A stretch of 47,527 nt of DNA. Source: Frankiales bacterium. Lineage in GTDB: Bacteria; Actinomycetota; Actinomycetes; JAFAQI01. The notes beneath the pieces were generated by a model. It ran no database searches. It had not been told where the DNA came from and saw only the letters and a list, made by a program, of their open reading frames with translations. The DNA lies in contig JAICXJ010000023.1 of NCBI GenBank assembly GCA_025980465.1, positions 1 to 47,527 of the forward strand. Reading direction: 5' to 3'. Position 1 is the stretch's first letter; every line of letters starts with the position of its first letter. The position numbers and the translations under genes are program-made. Of the stretch, positions 1 to 47,527 are shown in pieces.

Positions 1-10
1 ATCGACTCAT
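1..10 (-). CDS. 5' end of a gene running off the left edge
   Basis: Only the first three codons (M-S-R) are inside the window. On the minus strand an ATG at 10..8 is preceded, four bases away, by a very strong Shine-Dalgarno run, GGGAGGAGG (23..15). That run is the only reason for calling a gene here; nothing can be said about its product. It is divergent from the gene at 390. Confidence 0.4.
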
Positions 11-389
11 CGAACCTCCTCCCTTCCGAAACGACGCAGGCGCCGCCGACCGGTGTCAACCACGTGACGGCGCGGCGTGGCCCGGGCCGGCTCATCAAGT
101 TGCTTGGTTCGCATGTCCGAATTGACAACGCGAGCCACAATCGTGGTAGAGAGCCCGGCCCGTCCCCGTTTGGGTCGGGCTCTCGCGCGATCTCTTCCGA
201 CGAGAGGCGCTCGTCGCCCGGAGCCGAATGCTCGGCTAGTGCATTTGCACGGGCTGATCCAGGATTAGTCCGATTTGGCACAACCGGGTGGTTCGACCGG
301 AATCCTCGGGATAGCCCCGGCTTGGTCACTTTGAGTCATCTTGTCCAAGAACCGTTGAGTCGCTGCTTCGCGGCTCCGACACTTCGGCC
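11..389. other. Intergenic region, left end
   Basis: About 380 bases lie between two divergent starts. The region holds the ribosome binding site of the left-edge gene and a strong inverted repeat at 149-184. Open frames on both strands here (64-393, 77-268) are low-complexity Arg/Ser/Pro translations without a ribosome binding site and look non-coding. I see no tRNA; GGTTCGACCGG near 290 resembles a T-arm but has no matching acceptor or anticodon arm. Promoters for both flanking genes probably lie here but none stands out. Confidence 0.4.
149..184. terminator. Strong GC-rich stem-loop
   Basis: GAGAGCCCGGCCC (149-161) and GGGTCGGGCTCTC (172-184) pair at 12 of 13 positions around a 10-base loop (162-171). 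There is no T-run on either side. It resembles the U-less terminator hairpins common in actinobacteria, but it lies between divergent starts, so it could equally be a structured leader of the minus-strand gene starting at base 10. Confidence 0.35.
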
Positions 390-680
390 ATGACACAGCC
401 GTACGCGTATCCGGTCGACCCGTTCCCGGAGCTCGAGGTCATCTACGAGACCCCGGCCGTCACCGCCGTCCGGATCGAGCCGGGCCGGTACCTCACCGTC
501 GACATCGACGGCGTCGAGATTTCCTGGCGCTCCGACAGCGACGAGGAGATCGCCGACATCGCGGCGAGCATCGGCCATCGCGTCATGTGCACCGACGACG
601 GCTGCGCCCTGTGCACGCCGGAGCTGGAGACGTACACCGCTGAGCCCATTGAGTCCGTCGACCGGGAAGATGAGGGGTGA
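390..680 (+). CDS. Small acidic protein of unknown function
   Basis: 96 residues, acidic (many Asp/Glu), no signal peptide or membrane segment. Three cysteines sit close together near residues 71-79 (CTDDGCALC), which could bind a metal. I do not recognise the family. The ATG at 390 has no obvious Shine-Dalgarno sequence. It is followed after 41 bases by the DUF427 gene and is probably co-transcribed with it and the thioesterase. Strong GC3 bias supports coding; the opposite-strand frames over the same bases are shadows. Confidence 0.6.
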   Translation: MTQPYAYPVDPFPELEVIYETPAVTAVRIEPGRYLTVDIDGVEISWRSDSDEEIADIAASIGHRVMCTDDGCALCTPELETYTAEPIESVDREDEG

Positions 681-721
681 CCCGGTAGTTCTTCCTCTCA
701 ACCGGGGAAGCGGAGGATGAG

Positions 722-1114
722 ATGGAGCCGTCGGGCTACCTGGAGCGCCCCGACTATCGGGTCGACATCCTGCCGCGGCGGAATCTCGTCACAGCGCGGT
801 ACGGCGACCGGGTGCTGGCGCGTTCGGCCTCAGCGCTGATCATCGATGAGCAGGACCACGGCATCGTCTTCTACTTTCCGTCCGATGACGTCGACCTCAG
901 CCAACTCGAGCCCACCGACGACAGTTCTCGCTGCCCGTACAAGGGCGACGCGTCGTACTGGCGGTTGAGCGACGGCACCGAGCCGCTCGCTTGGACCTAC
1001 CGCGATCCCTATCCAGAAGTGGCGCGCATCGCCGGCCACATCGCGTTCTACCAGGACAAGGTCTCGGTCGAGGTCGGGGTAGCCACCCCCGCCGTCGTCG
1101 GCTACCACCCGTGA
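722..1114 (+). CDS. DUF427 domain protein
   Basis: 130 residues matching a single DUF427 domain: a small beta-rich fold with the family's features of an early RVxxxPRxRxVxAxYGDRVLA-like strand pair, a YFP segment, the CPYKGDASYW core near residues 72-81, and an AWTYRDPYPE segment. The biochemical function of the family is not established. The start at 722 has a GGAGGA ribosome binding site just upstream (about 712). Its TGA overlaps the GTG of the thioesterase gene by four bases (GTGA), so the two are translationally coupled; DUF427 genes are often found with acyl-CoA genes, which fits. Confidence 0.85.
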   Translation: MEPSGYLERPDYRVDILPRRNLVTARYGDRVLARSASALIIDEQDHGIVFYFPSDDVDLSQLEPTDDSSRCPYKGDASYWRLSDGTEPLAWTYRDPYPEVARIAGHIAFYQDKVSVEVGVATPAVVGYHP

Positions 1115-1959
1115 GATCCACCCTCGCCGGCCTGCTCGACGTATTCGACGTCAGCCAGGTCGAACCAGGACGGTACGTCGGCGAGAGCGACGCCGGCGAC
1201 CGTGATCTGATCGATGCCAGCCAGCTGCTGGCGCAGGCGATCGTCGCAGCGACGAAGGAGTTCCCACACAAGACGGTACGGCGGGCGAACGGCGTGTTCT
1301 CGCGGCCGGTGCGGGCACATGAGCCGATCGACTTCTCGGTGACAACCGTTCACGATGGCCGCCTCTTCACGACAGTTGTGGTCGGCGCCGGCCAACGCGA
1401 CAGGCCCTGCGCCACGATCACCGTGATGCTCGACGTCCCCACCGACGACCTGATCCGGCATCCGGTCGAGGCGCCCGACAGCTCGCCCGAGACCGCCACG
1501 CCCTACGACATGCCGCTCGACGGGCGCGAGCTCCGGCTGGTCGGAGACTACGACCCCAACGACCCCGACGAGGTCGGCCCGCCGCGCATCGAAGCCTGGC
1601 TCCGCTACGAGCCGATCCCGCATCGTGACGACCTGCAGCGAGCGCTGCTCGCTCACTTCACCGGACACTTGTCGATCTCCACCACGATGCGCGCTCACCC
1701 AGGTATCGGCACCGCGATGTCGCACCGCTCGGTCTCGACCGCGGTGATGGCGATCGACATCAGCTTTCACGAGCCGGTCGCCTGGACCGGCTGGATCTGT
1801 TACGACCACGAGAGCACGTCGGTCGGGGCCGGCATGAGCTACGTCCGCGGTCAGATCCGCGACGAGGATGGTCGGCTGCTGGCGTCGTTCAGCCAGGACG
1901 GCATGATCCGGCCGCTTGATCAGGCGGCTCAAGGGCTGGCTGAGCGGGAGCGGCTCTAG
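1111..1959 (+). CDS. Acyl-CoA thioesterase, TesB-like double hotdog
   Basis: 282 residues. Two hotdog domains in tandem: an N-terminal half with the pattern QxVAATKEFPxKTVRRANGVFSRP, and a C-terminal half with LRYEPIP, LLAHFTGH and FHEPVAWTGWICYDHES, typical of TesB/acyl-CoA thioesterase II, which hydrolyses acyl-CoA to free acid and CoA in the cytosol. The open frame reaches back to 991, but that part overlaps DUF427 and is an Arg-rich shadow; the GTG at 1111 overlapping the DUF427 stop (GTGA) is preferred. Substrate chain length cannot be judged. The family call is firm, the physiological substrate is not. Confidence 0.85.
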   Translation: MRSTLAGLLDVFDVSQVEPGRYVGESDAGDRDLIDASQLLAQAIVAATKEFPHKTVRRANGVFSRPVRAHEPIDFSVTTVHDGRLFTTVVVGAGQRDRPCATITVMLDVPTDDLIRHPVEAPDSSPETATPYDMPLDGRELRLVGDYDPNDPDEVGPPRIEAWLRYEPIPHRDDLQRALLAHFTGHLSISTTMRAHPGIGTAMSHRSVSTAVMAIDISFHEPVAWTGWICYDHESTSVGAGMSYVRGQIRDEDGRLLASFSQDGMIRPLDQAAQGLAERERL

Positions 1960-1986
1960 GCGCCGGCCCGCTGGTAGCTCACGGCA

Positions 1987-2844
1987 CTAGATGCGCTCCC
2001 AGTGCGGATGCGATCGGGATCCGGTGCAGGTCAACTTCGCGCCATGGCCGTCGTAGCCGGTATGACCGTAGTCAGCGGCGGGGCAGAACTCGCCCGCCGC
2101 GATGCACTTACCGGTCGAGGTCGTGGTGCAGGCATGCGTGTGCAGCGGCTGCCGCGGAGACGAGCCGTAGCCGATCCGCGGCCGAGCCGGCTCGGCAACG
2201 GTGGGCCAGCCGCAGTTCGCGAGATGACGACGCAGGAACGCCTTGTCGGTCGAGTTGATCGACAGGTGCCAGCGCCACAGGATGGCGGTGTAGTCGGTCA
2301 TGTAGCGGCAGTCGAACGATCGACGCGGGGGAAGGTAGGACGACGGTCCGGCGTCTCCCTTCGACTCGTTCGAGTGCCCGGACACCGCGATCAGGTCGTA
2401 GTGAGTGCCGAGGTCGTTCGCGAAGCGCATCCGGGTGTTCGCGTTCCACCGGTACGCGCCTGCTCCCCAGGCGACGGCGAGCGGGACGACATGGTCGATC
2501 TGCATCCTTGTCGGGTCCGTAGTGGTGAAGCCGTCGTACGGCGACACCCATCGGCCGTGCGCCAGGTAGCAACCCGCTTCCACTTGGGGCTTCACGACGG
2601 CGTCGCGGATCAGGACTTGATACCGGGTGTTGCAGCCGTCGGGGTGCTCGGTCCACAGCTCGAACTTGCTGCGGAGGTAGCCGCCGTAGTGCGCGGTGCG
2701 CACCGGCACGTGCGACAGCAGGTAGTGCGTGGACATCCGGTGCACGGCCGCGGGTCGGGCCGGCGAGGCGCTGCTCGCTACGCGCGCCGGTCCCGACCCG
2801 ACGCCGGCGATGGTGATCGCTGCGATCATCACGCCACGCCTCAC
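1987..2844 (-). CDS. Secreted HNH-type nuclease (DUF1524), Cys-rich tail
   Basis: About 285 residues from GTG 2844 (a TTG at 2868 and an ATG at 2829 are alternatives). The N-terminus (VRRGVMIAAITIAGVG) looks like a signal peptide. The core has the DUF1524/HNH hallmark IDHVVPLAVAW followed by RMRFANDLGTHYDLIAV and NESKGD, as in actinobacterial secreted HNH endonucleases related to the GmrSD C-terminal domain. A separate C-terminal module carries spaced cysteines (CIAAGEFC and LTC near residues 252-276), resembling a small disulfide or wall-binding domain. Probable role: extracellular nucleic-acid degradation. It lies downstream of another secreted protein on the same strand (gap 98 bases). Confidence 0.75.
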   Translation of the reverse strand: MRRGVMIAAITIAGVGSGPARVASSASPARPAAVHRMSTHYLLSHVPVRTAHYGGYLRSKFELWTEHPDGCNTRYQVLIRDAVVKPQVEAGCYLAHGRWVSPYDGFTTTDPTRMQIDHVVPLAVAWGAGAYRWNANTRMRFANDLGTHYDLIAVSGHSNESKGDAGPSSYLPPRRSFDCRYMTDYTAILWRWHLSINSTDKAFLRRHLANCGWPTVAEPARPRIGYGSSPRQPLHTHACTTTSTGKCIAAGEFCPAADYGHTGYDGHGAKLTCTGSRSHPHWERI

Positions 2845-2942
2845 AACGGCTGACCCTAGGGATCGCAAAGATCAATCGCAGCCAAACGGCTCATACCGCC
2901 CCAGCGGATTCCCGGCCGAGCGGTCGCTATCGAGGAGGTGAG

Positions 2943-3746
2943 TTAGGGCGTGACGATGTGGTGGCCGTTGGCGCCGTGGTTGAGGGCGTCCTGCCAGGTG
3001 TAGGTGAAATGCGGCAGCCGGCCGGTGATTCCGGCGTTGAGCGCGGCGATCGAGGCGCCAACTGGCTTTGCCGTGCCGGCGCCGGCGACAGGAGTGAGGC
3101 CGCCGAAGCCACCGAGGATGTTGTGTCGATGGCCCCAGCAACCGGATTCGGTCGGCCGCTGGCAGTCGATGTTGATCGAGCCGTTCGGCGAGTAGCCGTC
3201 GTAGTACATCCAGTCGTAGTCGGACGCGAGCGGACCGAGGTCGCCTGCCCAGATCGATCGCCAGGTGCGGATCCCGAGCAGCCGGCCGACCAGGTTCGTG
3301 ACCAGCGGGTCGACCCGCAGTACGGCGGCGAGGTGCGAGATTCCGTTGAGCTTCGGCACCAGGCCCACGATCGGCCGGATGCCGCGGTCGACCCGCTCCA
3401 GGTTCATGATGACGAACGTCTGCTCGGCGACGCTGAGGTGCGTGTAGTTGTCCGGAAGGATCACGGCTCGCTTGATGACGCGGTGGTCATGCCTGCGCGC
3501 ATTCCTGATCGCGGCGAGCTCCTCGGAGATGCACTGCGCATTGTTGCGGCCGCGCCCTGCGCAGACCTCGAAGTAGTTCGGGCTCGGGGCGATGTTGTGG
3601 CGCTGGCTGACGGTGCGGGCCGCGCTTCGCGATCCACCTGCGCTGACGCTGCGATGTGGGTCACTGACGGCGTGGGTAGAAGTGACTGGGACACCGAGGG
3701 CTCCACACAGAATTGCCGCTATTGCACCCATCAGTAGTCGCTCCAT
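2943..3746 (-). CDS. Secreted CAP-like (SCP superfamily) protein
   Basis: 267 residues from ATG 3746. The start is followed by a clear signal peptide (MERLLMGAIAAILCGALG ending near THA). The mature part contains NLERVDRGI and GCWGHRHNIL, which resemble conserved helix and strand motifs of the CAP/SCP-1/PR-1 superfamily, with a cysteine pair around the second motif. Biochemical roles of bacterial CAP proteins are poorly defined (binding or hydrolysis outside the cell). The frame extends to 3806 but residues before the signal peptide are unlikely to be translated. The next minus-strand gene is the secreted nuclease, suggesting a small secreted-protein pair. Confidence 0.65.
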   Translation of the reverse strand: MERLLMGAIAAILCGALGVPVTSTHAVSDPHRSVSAGGSRSAARTVSQRHNIAPSPNYFEVCAGRGRNNAQCISEELAAIRNARRHDHRVIKRAVILPDNYTHLSVAEQTFVIMNLERVDRGIRPIVGLVPKLNGISHLAAVLRVDPLVTNLVGRLLGIRTWRSIWAGDLGPLASDYDWMYYDGYSPNGSINIDCQRPTESGCWGHRHNILGGFGGLTPVAGAGTAKPVGASIAALNAGITGRLPHFTYTWQDALNHGANGHHIVTP

Positions 3747-3855
3747 GATGGATGTATCGGCGGTCTGACTAGCCCGTTTACAAACTCGTCGATCATTCCG
3801 AGGCAAATCCGGGCAATTTGACTCTCGCGCTGCGCCAGACGGGTGATCGGTCGGC

Positions 3856-4725
3856 CTACGTTAGGTCGGCAAGGGCTTGCTGCGCGGCGGTCAGCGAGGC
3901 GTCGGCAGCCTCGGCCTTTCGTTGTGCGTCTGCGTGTGCCCGCTCCGCGGCCGCAGCGTTGCGTTCCGCCATCTTCAGGTCCGTCTGTCGGTTGGCCAGG
4001 AAGCGCTGCAGATCGGCGACATCGTCACGCGTCTCATCGGCGTTCGCGACTGCCTGCTGACGGCGTTCCTCGGCAGCGACGGCCTTCGCCCGCGCGTGTG
4101 CTGCCTGCCGCTCAGCCTTCGCCACCCGCTCTCGTGCCGCACGCAACTTCGCCGGTGCGACGGACCGAGGAGGAGTGGCTTTGTCGGCGGTCTCCGGTTG
4201 CGGCGGACGCGGCCGCGCGGCGCGCTTCTTCGTGGTGGACGAGGCGGTCGCCATTGCCTCGGTGAACCCGCCGTACCCCAGCGGCTTCACCAGTTGCCCG
4301 GAACGAATGATCTCGGCCGCATCCGGGTCCGACAGGCCCGCTTCGAGGCACGCGCGTACCTCGGCGAGGACGGCTTGGGTAGCCGCTGCGTCGTACTCGG
4401 TCGCAAGCTCGCGGGCCAGGTCGAGCAACCGTGCTTCGCGCTCGCGGCGGTCCGCCAGCACCGTGCGCAAGTCTTCGGCGGCAAGCTCGGTCGCATCTCG
4501 CAGGTTGTCACCGAGGGCGAGCAAGGCGTCGACCTCGTCGCCGTGGCGTCGCACCAACAGGTTGACCAGCCAGGCGCCGGTAGCGGGTCGACGCAACGCC
4601 TTGATCTCGTCGGCGAGCGCGAGGTTTCCGGACTTCTTGGCTGCGGCCACCTGTTCATCACGTGCTTTGACGAAGCCTCCGACCGGCCCGTCGTACAGCA
4701 CGTCGACGACCGACTGCAGGTCCAT
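3856..4725 (-). CDS. Coiled-coil protein of unknown function
   Basis: 289 residues from ATG 4725, which lies two bases after the stop of the upstream SDR gene. The N-terminal half is helical (FVKARDEQVAAAKKSGN; RPATGAWLVNLLVRR). A Lys/Pro-rich linker near residues 155-185 leads to a long Ala/Arg/Glu coiled coil running to the C-terminus. There is no signal peptide. I recognise the general type as a conserved actinobacterial hypothetical but know no function. The frame's extension to 5034 runs antisense to the SDR and is a shadow. Tight coupling to the SDR implies co-expression rather than a demonstrated joint function. Confidence 0.7.
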   Translation of the reverse strand: MDLQSVVDVLYDGPVGGFVKARDEQVAAAKKSGNLALADEIKALRRPATGAWLVNLLVRRHGDEVDALLALGDNLRDATELAAEDLRTVLADRREREARLLDLARELATEYDAAATQAVLAEVRACLEAGLSDPDAAEIIRSGQLVKPLGYGGFTEAMATASSTTKKRAARPRPPQPETADKATPPRSVAPAKLRAARERVAKAERQAAHARAKAVAAEERRQQAVANADETRDDVADLQRFLANRQTDLKMAERNAAAAERAHADAQRKAEAADASLTAAQQALADLT

Positions 4726-4727
4726 CG

Positions 4728-5564
4728 CTAACGCCAGTCCGGATGCAGACCGTGTTGCAGGACCAGCTTCAGCCCGTCGACGGTCTGCCCGTTGAGTGCA
4801 GTGGCCTCGACCGAGGTCGCGAGCCACGCCACCGCTGCCGCCGGAGCGGACGGCGGAGCGCCTCGATATCTCCCCTCGAGTCCCAACCGGGCGGCGTTGG
4901 CTTGCATCCGCTCGGTCATCACGTGACCGGGATCCACATTGACCGCCACGATGCCTTCGTCGCCCAGCTCGACCGCGAGATGGCCGGCCAGGCGATGGAA
5001 TGCGGCTTTCGACGCGGCGTAGGCGTAACCCCACCCGCCCTCACCGACCGGTGCTGGTGGCTCATGCGTGGCCGCGTATGACGTGATGGCGATGATCCGG
5101 CCGCCGCCCGCCGCTCGCATTGTCGGCAACGCTGCCTTGACCAGCACGACCTGCGCGAGGGCGTTGGCGCGCAGCTTCGTCTCGAGCTGGTCGATCGCCG
5201 TGTCGGCGATTCGCATCATGCTTCCGGCGCCGGTGTGGACTGCGTTGAGGACCAGCACGTCGAGTCGTCCCCAGGCCGCGACGACCTCCGCCACCGCGGC
5301 CTCGAGGGACGCGAAGTCGGTGAGGTCGGCGATCAGCGGAAGGGCGCGAGCGCCGTGTTCCTCGACCTCGGTGACGGTGCGCTCGAGGCTGCCCTCGATC
5401 GTGACGCCGCCGCCGGCGTCGGAGTCGTCGCGACCGTCACCTTCCTTCGCCGTGCGGGCCGTGAACGCGACATCGAACCCAGCAACGGCTAGTGCGACCG
5501 CGCAGGCCCGGCCGATACCCCGGCTCGCCCCGGTGACCATCGCGACCGGTCGGGTGGGATCCAT
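4728..5564 (-). CDS. Short-chain dehydrogenase/reductase
   Basis: 278 residues, classical SDR. The Rossmann fold begins with TGASRGIG (residues 11-18), followed by an LNAV segment, a Ser in ITSYAA and the YAASK catalytic Tyr-Lys pair, so the Asn-Ser-Tyr-Lys tetrad is essentially intact. An insertion with many Asp and Gly (near residues 40-60) follows the second strand and is unusual for the family. An NAD(P)-dependent oxidoreductase on an unknown alcohol or carbonyl substrate is expected. Start ATG 5564 with a weak GCAGAG upstream. The stop is two bases from the start of the coiled-coil gene. Confidence 0.88.
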   Translation of the reverse strand: MDPTRPVAMVTGASRGIGRACAVALAVAGFDVAFTARTAKEGDGRDDSDAGGGVTIEGSLERTVTEVEEHGARALPLIADLTDFASLEAAVAEVVAAWGRLDVLVLNAVHTGAGSMMRIADTAIDQLETKLRANALAQVVLVKAALPTMRAAGGGRIIAITSYAATHEPPAPVGEGGWGYAYAASKAAFHRLAGHLAVELGDEGIVAVNVDPGHVMTERMQANAARLGLEGRYRGAPPSAPAAAVAWLATSVEATALNGQTVDGLKLVLQHGLHPDWR

Positions 5565-5596
5565 CTCTGCAACAAATCACATGCCGCCGGCTCCTT

Positions 5597-5950
5597 CTAA
5601 TTCAGGATGTCCTCCTCGACCACGCCAAATCGGTCGGAGTAGAGCCGCAGTGCCTCCCGTCGCTCGCCGATGCCGATGCCAAGTGGCGCCGCGCGGTACG
5701 CGACGGCGCCATGTCGACCCCGCGGGTGGTCGGCGCGGAAGCGGTTCATCGCGGCCACGGCGTGCTCGGTGAGCGGCTGGCCGCCGAGCTCGTAGATCGC
5801 GGCGACCGCGGCCTCCTCGTCGGCCATGAAGTCGGCGAATCGCACGTCGATCGACTGCGCCTCGGGTAGGACGTCGCGCTGCTCGGTACCTGACCTGAGC
5901 AGATGCTCGACTCGCCCCGACCAGTAGCGCCCGAGCGAGAGCGGATCGAC
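5597..5950 (-). pseudogene. Truncated sulfotransferase, C-terminal remnant
   Basis: The last roughly 117 codons of this frame match the C-terminal third of the mycobacterial-type sulfotransferase family: GRYWSGRVEHLLR, a VRFADFMADE segment and HPRGRHGAVAYR, ending in the characteristic ERREALRLYSDRF. The N-terminal two thirds, including the PAPS-binding P-loop, are absent. Upstream of about 5950 the frame becomes unrelated Pro/Arg-rich sequence and then the 5' region of the GGDEF-EAL gene. A full-length family member has about 380 residues, so this is almost certainly a decayed or deletion-truncated gene. It has no credible start codon with a ribosome binding site. Confidence 0.65.
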
Positions 5951-6063
5951 CTGAGCGAGCTGCAACCGCGCCGTGTAGGACCCCGAGCACCCATTGCACG
6001 CTCGACCCGGCAACCCGCTGGGTGGCATGTAAAGGACAAACCCGACCCTACCGACAGTGGAAT

Positions 6064-7818
6064 ATGGACCCGGCTGATGTCCAGGGCGCCGCCCTGCCCG
6101 TGGCCGGGGCCGCCATGTCAACGATCGATCAGGGCGTTTTCACCGAGTTGCTGACCCGCGTCGGCTGTCACATCTACTCCGGGTGCGTCCTTCCTGACGG
6201 CACCTACCAAGAGATCTTCACCGGGCCTGGCGTCGAGCTGTTCCTCGGCGGCAGACCGGATCCCGGCAGTGACCTGAGCACGGCGTGGAACTCCGCGGTC
6301 CATCCCGACGATCGCCAGACCTATCGTGATGCGGCCACGGCGGAGACCGGAATCATCTCGCTCGAATACCGGATGATCGGCTTGGACGGCGTGACCAGGT
6401 GGGTCCTCGACCAGATGTGGGTGCGGGAGGAGCGGCCCGACGGCAGCCGGCTCGTCGACGGCGTCGTCACTGACATCACGACCCGCAAGACCGCCGAGAT
6501 CGGGATGCTCCGGCTCGCCCACAGCGACTCGCTGACCGGCCTGGCCAACCGGCTTCATCTCGCCCAGCGAGTCGATCAAGCGACCGCGAGGATCGAGCCC
6601 GGGTCGCCGGGCGTCGCACTGTTGTTGCTCGATCTCGACGGCTTCAAAGCGGTGAACGACAGCTTCGGCCACGCGATCGGCGACGAGCTGTTGGTGATGG
6701 TCGCGCGTCGGCTACGCGGCGCTCTTCGGCCCAACGACATGGCGGCTCGGTTGGGCGGCGACGAGTTCGCCTTGCTACTCGACGAACTCGACCGGGCGCA
6801 GGCGCTGTCGGCCGCTGGCCGCGTGTTGGCCGCCATCTCCGCGCCATTCACTCTCTCGCGCGGCAGCGTAGTGATCAGTGCCAGCATCGGCTTGGCGCAT
6901 GCCGCCGACGTGCGCGCCAGCCTTGACCTCATCCGTGACGCCGACGTCGCGATGTACCGCGCGAAGTCGGATGGCAAGAACCGGATCGTCACCTTCGAGC
7001 CGGCGATGCAGGCCCGGGTTGAGGACCGGCTCCGGCAAGAGATCGAACTTCGCCGCAGCGTCGAGCAGGGCGACTTCGTCCTCCACTACCAGCCGCTGGT
7101 GAATCTCGATGCGCTGGACGCCATCGGCGTCGAGGCGCTGGTGCGCTGGCAACATCCCGAGCGCGGTCTGCTGCCACCGCACGACTTCATCGGTGTTGCC
7201 GAGGACAGCGGACTGATCGTCCCGCTCGGTCGATGGGTCGTCGAGCAAGCGGTCCGTGACGCCGCGGAGTTGCAGGCAGTCGCCGGACGTCGGCTGTCAG
7301 TGTCGGTGAACCTCTCACCGCGGCAGCTTCATGACCCCGACCTGGTCGCGATCGTGGCCGCGGCGTTGCACGACGCCGGCTTGCCGCCTGAGTCGCTCGT
7401 CATCGAGATCACCGAGAACCTGCTGCTCCAGGACGCGGACCTGGCACGAGCCCGGCTTGCCGCCCTGCGCGCGATGGGCGTGCGGGTCGCCGTGGACGAC
7501 TTCGGGACCGGCTACTCCTCGCTGGCTTATCTCGACCGCTACCCGGTCGACATCCTGAAGATCGACCGTAGCTTCGTCGATCCGCTCGGCGAGAGTGAGA
7601 AGTCAGCGGCTCTGGTGCGCACCATCCTCGACCTGGCAGCCGCGATGAACATCGAAGCGATCGCCGAGGGCATCGAGACCCAGCAGCAGGCAACCATCCT
7701 GCGGGCGCTCGGCTGCAGACTCGGTCAGGGGTACCTGTTTGCCCGGCCACGGCCGGTGGCGGCCGTCGCCGCGACGCTTGCTCGCACCCCCCGGTACGAC
7801 GTCGACGCGATCGCCTAG
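6064..7818 (+). CDS. PAS-GGDEF-EAL cyclic-di-GMP turnover protein
   Basis: 584 residues from ATG 6064 (GTG 6022 and ATG 6115 are alternatives). A PAS fold spans about residues 25-145. The GGDEF domain (about 150-310) has an intact GGDEF at 231-235 and an RxxD inhibitory I-site (RPND, 222-225) exactly five residues before it. The EAL domain (about 320-560) has EALVR (357-361), NLSPRQL, EITEN, DDFGTGYSSLAYL and EGIETQQQ, so all metal ligands appear present. Both cyclase and phosphodiesterase activities are therefore possible, with PAS sensing choosing between them. No transmembrane segment is seen, so it is cytosolic. Its stop shares CTAG with the convergent SRAP gene. Confidence 0.93.
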   Translation: MDPADVQGAALPVAGAAMSTIDQGVFTELLTRVGCHIYSGCVLPDGTYQEIFTGPGVELFLGGRPDPGSDLSTAWNSAVHPDDRQTYRDAATAETGIISLEYRMIGLDGVTRWVLDQMWVREERPDGSRLVDGVVTDITTRKTAEIGMLRLAHSDSLTGLANRLHLAQRVDQATARIEPGSPGVALLLLDLDGFKAVNDSFGHAIGDELLVMVARRLRGALRPNDMAARLGGDEFALLLDELDRAQALSAAGRVLAAISAPFTLSRGSVVISASIGLAHAADVRASLDLIRDADVAMYRAKSDGKNRIVTFEPAMQARVEDRLRQEIELRRSVEQGDFVLHYQPLVNLDALDAIGVEALVRWQHPERGLLPPHDFIGVAEDSGLIVPLGRWVVEQAVRDAAELQAVAGRRLSVSVNLSPRQLHDPDLVAIVAAALHDAGLPPESLVIEITENLLLQDADLARARLAALRAMGVRVAVDDFGTGYSSLAYLDRYPVDILKIDRSFVDPLGESEKSAALVRTILDLAAAMNIEAIAEGIETQQQATILRALGCRLGQGYLFARPRPVAAVAATLARTPRYDVDAIA

Positions 7819-8516
7819 GCCTGCCCCGTGCCGTTGGCGGCCGGCTCGATCAGGTGCGGACCGTTGTTCTTCGGCGAGTTGACCGCGGTCGACACCTCGT
7901 AGGCCTGCAACACGGGCGGCGGCATCGCGGCCACCAACTCCCTGACGGTCGCCGGATCGGTGAGTTTCGGGTCGAGCCAGGAAGATTGCAGGTCCGGCGG
8001 GACGATCACCGGCGACCGGTCGTGGATGTGGCCGAGCGCGTCTTGCGTCGTACAGGTCAGGATCGTGTAGGTCCACAGCCAGCGGTCCCGGTCCTCGACG
8101 TCTGGCCGAAGCTCGTACAGCCCGGCAAACGCGAGGACGCCGTCGCCGTGCAGGTACATCGGCACCTTCGACTCTTCCGTCGGCATCCACTCGAAGTAGC
8201 CGTCGGCAGGGACGATGCACCGCCGCTTCATCGCGGCGCGCTTGAACGCCGACTTCTCGGTGATCGTCTCGGAGCGGGCGTTGATGAGCTTCGAGCCGAT
8301 CCGCAGGTCCTTCGCCCACGACGGCACGAGTCCCCACTTCAGCGTGCGCAACTGGCGATCGGGCTCGTCGTCGACGAGGCGCTCGAGGACGACCCGCGCC
8401 TGTTGAGTGGGCGCGACGTTCCAGGACGGTTCGGGCGGCTCATCGACCACCGAGGAAATGGCGAAGTCACGGAGCAGATCGCTGTCGCTGCGGATACTGG
8501 CATAGCGGCCACACAT
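7815..8516 (-). CDS. SRAP (SOS response-associated peptidase) protein, YedK/HMCES type
   Basis: 233 residues from ATG 8516. Begins MCGRYAS, so Cys2 becomes the N-terminal nucleophile after Met removal. The other family residues are present: N79 (LINARSE), E109 (GYFEW) and H165 (GHIHDRSP). Known role of the family: forming a thiazolidine crosslink with abasic sites in single-stranded DNA to protect them. The length fits the family. The frame's upstream extension to 8798 is antisense-like shadow inside the amidase gene. The ATG overlaps the amidase stop (TGATG), so it is translationally coupled to that gene. No LexA-type operator was seen. Confidence 0.93.
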   Translation of the reverse strand: MCGRYASIRSDSDLLRDFAISSVVDEPPEPSWNVAPTQQARVVLERLVDDEPDRQLRTLKWGLVPSWAKDLRIGSKLINARSETITEKSAFKRAAMKRRCIVPADGYFEWMPTEESKVPMYLHGDGVLAFAGLYELRPDVEDRDRWLWTYTILTCTTQDALGHIHDRSPVIVPPDLQSSWLDPKLTDPATVRELVAAMPPPVLQAYEVSTAVNSPKNNGPHLIEPAANGTGQA

Positions 8517-9625
8517 CAGTGCGCCGCCTCGATGATGCGGCCGGCCGCGAGCAGCAGCTCCTCGCCACCGAGCGGGCCGATCAGCTGAAGGCTTGCCGGA
8601 AGCCGACCCGTTGTCGGCACCGGGATCGACAGCGCCGGGAGCCCGGCGAGGTTGACCGGCAGGGTCAGCCGGCTGCCGTCGAACGGTCGCTGGTCGAGCG
8701 ACGGCGGGAGCGTCGGCATCGTGGGCAGCACCAGCAGGGTCGTCGCACTCACCAGCCCGCTGAGGGTCTCCTGCCAGCGCTTCTGCGCGTCGCGGCACCG
8801 TTGCTGGAGATCCGGGCTGATCGTCCCGCCGTACTCGATCATGCCGGCCACGCCATTGCTCACACCTTCGCGCGCAGTTGCCAGCAGCTCGCGGTTCACC
8901 CGCCAGGCCTCGGCCGCTAGCAGCATCGCCGCCGACTCCCAGGCACTGGACCAGCCCGGGTCGGCGACGTCGGACACCGGAACCTCACTTCGCGCGATTG
9001 CCGCGTCAACCGCGGCGTCGACGATCGGATCCGCCTCGAGCCGAAACCGCAGCAAATGCAGTTCGGGGTCTGGCCCGGCAACCGCAAAGCCCGGCTCGAG
9101 CAGCTCCATCCCGCGAACCAGCCCCGCGACGTCACGTGCCATCGGACCGATCGTGTCGAGGCTCGGTGCCAGCGGGTAGACGCCGCCAAGCGGAATCCGC
9201 CCCCAGGTGGTTTTCAGGCCGGTCACACCGCAGCAGGCGGCCGGGATCCGCACCGATCCGCCGGTGTCGCTGCCGAGTGCGACGTCGGCGTCCCCGGTCG
9301 CGACGGCGACGGCCGACCCGCTCGACGAGCCGCCCGGGACCAGTGTGGGGTCGATCGGGTTGCGCGGTGTGCCGTACCACGGGTTGCGGCCAGTCGTTCC
9401 GAAGGCGAGCTCGTGGAGGTTCGTCTTGCCGACCATTGCCACCTCGCCCGCGGACGCCCGGCGGCGGATCTCCGTCAGGCAGACCGCGTCACCGGTGGCC
9501 GGCGTCGCGGTCGACTCCACGCCGCGACATCCGGCCGTCGTGATCTCGCCCTTGATGTCGATCAGGTCCTTGATCGCGACTTTCTCGCCGGCGCCGACCT
9601 GCAGCCGGGTGATGAACGTCGTCAC
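8516..9625 (-). CDS. Amidase-signature family hydrolase
   Basis: 369 residues from GTG 9625; the frame to 9766 overlaps the divergent gene at 9709 and is unlikely. The amidase signature is complete: catalytic Lys near residue 19 (AIKD), the GGSSSGSA loop around 98-105 holding the cis-Ser, and GSDTGGSVRIPA with the Ser nucleophile near 124. This resembles GatA-like amidases that cleave an amide to acid plus ammonia. It is about 100 residues shorter than typical family members, missing part of the N-terminal helices. With no gatB or gatC nearby it is not expected to be the tRNA amidotransferase. Substrate unknown. Confidence 0.85.
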   Translation of the reverse strand: MTTFITRLQVGAGEKVAIKDLIDIKGEITTAGCRGVESTATPATGDAVCLTEIRRRASAGEVAMVGKTNLHELAFGTTGRNPWYGTPRNPIDPTLVPGGSSSGSAVAVATGDADVALGSDTGGSVRIPAACCGVTGLKTTWGRIPLGGVYPLAPSLDTIGPMARDVAGLVRGMELLEPGFAVAGPDPELHLLRFRLEADPIVDAAVDAAIARSEVPVSDVADPGWSSAWESAAMLLAAEAWRVNRELLATAREGVSNGVAGMIEYGGTISPDLQQRCRDAQKRWQETLSGLVSATTLLVLPTMPTLPPSLDQRPFDGSRLTLPVNLAGLPALSIPVPTTGRLPASLQLIGPLGGEELLLAAGRIIEAAH

Positions 9626-9708
9626 GGACTCAACGGTACGGCGACTAGTGTGAGTGCCTGATCCGGCCGGTTGGACCGGACGATTCAGGCCAATGAAAGG
9701 TCCCCACA

Positions 9709-10077
9709 ATGGCTCGCACTGCAGCGAAGAAGACGTCTGCCCGCCGCCGCCCGGCCAAGTCCGCACCCGCCCGCCGCCCCGCCGCGACCACCAGTTCCCC
9801 CGCTGCGACCGGCGTCGCGGATCTCGCCGGCGGCTTGAAGTCGCTGCTCGGCGCGGTCGAGGGCGAAGTGCGTGCGGTCAGCTCGCTGAGCGAGAAAATT
9901 GACGATCTCGTCCGGAAGCTGAACGCTGCGCGCGATGAGCAGGCCACCCGGTTGCTGGCGCTCGATGCGCTGAAGTCCTCTGCTGCGGACGGCGGTCTGA
10001 GCAGCTTCCTCGACAAGCTGATCCGTCCGCGCGTCCCTCGGGTCCCCGAGGTTGTCCCGCCGCGCCTCAAGCGGTAG
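9709..10077 (+). CDS. Small protein with histone-tail-like basic N-terminus
   Basis: 122 residues. The first 30 are Lys/Arg/Ala/Pro rich (MARTAAKKTSARRRPAK...) like the basic tails of mycobacterial HU or histone H1-like proteins, and are followed by a helical segment (GLKSLLGAVEGEVRAV...LSEKIDDLVRKLNAARDEQ) that may form a coiled coil, then a short Pro/Arg tail. DNA association through the tail is an inference. GAAAGG lies about eight bases before the ATG. The first five residues and AAKK composition recall the H1-like protein at 31587-31955. A terminator follows at 10086-10116. Confidence 0.7.
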   Translation: MARTAAKKTSARRRPAKSAPARRPAATTSSPAATGVADLAGGLKSLLGAVEGEVRAVSSLSEKIDDLVRKLNAARDEQATRLLALDALKSSAADGGLSSFLDKLIRPRVPRVPEVVPPRLKR

Positions 10078-10085
10078 GCCCGGCG

Positions 10086-10116
10086 CGGCCGGCCGCCGAC
10101 CGCCGGCCGACGATTT
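10086..10116 (+). terminator. Intrinsic terminator after the basic small protein gene
   Basis: An 8-bp perfect stem (10086-10093 with 10102-10109, core GGCCGGC/GCCGGCC) with an 8-base loop is followed by ACG and TTTT at 10113-10116. It begins nine bases after the stop at 10077, so it probably ends that single-gene transcript. Confidence 0.6.
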
Positions 10117-10176
10117 TCTCCTCATCCGCCAGGGAAAGCCTGCGGCCGGAGCGCGAGCGCGCTCGTTGGCCGAAGG

Positions 10177-11721
10177 ATGGGTGAAATGGCGACGATGACC
10201 ACTGGCGCGGGGACCGAACCGGCTGCGATTCGGAGTCTGATTCCGGCCCGGCTCGACCGGCTCGACTGGTCGAAGTTCCATACCCGGCTCGTGGTTGCCC
10301 TGGGCGTTGCGTGGATTCTTGACGGTCTCGAGATCACGATCGCTGCCAACGTGTCAGGCATCATCAGCAAGCCTGGCGCACTGGGACTGGGGTCCGGTTC
10401 GGTGGCGTTCTCGGTCGGCACCGTCTACCTGCTTGGCGAAGTCGCGGGCGCGCTGTTCTTCGGTCGGCTATCGGACCGGTGGGGCCGTCGCAACCTGTTC
10501 ATGATCACCCTCGGCGTGTATCTGGTCGGGGGTGGTCTCACCGCCTGCACGGCGGGCAGCGGGCGGTTCTGGGTGTACTGGCTTGACGTCACCCGCTTCA
10601 TCGCCGGAATGGGCATTGGCGGTGAATACGCCGCGATCAACTCGGCCATCGACGAGCTCATTCCGGCCCGGTACCGCGGCAGGGTCGACATCGCGGTGAA
10701 TGGCACGTACTGGTTTGGCGCCTTCATCGCGTCCGTGCTCACCCTCGGCGTGGTCAATCACCTCCCAGACGCGACATCCTGGCGAGTCGCGTTCCTGCTC
10801 GGCCCAGTTCTTGGATTCGTCATCCTCTTCGTTCGCAAGAACCTTCCCGAAAGCCCGCGATGGCTCCTCATGCACGGGCGGGCGGAGGAGGCCGAGGCCG
10901 CCGTGAGAACGGTCGAGGAACAAGCCACGCACGGGGGGCAACTGGCGAAGCTCGACGATTCCAAGGCGATCGAGGTCGTCGCCGTCGACAACACGGGGTT
11001 CATTGCGCTCGCCCGCGCGCTGTTTCGTCAGTACCCCGGACGCGCGATTCTCGGCGCGACATTGATGATCACGCAGTCGTTCCTGTACAACGCCATCTTC
11101 TTCACGTACTCGCTGGTGCTCACGAAGGTGTACGGGGTGAGTACCGGCCATGTGCCGTATTACTTCATCGCGTTCGCACTCGGCAACTTCATCGGCCCAT
11201 TTGTGCTCGGTCCGCTGTTCGACACGATCGGACGGCGGCCGATGATCTCAGCGACCTATCTGCTTTCCGGTGTACTACTGGCGATCTCGGCGGTGATGTT
11301 CAAGGCCGGCGACCTCACTCCCGTCACTCAGACTGCCTGGTGGTGCGCGGTCTTCTTCATCGCATCGGCGGGTGCCAGTTCGGCGTACCTCACTGTGTCT
11401 GAGGTGTTTCCACTCGAGGTGAGAGCGAAGGCGATCGCGGTTTTCTTCGCGATCGCGCAATGTTTCGGATCATTCGGGCCTTGGTTCTACGGCAACCTGA
11501 TCGGCAACGGGCAGGATCACACCCGGCTCTTCGTCGGCTACCTCATCGGCGCTGCGGTAATGGTCATTGGTGGCGTCGTCGCCGCGTTCCTTGGTGTCGA
11601 CGCGGCACAGAAGTCGCTCGAAGACATCGCGACACCGCTTTCGGTGCAGCGCTCGGGCGTGGCGCCGGTGAAGACGCAAGGACCCAGGCAAAGCCCACTC
11701 GGTCGGCCGCGACCGACCTGA
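10177..11721 (+). CDS. MFS transporter, sugar/aromatic-acid porter type
   Basis: 514 residues with about twelve hydrophobic segments. Family motifs are clear: GRLSDRWGRRN between TM2 and TM3, GEYAAINSAIDELIPARYRGR after TM4, PESPRWLL before the central loop (as in sugar porters and NiaP-type carriers), and FDTIGRRP between TM8 and TM9. TM1 carries DGLE, close to the D-x-x-D/E motif of proton-coupled aromatic-acid symporters. It probably imports a small metabolite with protons; substrate unknown. Two in-frame ATGs (10177, 10186) are near AAGGA/GGTGA; I chose the first. A Fur-family regulator gene follows 31 bases later, possibly co-transcribed. Confidence 0.88.
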   Translation: MGEMATMTTGAGTEPAAIRSLIPARLDRLDWSKFHTRLVVALGVAWILDGLEITIAANVSGIISKPGALGLGSGSVAFSVGTVYLLGEVAGALFFGRLSDRWGRRNLFMITLGVYLVGGGLTACTAGSGRFWVYWLDVTRFIAGMGIGGEYAAINSAIDELIPARYRGRVDIAVNGTYWFGAFIASVLTLGVVNHLPDATSWRVAFLLGPVLGFVILFVRKNLPESPRWLLMHGRAEEAEAAVRTVEEQATHGGQLAKLDDSKAIEVVAVDNTGFIALARALFRQYPGRAILGATLMITQSFLYNAIFFTYSLVLTKVYGVSTGHVPYYFIAFALGNFIGPFVLGPLFDTIGRRPMISATYLLSGVLLAISAVMFKAGDLTPVTQTAWWCAVFFIASAGASSAYLTVSEVFPLEVRAKAIAVFFAIAQCFGSFGPWFYGNLIGNGQDHTRLFVGYLIGAAVMVIGGVVAAFLGVDAAQKSLEDIATPLSVQRSGVAPVKTQGPRQSPLGRPRPT

Positions 11722-11752
11722 CTCGCGGCGGAAGGAGGAGCAGACTGGTGGC

Positions 11753-12244
11753 GTGGGGACGGCAATCGACCACGCCGAGCAGGCCGCCGAAGCGACCAAG
11801 TTGCTGCGCGGCGTGGGCCAACGCGTGACCCAGCCGCGGGTCGCCGTGTTGGCCCACATCCTCGCGTCCGGTGAGGATCATCTCTCCGCCGAGGACGTGC
11901 TGGCGCTCGTCTCGGAGCACGACGACCGAGTCCATCGCGCGACGGTCTACCGGACACTGGACGGCCTGGTGGCGGCAGGCTTGTTGCGCCACGTGCACCT
12001 GGACCGAGGCCTCACCGCTTACCACTTGACCGACCCGCCGAAGGCGCATGGCTCGCCTCATCTGCACGCGCAGTGCAGTGGGTGCGGCCGGGTGGTCGAC
12101 CTGCCGCCCGATGTGCTTGGTGATACGGCGGCACGGGTACGTACGGCGAGCGGGTTCGTGCTCGATGCCTCTCATGTTGCGCTTTCGGGGCGGTGCGCGG
12201 ACTGCGTGTCGTTGGCGGATGCTCGGACCGGAGAGGACACTTGA
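11753..12244 (+). CDS. Fur-family metal-dependent transcription regulator
   Basis: 163 residues from GTG 11753, with a GGAGGAG ribosome binding site at 11734-11740. The winged helix shows HRATVYRTLDGLVAAGLL, the Fur recognition helix. The C-terminal dimerisation domain has HLHAQCSGCG and CADC, the two CxxC pairs of the structural zinc site, and His residues for the regulatory metal site. Whether it senses iron, zinc, manganese or peroxide cannot be told from sequence alone. No Fur or Zur palindrome was recognised in the window. It lies four bases before the Ku gene, so co-transcription with ku is possible. Confidence 0.9.
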   Translation: MGTAIDHAEQAAEATKLLRGVGQRVTQPRVAVLAHILASGEDHLSAEDVLALVSEHDDRVHRATVYRTLDGLVAAGLLRHVHLDRGLTAYHLTDPPKAHGSPHLHAQCSGCGRVVDLPPDVLGDTAARVRTASGFVLDASHVALSGRCADCVSLADARTGEDT

Positions 12245-12248
12245 TCGC

Positions 12249-13253
12249 ATGGCGCGCGCGATGTGGTCCGGGGTGCTTGCCTTCGGGCTCGTGAATGTTC
12301 CGGTCGGGCTGTACAGCTCGACGGTCGACCGGCAGATCCGGTTTCACCAGATCCACAAGGGGACGTCCAACCGGATTCGTTACCGCAAGGTTGACGAGGC
12401 CACCGGCGATGAAGTGCCGAACGACGACATCGTCAGCGGCTACGACACCGGCGAGGGCGAGTACGTCGTGGTCGACCGCGACGAGCTGAAGGCGGCCGCG
12501 CCCGGGCGCTCGGAACTGATGGAGATCTCGGACTTCGTCGACGTCAGCGACATCGATCCGATGTTCTTCCGGCAGTCCTACTATTTGGCGCCTCGCGGCA
12601 AGGGCGCCGACCGCGCCTACGCGCTGCTTCGGCGGGCAATGCAGGAGACCGGGCAGGCGGGTGTGGCGACGGTCGTCCTTCGGGACCGGGAGCACCTGGT
12701 CATCGTGCGGCCGGCCGGCGACGCTCTGGTCGTCGAGTCGCTCTACTTCGCCGACGAGATCCGTGACGCGAGCGAGGTCGTCGGAGATCTGCCTGACGAC
12801 GAGAGTTTCGCCGACCGCGAGCTTGCCATCGCGAAGCAGCTCATCGAGTCGCTGAGGGTCGACTGGGAGCCGGAACGCTACCGCGACACCTACCGCGAGC
12901 GGGTTGAGGCGCTGGTCGATGAGAAGCGCAAGACCGGTTCCGTGGCGGCGATCCGGGAGGACAAGCCGCGCACCAACGTGATCGACCTGATGGCCGCACT
13001 CGAGGAGTCGGTGGCGGCGCGCACTGGCCGGTCGAGTGGTACGACGAAGGCGTCGTCGAAGAAAACGGGCAAAGCCAAGTCGACGAAGGCGGCGGCCAAG
13101 AACGACACCGCTGCCCTCGCCGAGATGTCCAAGGCGGATCTTCTCAAAGAAGCCGGCCGTCTGGACATCAAGGGCAGGTCCGGTATGAGCAAGGACGAGC
13201 TGGTCGCCGCCGTCGCGGCAGTGCCGGCGCGCGCGAAGTCGGCTGCGTCATGA
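12249..13253 (+). CDS. ku: Ku protein, bacterial non-homologous end joining
   Basis: 334 residues from ATG 12249. Opens MARAMWSGVLAFGLVNVPV, the standard start of bacterial Ku, followed by the beta-barrel core (FHQIHKG, YYLAPRGKGADRAYALLRRAM) and the EREL..AKQLIESL arm. Ku forms a homodimeric ring on DNA ends and recruits LigD-type ligase. The C-terminus is extended: a Lys/Ser/Thr-rich linker and then a SAP/Rho-N-like helix pair (EMSKADLLKEAGRLDI...GMSKDELVAAV), a known variable DNA-binding extension. The next gene starts inside the stop (ATGA). A ligase gene converges from the other side, completing the pair. Confidence 0.96.
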   Translation: MARAMWSGVLAFGLVNVPVGLYSSTVDRQIRFHQIHKGTSNRIRYRKVDEATGDEVPNDDIVSGYDTGEGEYVVVDRDELKAAAPGRSELMEISDFVDVSDIDPMFFRQSYYLAPRGKGADRAYALLRRAMQETGQAGVATVVLRDREHLVIVRPAGDALVVESLYFADEIRDASEVVGDLPDDESFADRELAIAKQLIESLRVDWEPERYRDTYRERVEALVDEKRKTGSVAAIREDKPRTNVIDLMAALEESVAARTGRSSGTTKASSKKTGKAKSTKAAAKNDTAALAEMSKADLLKEAGRLDIKGRSGMSKDELVAAVAAVPARAKSAAS

Positions 13254-13519
13254 GCCGGCGCACATCTGCACCTGGCGCGCCGAGCGAGGCGAGGCCGGCC
13301 GTCGGCTGCCGCGACTGCACGTCGGATCTCGACCACTGTCACGGCGTCGCGATCGAGCACGCCGACGGCGTACCGGACTGCACCGAAGGCGTTCCCTGCA
13401 CGCTGCCTCCGGAGCTGCACGCCGCGGCTGTGCCGTGCACCGAGATGAGCTGCGACTGTGGCCTGATCGTGATGACCGACGCCGATATTGCCCGAGGCGA
13501 GCGCCGCGACGTCGGCTAG
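13250..13519 (+). CDS. Cys-rich conserved small protein
   Basis: 89 residues. Seven cysteines in spaced pairs (CRDC, C in DHCHG, CTEGVPC, C in VPC, CDC) with two or three His suggest a zinc-binding fold; I recognise it as the type of small actinobacterial protein often annotated only as hypothetical. The ATG lies in the ATGA overlapping the ku stop, so it is translated together with Ku; whether it acts in end joining is unknown. Its TAG is shared with the stop of the convergent ligase gene in a CTAG palindrome. Confidence 0.75.
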   Translation: MSRRTSAPGAPSEARPAVGCRDCTSDLDHCHGVAIEHADGVPDCTEGVPCTLPPELHAAAVPCTEMSCDCGLIVMTDADIARGERRDVG

Positions 13520-14517
13520 GACTCCCGCACCACGTCCTCGACGGACTTGTCCGGACGCATCCCGCGCCAGCTCGGATGACGTAACCGACCGTCGCGCGTC
13601 CACTCGCTGAATTGCACCTCGCCCACCAGCGCGGGCTTGACGTACCGTGCGCCCGCCCGGTCCTTCGATGGTGGCTCCTCGACGAACGGACTGTGATCGA
13701 TGGGTGACTGCCGCAGCTGTTCAAGGATTCGCACCCGAGAGCGCGCGTCGAACCCGGTCCCGACCTTGCCCACGTAGCGAAAACCCTCGGGTCCTGGGAT
13801 GCCGAGCATCAGCGCACCGAACACGTCGCGTAGCTGCCCCTGGCCGGGCGTCCAGCCACAGATGACGACCTCTTGGGTGCGGATCGTCTTGATCTTCACC
13901 CAGTGGCTGCTGCGCCGTCCCGGTAGGTACGGCGACGACCGCCGCTTGGCGACCAGCCCCTCGAGCCCACGCTGTCGGGCGCGCTCCAGCAGGGCGGTGC
14001 CGGAGGCGTCCCGGTACGCCTGGCTGGTGAGGATCGCGCCGCCGTCGAGGTCGAGCTTTTCGAGTGCAGCCCGGCGCTCGTCGTAGCTCAGGTCAACAAG
14101 CGAGTGCCGGTCGAAATGAAGCAGGTCGAAGACCACGAACGTCACGGGGACGAGCTCCGCTCGGCGCATCACGGTGCTGCTGTTCGTGATGTTGAGGCGC
14201 TGCTGCAACAGGCCGAACTGTGATCGGCCGTCATCGCCGATGGCCACCAGCTCGCCGTCGAGTACGACGGGAGTCGCTCCGACCGACTCATGCAGATCGG
14301 CGAACTCCGGGAAGGTCGGAAGCAGGTCCAGGCCGTTGCGGCTCGCTGCGGCGGTCAGGTCGCCGGCGATCCGCACGATCGCGCGTATCCCATCCCACTT
14401 CGGTTCGTACGCCCAGTCCGCCTCCGAGGGCGGAAGTCCGCCCGGGACGGCCAGCATCGGCGCGACCGCAGCCGGCAGCGCCGCTACGGCTGATGTAGAC
14501 CTCAACTGACCTGCCAT
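13516..14517 (-). CDS. ATP-dependent DNA ligase, LigD ligase-domain type
   Basis: 333 residues from ATG 14517. Adenylation motif I is EPKWDGIR with the nucleotidyl Lys at residue 40; later motifs include LDGELVAI (III), the VFDLLHFD segment, EGLVAKRRSSPY (IV) and WVKIKT (V). The OB-fold part has QEVVICGWTPG and ends with LRHPSWRGMRPDK, typical of LigD ligase domains. It lacks the polymerase and phosphoesterase domains of full-length LigD, so polymerase activity must come from elsewhere. It is a likely partner of the Ku gene next door. Start at 14517 preferred over 14550. Confidence 0.93.
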   Translation of the reverse strand: MAGQLRSTSAVAALPAAVAPMLAVPGGLPPSEADWAYEPKWDGIRAIVRIAGDLTAAASRNGLDLLPTFPEFADLHESVGATPVVLDGELVAIGDDGRSQFGLLQQRLNITNSSTVMRRAELVPVTFVVFDLLHFDRHSLVDLSYDERRAALEKLDLDGGAILTSQAYRDASGTALLERARQRGLEGLVAKRRSSPYLPGRRSSHWVKIKTIRTQEVVICGWTPGQGQLRDVFGALMLGIPGPEGFRYVGKVGTGFDARSRVRILEQLRQSPIDHSPFVEEPPSKDRAGARYVKPALVGEVQFSEWTRDGRLRHPSWRGMRPDKSVEDVVRES

Positions 14518-14576
14518 TGACGCGTGTGAACGCATTCCTTGCCGAAGCAATACCCGGCCTGCCGAACGCTACGCGG

Positions 14577-14601
14577 GTTTCGTGTCGAGGGCCTTCGGGT
14601 A
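14577..14601 (+). promoter_or_regulatory. Putative SigB/SigF-type stress promoter
   Basis: GTTT at 14577-14580 and GGGTA at 14597-14601 are separated by 16 bases. This matches the general-stress sigma factor consensus of actinobacteria (GTTT, 14-17 bases, GGGTA). It lies about 97 bases upstream of the first of three overlapping small genes and is in the right orientation. The match is by eye; a start-site map would be decisive. Confidence 0.5.
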
Positions 14602-14697
14602 GATCCAACTTGTCCAACTCAGCAGCGAGTTGCATCTATTTTGCCGTTCGGGTTGCTTGCTTCGGCCAGCCTCCGGCACATCACCATAGGAGGACTG

Positions 14698-14943
14698 GTG
14701 ACGGCTTCGCTGTCCAGCGCGCCACACCTGGAAGATCTGCTGTACGGCGTGCGGGCGGGGCTATGTCGCGAGTTCCCGGGCATCGCGCCTGATCGGGTCG
14801 CGTCCACGGTGGACGCTGCTCGCGTACCAGAGTTGGGACTCCTGCCGGATCTCCCCGCTTATGCATCAGCGGTCGCACGTCGTGCCCGGCTCGCGCTGGC
14901 GTCCGGCGAGTTGCGACCCGCAGGAGGAGTCGAAAATGTCTAG
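14698..14943 (+). CDS. Small helical protein, three-helix-bundle type
   Basis: 81 residues from GTG 14698, with AGGAGG at 14688-14693 fixing the start; the upstream part of the frame from 14539 is not coding. Predicted all-helical: LEDLLYGVRAGLCREFPGIAPDRVASTV resembles the small actinobacterial 'three-helix bundle dimerization domain' proteins, followed by a second helix YASAVARRARLAL. Function unknown. It overlaps the next gene by eight bases. A stress-type promoter candidate lies upstream, which would fit the stress induction usual for such small proteins. Confidence 0.65.
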   Translation: MTASLSSAPHLEDLLYGVRAGLCREFPGIAPDRVASTVDAARVPELGLLPDLPAYASAVARRARLALASGELRPAGGVENV

Positions 14944-15235
14944 TGCCATCACCGAACCGGTCACCGTTTCCCCCGCGTGGAGCGAGATCGGCGCGAGGCT
15001 TGTTGCCGAGTTCCCCCAGTTCGCCATGGCGGATGTGCTGACCGAACTCGTGCAGGCGCATCTTGCCGCGAACTACGTCGGCACGCCGGACATCGAGCAG
15101 TGCGAGGTCGTGGAGCTGATGGCGCGCTTCGCACTCAAGGTTCGTGATGGTCAGGTCGTGCCAAGCGACCGGCTGGACCCGGAACGGCATGCAAGCCCGC
15201 ACCGTGATCTCAGCAGCACCGTAATGGATGGATGA
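14936..15235 (+). CDS. Small helical protein, second of a stress-like trio
   Basis: 99 residues from ATG 14936, with a GGAGGAG ribosome binding site inside the end of the upstream gene. It has the same design as its neighbour: EIGARLVAEFPQFAMADVLTELV followed by a helix with an ELMARFALKVRDG segment. The two may be diverged paralogues (both have a helix ending in a -EFP- turn), which would suggest a heterodimer; this is inference. No catalytic motifs, signal peptide or membrane segment. It overlaps the following gene by eight bases. Confidence 0.65.
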   Translation: MSSAITEPVTVSPAWSEIGARLVAEFPQFAMADVLTELVQAHLAANYVGTPDIEQCEVVELMARFALKVRDGQVVPSDRLDPERHASPHRDLSSTVMDG

Positions 15236-15503
15236 GGCAGCGATGGAGACAGCAATTTCTGACGCCGTCGGTCGGCTGCGCGACGCGGCACCCAGCGTCG
15301 AGGATGCCGTGAACAAGCTGCGCGACGCCACACCAAGCGTCGACGAGGCGATGAGCAAGCTGCGTGATGTGGCGCCGAGCGTCGACATCAGCGCCGGCAA
15401 GGAGGCGCTGGTCAAGACGGCGTCCCGATCGGGCCGGATAGTTCTCGTCGTCGGGGCTATTGGCGCCGCGCTGGCCGCGGTCGCATGGTGGCTGCGGCGG
15501 TAG
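15228..15503 (+). CDS. Membrane-anchored protein with three 14-residue repeats
   Basis: 91 residues from ATG 15228 (ATG 15243 is equally possible, with GAGGCAG upstream). Residues 17-58 are three consecutive 14-residue repeats of the form LRDxxPSVxxAxxK, predicted amphipathic helices. Residues 70-86 form one hydrophobic helix (IVLVVGAIGAALAAVAWW) ending in LRR, giving an N-in/out anchor with the repeats exposed on one side. No known family recognised, although the layout recalls small stress membrane proteins such as DUF3618-type. It shares overlaps with the two preceding genes, so the three form one transcription unit. Confidence 0.7.
   Translation: MDEAAMETAISDAVGRLRDAAPSVEDAVNKLRDATPSVDEAMSKLRDVAPSVDISAGKEALVKTASRSGRIVLVVGAIGAALAAVAWWLRR
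15276..15401 (+). repeat. Three 42-bp tandem coding repeats
   Basis: Three adjacent 42-bp units (15276-15317, 15318-15359, 15360-15401) each start CTGCG(C/T)GA and encode LRDxxPSVxxAxxK. Units one and two are the most alike; the third has diverged after the PSVD segment. They lie inside the membrane-anchored protein gene and keep the frame. Confidence 0.85.
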
Positions 15504-15510
15504 ACGCCGG

Positions 15511-16416
15511 CTAGGCGAGCGGCTCCCACCGCTCGGTCGCCGACACCGCGGGGCCGCCACCGTCCTGCACGTGAAGGACGAGCAGCCCGCCTTTGCGCAC
15601 TGACGGGTCGTCCGGCGGTTTGGCATTCAGGGCGAGACACGCCGCGGTGACGAGTCCTGGGATCGACTTGCCCTGACTGCAGACCGCTGAGGGCACCTTC
15701 GCCTGCAGCAGTTCGAGGAGTCGCTCGACCGCGAGGTCGGGCTGCGTCCCGAAGCCACCTTCCGACAGCAACGGTTCGCTTTCTACGGTGAGCCTCGCCG
15801 CCTCGGCGTACGGTCCGATCGTCTCCAGACAACGAAGCACGTCGGCGGACAGCACTCGTCTGATTCCGTAAGCGGACAGCAGCGGCACCAGGCGATCCGC
15901 CTGCTCCTCGCCGAGCCCGTCGAGCGGGCGTTCCCGATCGTCGCCGGCCCAGGTGGACCGCTCCCCGGCGCTTCCGTGGCGCACCATCACGCACGGCCAA
16001 GTCGACACGGCGTCACGATCAAGGTCGGCGAGGACGACATTTCGGTCGCGCTCCGGCAGCAGGTGGACACGTGCCTCTCGGGGGGGAAGCCACATCATCT
16101 GGTCGACTTCCTCGTTGGGCATGAAGCTGCCGGCTGCCACCCGCATCGCCCAGTAACGGACCCGCTTCGGGCTGCCGTCTTTGAGATAGCTGATCTCGCC
16201 GAGCGGCCGCCCCGGAACGCCGGTGAACCCGGTCTCCTCGTGGACTTCCCGGACTGCGGCGACCACGGGGTGCTCGCCGGGGTTGAGCTTGCCCTTAGGG
16301 ATCGACCAGTCGTCGTACTTCGGCCGATGAACCAGCGCCACCTCGACGCCGGAGCCGCCCGTCGCCGGCCGCCACAGCAGACCGCCGGCGGCCTCGATGA
16401 CCTTGTCGGGCGACAT
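15511..16416 (-). CDS. mutT1: NUDIX hydrolase fused to histidine phosphatase domain, MutT1-like
   Basis: 301 residues from ATG 16416. Residues about 1-135 form a NUDIX domain with the complete Nudix box at 42-64 (G, x5, E, x7, REVHEETGF). From about 145 a histidine-phosphatase domain follows, with VMVRHGSAG as the catalytic RHG motif. The same fusion defines mycobacterial MutT1, which hydrolyses 8-oxo-dGTP and diadenosine polyphosphates. It is last in the run ppk, CYTH-CHAD, mutT1, 11 bases after the CYTH-CHAD stop, an arrangement suggesting shared polyphosphate or nucleotide polyphosphate metabolism. The extension to 16476 is not needed. Confidence 0.9.
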   Translation of the reverse strand: MSPDKVIEAAGGLLWRPATGGSGVEVALVHRPKYDDWSIPKGKLNPGEHPVVAAVREVHEETGFTGVPGRPLGEISYLKDGSPKRVRYWAMRVAAGSFMPNEEVDQMMWLPPREARVHLLPERDRNVVLADLDRDAVSTWPCVMVRHGSAGERSTWAGDDRERPLDGLGEEQADRLVPLLSAYGIRRVLSADVLRCLETIGPYAEAARLTVESEPLLSEGGFGTQPDLAVERLLELLQAKVPSAVCSQGKSIPGLVTAACLALNAKPPDDPSVRKGGLLVLHVQDGGGPAVSATERWEPLA

Positions 16417-16427
16417 TGCCCACGACC

Positions 16428-17972
16428 CTACGGGGTCAGCCACCCCCGGTGGCGCCGCCGCGATGCTTCGTCCCACTCGCGTCGGAAGTCCACCCGGGCG
16501 GCGGCCGCGGCTTCGATCTGCCCGGCGTGCAGGATGCCGAGTGTGAAGGCGACCCTCCCACCGCCTCGGGTTGTTGCTATCGATCGGAGCTGCTCAGCGG
16601 CAAGCACGGCGTCGTGGTGCTCGCCGAGCGTTTCCTGTAACGCCTTCGCCTTCCGGGCGAGGCCACGCGCCGGCTTTCCGAACATCGGCGCGGCCGCCTC
16701 GCAGCAGTAACGCAGCCGCTTTGCCTCGATCCTCACTTGGTGCCAGACAGTGGCGTCATTGCGCTCGTCATCGAGCGCCTTGACGTCGCCGGCGAGGTCG
16801 CGCCAGGCCTGCGTGATCAGCACCGGGATCGCCGCCGACGTCGGCCGTTCGGCGGCGGGCGAAGTGAGTGGCTCCCATCCGGCGTCGACGAGCCGTTCGA
16901 GCAGGACGACATACCGCTCGCTCGACAGCATCGCCACCACGTCCGCCTGGCCGCTTGCGAGTCCGCCGCCGAGGACCTGCTCGAGGCGCGCGCGGACCGG
17001 CCCGACGATCAGATCCGGTGGCAGGGTGTCGAGCTGGCTGGTCAATCGCGCCAGCAACACCTCGTGATCGCGAGCGGCACCGAGCGAATCGGCAAGCCAG
17101 CCCAGCTCGCGGCGCAGCGAACCCGCCCACTGCGGGTCGAGGAGCGGGCGAAAGGTCTTCAGCAGACTGCGCAACCGTCGTACCGTCACGCGCATCTGAT
17201 GCACGCCGTCGTCGACCTCACGGCGGACCGCGAGGTCGAGCCCGATGAGTCGTCGGACGTCGCGACGGAGCATGTCCCGGATCGCGACATGCGCCGGTTC
17301 GTCGAGACCGACCTCGCCCGGCAGCGGCGGGTCCGGGTCGGCGGTCGCTTGCGGACCGAGCGCCCGCACCACCTTCGGCACGAACTCGCCGCCCACTGCT
17401 CCGCCGGCACGCAGGAGGGCTCCGACCGCTTCGATTGCGGCTAGTCCGCCGCCTCGATCCTCGACCTCGATCTCACGGAATCGCCCCGCGACGTGACCTT
17501 CGCTGACGACGGACACCAGATCATCGGTCAGCTCTACGAGGGGTTGGCTGTTGGCGTCTCGCAACAGGTACGCGGTGCGCTCAGTACGCAGCGTCGCCAC
17601 CGGACCGAGGACGGCCGTGCGGGACCACGGCAGGACCAGCCTGTGCAATTCCTCCGGAATCGCGTCGTGGGCGCCCGGCACGTGCACCTCTTCGCGGCTC
17701 GCCGTGCTCGCGTCGGGGACGCGCCCTTCCCGGATCGGCAGCTTGAGATGCCAGCCGTCCTTGCTCGCGCCTTCGCCGTTGCGGTGGCGCAACGTGATGC
17801 CTTCACGGGCGAGGCGAAGATCGCTGGTGTCCCAGTACACCGCCCGCAGCTCGTGGTGGACCGGGTCCTCGACCTGCGCCGCACCGGTGCGGCGGTCGAG
17901 CAGGTCGGGGATCTCGAAGGGCGGGTGGACTCGGAACTTTGCCTCGACCTCGTGACTGGTGGACAGGCTCAT
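16428..17972 (-). CDS. CYTH-CHAD domain protein
   Basis: 514 residues. The N-terminal CYTH (triphosphate tunnel) domain opens with HEVEAKF, the ExExK-type motif, and continues with [19 protein letters not shown] and REEVHV. From about residue 235 the CHAD domain appears, with conserved His/Arg helices [18 protein letters not shown] and [22 protein letters not shown] enzymes hydrolyse inorganic triphosphate or act on triphosphates; CHAD domains bind polyphosphate. Directly downstream of polyphosphate kinase, its ATG overlapping that stop (ATGA), so a role in polyphosphate binding or turnover is the natural reading. Confidence 0.93.
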
Positions 17973-20155
17973 ACGTGATCAGAGCGCACGTCGCCGGCTC
18001 GCTTTGCTGTCGCTCGAAGGAGTGTCAGCTGGTAGTCGCGGAGCGCCTCGCCGTCGGCTGCGGCGGTGTGGCGGACCCACGACCCGTCCGGCTTCAGTTC
18101 CCATGCCGAGGTGCCGGGGCTTGCCGCCAGCTCGAGGATCTTGCCGAGCTCCTCTTTGACCATCGGGTCGCGGGTCTTCACGAGCGCCTCGACCCGGCGG
18201 TCGAGGTTGCGATGCATGATGTCGGCGCTGCCGATCCAGATCTGCTCTTCGCCACTCGCGCAGAACCGGAAGACTCGTGAATGCTCGAGGAACCGGCCAA
18301 GAATGCTGCGAACCCTGATGTTCTCGGACAGCCCCGGAACGCCCGGACGTAGCGAACACATGCCGCGTACGACGATCTCGATCGGCACGCCGGCCTGGGA
18401 GGCGTCGTACAGCGAGTCGATGATCTGCTCGTCGACCAGGTTGTTGAGCTTCAGGGTGATGCCAGCCGGTCCGCCGCCGCGGGCGTTCGCGGCCTCGGCC
18501 TCGATCATCTCGGTGAGACCGGCCCGGAGGGTGTCCGGCGCGACGAGCAGGGTGTCGTAGTCGCGGTGCTTGGTGTACCCGGACAGGTGGTTGAACAGGT
18601 CAGCGATGTCGGCGCCGACCGCCGGATCGACCGTGAGCAAACCGAGGTCCTCATACAGCCGGGCGGTCTTCGGGTGGTAGTTACCGGTCCCGATGTGGGT
18701 GTAGCGGCGCAGCGAGCCGTCGGGCTCCTGTCGGACGATGAGGCAGACCTTGCAGTGGGTCTTCAGCCCCACCAGGCCGTACACGACGTGACACCCGGCC
18801 TGCTCCAGCGCTCGCGCCCACTTGATGTTCGCCTGCTCGTCGAAGCGAGCCTTGATCTCGACGACGACCAGGACTTGCTTGCCCGCTTCGGCGGCGTCGA
18901 TCAGGGCGTCGACGAGCGGCGAGTCACCGCTGGTGCGGTACAGCGTCTGCTTGATCGCGAGCACCGTGGGGTCGGCAGCAGCCTGCTCGACGAAGGCTTG
19001 CACGCTGGTGCCGAACGAGTGGTAAGGGTGGTGCAGCAGCAGATCGCCACGGCGCATCGCTGAGAAGACGTCGACGGCGGCCTTCGGATCACTGCTCTCG
19101 CGAAGGCGCGGGTGGGTGACCGGGGGATAGGCGTCGTTGCTCAACAGCGGGATGTCGAGGTCGGTGAGTGCCCACAGCCCGGCGAGGTCGAGCGGGCCCT
19201 CGATGCGGTAAAGCTGCGGCTCGGAGATGTCGAGCTCGCGGACCAGCAGGTCGAGGACTCGATCGCTGATGTCGGTGACCACCTCGAGCCGCACAGCGGG
19301 GCCGAACCGGCGCCGGGTGAGCTCGCGCTCGAGTGCCTGAAGCAAATTGTCGACGTCGTCTTCCTCGACCGTCAGGTCCTCGTTGCGGGTGACCCGGAAC
19401 AATGAGGTCTCGATGATGTCCATGCCAGGGAAGAGCGCCGGAACGTGCGCCGCGATGATGTCCTCGAGCATCACGAATCGGGGGTCGCCCACCCGCACCA
19501 GCCGCGGGAGCAGCGGCGGCACCTTCACCCGGGCGAAGTGCTCGCGACCGGTGTCACGATCGCGAACGACCACGGCAAGGTTCAGCGACAGGCCCGAGAT
19601 GTACGGGAACGGGTGCGCTGGGTCGACGGCAAGCGGCGTGAGGACGGGATAGACGTGCTCCGCGAAAAACTCATCGGCCGTGGCTCGCTGAGCGCCCTCG
19701 AGCTCGGCGTACCTCATGATGTCGACACCCTCGGCCGACAGCGCCGGATGCAGCTGGTCGCGGTACAGCGCCGAGTGACGTCCGACCAGCTCATGCGCCC
19801 GCGCGGAGATCAGCTCGAGCTGGTCGCGCGGCGGCAGTCCGGCGGGTGACGCCACACCGAGCCCGGTCGCGAGCCGTCGTTGCAGCCCCGCGACCCGCAC
19901 CATGAAGAACTCGTCGAGGTTGGTCGCGACGATGGCGAGGAAACGTACTCGCTCCAACAACGGGGTCGTGGTGTCCTCGGCGAGCTCCAGGACTCGAACG
20001 TTGAAGTCGAGCCAGCTGCCTTCACGGTCGATGAACCGGTCGGGATCAGCGGCCGGCCGGCTGCGCTCGGGAGCGTGCCGGAGGTCCTCGATCTCCTCAG
20101 CCAGCTCTTCGGCGTACCGCGGCAGGTCGGGGGCGCTCGAGGTGCTGGTGGTCAC
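17969..20155 (-). CDS. ppk: Polyphosphate kinase, PPK1 family
   Basis: 728 residues from GTG 20155; the frame reaching back to 20524 overlaps the next gene antisense and is rejected. PPK1 hallmarks are present: [13 protein letters not shown] and [15 protein letters not shown] (N domain), [50 protein letters not shown] (the HxK motif holding the phosphorylated His), [24 protein letters not shown], and C-terminal [16 protein letters not shown] and [16 protein letters not shown]. It reversibly makes polyphosphate from ATP at the cytosolic side. The gene is 44 bases after the Ord-like gene and overlaps the CYTH-CHAD gene by four bases. Confidence 0.97.
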
Positions 20156-20199
20156 GAGACCACTGTCGACCCTGATCGGCTGCGAGGCAATGAGCTGAC

Positions 20200-21264
20200 C
20201 TAGCGGAAGCCGCCGCGGCTTCGGATCAGCGGCAGATCCGCCATCGTCGCAATGCCCGGCGGCGCTGCGCACACGGCAGGGATGGCGTTGATCGCCTGCA
20301 TCGCGGTGGCGATGCTCGCCGCGCGCACATGCTCCTCCATCGGCAGGTCGCGTTGGTAGCTCGCCAGGCTGAGGAAGTGGGCCCGCATCGACGGCTCGCC
20401 CTCGATGGTCAGGGTCCAGCCGTCCTGCGGGCGGGGCCAGTGGCGTGGGTACTCCCCGCCGACCGTCCACAGCGTCTCGATCTCTACCCGTACGGCGGCT
20501 TCGCGGCGGCCCTGCCAACGCCAATGCTGCCCGGCCACGGTGCCGGCTGCCAGCGTCGTACCGAAGATGTCGTGATCGTTCTCGGCGAGGATCAACTCGA
20601 CGTCGGTGGTGATCTCGTCGAGCTCCGCGCCCAGCGCATCGGCGATCAGCGCAACCTCTTCCTTGAAGATTCCGCTGTTGAACCGCAGGAAGTCGCTCGC
20701 ATCCTCAGAGACCTCGCTCGCCGGGCGGCCGAAACGCATGTTGTCGAACGTGATGTGGGTGCTCTCGTAGAACGTCCAATCGGCACGCTCCTGCAACGTC
20801 ACCCGCTCGATCCGACGGCTCATCCCGGACAGCGCCAGCGGGAGAACGCCGGAGAGGTTTCCCGGGTTCAGTCCGGTGCCATGGATGGACGTCCGGCCCT
20901 GCTCGCAGGCTTCGAGCAGCCGGTCGAGGTCGGCTGGTGGTAGGGCCTTCGGATAGAACAGGAAGGCCGTCGTGACGACGTTCTTGCCGCTCGCTAGCAA
21001 CGCACACACCTCCTCGAGCGAGGTGTTGCGCGGCATGTAGGCGACGCAGTCCGCCTCCAGCGCGAGCACCGCTTCGATGTCACGCGTCGCGGTGACCCCG
21101 ATCGGATCGCGGCCGGCGAGCGTACCGAGGTCGACGCCGTCCTTCTCGCTGCTGTGCACCCACCCGCCGACCAGTTGCATGTCTGGCATGTCGAGGACGG
21201 CGCGGATCGCTTCGACCCCTTGCGCCCCGGTCGCCCACTGGATGACCCGATACGTGTCAGGCAT
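20200..21264 (-). CDS. Ord-like NAD(P)H-dependent dehydrogenase (DapB-type Rossmann fold)
   Basis: 354 residues from ATG 21264, which overlaps the stop of the response-regulator gene (TGATG). An N-terminal Rossmann fold starts [21 protein letters not shown], as in dihydrodipicolinate-reductase-like proteins annotated as 2,4-diaminopentanoate dehydrogenase or amine dehydrogenase family. The middle contains [19 protein letters not shown] and [21 protein letters not shown]. True substrates of most actinobacterial members are unknown. Its coupling to a potassium-type response regulator and its place before ppk are the main unusual points. Confidence 0.8.
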
Positions 21265-21968
21265 CAATTCGCGTCTAACCGGTCTTCGGTCATGGCCTCA
21301 AATCGGTAACCCATGCCGGTCTCGGTGAGGAGGTAGCGAGGATTCGAGGGGTCGGGCTCCAGCTTGCGTCGGAGCTGGGCGACGAACACACGCAGGTAGT
21401 TGACCTCAGTGGAGTACGCCGGTCCCCACACGTCATGCAGGAGCTGCCGCTGGGTGACCAGCTTGCCGCGGTTGCGGACCAGCACCTCGAGCAGTTGCCA
21501 CTGGGTCGGGGTCAGCTTCACCTCGCCAGCGGCGACGGTCCGGACCCGCTTTGCTGCCAGGTCGATGGTGAACTCGTCGGTGCTGATGACCGGCTCGTCG
21601 TCGGCAGGTGCCGCCCGCCTCACCGCTGCCCGCAACCGCGCGAGCAGCTCGTCCATGCCGAACGGTTTGGTGATGTAGTCATCCGCGCCGGCATCGAGCG
21701 CCGCGACCTTCGTCGTCTCGTTGCCGCGCGCCGAGAGCACGATGATCGGCGCGGTCGACCATCCGCGGATGCCACGTATGACCTCGGCGCCGTCCATGTC
21801 GGGAAGCCCCAGGTCCACGATGACAACGTCCGGGCGCTCACGGGCAACGGTGGCAAGGCCGGAGGCCCCGTCAGTGGCGACCTTAACGTTGTAATCACGC
21901 GCGTTGAGGTTGATCCGAAGCGCGCGGCAGAGGGCAGCCTCGTCATCGATGACGACGACAGTCGTCAT
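21264..21968 (-). CDS. kdpE: KdpE-like response regulator
   Basis: 234 residues, OmpR/PhoB class. The receiver domain has the acidic pair in VIDDE (8-10), phospho-acceptor D52 (IVDLGLPDMDG), conserved S79 and K101 (TKPF). The winged helix ends with LTETGMGYRF, and VNYLRVFVAQLRRKLEPDPSNPRYLLTE is close to KdpE. KdpE activates kdpFABC potassium pump genes under low potassium, but no kdp transporter gene is in this window; the divergent KimA-like gene is the nearest candidate target. Overlaps the kinase gene by four bases (ATGA) and the next gene by one (TGATG). Confidence 0.85.
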   Translation of the reverse strand: MTTVVVIDDEAALCRALRINLNARDYNVKVATDGASGLATVARERPDVVIVDLGLPDMDGAEVIRGIRGWSTAPIIVLSARGNETTKVAALDAGADDYITKPFGMDELLARLRAAVRRAAPADDEPVISTDEFTIDLAAKRVRTVAAGEVKLTPTQWQLLEVLVRNRGKLVTQRQLLHDVWGPAYSTEVNYLRVFVAQLRRKLEPDPSNPRYLLTETGMGYRFEAMTEDRLDAN

Positions 21969-23470
21969 GGTGACGACACGCTTGAGTCGGACCTGGCGGG
22001 ACTGTCGGCGACTGCCAAGGCGACCACCATCGTCAGGCCGCCACCCGGCGTCCCGGTGGCATCCAGCGTCCCGCCCATCACCTCGATGAAACCGCGGGCC
22101 ACCGCAAGGCCGAGGCCGATACCGGTCGCGGCGTCGTGGTCGCCGAGGCGCTGGAACGGCGCGAACATCGTCTCGCGCTGGCTCACGACGACTCCCGGGC
22201 CGTGATCGATGACGCTGATCACCATGCCGCTGGGTCCGAGTCGGGCCCGCAGCATCGGCGGCCGGCCGGGTGGCGAGAAGCGCAGTGCGTTGCTCAGCAG
22301 GTTGGCGAGCGCGCGTTCGAGCAGGCCGGCATCCGCGCGAAGCAGCGGTAGCCCGTCCGGGATGTCCACCACGGTGTTGCCGCCCCCCGGGAGGCTGTGC
22401 AGCGCAAGTGGTGCCACCTCCTCCACGGCGACCGGCTGCACGAACGGCTGCAGGGCGCCAGTCTGTAGCCGGCTCATGTCGAGCAGGTTCGCGATCAGTC
22501 CGTCGAGGCGGTCGGCGGACTCCTCGACGGTGCCCATCAGCTCGGCCTCGTCCTCGGGTGAGTAGGAGACGTCGGGCTGGCGAAGGCTGGAGATGCTCGC
22601 CTTGATGGAGGCGAGTGGAGTGCGAAGGTCGTGGCTGACCGCGGCGAGCAGCGCCGTACGCATCCGGTTTCCCGCCTCGAGGGCCTCGGCTTGCGAGGCT
22701 TGCGTGCGCAGCCGGTCACGGTCGAGTGCAGCCGCGGCCAGCCGAGCCGCGGCCTCGAGCAGCGCCGGCGTGGCGCCGCCGTCGAGTGTGCCGGCAACGA
22801 CTCTCAGCCCAGGACGCACCGTGATGATCGTGCTCTCCTCGACGTCCGGCTCACCGGCCGCGGCGATGCGCACCCACCGCATGCCGGAGCGCTCCTGCAG
22901 CGCGAGGTCGACCCCGAACACGTCGTGCAGATGGTCGAGGACCGCGCTCGGGGTGTCGTTGGAACCGAGAACAGTCCGGGCCAGGGCCAGGAGGGCCTGC
23001 GCCTCGGCCGCGTTACGGTCAGCGACGGTGGCGCGGCGGGCTGCGATGTGAACCACGCTCGACACGGTGGTGGCGACCAGGATGAACAGCAACAGCGCGA
23101 GCAGGTTCTTCGGCTCTTCGATCGTCAGCGTGTGTAGCGGGGGCGTGAAGAACCAGTTGATGCACAGGCTGGCCGCCGCAGCCGCCGCGACGGCGGGCCC
23201 GAAGCCACCGACGACGGTGACGGCGATCACCGCGACGAGGTAGATCAGCAGGTCATCGGCGAAGGACATGTCCTGCCGAAGCGCGGTCAGCACCAGGGTC
23301 AGCGCAGTGAGCAGCACGGCGCCGAGCAGTACGCCGAGGCGGCGCCGGCGTTGGTCGACCGCCGAGACGAGATCGGTGATCGAGGGTCGCCACGCCCGGT
23401 CCGGAACGTCGCGCCTGATCACGTCCTCCAGTGTGATCCCAAATCCGCGCGAGATCGCGGTCCTCTTCAC
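21965..23470 (-). CDS. KdpD-like sensor histidine kinase lacking the N-terminal KdpD domain
   Basis: 501 residues from GTG 23470. Four closely spaced membrane helices (about 45-150, the DUF4118-type region of KdpD, with SLCINWFFTPPLHTLTIEEPKNLLAL) are followed by a GAF-like region (about 155-250), a HisKA helix with phospho-His at 280 (AAVSHDLRTPLASI), and an HATPase with NLLSNALRFSP, DHGPGV and GIGLGLAVARGF. Full KdpD has about 400 extra N-terminal residues (the KdpD and USP domains); these are absent, so turgor/c-di-AMP input through USP is missing. It is first in the six-gene run and divergent from the KimA-like transporter with only 77 bases between. Confidence 0.9.
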   Translation of the reverse strand: MKRTAISRGFGITLEDVIRRDVPDRAWRPSITDLVSAVDQRRRRLGVLLGAVLLTALTLVLTALRQDMSFADDLLIYLVAVIAVTVVGGFGPAVAAAAAASLCINWFFTPPLHTLTIEEPKNLLALLLFILVATTVSSVVHIAARRATVADRNAAEAQALLALARTVLGSNDTPSAVLDHLHDVFGVDLALQERSGMRWVRIAAAGEPDVEESTIITVRPGLRVVAGTLDGGATPALLEAAARLAAAALDRDRLRTQASQAEALEAGNRMRTALLAAVSHDLRTPLASIKASISSLRQPDVSYSPEDEAELMGTVEESADRLDGLIANLLDMSRLQTGALQPFVQPVAVEEVAPLALHSLPGGGNTVVDIPDGLPLLRADAGLLERALANLLSNALRFSPPGRPPMLRARLGPSGMVISVIDHGPGVVVSQRETMFAPFQRLGDHDAATGIGLGLAVARGFIEVMGGTLDATGTPGGGLTMVVALAVADSPARSDSSVSSP

Positions 23471-23547
23471 ACAATCTTTACGGCCGGCCGGGCGGTCTTG
23501 ATGGCTCGTTGACGCACCGGGCTGATGCCCGCTCCTACCGTCGAATC

Positions 23548-25905
23548 GTGAACCTGGATGCCCGGGCGCTACCGGTTGACACCGACCTCCCGGAACGCCC
23601 CGGCTACCGCATCAAGCGGCGGCTTCTCGGTCGTCCGCTGGTGACCGATCAGCTCCACGAGCAGCGGCTCGCCAACCCGGTCGCGTTCGGCGTGCTCTCA
23701 CCCGACTGCATCTCGTCGTCGGCGTACGGCACCGAGGAGATCCTGATCGAGCTGTTCAAGGGAGGGGCCGGACTGGCGGCCTTCTCACTGGTGCTTCCGC
23801 TGACCGGAGTCATCCTCGGGATCCTGCTGATGCTGCTGTTCAGCTACCGGCAGGTCCTCGCGGTCTACACCAAGGCTGGCGGCTCGTACGTCGTCGCGCG
23901 GGAAAACTTCGGCCCAAAGATCGCGCAGATTGCAGCGGTCGCGCTGCTCATCGACTACATCGTTACGGTCGCGGTACAGGTCGCCGCTGGCACTGTGGCG
24001 GTGACATCGGCGCGTCCGTCGGTCGGTGACGCCTTCGGCCACCACGGCAGCCTCGTCCTCTCGCTAGCGGTGTTGGCGCTGCTGCTCTACGGCAACCTTC
24101 GCGGCATCCGGGAGGCGGGCAAGGCGTTCGCGTTCCCGCTCTACTTCTTCATCACGATGGCCGGCGCGGTCATCATCACATGCATCGTTCGCGAGATGAC
24201 GGGACATCTCGATGGCGTCCCGCATCACATCGGGATGGTTTCGACGGTGAAGGGCCACGGCGGCCTGGTCGAGGGCGTCACGATCTTCGTGCTACTGCGC
24301 GCTTTCGCCAATGGCGGGTCCTCATTGACCGGGTTCGAGGCGATCAGCAACGGCGTGAGCGCATTCAAGCCGCCGGAGAGCCGCAACGCCCGCAAGGTGC
24401 TGCTGATCATGGCGTGCACACTCGCGTTCCTGGTCGGCGGCGTGTCGTGGGTCGCGCACATCACGCACGCGACGCCGTTCGGCAGCGGCTACCCCTCGGT
24501 GATCAGTCAGGAAGGCCGCGCGGCGTTCGGGTACGGGGCAGTCGGTGGCACGTTGTTCTACGTCCTGCAGTCGGCGACCGCCCTGATCCTCTACACGGGC
24601 GGCAACACGAGCTTCAACGGCTTCCCGTTCCTCGCGAACTTCGTGGCCGAGGATCGCTTCCTGCCCCGCCAACTGACGCGACGTGGCCACCGGCTGGTCT
24701 TCAGCAACGCGATCATCCTGCTTGCCGGCATCTCCGGACTGCTGCTCATCGCGACCAACTCACAGGTGAATTCGCTGGTGCCGTTCTACGCGATCGGAGT
24801 CTTCACCGGCTTCGCGATGGCCGGCTTCGGGATGGCGAAACACTTCTCACGCACCCGCGATCCACATTGGCGGCGCAGTGTCGCCATCAACATGACCTCG
24901 GGAATCGTCTGCTCGATCGTCGTCGCGATTTTCGCCACGACAAAGTTCACTGAGGGCGCTTGGGTCATCGTCGTACTGTTCCCGCTCATGGTCTTCGCCT
25001 TGATCCGGCTCAACCGCGAATACCGAGAAGAGGCCGAAGTGCTCGGCTCGATTCGGCCCGAGGTGTTGACCAAGCAACCCAACTACACCCGGCACGTCGT
25101 ACTGATCTTCGTCAACGAGCTCGACCTCGCCGTGGTGAGGGCGATCCGATATGCCCAGACTCTCAAGCCCGCTGAACTTCGCGCCGTGCACTTCGAGCTC
25201 GACAGCCTCGCCACCCGCCAGCTGCAGGAGAACTGGGACCGGACCGCGCAAACCGTTCCGCTCGAGATCGTCGATGTGCCGGACCGCCGGCTGGGCCGGG
25301 CGTCGCTCGAGCTGGTCGCCCGTCAGACGGCGATGCCCGGCAACCACGTGACGGTGATCCTGCCGCGACGCGGATTCTCCCCGGCGCTTGGTCGCTTGCT
25401 GCACGACCGTACGGCGGACACGATCGCGCGGATCGTCAGCCGGGTCCCGCGAGCCGCCGCGACGATCATCCCCTTCGACACCGGGCGTCCTGAGATCACG
25501 ACGCTGTTCAGGTCCCGTCCGAACGGTGGAGCCGCCCTGCAGCCGGCATCCCAGGTTCGGGCCTTCGCCCGGCCCGGCAGGAACGGCGAAACGGCGTCAT
25601 CGCGGAATCCGCCGGGCGATGCCTATGTCGCCGACGGGTGCGACGCGATCGGTGGGCTGGTGCCACGGGTGCGCGCGACCGTCACCGGCCGGATCCATCG
25701 GGTACAGCTTCAGCCGCTCGCCAACACCCCGATGCTGGTGTGCGAGATCGTCGACCAGACCGGCGGTCTCGAGCTTCTGTTCTACGGCCGCCGCTCGATC
25801 CCGGGCATGGTCACCGGCGCCAAGGTGACAGCGACCGGCCTGACCCAAAGCCACCACGGGGTTCTGGCGATGGCCAATCCGAAATACACGCTCATCCCGC
25901 GATGA
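23548..25905 (+). CDS. KimA-like potassium transporter with C-terminal OB fold
   Basis: 785 residues from GTG 23548 (TTG 23509 is possible). About twelve hydrophobic segments match the APC-superfamily KimA/YdaO type: SPDCISSSAYGTEEIL, AGGSYVVARENFG, LLRAFANGGSSLTGFEAISNGVSAFKPPESRNA and GGNTSFNGFPFLANFVAEDRFLPRQL. KimA imports potassium with protons in Bacillus. After the membrane part a soluble region of about 150 residues follows, and the last 84 residues (about 702-785) form an OB-like beta fold (VRATVTGRIHRVQLQP...PMLVCEIVDQTGGLELLFYGRR). I know OB-fold proteins encoded near potassium genes in mycobacteria, but not a fusion. Divergent from kdpD-like. Confidence 0.85.
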   Translation: MNLDARALPVDTDLPERPGYRIKRRLLGRPLVTDQLHEQRLANPVAFGVLSPDCISSSAYGTEEILIELFKGGAGLAAFSLVLPLTGVILGILLMLLFSYRQVLAVYTKAGGSYVVARENFGPKIAQIAAVALLIDYIVTVAVQVAAGTVAVTSARPSVGDAFGHHGSLVLSLAVLALLLYGNLRGIREAGKAFAFPLYFFITMAGAVIITCIVREMTGHLDGVPHHIGMVSTVKGHGGLVEGVTIFVLLRAFANGGSSLTGFEAISNGVSAFKPPESRNARKVLLIMACTLAFLVGGVSWVAHITHATPFGSGYPSVISQEGRAAFGYGAVGGTLFYVLQSATALILYTGGNTSFNGFPFLANFVAEDRFLPRQLTRRGHRLVFSNAIILLAGISGLLLIATNSQVNSLVPFYAIGVFTGFAMAGFGMAKHFSRTRDPHWRRSVAINMTSGIVCSIVVAIFATTKFTEGAWVIVVLFPLMVFALIRLNREYREEAEVLGSIRPEVLTKQPNYTRHVVLIFVNELDLAVVRAIRYAQTLKPAELRAVHFELDSLATRQLQENWDRTAQTVPLEIVDVPDRRLGRASLELVARQTAMPGNHVTVILPRRGFSPALGRLLHDRTADTIARIVSRVPRAAATIIPFDTGRPEITTLFRSRPNGGAALQPASQVRAFARPGRNGETASSRNPPGDAYVADGCDAIGGLVPRVRATVTGRIHRVQLQPLANTPMLVCEIVDQTGGLELLFYGRRSIPGMVTGAKVTATGLTQSHHGVLAMANPKYTLIPR

Positions 25906-25961
25906 CGCCGGCGTTCAACACCCGCGGGCAACGTCTGTGTGCCGGATTGAGGGTTGGTCGG

Positions 25962-27047
25962 TTACATCACGACGACGGAGCGCAGCACCTCGCCGGCATC
26001 CATCTTGGCGAAGGCGGCTTCGACCTCACCGATACCGATCCGTTCGGAGATGAACTTGTCCAGCGGCAGCTTGCCGGCCAGGTAGAGATCGATCAGCATC
26101 GGAAAGTCGCGGCTGGGCAGGCAGTCGCCGTACCACGAGGACTTCAACGATCCGCCGCGGCCGAACACATCGATCAGCGGTAGTTCGAGCTTCATGTCAG
26201 GGGTCGGTACGCCGACGAGAACGACTCGGCCGGCGAGGTCGCGGGCGTAGAACGCGTCGCGGTAGGTCTCCGGTCTGCCCACTGCGTCGATCACGACATC
26301 GGCGCCGAAGCCGCCGGTGAGGTCCTGGACCGCCTCGACGACGTTCACCCCGCGCGAGTTGATCGTGTGGGTGGCGCCGAATCCCTTGGCCCACTCCAGC
26401 TTGCGATCGTCGATGTCGACCGCGATGATCGTGCTCGCTCCGGCAATGCGCGCGCCGAGGATCGCGGCGTCACCGACGCCGCCGCAGCCGATGACGGCAA
26501 CAATTTCCCCGCGCCGCACCGCGGCTGTGTTCAGCGCCGCGCCGAGCCCCGCCATCACGCCGCAACCGAGAAGTCCGGCGACGTCCGCCGACACCGCCGG
26601 ATCGACCTTGGTGCATTGACCGGAGGCGACCACGGTTTGCGGAACGAACGCTCCGATTCCGAGGGCGGCGGAGAGCGGCGTGCCGTCCTCGAGGGTCATC
26701 TTCTGGGCGGCGTTGTGAGTCGCGAAGCAGTACCACGGCTCGCCCCTCGCGCACGCGCGGCACTGGCCGCACACCGCGCGCCAGTTGAGGATCACAAAGT
26801 CCCCCGGGGTGACCTCGGTGACGCCCGGGCCGACCGCAGCAACCGTGCCGGCAGCCTCGTGTCCGAGCAGGAACGGGAAGTCATCGTTGATGCCACCCTC
26901 GCGGTAGTGCAGGTCGGTGTGGCACACGCCGCAGGCGGCGACGTCGACGAGCGCCTCACCCGGACCGGGGTCGGGCACTACCACCGTCGCCAGCTCGACC
27001 GCCGCGCCCTTGCTGCGGGCGACGACCCCCTGCACCTCGCTGGTCAT
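25962..27047 (-). CDS. mscR: S-(hydroxymethyl)mycothiol dehydrogenase
   Basis: 361 residues from ATG 27047, with GAGGTGAGG just upstream. Zinc medium-chain alcohol dehydrogenase: C39 and H63 ([15 protein letters not shown]) bind catalytic zinc, the structural zinc cysteines are in [15 protein letters not shown], and NAD binds at [47 protein letters not shown] and [16 protein letters not shown] identify the mycothiol-dependent formaldehyde dehydrogenase MscR of actinobacteria. It detoxifies formaldehyde and S-nitrosomycothiol. The usual downstream metallo-beta-lactamase partner is not here; instead a zinc-sensor-like gene diverges from it 225 bases away. Confidence 0.95.
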
Positions 27048-27272
27048 GCGTGCCTCACCTCTGTTCTGCTGGTCTGTGGTCGAGTCCCCGAAGCAACGAC
27101 ATCCGTAACGGCCTGAGCTCGCCACCGGCGATCACCGGGTCGGACTTCATGACGGCGAGTGCGGCTGCTCGCGGCGAAGTTCGCGCGGGGCGGATGGATG
27201 ACGTACACCCACTCGGCCATGCGCCGACTCTTTCACGACGTGCCATGCTGCTGCGCGTGCAGGATGGAGCTC

Positions 27273-27608
27273 ATGGCTGAGCATTCGGCGGCGCCCCACG
27301 GCAGCGAAGTGCGGCAGGTAGACGCCTCGGCATACGAGCCGGCTGCCGCGCTGTTGAAGGCGCTGGTCGCTCCGCTTCGACTGGCGCTGGTCGACCTGCT
27401 CGCGGATGCGCCCCGCTGCGTCCACGAGCTGGTCGGTGCGCTGGATGTACCGCAGCCGCTGGTCTCCCAGCACCTGAAGGTGTTGCGCAGCGCCGGGCTG
27501 GTCGCGACGACGCGGCGGGGGCGAGAGGTCGTGTATCGGCTCGCTGACGACCATGTGGCGCATGTCGTGCGTGACGCGGTCGCCCACGCCGGTGAGAGCC
27601 GCAGCTAG
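27273..27608 (+). CDS. SmtB-like ArsR-family metal sensor
   Basis: 111 residues from ATG 27273; ATGs at 27264, 27219 and 27198 are in frame and also possible. The winged helix contains LLKALVAPLRLALVDLL, CVHELVGALDVPQPLVSQHLKVLRSAGLV and REVVYRLADDHVAHVVRDAVAHAGE. The last helix carries the DxH...H...D..H set of the alpha-5 zinc site, very like mycobacterial SmtB (Rv2358 type). It should repress target genes until zinc binds. If translation starts at 27219, the protein gains a leader with CCCAC (27246-27260), which might form an extra metal or thiol site. Its stop shares CTAG with the glycosyltransferase gene. Confidence 0.85.
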   Translation: MAEHSAAPHGSEVRQVDASAYEPAAALLKALVAPLRLALVDLLADAPRCVHELVGALDVPQPLVSQHLKVLRSAGLVATTRRGREVVYRLADDHVAHVVRDAVAHAGESRS

Positions 27609-29461
27609 CCGATCTCGGCGGCCTGGTAGCGACGGCGTTCCCGCCGTAGCTCGAGGTGGAGCGCCCGCGGCGGCGGACCGCCCGCCGCGCCGATCCGCAC
27701 CCACAGTCGCCACCGGTCATCCCGGCCGGATCGTCGGGGGAGCCGTGCTCGCAGCCGGGCGCCGTCGGGCGTGGCCCTCAGCCGAGCTGGACAGACCAGT
27801 GCCGGTCCGGCGGCGTCGGCGGGCTCGAGCACCAGCTCGGCGGGGCGGCTGGCGGGACCACCCGCGATTGCCGGCACCTCGATCTCGATGCGGCGCCGCC
27901 TGATCGTCAGCTCGGCCGTGTCGGTCACGAGGTCGTGGAGCGGGTGCGACCACTCGTCGACGTCGAGCGCGACCGTCGGGTTCGGCTCGGTCCAGTACGC
28001 CGCGACGCACCGCCCGTCGGCGGGTGTGATCCAGGCCGGCATCGGGCCTTCAGGCGCGCTGGCCGGGCGAAGCGGCGAGGAGCGGGTCAAGCCGCCGACC
28101 ACGACGCGCAGCCGGATGTCCCACAGCCCGCTGGCGAGCGGGCCGCCACCCATCACGGTCCGTGGGTCGATCGTGACCGCCCCTCGGACCGTCGCTGTGC
28201 CGTCGGGTTGGATCGCGAAGGCGAGGCCGTCGGTCGTCGACCATTGCGATGCGTCTGCGCGAGAGACCGTCGCGCAGTCGACATCGGCCGTCGCGAGGTC
28301 GGCCGCGGTGACGATCCGGTCGTCGATGCCGACCCCTGCAGCGGCCGATTCCGGCACCGCCCAGTCGCTGCCAACGGGTTCGAGCTGCAACGGCACCTCG
28401 TCGACATACAGCGCGGCGTCGATGTCGAGATGGAGTCCACGCTCGTCCCAGTACGGCGCGGTGGTGAATGCCCGGAGCCGGAGCGACTCGATCCACTCCG
28501 CGTACGACCTGAGGCCGGCAACGTCACCGGCCAGCATGAGGTGGGACTGTGCCCGGATGAAGAACGGCAAGCCGCTGCGCACGCTCGGATCGAACCTCGA
28601 CGCCGCCAGCGCGCGGACGTGCTGCAGAACGTCGTCGCGATAGTCAGCGGTGTAGTTGAGCATCTGCCGGCCGCGTAACCGGCCGAGCATCTCGACGCGG
28701 TAGAACCGGCGCTGCAGTGGAATCCGGTCGGCGGGATCGGGAACCCGGCGGTCGATGACATCAAGGATCGCGGCGAGATCGCGGTAGTACTCGCTCGGCA
28801 CCGCAGCGGTGTCACCGAGATTGCGCCCTGCGGTGCGCCGCCGGTTGTAGAAGTAGCAGTTGAGGTCGCCCACGATCGCCACCGACGAGGCGACCGTGTA
28901 GGCCTGCATGCAGAAGTGCTCGTCCTCGACGTGCCGTGGCCCCTCGGCGAACCTGATGCCGTGCTCGATCAGCAGTGAGCGGCGGAACATCTTGTGCGGC
29001 GTGAGCGACTCGACGAGCGGGAAGTTACGGATCGTCCGTCCGGTGAGCGTGTGCCGGTAGATCGGGTGGTTCAAGGTACGGAAGTCGCTGCTGAGCTTTC
29101 CGATGACGATGTCGGCGTCGCTCGACGTCGCAATCGAGAGGAGGCGCTCCAGGGCTTGCGGATGAAGCGAATCGTCGGCGTCGACGAACTGGATGTAGTC
29201 ACCGCGGGCGCAATCCACTCCGCGGTTGCGTGGGGCGCCGGCCCAACCCGATGCGGGGATGCGTTCCACCCGGATGAGATCCGGACTACCGGCGCGTACC
29301 CGCTCGACCCGCTGCGGCGTGCCGTCGGTGCTTCCGTCGTCGACCAGCACGATCTCGAACTCATCGCGTGCCAGCGTCTGGTTGAGCAACGAGTCGAGGC
29401 AGTCGACGATGTTGGCGCCGGCGTTGAAGAACGGGACGACGACGCTGACCGCAAGCGACAT
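27605..29461 (-). CDS. GT2 glycosyltransferase with C-terminal beta domains
   Basis: 618 residues from ATG 29461. The first 230 residues are a GT-A fold: VSVVVPFFNAG, EIVLVDDGSTDGT, PRNRGVDCARGDYIQFVDADDS (the DxD metal site) and an acceptor region with HVEDEHFCMQAY. A helical section follows to about 345; the remainder is beta-rich with repeated Trp/Pro segments, reminiscent of the wall teichoic acid transferases TarS/TarP and their accessory C-terminal domains. It probably adds sugar to a cell-envelope polymer; the acceptor is unknown. No membrane segment. It is divergent from the gene at 29491 with only 29 bases between. Confidence 0.85.
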   Translation of the reverse strand: MSLAVSVVVPFFNAGANIVDCLDSLLNQTLARDEFEIVLVDDGSTDGTPQRVERVRAGSPDLIRVERIPASGWAGAPRNRGVDCARGDYIQFVDADDSLHPQALERLLSIATSSDADIVIGKLSSDFRTLNHPIYRHTLTGRTIRNFPLVESLTPHKMFRRSLLIEHGIRFAEGPRHVEDEHFCMQAYTVASSVAIVGDLNCYFYNRRRTAGRNLGDTAAVPSEYYRDLAAILDVIDRRVPDPADRIPLQRRFYRVEMLGRLRGRQMLNYTADYRDDVLQHVRALAASRFDPSVRSGLPFFIRAQSHLMLAGDVAGLRSYAEWIESLRLRAFTTAPYWDERGLHLDIDAALYVDEVPLQLEPVGSDWAVPESAAAGVGIDDRIVTAADLATADVDCATVSRADASQWSTTDGLAFAIQPDGTATVRGAVTIDPRTVMGGGPLASGLWDIRLRVVVGGLTRSSPLRPASAPEGPMPAWITPADGRCVAAYWTEPNPTVALDVDEWSHPLHDLVTDTAELTIRRRRIEIEVPAIAGGPASRPAELVLEPADAAGPALVCPARLRATPDGARLRARLPRRSGRDDRWRLWVRIGAAGGPPPRALHLELRRERRRYQAAEIG

Positions 29462-29472
29462 GGCGGTGGTGA

Positions 29473-29481
29473 CTTTATAGC
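29473..29481. promoter_or_regulatory. Overlapping back-to-back -10 elements
   Basis: The 29-bp gap between the divergent starts 29461 and 29491 contains CTTTATAGC. On the plus strand it offers TATAGC (29476-29481), placing the transcript start two or three bases before the GTG at 29491. On the minus strand it offers TATAAA (29479..29474), placing the start about six bases before the ATG at 29461. Both genes would have almost no leader. Confidence 0.5.
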
Positions 29482-29490
29482 CTCTGCGGT

Positions 29491-30408
29491 GTGGCTGAGC
29501 TGGCGGCAATCAGTGCCGACGAGGCCGATGCCGCTATCGCGGAGCTCGCTCCCGACCTGGCAGCAACGCCGACCAAGGATCAGCTCAGCGCCCTGCACGA
29601 CGTCCTGATCCAGTGTGCCGCCCAGGAGGACGGGATTCCGGACTCGGTGCTCTGCACGGCTGGTACGGCGCTGGCCGCCGGCGACCCGGAGATCGTCGAC
29701 GGGCTGATCGAAGGGCTGCCGACGCGGCCCCGGGTTGCGCTGCGACTGGTGCGGGCCGGACTGACCGGTGCGGCCGCATTGACGCTGGTGGACAACGCGA
29801 CCGGAGTCGTCACGGTGCCGTTTCACGCGGCGACATCGTCCGGCGCCGCCCGCACTGGGTGGCGGTTGCCGCTGCTGACCGTGATCGAGTCCGGTCGGAT
29901 CTTCGCCGACCTCCCCGGCTTCCGCGATCCGCGCTTCGGCGCTCCCGACGACTGCTACGACATCGGCGCCGCGGTCAAGCTGCGGGCCCACCTCGACGAT
30001 GCCGTCATTGGGCGGCGGCTCGCGCTCGCCGGCTGGGCGGCGATCGACATCGTGCGCTCACGGCAGGACGAAACGGTTCGCGTCGTCGCGGCGAAAGGGG
30101 AGCGAGAGCTGAGCTGGCCCGCCCGCCGCCACCGCCGCGCCGACCTCGTTTCCGGCACCGGCGAGGGACTTCACCGCCGGGCGTGGGCGGGTTGGTCGGT
30201 GAGACTCGACTCGGCGCCATTCAGCGGCGACAAGGGCGCCTGGGCGTTGTCGCTTGAGGTCGAGCACGACGGGCTGTCTCGGCGTACCCGCATGGGGACC
30301 TCGGTGGGCGAGCTCGCAGCTCGTGCCGCCGGTGGAGTGTGGCGGGCGGAGCGACCCACGATCAGGATCGATGCGCGTAAGGGCGGCTGGGTGCTGGTCG
30401 TCTCGTAG
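29491..30408 (+). CDS. Unknown protein, possibly glycosyltransferase-associated
   Basis: 305 residues from GTG 29491. The N-terminal 100 residues are helical and Ala/Asp/Leu rich (LAELA, DQLSALHDVLIQCAAQE); the C-terminal 200 are beta-rich with Trp-centred strands (TGWRLPLLTVIESGRIFADL, LAGWAAIDIVRSRQDETVRVVAA, RAWAGWSVRLDS). The beta part resembles in style the accessory domain of the neighbouring glycosyltransferase, but I find no named family. No signal peptide or membrane helix. Its position, sharing a promoter region with the glycosyltransferase, suggests an envelope polysaccharide role; this is inference. Confidence 0.65.
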   Translation: MAELAAISADEADAAIAELAPDLAATPTKDQLSALHDVLIQCAAQEDGIPDSVLCTAGTALAAGDPEIVDGLIEGLPTRPRVALRLVRAGLTGAAALTLVDNATGVVTVPFHAATSSGAARTGWRLPLLTVIESGRIFADLPGFRDPRFGAPDDCYDIGAAVKLRAHLDDAVIGRRLALAGWAAIDIVRSRQDETVRVVAAKGERELSWPARRHRRADLVSGTGEGLHRRAWAGWSVRLDSAPFSGDKGAWALSLEVEHDGLSRRTRMGTSVGELAARAAGGVWRAERPTIRIDARKGGWVLVVS

Positions 30409-31299
30409 CTAGTGGTGACGCACGAAGTAGACGATCGCGGCGGCAAGGGCTCGGGCGGCTTGCTGCTGAAAGTGCTTCGAGGTCATGAGCCGGGCGTCGA
30501 CGTGGTTGCGCATGTTGCCGCATTCGATGAGGACCTTCGGCTCGGTCGCGAGATTGAGGCCGGCGAGGTCGTTTCGATGGCTCAGCCCGTGGACCCCGTC
30601 GTAGGTGCTCACCGGCATCGAGGTGCGTCGCAGGAAGGCGTGGCGAACCTCGCGACCGAACCGGTCCGAGGCGGCGATGATGCGGTTGTTGGGCCCATCC
30701 GCGACCGGCTCGAGTACGGCGAAGCCGCGTCCTCCCGGTGGTCCACCGTCGCCGTGGATGTCGATCGCGACAGCGGCGTGCGCTCGGTTGAGGATCCTGG
30801 CTCGGGTGTCGACGCACGGGCCGACGCCGCGGTTGTTGGTCCGGGTCATCACCACCTTGGCGCCCTCCGCGCGCAGGTCGCGGCGCAGGTAGGAGGCGAC
30901 CCGCCAGGTGAACCGCGGCTCGGGGTAGCCGCCGTCGGTCGCGGTGCCGGTGGTGTCGCACGCTTCTTCCTCGCGCCCGTTCCAGACCTGCCGGTTGAGG
31001 TACGCCGGGTCGGTGTAGTTCCGACCGTTGTGTCCAGGGTCGATTCCGATGACCTTCCCCGCCAGCGGGAGCCGGGACGCGGCACGTTGCTCGACAGCGC
31101 GGGTGAGCCCCGCGGAGTGTGGGGCGGGACGCGAGGTGCTGCAGCCAGCTAGCGTGGCCAGGCTGAGGCAGGCGGCAAAGCCAACTGCGGCCGAGCGCCC
31201 GGACCGGAAAAAAGCGGCGACGCCCGGCTCAGTGGGGGGGTGTACTGGGCCGGACGTCGCTACGCCTCCCAGTATGCCTAGGCTCTTCAACCTTTGCAA
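30409..31299 (-). CDS. Lipoprotein N-acetylmuramoyl-L-alanine amidase (Amidase_3)
   Basis: 296 residues if TTG 31299 is the start. No ATG or GTG lies in frame upstream of the lipobox, so the start is uncertain. A hydrophobic stretch ends in LATLAGC (lipobox Cys 53), so it should be anchored outside the membrane. The catalytic domain has IGIDPGHNGRN (zinc His), a Glu in the GREEEACD stretch, a second His in AIDIHGDG, and KVLIECGNMRN with the catalytic Glu. It cuts the bond between MurNAc and L-Ala in peptidoglycan. It directly follows a short membrane protein gene on the same strand, and its stop abuts the stop of the convergent gene at 30408. Confidence 0.85.
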   Translation of the reverse strand: MQRLKSLGILGGVATSGPVHPPTEPGVAAFFRSGRSAAVGFAACLSLATLAGCSTSRPAPHSAGLTRAVEQRAASRLPLAGKVIGIDPGHNGRNYTDPAYLNRQVWNGREEEACDTTGTATDGGYPEPRFTWRVASYLRRDLRAEGAKVVMTRTNNRGVGPCVDTRARILNRAHAAVAIDIHGDGGPPGGRGFAVLEPVADGPNNRIIAASDRFGREVRHAFLRRTSMPVSTYDGVHGLSHRNDLAGLNLATEPKVLIECGNMRNHVDARLMTSKHFQQQAARALAAAIVYFVRHH

Positions 31300-31355
31300 T
31301 TAGCAAGAAATGATGGGTACGTGATGTTCATGCCGATCGCTCCCTGAATCGGACA

Positions 31356-31526
31356 TCACGGGCGCCGTGGCCCGGACGGGGGTCGCCAGAGTGCGGTTGC
31401 CGCGGCGATCAACCCGCCAGCGGCGGCAAGGACCACCGGAGCCGGTCCGGCGAAGCCATTGCTGAACAGCAGCACAGCCGCGACGATCGCGGCCACGGCG
31501 AGAGCGACGCACCCCAACGCAGACAA
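31356..31526 (-). CDS. Tiny two-helix membrane protein
   Basis: 56 residues from TTG 31526. A CTG at about 31575, right after the stop of the H1-like gene, is another candidate. It encodes two hydrophobic helices: ALGCVALAVAAIVAAVLLF and, after a GFAGPAP turn, VVLAAAGGLIAAATALW, with an RR-rich tail (RPPSGPRRP). GC3 bias is strong throughout. It lies between the H1-like gene and the lipoprotein amidase on the same strand. Function unknown; two-helix hairpins of this kind often act as small membrane subunits or holin-like proteins, but nothing here proves either. Confidence 0.45.
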   Translation of the reverse strand: MSALGCVALAVAAIVAAVLLFSNGFAGPAPVVLAAAGGLIAAATALWRPPSGPRRP

Positions 31527-31586
31527 CCGCCGCGCGACCGATGGTCGACGCGGCGGTTGTCGGGGCTCGCCGAGGTGACTCAGCTG

Positions 31587-31955
31587 TTACCTCTTGCGGG
31601 CGGTGGTCTTCTTCGCAACCCGCTTGCGAGCTGGTGCGCGCTTCGCGGTCTTCTTTGCTGCCGTCTTGCGAGCTGGTGCGCGCTTCGCGGTCTTCTTGGC
31701 CGCGCTCTTCTTTGCGGTCTTGCGGGCTGGTGCGCGCTTCGCGGTCTTCTTGGCCGCGCTCTTCTTTGCGGTCTTGCGGGCTGGTGCGCGCTTCGCGGTC
31801 TTCTTGGCCGTGCTCTTGCGCGCGGTTGTCTTCTTCGCCGCGGTCTTGCGCGCCGGCGCCCGCTTCGCAGTCTTCTTCGCTGCGGTCTTGCGCGCCGTCG
31901 TCTTCTTTGCTGTCGACTTACGTGCGGTTGACTTCTTCGCCGCTGCTCGTGCCAC
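31587..31955 (-). CDS. Histone H1-like Lys/Ala repeat protein
   Basis: 122 residues from GTG 31955 (AGGGGG just upstream). The whole sequence is Lys/Ala/Arg/Thr/Pro: repeats of AKKTAKRAPARKTAKKSA alternate with AKKTTARKST. There is no folded domain; it is a free-standing version of the PAKKA-type basic tails seen in mycobacterial HU and bacterial H1-like proteins. It should bind DNA non-specifically and compact it. Expression level cannot be judged from the sequence. The recoded frames on the other strand are shadows. Translation is supported by a plausible promoter upstream at 32001-32029. Confidence 0.88.
   Translation of the reverse strand: MARAAAKKSTARKSTAKKTTARKTAAKKTAKRAPARKTAAKKTTARKSTAKKTAKRAPARKTAKKSAAKKTAKRAPARKTAKKSAAKKTAKRAPARKTAAKKTAKRAPARKRVAKKTTARKR
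31678..31785 (-). repeat. Exact 54-bp tandem duplication inside the H1-like gene
   Basis: Two identical 54-bp units (31678-31731 and 31732-31785) sit head to tail, with a third diverging copy beginning at 31786 and a partial earlier one before 31678. Each encodes the same 18 residues. Exact identity at the DNA level points to recent unequal exchange, so copy number may vary between strains. Confidence 0.85.
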
Positions 31956-32000
31956 GTGAGCCCCCTAGCTCGGTGATTGAGGACTGTGCTGAGTGCAACT

Positions 32001-32029
32001 CTTACACCGAATTCGCCGCTATTCCACAA
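32001..32029 (-). promoter_or_regulatory. Putative promoter of the H1-like gene
   Basis: On the minus strand TTGTGG (32029..32024) and TGTAAG (32006..32001) are separated by 17 bases, a reasonable match to a SigA-type promoter. The start point would fall near 31994, leaving a leader of about 39 bases that includes AGGGGG before the GTG at 31955. The surrounding 224-base intergenic region (31956-32179) is AT-richer than its neighbours and shows no other clear element. Confidence 0.35.
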
Positions 32030-32179
32030 CGTCGGCATTGAATGCATGCGCGTGTCGCGACGACATGTTGTGACGCAATCGTCGGTCAAACACTCGATGT
32101 TGCTGATCGACGTCGCAAAACACTAGGAGTTACAACGAGTTTTTGGTAGGAGGAGAACTGACCTGAACGCCTAACAGCG

Positions 32180-33091
32180 TTACAAGACGTTGCCGATCAC
32201 ACCTCTGCCGAGAAGCGGATTCGATGGTGTCGGACGCGGGCTCGGCGATGTTGTTGTGTGTTTCGGTGGCGATGTCGTCTTGTGATGTTGCGGTGTCGTT
32301 GACGGCGTAACGTGCGGCTTCGTCGAGGTTGCAGCAGGCTTTGGTGTCGTCTTCTTATGCGGATGCAGCGCACCGACGACAGGCGGTGTCGACTTGTCCA
32401 GCAGCTTCACGATCTCGCGCGAAGCCGCAAGTGCAAGAGAGGCACCTGGTGCCTTGTTGGTCTCGAGGACGCGTTGCTCGACGGACAACAGGCGCTTGAC
32501 GACACTGAGCTGAACTGGATCGTTCGATGACGAATTGATGATCTGTGCGAGCTGTTGGTGAAGGTCGTTCGCGACAGCGATCACCTCAGCCGCGCCGCCA
32601 TGGTCCTCGACGACGTGCTCTAGCCGGCGCAACGTCGAGTGGGCAGCAATAGGAAGTGTCGAGTGCGTCGGTTGTGGTGCGGCCACGGCTGCCACGTGGG
32701 TTGCGGCGGCATGGTGGTGGTGGCTGACTGGCGTGCTGCCGCTGCTGATCGCCGCCGCGGCCGTCATTGCGAGCCCGCCGATCAGCGGCACCGCCGGCAG
32801 CGCCAGCAGGGCCCGCGAGCGGGCTCGGCGGCGCGGCACCGGGCGTTCGTCGTTCTCGAGCCGGGCGATCGCGGCGGAACGGAAGGCCGCTAGCTCGGCG
32901 AGGTCGCCGGCGACGATGTCGCGTGCGACCTCCGGCCGATCGTGATCGAGTGCCCCGGCCGCCGCCGACAGGTCCGCCGTGAGCTTGAGCCGGGCGCCTC
33001 GGAGCTCGTCGAGGATCTCTTTGACCTTGGGATCGAGCGGCTCGGTGTGGACAGCAGGCGGCGCGCCACCTGGCTGCCGTGTCCTGCCCAC
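32180..33091 (-). CDS. Membrane-anchored protein with Thr/Pro-rich tail
   Basis: 303 residues from GTG 33091, preceded by GGGAG seven bases away. Residues 20-90 are helical and cytosolic (PLDPKVKEILDELRGARLKL...). One membrane helix (about 95-120: SRALLALPAVPLIGGLAMTAAAAISSG) is followed by a His/Thr-rich linker, a helical region with VANDLHQQLAQIIN, and a tail of about 60 residues rich in Thr, Pro, Lys and His (TTTSPSPRPTPS) typical of wall-spanning regions. A membrane anti-sigma-like or DUF5667-type layout is possible but not shown. It is divergent from npdG; the frame's extension to 33307 overlaps that gene's start. Confidence 0.65.
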   Translation of the reverse strand: MGRTRQPGGAPPAVHTEPLDPKVKEILDELRGARLKLTADLSAAAGALDHDRPEVARDIVAGDLAELAAFRSAAIARLENDERPVPRRRARSRALLALPAVPLIGGLAMTAAAAISSGSTPVSHHHHAAATHVAAVAAPQPTHSTLPIAAHSTLRRLEHVVEDHGGAAEVIAVANDLHQQLAQIINSSSNDPVQLSVVKRLLSVEQRVLETNKAPGASLALAASREIVKLLDKSTPPVVGALHPHKKTTPKPAATSTKPHVTPSTTPQHHKTTSPPKHTTTSPSPRPTPSNPLLGRGVIGNVL

Positions 33092-33300
33092 CGCGACTCC
33101 CAGCTCGACGTGCCGCGCTTCCCCCGACCGGGCGGCCACGGGCTGCCCACCGCTGGCGGAAGGTTTCGCCACCGGACCGGGGTGTTCCTGCTGCCCTATC
33201 TTCCCCGGAAAGTGGCGTTCGTCACTTATCTGCGAGGCGACAGCGGCCGCGGGTTCGCCGGCTGCAAGGATCTTGTCAGGTTTTCGAAGTGGAGGATCTC

Positions 33301-33987
33301 GTGACAACGACGCCGAGTACGGCGCTGGAGTCGCTGTCGCTGGCCTTCTTGGGTGGCACCGGCGATCAGGGCAAGGGCCTCGCCAGGCGCTTTGCGATCG
33401 CGGGCCACCGGGTGATTCTCGGCTCGCGGCAGGCCGAGCGGGCCGCCCAGGCCGCCGCCGAGCTGGCCTCCACAGTGCCCGACGGGTCGCTTGTGACGGG
33501 AGTGACGAACGAGGAAGCCGCGGCGGGGGCTGACGTCATTGTCATCGCGGTGCCCTGGGAAGGCCACGAGACCCTCGTCAGGGCGTTGGCGCCTGCGCTG
33601 ACCGGGAAGATCGTCATCGACTGCGTCAACCCGATGGGCTTCGACAAGCAGGGCGCGTTCGCGTTGCCGGTCGATGAGGGCAGCGCGGCCCAGCAGGCCG
33701 CTGCGCTGCTTCCGGACAGCACGGTGGTCGCCGCCTTCCACCACATCAGCGCCGTACTTCTCCTCGACGAAACGGTGCCGCAGATCGCCACCGACGTCCT
33801 GGTCCTCGGTGACGAGCGCGAGGCAACCGATCTGGTGCAGGCGCTGGTCGACCGGATCGCCGGAATGCGTGGCATCTACGGTGGCCGGCTACGCAACGCC
33901 GGCCAGGTCGAGGCGCTGACCGCCAACCTGGTCTCCATCAACCGCCGGTACAAGGCGCATGCCGGACTGCGGGTGACTGACGTCTAG
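33301..33987 (+). CDS. npdG: F420:NADP+ oxidoreductase
   Basis: 228 residues from GTG 33301, with GGAGG at 33291-33295. The Rossmann motif LAFLGGTGDQGKGLARRFAIAGHRVILGSR, the VPWEGHETLV segment, VIDCVNPMGFDKQG and VVAAFHHISAVLL are characteristic of the NpdG/Fno family. It moves hydride between reduced F420 and NADP+ in the cytosol, so the organism is expected to make cofactor F420. The frame reaching back to 33079 is antisense to the gene at 32180. A metal-receptor-like gene follows directly, overlapping or abutting the stop. Confidence 0.93.
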   Translation: MTTTPSTALESLSLAFLGGTGDQGKGLARRFAIAGHRVILGSRQAERAAQAAAELASTVPDGSLVTGVTNEEAAAGADVIVIAVPWEGHETLVRALAPALTGKIVIDCVNPMGFDKQGAFALPVDEGSAAQQAAALLPDSTVVAAFHHISAVLLLDETVPQIATDVLVLGDEREATDLVQALVDRIAGMRGIYGGRLRNAGQVEALTANLVSINRRYKAHAGLRVTDV

Positions 33988-34054
33988 GGAGGCTTTCGAC
34001 GACCTCGCCACGCCGGTCGAGCTCCCTGACCAGGTACGCCGCGTCGTCAGTCTG

Positions 34055-34774
34055 GTGCCGTCGCTGACCGAGTCGATCGAGGTGACGGCGAGCGGCCTTG
34101 TGGTCGGTGCGACCGACTGGTGCACCCACCCGGCCGGCCTCGCCGTACCGCGGGTGGGTGGCACGAAGAACCCTCGTTCGGACGACATCGCGGATCTGTC
34201 CCCGGACGTGGTCATCGCGAACGAGGAAGAGAACCGCGCGGTCGACATCGCCGCGTTGCGGGAGCGAGGCCTGCCGGTGTGGGTGACGGCGCCGCGAACC
34301 CTGCCCGGCGCCCTGGAGTCACTCGATCGGATGCTGACGGTGTGCTGTCGGCTCGACCGGCCGTCCTGGCTCGAGGCGGCGGCCGCGGAGTGGTCCGGTC
34401 CTTCGAGCGGCCCGCGAATGACGGCTGTCGTGCCGATCTGGCGCCGGCCGTGGATGGTGCTCGGCGCGGACACGTTCGCGGGCGATCTGCTGTCGCGGCT
34501 CGGCATCGACAACCTGTTCGCGCGAGCAGCCGAACGCTATCCGAAGGTGGAGCTCGCCGAGATGCGGGCGCACCAGCCTGACCTCGTGGTGTTACCCGAT
34601 GAGCCGTACCCGTTCGACTGGGAGGACGGGCCAGACGCCTTCGCCGGCCTTCCGAGCAAAGTGGCGTGCGTGAGCGGCCGCCACCTCACGTGGTACGGAC
34701 CATCACTCGTCGAGGCGCGTCGGGTGCTCCGCGACGAGATTGCTCACTCGAAGGAGTGCTCGGGCGCCGGATAG
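34055..34774 (+). CDS. Helical backbone metal receptor-like protein
   Basis: At least 239 residues. It resembles periplasmic-binding (BtuF/TroA-like) domains: [57 protein letters not shown] and [13 protein letters not shown], but has no signal peptide, so it is probably cytosolic. The conserved family N-terminus continues upstream ([11 protein letters not shown]), where the frame is open to a stop at 33974-33976. The only in-frame start-like codon there is CTG 33977, overlapping the end of npdG. GTG 34055 is given as the minimal start. Its 3' end overlaps the convergent panB by 31 bases. Confidence 0.7.
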
Positions 34775-35589
34775 ACGCCGTCAGCAACCTCTTGGGCGTA
34801 GCTCGACGCGGCGTTTCTGATCACCGAGCGCAGGTCGGCGTACCGCTTGACGAACCGCGGCGCCGGACCGGTGTTGAGACCGACCATGTCGGTCCACACC
34901 ATCACCTGGGCGTCGCAGTCCGGGCCGGCGCCGATCCCGATCGTCGGGATCTTCAGCTCCTTGGTGATCTGCGCCGCGACATCCGCGGGCACCATCTCCA
35001 GTACGACGGCGAACGCGCCGGCGGCTTCGAGAGCGACCGCATCGTCGATGACCTTGGCGGCTTGCTCTTCACCGCGTCCCTGGACCCGGTAGCCACCGAG
35101 GCCGTGCTCGCTCTGCGGCGTGAAACCCACATGAGCGACGACGGGCACACCAGCGTCGACGATCGCGCGCACCTGCGGCGCCATCTGCATCCCACCCTCG
35201 AGCTTGACCGCCTGGGCCCCGCCCTCCTTCATGAAGCGGATGGCGGTGTGCAGCGCCTGCTCGGGCGAGACCTGGTAAGAGCCGAAGGGCATGTCTGCGA
35301 TGACGAGCGCGTGGCTCGTCGAGCTGACGACGGCGCGTACCAGCGGCATCAGCTCGTCGACCGTGACCGGCAGCGTCGTGTCGTAACCGAAGACGTTGTT
35401 GGCGGCCGAGTCACCGACGAGCAGCGCCGGGATGCCGACCTCGTCGAAAATTGCCGCCGAGTGCATGTCGTAGGCCGTGAGCATGGCCCACTTCTCGCCA
35501 CGGTCCTTCATGGCGTGCAGGTGATGGGTACGGATCCGGCGTACTGCGGCGCGCGGGCTGCCGTAAGGCGAAATACCGCCGTCAGTCAT
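34744..35589 (-). CDS. panB: Ketopantoate hydroxymethyltransferase
   Basis: 281 residues from ATG 35589, with AGGAGGAC just upstream. PanB motifs are present: [59 protein letters not shown] and [21 protein letters not shown]. It converts alpha-ketoisovalerate and methylene-THF to ketopantoate, the first committed step of pantothenate (CoA) synthesis. The extension to 35730 is not plausible. It follows nadE on the same strand after 153 bases, so the two cofactor genes may share a transcript. In mycobacteria panB also neighbours glnA2 and glnE, as here. Confidence 0.96.
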
Positions 35590-35742
35590 GGAAGTCCTCC
35601 TCGCCTCGAGGCCCATTCGGGTCCCCGGACTACCCAACAGTGTCTCACAGCCCGGTCGGCGACGGCCACCGTGAGCCGCCCGCGGTGAGAGCCACGCCGT
35701 GGTTGCAGCCGCTTGTGACTGCGACCCCAATCGGAATCCGGT

Positions 35743-37536
35743 TCAGCGCGGGAGCGGGGTGTCGCGGGCTTCGCGCCAGGCGTTGGTGATCGGCAGCCGG
35801 CGGTCGCGGCCGAAGTTCTTCGCGGTGATCTTCGGGCCGGGCGGATACTGCCGCCGCTTGTACTCGGCCGCATCGACCAGGCGGGTCACCCGATCGACGA
35901 TCTCCGCGGGGTGCCCGTCGGCGATCAGCTCGGCGCGGCCTTTGTCGTGCTCGACGTAGGCATCGATGACGGCATCGAGCTCGGTGTAGTCGGGAAGCCG
36001 GTCGGAGTCGAGCTGTCCGGGCGCCAGCTCGGCCGACGGCGGCTTGTCGATGATCTCGACCGGGACCGGCTCGGCTTCGCCCGCCGCGCGCGCGGCAGCA
36101 TTGCGCCAGCGGGCGAGCTCCCAGACCAGCGTCTTCGGCACATCCTTGATCGGTGCGAAGCCACCCGCGCTGTCGCCATACAGAGTCGAGAAGCCGGTCG
36201 CGAGCTCGCTCTTGTTGCCGGTCGTCAGCACCAGGTGACCGAGCTCGTTCGACAGCGCCATCAACGATGTACCGCGCACGCGGGCCTGCAGATTCTCCTC
36301 CGCCAGGCCGTGCAGCCCGCCCGCCCAGCCATCGTTGAAGGAGTTCTCGCCGAACGCCTTCTCGTAGGCCTCGACCATTGGTGCGATCGGCAACACAGAC
36401 CAATGCAGGTTCTGCCGCGCTGCGAGTTCTGCGGCATCGGCGACGCTGCCCTGCGACGAGTACCTGCTTGGCATCCCCACGACATGCACCCGGTCGGCAC
36501 CGATCGCATCGCGCGCGATGGTCGCGACCACCGCCGAGTCGATGCCGCCCGACAACCCGAGTACGACGGAGCCGAAGTGGTTCTTCTCGATGTAGTCACG
36601 GGTGCCGAGGACGAGAGCACCCCAGACCTCGGCGCAGTCGTCGAGCGGGCTGGCGACTGGCGCCTGGAGCGCGTCGGACGGGATGTCGAGACGGACGTCG
36701 ATGCTGACCCGGTTGACGGTGATCGTCGTCCCGTCATGTGCGTCGACCGGTCCGGCGAAGTCGGACGACGCGACCGGCAGGTCGAGGTCCGCCAGCAGCA
36801 ACTCCGGGCGGAACTGCACGGCGCGGGCGAGCAGCTCACCGCCGGCAGTCACGGCCATCGAGTCGCCGTCAAACACCAGCTCGTCCTGGCCGCCGACCAT
36901 GTTGGCGTAGAGCAGGGTTGCGTTTGCCTCTGCCGCCCGGCGCTTCACCAGGTCGAAGCGGGTGTCGTCCTTGGTGCGTTCGTACGGCGAGGCATTGGGG
37001 CACGCGATCAGGCCGACGCCGGCCTCGCGCGCGACGGTGATCGGCCCACCCTCCTGCCACAGGTCCTCGCAGACCACCATCGCGATGTCGACGCCGCCGT
37101 AGCGGACCACCGGCAACCGGTCACCCGGCACGAAGTAGCGGAACTCATCGAACACCCCGTAGTTGGGGAGGTGGTGCTTCGCATACGTCGCGACGACCCG
37201 TCCGCCGTGGATGAATGCCGCGGCGTCCTGCGGCTCGCCAGCCGGTCGCCCTACCCGCGGCGCACTCTCGGGGCAGCGGTCGAGGTAGCCGACGACGACC
37301 GCTGGGCTGTCGGCGCCGAGCGTCGCGGCGAGCTCATCGAGCGCCGCGCGCGAGGCTTCGACGAACGACTTGCGCAGCACGAGATCCTCGGCCGGATAGC
37401 CGGTCAGCACCATTTCCGGAAAAACCACGAGATGCGCGCCGCGTCGGGCGGCCTGCTTCGTGTGCTCGACGACGAGTGCGCTGTTGCCGGCCAGATCGCC
37501 AACAGTGGGATTCATCTGGGCTAGCGCGACCCGCAT
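35743..37536 (-). CDS. nadE: Glutamine-dependent NAD+ synthetase
   Basis: 597 residues. N-terminal nitrilase-fold glutaminase with the triad E41 (FPEMVLTGYPAED), K120 (YAKHHLPNYGVFDE) and C156 (VVCEDLW). The C-terminal synthetase domain has the P-loop LGLSGGIDSAVVA, TTGNKSELATGFSTLYGDSAGGF and PPSAELAPGQLDSDRLPDY. Ammonia from glutamine is channelled to make NAD+ from nicotinic acid adenine dinucleotide. Full length for the two-domain form (about 600). It is divergent from glnA2 with 78 bases between starts, so a shared control region with a nitrogen gene is possible. Confidence 0.96.
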   Translation of the reverse strand: MRVALAQMNPTVGDLAGNSALVVEHTKQAARRGAHLVVFPEMVLTGYPAEDLVLRKSFVEASRAALDELAATLGADSPAVVVGYLDRCPESAPRVGRPAGEPQDAAAFIHGGRVVATYAKHHLPNYGVFDEFRYFVPGDRLPVVRYGGVDIAMVVCEDLWQEGGPITVAREAGVGLIACPNASPYERTKDDTRFDLVKRRAAEANATLLYANMVGGQDELVFDGDSMAVTAGGELLARAVQFRPELLLADLDLPVASSDFAGPVDAHDGTTITVNRVSIDVRLDIPSDALQAPVASPLDDCAEVWGALVLGTRDYIEKNHFGSVVLGLSGGIDSAVVATIARDAIGADRVHVVGMPSRYSSQGSVADAAELAARQNLHWSVLPIAPMVEAYEKAFGENSFNDGWAGGLHGLAEENLQARVRGTSLMALSNELGHLVLTTGNKSELATGFSTLYGDSAGGFAPIKDVPKTLVWELARWRNAAARAAGEAEPVPVEIIDKPPSAELAPGQLDSDRLPDYTELDAVIDAYVEHDKGRAELIADGHPAEIVDRVTRLVDAAEYKRRQYPPGPKITAKNFGRDRRLPITNAWREARDTPLPR

Positions 37537-37614
37537 GCTCCAAGGTTACGGTCGGCGAAACCCGGATGATCGCGGTGTCATCAGGCCGTAACACGTCGGC
37601 CGTACGCTGGCTAC

Positions 37615-38955
37615 ATGGACCGGCAGCAGGAATTCGTGTTGCGGACGATCGAGGAGCGGGACATCCGCTTCGTCCGGTTGTGGTTCACCGACGTGCTCGG
37701 CTTCCTCAAGTCGGTCGCGATCGCGCCTGCCGAGCTCGAGGGCGCGTTCGCCGAAGGCATCGGCTTCGACGGCTCCGCGATCGAAGGTTTCGCGCGGGTG
37801 CACGAGTCCGACATGCTGGCTCGACCGGACCCGTCGACGTTCCAGGTTCTGCCGTGGCGTGAGGAACAGCCCGGCACCGCCCGGATGTTCTGCGACATCC
37901 TGATGCCGGACGGCTCCCCGTCGTACGTCGATCCGCGTCACGTGCTGCGTCGCGCGATGGGACGCGCGGCGGAGCTCGGCTTCACGTTCTACGTGCATCC
38001 CGAGGTCGAGTTCTTCCTGCTGCAGGGTCGGCCGACCGCTGAGAGCATGCTGCCGGCGCCGATTGACTCGGGTGGCTACTTCGACCAGACGCCGCACGAC
38101 CTCGGGCACGACTTCCGGCGGCAAGCGATCACGATGCTCGAGCGGATGGGTATCTCGGTGGAGTTCAGCCACCACGAGGTCGCGCCGGGACAGCAGGAGA
38201 TCGACCTGCGGTACGCCGACGCCCTGACGACGGCGGACAACCTCATGACGATGCGGCTTGTCGTGAAGGAGGTCGCGCTGTCGCAAGGCGTGTACGCGTC
38301 GTTCATGCCCAAGCCGTTCTCCGAGCAGCCGGGTTCAGCGATGCACACCCACCTCTCGCTGTTCGAAGGCGACCGCAACGCCTTCCATGACGGGAGCGAC
38401 CCGCTGCAGCTGTCGAAGGTCGGCCGCGCTTTTGTGGCCGGGTTGCTGCACCATGCGGCGGAGCTCACCGCGATCACAAACCAATGGGTCAACTCCTACA
38501 AGCGGCTGTGGGGTGGTGGCGAGGCACCGGCATATGTCTGTTGGGGCCGCAACAACCGATCGGCGCTGGTGCGGATCCCGATGTACAAGCCGCAGAAGGG
38601 GAACTCGACGCGGATCGAGGTCCGCTCGCCCGACTCGGCGTGCAATCCCTACCTCACGTACGCGGTCCTGCTTGCGGCCGGGCTGAAAGGCATCGAGGAG
38701 GGCTACCAGCTGCCGGATGGCGCAGAAGACGACGTCTGGGCACTGACGGATGCCGAGCGCCGCGCAATGGGGATCCCGCCACTGCCGGGTTCGTTGTCGG
38801 ATGCGATCGGGCTGATGGAACGCTCCGAGCTCATGGCGGAAACCCTCGGCGAGGCGGTGTTCGACTTCTTCCTGCGCAACAAGCGACGGGAATGGGAGGA
38901 CTACCGCAAGCAGGTCACCCCATTTGAGTTGTCGCGCTACCTCCCCGTCCTGTAG
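37615..38955 (+). CDS. glnA: Glutamine synthetase, GlnA2 type
   Basis: 446 residues. GS-I signatures: IGFDGSAIEGF, FYVHPEVEFFLL, HHEVAPGQQEIDLR, GSAMHTHLSLF (ATP site), NQWVNSYKRLWGGGEAPAYVCWGRNNRS and RIEVRSPDSACNPYL. It forms glutamine from glutamate, ammonia and ATP. The length and the C-terminus (DDVWALTDAERRAMGIPPLP instead of a NLYDLPPEE-like segment) match actinobacterial GlnA2, which lacks the adenylylated Tyr of GlnA1. Despite GlnE being close by, this enzyme is therefore not an obvious GlnE target. A class-I amidotransferase gene follows nine bases later. Confidence 0.93.
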   Translation: MDRQQEFVLRTIEERDIRFVRLWFTDVLGFLKSVAIAPAELEGAFAEGIGFDGSAIEGFARVHESDMLARPDPSTFQVLPWREEQPGTARMFCDILMPDGSPSYVDPRHVLRRAMGRAAELGFTFYVHPEVEFFLLQGRPTAESMLPAPIDSGGYFDQTPHDLGHDFRRQAITMLERMGISVEFSHHEVAPGQQEIDLRYADALTTADNLMTMRLVVKEVALSQGVYASFMPKPFSEQPGSAMHTHLSLFEGDRNAFHDGSDPLQLSKVGRAFVAGLLHHAAELTAITNQWVNSYKRLWGGGEAPAYVCWGRNNRSALVRIPMYKPQKGNSTRIEVRSPDSACNPYLTYAVLLAAGLKGIEEGYQLPDGAEDDVWALTDAERRAMGIPPLPGSLSDAIGLMERSELMAETLGEAVFDFFLRNKRREWEDYRKQVTPFELSRYLPVL

Positions 38956-38964
38956 TCAGGGACC

Positions 38965-39636
38965 ATGGCCCGCGCGCATGTGGTGCAGCACGCTGCCACC
39001 GAGGGGTTGGGTCGGCTCGCTGACTGGTGGCCGGCGATGGGTCTCGATGTCCACCCCACTCACCCCTATCTCGGCAACCGGGTGCCTCCCTCGGTCGAAG
39101 GCGATGCGCTGGTCGTGCTCGGCGGTCCGATGGGCGCGTACGACGACGACGCTGCGCCGTGGCTGCCGTCGGTGCGCGAGCTGATCATGACGGCGATCGA
39201 CGACGGCGTACCGACCCTCGGCGTCTGCCTCGGCGCGCAGCTGTTGGCGGTGGCCGCGGGCGGGAAGGTCGAGCGTGGCGGGAATGGGCCGGAGCTCGGC
39301 CTCGGCGACGTCGAGATCACGACGGCGGACGACCTGTTCGAGGCCGGCACCCTGCCGGTCGTGCAGTGGCACTACGACGCCGTGACCGAGTTGCCGTCGT
39401 CCGCCGTCGTCCTCGGGTCAACTGCGGCGTACCCGGTCCAGGCGTTTCGGATCGGCGAGGTCGCGTGGGGGATGCAGTTCCATGTCGAGGCGACCTACGA
39501 CATGGTGCGGACCTGGGCCGTGGATGAGGGGCTGGACGCTGCCGCGATCGCCGACCCGGTGCGCTTCGCCGACTCCCGGCTGGCCGAGGCCGGCGAGCGG
39601 ATAGCCCGCCGCTTCGCCGCCCTTGTTACTGGTTAG
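38965..39636 (+). CDS. Class I glutamine amidotransferase-like protein
   Basis: 223 residues. A GATase1 fold with nucleophile C88 in GVCLGAQ, and H173 and E175 in GMQFHVE, so the catalytic triad is complete. The oxyanion region is VVLGGPMGAYDD. Such free-standing GATase1 proteins (GMP-synthase-like or gamma-glutamyl hydrolase-like) may release ammonia from glutamine or cleave gamma-glutamyl compounds. It follows glnA2 by nine bases and is surely co-transcribed, so a role in glutamine metabolism is likely; the acceptor partner is unknown. Confidence 0.85.
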   Translation: MARAHVVQHAATEGLGRLADWWPAMGLDVHPTHPYLGNRVPPSVEGDALVVLGGPMGAYDDDAAPWLPSVRELIMTAIDDGVPTLGVCLGAQLLAVAAGGKVERGGNGPELGLGDVEITTADDLFEAGTLPVVQWHYDAVTELPSSAVVLGSTAAYPVQAFRIGEVAWGMQFHVEATYDMVRTWAVDEGLDAAAIADPVRFADSRLAEAGERIARRFAALVTG

Positions 39637-39713
39637 GGTGCCGTCAAAGGATCGAAATCAGCAATGAATGGGGGGTAGCTTCTCGCGGGGCTGGGTGGCG
39701 CTGGGTTGTCACC

Positions 39714-39747
39714 AAAGCCCAGCGCACGACGCGGAATAGGGCTTTTT
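39714..39747 (+). terminator. Intrinsic terminator after the glnA2 operon
   Basis: AAAGCCC (39714-39720) pairs perfectly with GGGCTTT (39739-39745), and the second arm runs into a TTTTT tract at 39743-39747. A competing hairpin GCGCTGGG (39698-39705)/CCCAGCGC (39718-39725) shares CCC with the first arm, so only one can form at a time. A third small hairpin (ATGCCTC 39749-39755 with GGGGCAT 39764-39770) could stop sixA transcripts from the other side. The convergent gap is 39637-39784. Confidence 0.55.
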
Positions 39748-39784
39748 GATGCCTCGAAACTCTGGGGCATGGGCGCGGGGAGAT

Positions 39785-40297
39785 CTACCTCCGCGGGGAT
39801 TCGAAGGCGATCAGGGTTGCGGTGCCTTTGCTGATGGCTGACCACCGGACGTCGAGCTCGAACACCGCGATCCCCATCGTCGGGTACGACGCGCCGAGCC
39901 GGCTGCGGGCGGCGCGGTCGCCATCGCCGTTGTTGAGCGCGAGGGCGGTGGAGTGCATGGCGGGGTTGTGGCCGACCAGCGCGACGGTCTCGGCTTCCGC
40001 CGGCACCGCGGCCGCGACCTCGAGCAACGCGGCCACCGTGTTGTCGTAGATCCGCGGATCGGTGATTACCACTGGCGTTGCACCGAGGGTCGAGGCGATC
40101 GCCTGCCAGGTCTGCTGAGCGCGGATCGCGTCGGACACCACGACGTGATCAGGAACGAAGCCGCGCTCGGCGAGCCAGCGCCCGCCAGCATAGGCATCGC
40201 GGCTGCCGCGCTCGGACAACTCGCGAGCGGCGTCGCTCGGCCCTGCCTGCTCCGCCTTCGCATGCCGGATCAGCAGCAATCTCCGCACGTCACTCAC
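39785..40297 (-). CDS. sixA: SixA-like phosphohistidine phosphatase
   Basis: 170 residues from GTG 40297. Histidine-phosphatase fold with LLLIRHAKAEQ (RHG-like catalytic motif) and VALVGHNPAMH as the second His. SixA in E. coli removes phosphate from the histidine of PTSNtr or phosphotransfer proteins; here the substrate is unknown. The upstream part of the frame (to 41302) is antisense to glnE and not real. It is divergent from glnE with about 25 bases between starts, an arrangement giving a shared regulatory region, and sits within the nitrogen cluster. Confidence 0.88.
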   Translation of the reverse strand: MSDVRRLLLIRHAKAEQAGPSDAARELSERGSRDAYAGGRWLAERGFVPDHVVVSDAIRAQQTWQAIASTLGATPVVITDPRIYDNTVAALLEVAAAVPAEAETVALVGHNPAMHSTALALNNGDGDRAARSRLGASYPTMGIAVFELDVRWSAISKGTATLIAFESPRR

Positions 40298-40321
40298 AGT
40301 GACATTGTCCGTACCACTAGC

Positions 40322-43270
40322 GTGCGAATCGTGAGCAGCCCGGATCGCGCCGCGACGCTCGGCGGCCGGCTGGCCCGCACCGGCTTCACCGATGCCGACC
40401 TGGCGCTGCGACTGCTCGACGAGATGGGGATCGCGGAGTCCGACAGCGGAGTTCTCGACGAGCTGGCGAACGCGGCCGACCCGGATCTTGCCCTCGCCTC
40501 GCTGGCGCGGATCCACGCCAATCTCGCTCCCGCCGATCGCGAGCGTCTGATCGGCGCACTTCGGCGGCGACAGGGTTTGCGGATGCGGCTGTTCGCAGTG
40601 CTGGGGGCGAGCGCTGCGCTCGGCGACTGGCTCGCCCGACACCCGGCTGAGTGGCAGCCGCTCGAGGACGACGCGATCACGTGGGCACGGCCGACGTTGC
40701 TCGGGATGCAGCGCCAGCTGCAGCAGGCGATCGCCGGCAAGGCCGGCCGCGAGGGGTACGACGCGCTGCGGGTGGGCTACCGGCGGCTGCTGCTCGTCCT
40801 CGCTGCGCGGGACACCGTCGGTGACATCGACGTCGAGCAGACCGCCGCCGAGCTGGCCGATCTCGCCGAGGCGACGATGGGCGCCGCGTACCAGCTTGCC
40901 CGCGCCGAGGTCAGTCCTCCCGACGACGTCCGGCTGGCCGTCATCGCCATGGGCAAGTGCGGCGGTCGCGAGCTGAACTACGTCAGCGATGTCGATGTGA
41001 TCTTCGTCGCTGAGCCGGGCGACGCCGCCGCGGTATCGACGCAGCTCGCAGCGGCGACGATGCGAGCCTGCTCGGAGACCACGTCCGAGGGCACGATCTG
41101 GCCGGTCGACGCGGCACTGCGGCCGGAGGGAAAGTCCGGCCCGTTGGTGCGCACCCTCGCCAGCCACACCGGCTACTACGAGAGGTGGGCCCACACCTGG
41201 GAGTTCCAGGCGCTGCTGAAGGCACGCCCGGTCGCCGGCGACCGGCAGCTGGCCGAGGACTACATGACGGCGATCACCCCGATGATCTGGACTGCCGCAC
41301 AACGACCGAGCTTCGTCGAGGACATCCAGGCGATGCGACGCCGGGTCGTCGACACGTTGCCGGCGCGTGAGGCCGACCGCGAGGTGAAGCTCGGACCCGG
41401 TGGCCTTCGCGATGTCGAGTTCGCGGTGCAGCTGCTACAGCTGGTGCATGGCCGCTCCGACCCCTCGATCCGCAGCTCGACCACACTGACCGCCCTCGCC
41501 GCACTCGTCGACGGTGGCTACGTCGGCCGCGAGGATGCAGCGCAGCTCGGCGCGGCGTACCGGTTCCTGCGCACCGTCGAGCACCGGCTGCAACTGCAGC
41601 TGTTGCGCCGTACTCATCTCCTGCCGACTGACGAGGCCGGCTTGCGCTGGTTGTCGCGCGCGATGGGATATCGCGACGTTGCGAGTTGGCAGCGGCACTA
41701 CGAGAGCCATGTCCGTGAGGTGCGCCGCATCCACGAGAAGCTGTTTTACCGGCCACTGCTCAACGCGGTCGCTCGGCTGCCCGCGGAACAGGCGCGGCTG
41801 ACCACCGAGGCGGCGCAGGAACGGTTGGAGGCACTGGGCTTCGCTGACCCGGCCGCCGCGCTCCGCCATCTCGAGGCGCTGACCTCCGGGGTGAGCCGCA
41901 ACGCGGCCATCCTGCGCACCCTGCTCCCGGCGATGCTCGGCTGGTTCGCCGATGCGGCCGATCCGGACGCCGGCCTGCTGTCCTTCCGGCAAGTCAGCGA
42001 CGCGCTCGGCAGCACGCCGTGGTACCTGCGCGTGCTTCGCGACGAAGGCGCGACGGCGGAGCGACTGGCGCGATTGCTCGCCACCAGCCGGTACGTCGCG
42101 GACCTTCTCGCCCGCGCGCCTGAATCGGTCGCGATGCTCGCCGACGACGACGAGATGCGACCGCGCGGTCCGGATGCGCTGCGCGGCGAGCTGCTCGCCG
42201 TCGCGCGACGTAACGACGAATGGGAGGACTCGGCAGTCGCTGTCCGCGGGCTGCGCCGCCGCGAGTTGTTACGGATCGCATGCGGCGATCTCATTGGCCT
42301 GATCGACGTTGTCGACGTCGGCCGGTCGCTGTCGGACGTCGCCGCTGCGACGCTTGCCGCCGCTCTCGAGACCTCGCAACGCAAGGTCGAGGCCGAACGA
42401 GGCGAGCCACTGCCGGTTCGCCTCGCAGTGATCGGCATGGGCCGGCTCGGCGGGTTCGAGCAGGGGTACGGCAGCGACGCCGACGTGCTGTTCGTCTACG
42501 ACCCGATCGGCGAAGACGGTCCGCAGTGCACGGCAGCGGCACACGAGGTCGCCCAGGAGCTGCGCCGGCTGCTGTCGATGCCGGCGCCCGACCCGCCGCT
42601 CCTCGTCGACGCCGACCTCCGTCCCGAGGGACGACAGGGTCCACTGGTACGAAGCCTTGCGTCGTACGCCGAGTACTACGAGCGCTGGTCGTCGGTGTGG
42701 GAGATGCAGGCGCTGCTTCGGGCCTGCCCGCTTGCCGGCGACGAGGATCTCGGTCGACGGTTCCTCGCCATGATCGATCCGTTGCGCTATCCCGACGGCG
42801 GCGTGCCGGAGCAGAGCCTGCGAGAGATCCGCCGCATCAAGGCCCGGATGGAGGCCGAGCGGTTGCCGCGAGGCGTCGACCCGGCGCTGCACACGAAGCT
42901 CGGCCGCGGCGGTCTCGCGGACGTGGAGTGGACCGTGCAGCTGCTGCAGATGCGCTTTGGCGCCGAGACCGAGTCGTTGCGGAGCACCGCAACCCTCGAC
43001 GCGCTCACCGCGGCCGAGCAGGTCGATCTCATCGGCGGCGATGACGCGCGGTCGTTGCGGGCCGCCTGGCTGATCGCGACCCGGGTGCGCAACGCCATCG
43101 TGCTGGCGCGGGGCCGCGCGTCTGACGTCGTACCGACCGACAGCCGCGAGCTGGCTGCCGTCGCCCGTGCGATGGGCTACGGCCCGGCCAAGGGTGGCGA
43201 GATGCTCGAGGCCTATCGGCGCGCGACTCGACGCGCCCGCATCGTGCACGAGCGCCTCTTCGCATCGTGA
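40322..43270 (+). CDS. glnE: Glutamine synthetase adenylyltransferase/deadenylase
   Basis: 982 residues from GTG 40322 (GTG 40331 equally possible; no ribosome binding site, so probably leaderless). Two nucleotidyltransferase domains: N-terminal MGKCGGRELNYVSDVDVIFV with EGKSGPLVRTL, and C-terminal MGRLGGFEQGYGSDADVLFVYD with RPEGRQGPLVRSL, each followed by an all-helical GlnE domain containing KLGPGGLRDVEFAVQLLQL and KLGRGGLADVEWTVQLLQM. Length fits GlnE. It modifies the main GS (GlnA1) by adding or removing AMP. The adjacent GlnA2 lacks the target Tyr, so GlnA1 must lie elsewhere. The next gene overlaps the stop by GTGA. Confidence 0.97.
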   Translation: MRIVSSPDRAATLGGRLARTGFTDADLALRLLDEMGIAESDSGVLDELANAADPDLALASLARIHANLAPADRERLIGALRRRQGLRMRLFAVLGASAALGDWLARHPAEWQPLEDDAITWARPTLLGMQRQLQQAIAGKAGREGYDALRVGYRRLLLVLAARDTVGDIDVEQTAAELADLAEATMGAAYQLARAEVSPPDDVRLAVIAMGKCGGRELNYVSDVDVIFVAEPGDAAAVSTQLAAATMRACSETTSEGTIWPVDAALRPEGKSGPLVRTLASHTGYYERWAHTWEFQALLKARPVAGDRQLAEDYMTAITPMIWTAAQRPSFVEDIQAMRRRVVDTLPAREADREVKLGPGGLRDVEFAVQLLQLVHGRSDPSIRSSTTLTALAALVDGGYVGREDAAQLGAAYRFLRTVEHRLQLQLLRRTHLLPTDEAGLRWLSRAMGYRDVASWQRHYESHVREVRRIHEKLFYRPLLNAVARLPAEQARLTTEAAQERLEALGFADPAAALRHLEALTSGVSRNAAILRTLLPAMLGWFADAADPDAGLLSFRQVSDALGSTPWYLRVLRDEGATAERLARLLATSRYVADLLARAPESVAMLADDDEMRPRGPDALRGELLAVARRNDEWEDSAVAVRGLRRRELLRIACGDLIGLIDVVDVGRSLSDVAAATLAAALETSQRKVEAERGEPLPVRLAVIGMGRLGGFEQGYGSDADVLFVYDPIGEDGPQCTAAAHEVAQELRRLLSMPAPDPPLLVDADLRPEGRQGPLVRSLASYAEYYERWSSVWEMQALLRACPLAGDEDLGRRFLAMIDPLRYPDGGVPEQSLREIRRIKARMEAERLPRGVDPALHTKLGRGGLADVEWTVQLLQMRFGAETESLRSTATLDALTAAEQVDLIGGDDARSLRAAWLIATRVRNAIVLARGRASDVVPTDSRELAAVARAMGYGPAKGGEMLEAYRRATRRARIVHERLFAS

Positions 43271-44781
43271 GCAGTTCTCGTCGGCTGGTCGTCCCGCTCG
43301 CCCTCGCCGTCGTGCTCGGGGCGCTGTACGTCTGGTGGCCGCCGCATTCGGTCGATCTTGCGGCGCAGGTGGCGCGATCGGATCTGTTTCGACGCAGCGG
43401 GTTCGTGCCGTACTGGGCCGGTTGGTACGCCGGGGTCACGACGACCAGCTACAGCCTGGTCACGCCGTTCCTGCTCGGCCTGTTCGGTGCGATCTGGCTC
43501 GGTGCGCTGTCCGTCGTCGCGACCGGCTGCGTCGTCGTGCCGCTGCTGCGTGACACTCGGCGTCCGACGATCGGTGCCAGTGCCTTCGTCATCGCCGGCT
43601 ACCTCGACGTGGTGTCGGGCCGTACGACGTTCGCGGTCGGTGCGGTCGTCGCCCTCGGTGCGGTCGTTGCCGTCGAGCGGCGGCGGGTGGTGCTCGGCGC
43701 CGTGTTGGGCTGCCTGGCGACGGTGACCTCGCCGGTGGCCGGTGTGCTGCTTCTCGTCGTGGTGGCGGCGCTGTTGATCGCGGATTCGCAGCGGCGGCTG
43801 GCGGCAGTCGCGCTCGGCGCCGGGGTCGCCGTCACGACAGCGGCCATCGCGGTGCTCGCTAGAGGCGACACCGGTGGCTACCAGCCGTTCAGCGCGCCGT
43901 CGTTGGCGTTCGCCCTCGCGACTGCGGCGTTCGTCGCACTGTCACCGGTGGGACGGCGGGTGCGCTGGGGCGCGGTGGTGACGATGGCAGCGCTTCTCGC
44001 GGCGTTCTCGGTGAATTCGGCGGTCGGCTCAAACGTGCTGCGGCTGACCACGCTCGCCGCCGTACCGACGTTGCTCGCGGTCGCCGAGCTGGCGGCGGTT
44101 CCGGTCGCGGTCGTCAGCCTGCTCGCGGCGTACCCGCCGATCGCGCAGCTGCAGTACGACATCGCCCGGGCTGCTGCGCATGACTATCAGCGCAGTTTCA
44201 CCGCACCGGTGCTGCAGCAGCTGGTCGCGAGCTCGCTGCTGCGCGACCACCGGGTCGAGGTGGTCGACACCGCGACGCACTGGCCGTCGACCTACCTCGT
44301 GCCGCGTGTCATGCTCGCCCGCGGATGGGAGCGGCAGACCGACGAGCATCTCAATCCGGAGTTTTACGGTCGTGCGCCGCTGACCGCGACGACGTACCGC
44401 GGCTTCCTCGACCGCAACGCGGTCGCCTTCGTCGCCGTCGCCCGCGGCGTACCGCTCGACTACGGCGCTCACGACGAGGCGGCGCTGATCCGTTCCGGCC
44501 TGCCCTACCTGAAGCAGGTGTGGAGTGATGCGCACTGGCAGCTGTACGCCGTGTCGTCGCCGACACCGATCGTGACGGCGCCGGCGGTCGTCATCGGCCA
44601 CAGCGATACCGGCGTGACCCTCCGGGCGCCGTCCCCGGGCCGCTACCTGCTGAGGATGCGCTGGTCGCCGTACCTGGTCGTCACCGGTGGCACGATCCTT
44701 CGCGGTCGCGGTGGGGACACCACTGTCGCGCTGACCACCGGCGGGACCCACCGAGTCCACGCCACCTGGCGTTTCCCTTAG
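43267..44781 (+). CDS. Multi-pass membrane protein of unknown function
   Basis: 504 residues from GTG 43267, in the GTGA overlapping glnE. About ten hydrophobic helices fill residues 5-305; residues about 310-504 are soluble and beta-rich (GYLLP-type loops, GRYLLRMRWSPYLVV, TTGGTHRVHATWRF). The conserved GWYAGVTTTSYSL segment near residue 48 and the long outer loop after helix 1 recall GT-C/PMT-type lipid-linked sugar transferases, but no DxD or other catalytic motif is clear. Translation coupled to glnE, which is unusual for a membrane protein. Function unknown. Confidence 0.75.
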   Translation: MSSSRRLVVPLALAVVLGALYVWWPPHSVDLAAQVARSDLFRRSGFVPYWAGWYAGVTTTSYSLVTPFLLGLFGAIWLGALSVVATGCVVVPLLRDTRRPTIGASAFVIAGYLDVVSGRTTFAVGAVVALGAVVAVERRRVVLGAVLGCLATVTSPVAGVLLLVVVAALLIADSQRRLAAVALGAGVAVTTAAIAVLARGDTGGYQPFSAPSLAFALATAAFVALSPVGRRVRWGAVVTMAALLAAFSVNSAVGSNVLRLTTLAAVPTLLAVAELAAVPVAVVSLLAAYPPIAQLQYDIARAAAHDYQRSFTAPVLQQLVASSLLRDHRVEVVDTATHWPSTYLVPRVMLARGWERQTDEHLNPEFYGRAPLTATTYRGFLDRNAVAFVAVARGVPLDYGAHDEAALIRSGLPYLKQVWSDAHWQLYAVSSPTPIVTAPAVVIGHSDTGVTLRAPSPGRYLLRMRWSPYLVVTGGTILRGRGGDTTVALTTGGTHRVHATWRFP

Positions 44782-44789
44782 CCCGGACG

Positions 44790-44848
44790 GCGAGCCGCGC
44801 GAAGTGCGCGAATCTGGGCCCGCCATCCGCGCGCTACGTGCAACTCGG
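44790..44848 (+). repeat. 59-bp palindromic direct repeat, left copy
   Basis: This 59-bp unit and the one at 45816-45874 align without gaps at about 45 of 59 positions. The outer parts match best: GCGAG at the start, GCGCGAAGTGCGCGAAT inside and CTCGG at the end. Within the unit, 44792-44804 and 44834-44846 are partly complementary, so the copy can fold on itself. It lies between the membrane protein gene and the DUF559 gene. Confidence 0.75.
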
Positions 44849-44929
44849 TGTCCACAGCCTCAGAGTGGCTGGTCGCGCCGTCTGTGGACAGCGCGTGATG
44901 GGGCGCCCGCCACCGGCACGCTCCGAGGG

Positions 44930-45811
44930 GTGGCCACCGCCCGGGTCCCCGCTGCGCTTCGCGACCGACCGTTCACCGCTGAGCAGGCGGCGGCGGCCGG
45001 GGTCTCGCGGTCGGCACTGCGCAGCAGCGTCTGGCGCAAGCTGCTGCGCAATGTGTGGGTTCATTGCGAGGTCCCCGATAGTCGCGAGCTCCGGTTGGCC
45101 GCGATCAAGCTGGTGCTCGGTCCGTATGCCTTCATCTGTGGCCCGACCGCAGCCTGGGTCTACGGAATTGACGTGCAGGATCCTCGTGGCGCGCTGATCT
45201 GGGTCGGCTACCGAGGGCCGACCCGGCCGCGGCAACGGGCCGGCACCACCGTTCAACAGGTCGGTGCGAGGGATGAAGAGCTGGTCGTCGTCGATGGCGT
45301 TGCGATGACGACGCCGCTTCGGACCGCGTTCGACTGCGCTCGCTGGTTGTCGGTCATCGAAGGCGTGGTGGTCGCGGACGCGCTCGCTCACATGAATGCG
45401 ATCAGGCTCGCCGACCTTGCTGAGCTGATCAGTACGAACCGAGGCGGTCGAGGAATCCGAACCGCCGATGAGGTGATCGGTCTCGCCGACGCCGGCAGCG
45501 AATCGCCGATGGAGAGCCGCGTTCGGGTGCTGCTCGTACGAGGCGGCCTGCCGCGACCCGAGACCCAGGTCGACATCACCGATCCGCAGGGGACCTTTGT
45601 CGCCCGCGCCGACCTGGCCTACCGCCTGGCCCGACTAGCAGTCGAGTACGACGGGTCCTGGCACTTCGGCCAGCGTCGCCACGATGACCGGCGGCGCGAC
45701 GCGATGCGTGAGGCAGGTTGGACGGTGATCGTCGTCAGCGCTGATGACTACTACCGACACCCGGCGGACATCCTCAGGCAAGTCCGTGCCGCACTTGCCA
45801 AGGCGGTCTGA
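44930..45811 (+). CDS. DUF559 (Vsr-like endonuclease fold) protein with AbiEi-like N-terminus
   Basis: 293 residues from GTG 44930; the earlier frame to 44804 overlaps the repeat. The N-terminal part (RDRPFTAEQAAAAGVSRSALRSSVWRKLLRNVWVH) is the winged helix seen in AbiEi-type antitoxin domains. The C-terminal DUF559 domain has ESRVRVLLVRGGLPRPETQVDI, ARADLAYR and LAVEYDGSWHF, giving an E-D-ExD set of the PD-(D/E)XK type, then RRRDAMREAGWTVIVVSADD. A DNA-cleaving or DNA-repair role is plausible but unproven; no toxin gene is adjacent. The gene is bracketed by two 59-bp palindromic direct repeats, which suggests a mobile or repeat-associated unit. Confidence 0.8.
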   Translation: MATARVPAALRDRPFTAEQAAAAGVSRSALRSSVWRKLLRNVWVHCEVPDSRELRLAAIKLVLGPYAFICGPTAAWVYGIDVQDPRGALIWVGYRGPTRPRQRAGTTVQQVGARDEELVVVDGVAMTTPLRTAFDCARWLSVIEGVVVADALAHMNAIRLADLAELISTNRGGRGIRTADEVIGLADAGSESPMESRVRVLLVRGGLPRPETQVDITDPQGTFVARADLAYRLARLAVEYDGSWHFGQRRHDDRRRDAMREAGWTVIVVSADDYYRHPADILRQVRAALAKAV

Positions 45812-45815
45812 CCCG

Positions 45816-45874
45816 GCGAGTTGCGCGAAGTGCGCGAATGAACGGCCGCGTTCCGCGCTCTTTGCGCAGCTCGG
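45816..45874 (+). repeat. 59-bp palindromic direct repeat, right copy
   Basis: Same element as the copy at 44790-44848, starting five bases after the DUF559 stop. Here the internal palindrome is stronger: GAGTTGCGCGAAG (45818-45830) with CTTTGCGCAGCTC (45860-45872), 11 of 13 positions complementary. Copy to copy distance is 1026 bp, exactly bracketing the DUF559 gene. Confidence 0.75.
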
Positions 45875-45887
45875 CGGGGAGAGTGGG

Positions 45888-46742
45888 TTAGGCGGCGGCG
45901 AGTTCTCGGTCTTGGCTGTGGACCGGCAGGACCACTGGCTGCCGGCTGTAGGCGTGGCGGCCGGAGAGGAGCCGCTCGGTCACGACGGCGGCACCGAGGA
46001 CGACGACGCCACCCACCACGTCGAGCACGTAGTGGTTCGCCGTACCGATGATGACGAACGCCGTCGCGAGCGGGTAGATCGCGCCCAGCACTCGCACCCA
46101 GGTACGGCGCGCCAGCGTGACGATCGCGAAGGCGCACCACAGCGACCAGCCGATGTGCAACGACGGCATCGCCGCGAACTGGTTCGCCTCCTTCGCCACG
46201 TTCGCCGAGGCGAGCGAGCCCCAGGTGTGGAAATGGATGACCGTGTCGACGAAGCCGGGGAGCAGTCGCGGCGGGGCGAGCGCGATGAACCAGAAGCCGA
46301 CCAGCGCTCCAAGATTCGTGATGATCAGCACGCTGCGGATCGAGCGATACCGCAATGGGTGGCGCAGATAGAGCCAGACCAGTACGCCGATCGTCACGAC
46401 GAAGTGCAAGGTGGCGTAGTAGTAATCGCAGATGTAGGCGAGCCATGGCGTCGCAGCGACGAGATGGTTGATGCCCTGCTCGATGTTGACGTGCAGGAAC
46501 CGCTCGATCGACATCACCGATGCGGCGCGGTGGAAGGCGGCGACCTCATGGCTGGGGACAGCGTCACGGACCAGCGAGTACAGCCCGTACACGGCGAGGA
46601 TGAAGCCGATCTCCTGCCACCACTTCGGCGGCCGGATCGCCCTGATCCGGGCGGGGAGCAGCGCAAACGAGCGTGGGTGGCTGATCAGTGCCACGCTGCG
46701 CCCCTGTCTCGTGTCCGTTTTATCCACCAGATGACGGTTCAT
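45888..46742 (-). CDS. PAP2-family membrane phosphatase/transferase
   Basis: 284 residues from ATG 46742. Six hydrophobic helices. PAP2 catalytic motifs: HTWGS, AAMPSLHIGWSLW (the SxxxH-like signature) and ANHYVLDVVGG with the final catalytic His and Asp. The pattern matches actinobacterial and eukaryotic inositol-phosphoryl-transfer or lipid-phosphate phosphatases (IPC-synthase-like). It probably acts on a lipid phosphate at the outer face of the membrane. The substrate is unknown. It lies downstream of korB on the same strand, separated by a terminator-like hairpin. Confidence 0.85.
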   Translation of the reverse strand: MNRHLVDKTDTRQGRSVALISHPRSFALLPARIRAIRPPKWWQEIGFILAVYGLYSLVRDAVPSHEVAAFHRAASVMSIERFLHVNIEQGINHLVAATPWLAYICDYYYATLHFVVTIGVLVWLYLRHPLRYRSIRSVLIITNLGALVGFWFIALAPPRLLPGFVDTVIHFHTWGSLASANVAKEANQFAAMPSLHIGWSLWCAFAIVTLARRTWVRVLGAIYPLATAFVIIGTANHYVLDVVGGVVVLGAAVVTERLLSGRHAYSRQPVVLPVHSQDRELAAA

Positions 46743-46795
46743 TCTGCCAGACCGGGCTCTCGATTCCGGGCAGTTACGCAACAACAACCCATCAA

Positions 46796-46818
46796 CAGCC
46801 GGACCTGATTCCCGGCTG
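46796..46818 (-). terminator. Hairpin after korB
   Basis: CAGCCGG and CCGGCTG (46796-46802 and 46812-46818) form a perfect 7-bp stem with a 9-base loop, followed on the minus strand by a T/G-rich stretch (TTGATGGGTTGTTGTT). It lies about 36 bases beyond the korB stop and before the PAP2 gene. Confidence 0.45.
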
Positions 46819-46853
46819 GGCGAGCTCGTGCGCCGCCGGTCGCCAGCGAGGAC

Positions 46854-47527
46854 CTACTCGCTGACCGTCCAGGTGTCGCCGGAGGACAGCAGACCGGCGA
46901 GATCGCCGTTGCCGCGCGCCTGCCGGGCCTGCTGCACCTGGGCCCGGGCGGCGTCGTCGTAGGCCGGGCGATCGACGTTGCGGAAGACGCCGAGCGGTGT
47001 CACGCCGCTGTCGATGTTGCCGAGCCGGGACAGCGCGAACGCCAGCTCCGGCTCGTCGGCCTTCGGGTTGTGCAGCAGCAGCGTGTCCTCGCCCACGGTT
47101 GCTACGTCGACCACCTCGAGCGATCCCCGCGCCGAAACCCGCACCCCTTTGCTTCCTTCGGTGCCGAAGCGCACCGGCTGGCCCGGCTCGAGCCAGACGA
47201 CGTGCTGGTCGCGGTTCGCGACATCCTTGACGATCTCGAACGCTCCGTCGTTGTAGATGTCGCAGTTCTGCAGGATCTCGACGAACGCCGCGCCGCGGTG
47301 CTGCGCGGCCGCCTGCAGCACCGCGGTGAGGTGCTTGCGGTCGGAGTCGACCGTCCGCGCCACGAACGTGGCCTCGGCGCCGAGTGCGATCGACACCGGG
47401 TTGAGCGGACGGTCGACCGAACCCATCGGGGTCGACTTGGTGGTCTTGCCGACTTCCGAGGTGGGGGAGTACTGGCCCTTGGTCAGGCCGTAGATCCGGT
47501 TGTTGAACAGCAGGATCTTCAAGTTGA
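46854..47527 (-). CDS. korB: 2-oxoacid:ferredoxin oxidoreductase beta subunit, partial
   Basis: About 224 residues of the C-terminal portion; the gene continues past the right edge, where the thiamine-pyrophosphate binding N-terminus must be. The visible part has LLFNNRIYGLTKGQYSPTSEVGKTTKSTPMGS, the signature of the KorB subunit of 2-oxoglutarate:ferredoxin oxidoreductase, followed by ALGAEATFVARTVDSDRKHL and the conserved AFVEILQNCDIYNDGAF. The enzyme oxidises 2-oxoglutarate to succinyl-CoA with ferredoxin as acceptor, an alternative step in the actinobacterial TCA cycle. The in-frame ATG at 47522 is internal and not the real start. Confidence 0.93.
   Translation of the reverse strand, partial: NLKILLFNNRIYGLTKGQYSPTSEVGKTTKSTPMGSVDRPLNPVSIALGAEATFVARTVDSDRKHLTAVLQAAAQHRGAAFVEILQNCDIYNDGAFEIVKDVANRDQHVVWLEPGQPVRFGTEGSKGVRVSARGSLEVVDVATVGEDTLLLHNPKADEPELAFALSRLGNIDSGVTPLGVFRNVDRPAYDDAARAQVQQARQARGNGDLAGLLSSGDTWTVSE

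Follow-up and report, generated by a model that had tools for sequence, protein, structure and literature searches.

The window, by which we mean the whole 47,527-nucleotide stretch of DNA analysed here, probably carries one member of a family of selfish units arranged as palindrome, AbiEi/Vsr-like nuclease gene and palindrome, in which the nuclease is inferred to bind, cleave and mobilise them. The bracketed layout recurs across many actinobacteria with lineage-specific repeats, some of them scattered through their genomes, so that these small units resemble mobile elements and seem to form a family not described before. By comparing sequences we demonstrate the layout, the cognate relation between protein and palindrome, dispersed solo copies, presence/absence polymorphism and boundaries near the palindrome edges. 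Binding, cleavage and nuclease-driven movement of the palindromes are inferred.

The longest repeat in the window is a gap-free direct repeat of 61 bp, 77% identical between its copies, both of which are imperfect palindromes (Table 1). The original prediction of two gap-free repeats of about 59 bp around the gene was thus real, and the repeat occupies only two places in the genome. Scanning the 3.45-Mb genome with GCGCGAAGTGCGCGAAT, allowing up to 2 mismatches, recovered the two bracketing copies alone (reversed-pattern control, 1), and blastn of the whole genome with a 70-bp query found nothing else above noise. Neither search revealed a dispersed copy of the window's own palindrome. The window cassette is a low-copy case, whose sole copies are its two bracketing palindromes. 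Exact matches to the 16-mer GCGCGAAGTGCGCGAA in other genomes (198 relatives) had no homologue nearby and were not palindrome-like, and were taken as chance. Each copy had been said to fold on itself. This held for the right copy (z -5.9 against shuffles, as single-stranded DNA), whereas the left copy adopts the same hairpin shape yet folds no better than shuffles.

Table 1. Features of the repeat-bracketed cassette, in window positions.
Feature	Position	Strand	Basis and remarks
Upstream palindromic repeat copy, 61 bp	44788..44848	none	Family D1; the genome's only other copy besides the downstream one; hairpin z -0.75
AbiEi-DUF559 nuclease gene, 293 aa	44930..45811	+	Pfam, PADLOC, homologue start; alternative start GTG 44804 gives 335 aa
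N-terminal AbiEi-like domain with winged helix, residues 1-187	44930..45490	+	AlphaFold2 model; matches to AbiEi 6y8q and Rv2827c 1zel
C-terminal Vsr/I-Bth0305I-like PD-(D/E)XK nuclease domain	45491..45808	+	Structure matches, conserved residues
Downstream palindromic repeat copy	45814..45876 (direct repeat to 45874)	none	3-5 bp past stop; folds 5.9 sd below shuffles

The repeats had also been said to bracket the gene exactly. On the right they do, since the stop codon lies at 45809-45811 and the repeat follows it within 3-5 bases. On the left the copy overlaps the start of the mechanical open reading frame, as GTG 44804 falls inside it. Homologues align only from about residue 40-47 of that frame, so the true start is more likely GTG 44930, which would place the left copy entirely upstream of the gene.

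Both domains foreseen for the protein, a Vsr-like PD-(D/E)XK fold of the DUF559 type and an AbiEi-like N-terminus, were confirmed. Pfam matches include DUF559 (2.3e-6, above its cut-off), AbiEi_1 (2.7e-4) and MTES_1575 (4e-7, under that family's curated cut-off), and the PADLOC AbiEi model matches at 1.5e-10. No HUH family is among the Pfam matches, and the two domains match the AbiEi and the Vsr/I-Bth0305I fold, respectively. An AlphaFold2 model of the 293-aa protein (pLDDT 94.9) has two domains. Structure comparison of this model aligned residues 2-187 with the AbiEi antitoxin 6y8q (Z 11.0) and Rv2827c 1zel (Z 7.4), and residues 190-293 with the homing endonuclease I-Bth0305I (3r3p, Z 12.1), 3hrl (Z 11.7) and Vsr (1cw0, Z 10.4). 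Among 47 homologues E195 and R199 are invariant and D228, G242, H245, D252 and R255 are at least 90% conserved. The protein thus meets the criteria for a DUF559/Vsr-like PD-(D/E)XK nuclease, in fold and in catalytic residues.

We examined bracketing at 107 homologous loci from actinobacterial relatives. Each was scored by the best local match of its 300-bp upstream flank to its 290-bp downstream flank, and a locus was called bracketed at a flank-pair score of at least 36. Matching repeats bracket 80 of the 107 loci (75%). Flank pairs that were mismatched reach this score in 0.9% of cases, and of 200 generic genes in the same genomes only 1 does (0.5%). Likewise, 63 of 83 clusters at 60% protein identity are bracketed. 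The window itself scores 42-45, above all 200 generic genes (maximum 38). The elements are mostly imperfect palindromes of 55-65 bp (median length 64 bp), with a median of 4 bp from the stop codon to the downstream copy and 77 bp from the end of the upstream copy to the start codon. A named-genome set, which partly overlaps the 107 loci, has brackets at 31 of 73 loci, where mismatched pairs give 0.7%; in the Chloroflexota/Dormibacterota part of that set the count is 11 of 34. No bracket is detectable within 300 bp for a quarter of the homologues, and for 58% in the named-genome set. The proposed small, REP-like, repeat-bracketed nuclease unit is a family-wide layout that stands against its controls.

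Some arms have a different form. Four arm types (L071, L077, L118 and L149) are inverted arrays, not one palindrome; at L149, L118, L141 and L077 tandem arrays with units of ~20-40 bp, inverted between sides, flank the cassette. In Dormibacterota/Chloroflexi MAGs the units that bracket homologues (L341, L361, L362, L375, L393 and L394) are short and highly palindromic, for example CGTTTGTATACAAACG and CGGATAGTCCGGACTATCCG. A CRISPR-like or tandem-repeat reading of the elements was rejected because most of them are single ~60-bp palindromes. A phage origin was likewise rejected, as no homologue occurs in 50,697 phage records; plasmid matches number only 5 and are weak.

Do protein and palindrome belong together? 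Among 79 bracketed loci, 20 of the 25 pairs that come from different genomes and whose proteins are at least 60% identical share a similar element. Of the 47 pairs of paralogues within one genome whose identity is below 50%, none does. In a Mantel test of protein against palindrome, 0 of 500 permutations reached the observed correlation. The closest match to the window's element belongs to a homologue whose protein is 52% identical (L083). Furthermore, a paralogue in the window's own genome (L006, contig C11) has another palindrome at its two ends, AAACGATCATGAG...CTCATGATCGTTT, and two ~50%-identical orthologues of L006 carry an altered version, in which AAACGATCATGAG becomes AAACGATCATGGG or CGGTGATCATGAC. 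Together these comparisons are strong evidence for a cognate link, with the repeat following the protein lineage and not the genome. Similarity between elements agreed more closely with the middle and nuclease parts of the protein than with the winged helix, so it is not settled which domain recognises the palindrome.

The original prediction called for a search for the unit in this genome and its relatives, and would have been refuted had only two copies existed and relatives lacked them. Half of this came about: there are only two copies here, found at their gene, but in relatives the gene there is flanked by a version of its own. The palindromes of L006 and of a second genus, g43, are also scattered gene-free. 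For L006 we counted 33 arm matches in the window's genome (reversed-pattern control, 0) and ~17 fixed-length copies, most without a gene nearby; this palindrome is almost missing from 11 family relatives. Genus g43, which is probably Micromonospora, has two types of cassette-bracketing palindrome, type A (GTTGATCATGGAG) and type T (GTTGATCTTGGAG). Their arms occur 24-279 times per genome (control 0), compared with 0-1 in sister genera, at fixed spacings of 48 and 59 bp, and whole palindromes number from tens to >100 per genome. REP-like dispersal is thus seen for L006 and in g43, while the window's palindrome has only 2 copies. Most dispersed copies lie near gene 3' ends, 18 of them between convergent genes and 10 between tandem ones, with 1 in a divergent gap. 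In a 72-bp type, stem positions 15-20, adjoining the conserved arms, mostly pair more than shuffles through two-sided changes, with kinship among the copies uncontrolled. A different dispersed repeat of ~81 bp in g43 (L224:7990-8070) has many matches of 84-98% identity across the listed genomes.

Individual sites in g43 differ between species. At one locus a solo palindrome is present in 1 of 9 species and a second one in 5 of 9, and several others show a clean gap. A solo palindrome (L224:10202-10262) lies within a predicted ORF of one species, and relatives have no palindrome at that spot. A whole cassette occupies one site in four species and is absent from the rest; among the non-carriers, G198 has a cleanly empty site, whereas the remaining ones have other DNA on the left and regain the right flank ~20 bp beyond the palindrome. 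Near the cassette-free site another palindrome family, TTCGTCACCTGATC...GATCAGGTGACGAA, was seen (L293, L296 and L297), complete in G068 and G173 but only partial in G137. In seven pairs of related g43 cassettes at different sites, homology begins and ends at the outer edges of the palindromes, or no more than a few tens of bases away, and the DNA beyond is unrelated. Two copies in one genome (L100/L101) are among these cassettes, and the boundaries define a unit of ~1.1-1.3 kb. A defined unit at different sites, as expected of an insertion sequence, is thus found in g43, to whose cassettes the comparison was confined.

Site polymorphism and unit boundaries, as read from these alignments, fit mobility. 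The suggestion of a mobile unit gains support from them and from the dispersed lone copies; binding, nicking or moving of the palindromes by the protein has not been shown. No target-site duplication could be resolved in the g43 pairs, whose flanks are too diverged, and no strain-level insertion was seen, since the close genome pairs compared held no informative insertion. For the window cassette no orthologous site could be compared, since no homologue in a relative was seen to have the window's flanking genes nearby. Some absences could reflect loss by recombination between the two repeats. The window's genome also holds two decayed-looking paralogues of the window gene, one with an apparent frameshift (G000 C65:11492-12299; L004, L005) and one with an in-frame stop and a fragment (G000 C22:189-526; L007, L008), which are consistent with turnover of such cassettes.

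Could the palindromes simply be operators? The AbiEi-type domain would then bind the upstream copy and repress its own gene, and downstream and dispersed copies would be regulatory or terminator-like, without mobility. The AbiEi protein of S. agalactiae, whose fold the N-terminal domain shares, represses its own synthesis and binds a long inverted repeat immediately ahead of its operon, TGTTGCTTTTA-N27-TAAAAGCAACA, the arms of which can be extended to 23 bp (PMC3985639). These palindromes have the same architecture, and the position of most dispersed copies at gene 3' ends also suits a regulatory role. Autoregulation does not explain, however, the matching copy right behind the stop codon in 75% of loci, the >100 copies per genome in some species, presence/absence at orthologous sites or cassette homology that ends near palindrome edges, and the conserved nuclease residues would stay unexplained. 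Unlike the antitoxin, the window protein is fused to a nuclease and no AbiEii partner was recognised nearby, and the units add a downstream palindrome and dispersed copies. The operator reading accounts for the upstream copy but has no answer for the downstream copy, the dispersed ones or the boundaries of the unit, and we consider it unlikely.

A homing endonuclease, which spreads its gene by cutting gene-free sites that are then repaired by copying, would leave the palindromes as remnants or as hotspots that serve as recombination arms. The closest nuclease fold is indeed that of a homing endonuclease, and the cassette is present or absent at one orthologous site. Yet similar cassettes sit at unrelated sites, a whole palindrome and not a half-site stands on each side, palindromes spread without the gene, and the phage records hold no homologue. 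Compared with I-Bth0305I, Vsr and DUF559 endonucleases, which share the C-terminal nuclease fold, the units have no intron context and have an extra DNA-binding domain and bracketing palindromes. We find homing quite improbable. A Vsr/AbiE-like restriction or anti-phage nuclease, with palindromes that mark self DNA or are incidental, is suggested by the match of PADLOC AbiEi models to 44 of 47 homologues and by a Caulobacter Vsr-like protein with a DUF559 domain, which provokes a DNA-damage response when the solitary cytosine methylase is missing (PMC12907096). Against this, no AbiEii or nucleotidyltransferase partner was recognised among adjacent ORFs (the neighbours were not all scanned against family libraries), no methylase was noticed among neighbouring ORFs (no systematic search was made), and cognate sequence-specific palindromes at both gene ends are foreign to those systems; such a role seems very remote.

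The best reading remains a selfish unit of the REPtron kind that relies on a PD-(D/E)XK nuclease and not on an HUH transposase, with binding, cutting and transposition inferred. The nuclease would recognise the conserved arms of its own palindrome, probably via its AbiEi-type DNA-binding part, and cut at or near the hairpin or cruciform. The palindrome alone would be a MITE/REPIN-like passenger that is copied or moved to new sites, and the whole ~1.1-kb unit would likewise be copied or moved, mostly to 3'-intergenic positions. REPtrons, too, join a chromosomal nuclease gene (RAYT, TnpA_REP) to cognate palindromes beside it, with co-evolution of the pair, and their REP/REPIN populations are genome-wide palindromes whose conserved ends keep a fixed spacing, while the inner part varies and forms a hairpin (PMC3116915, PMC8266576). 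Of the defining features of a REPtron, cognate palindromes flanking the gene are present and an HUH (Y1) transposase-type protein is not. The enzyme is instead of an unrelated AbiEi-Vsr fold, the units lack GTAG-tagged short REPs, and the AbiEi-Vsr cassette stands at several sites, whereas tnpA_REP has been reported mostly as single-copy, without evidence of mobility. Insertion sequences with MITEs also pair a gene-bearing unit with gene-less dispersed repeats and have palindromic or inverted-repeat ends. They differ in that each end here is a full palindrome, no DDE/HUH transposase domain is present and target-site duplication is unresolved.

The layout had been thought undescribed for this protein family, and in the open-access full-text literature we found no previous account of palindromes that bracket DUF559/AbiEi genes. 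To our knowledge REP-type repeats are known with one enzyme class only, HUH TnpA_REP. We lean, with some reserve, towards a new prokaryotic mobile-element superfamily, in which an AbiEi-Vsr nuclease mobilises cognate ~60-bp hairpin palindromes, each lineage with its own, spread over Actinomycetota and Dormibacterota/Chloroflexota, so that REP-like populations would have arisen independently of HUH transposases. If true, a second, unrelated nuclease class with the same arrangement would make palindromic repeat populations a general outcome. It would also account for the dispersed palindromes of at least one large-genome actinobacterial genus, provide specificity studies with many enzymes naturally matched to a DNA hairpin, and give annotators reason to keep such genes out of their tallies of antitoxins and defence genes. 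Many actinobacterial proteins whose sole annotation is now "DUF559" or "AbiEi family antitoxin" would thereby gain a testable function.
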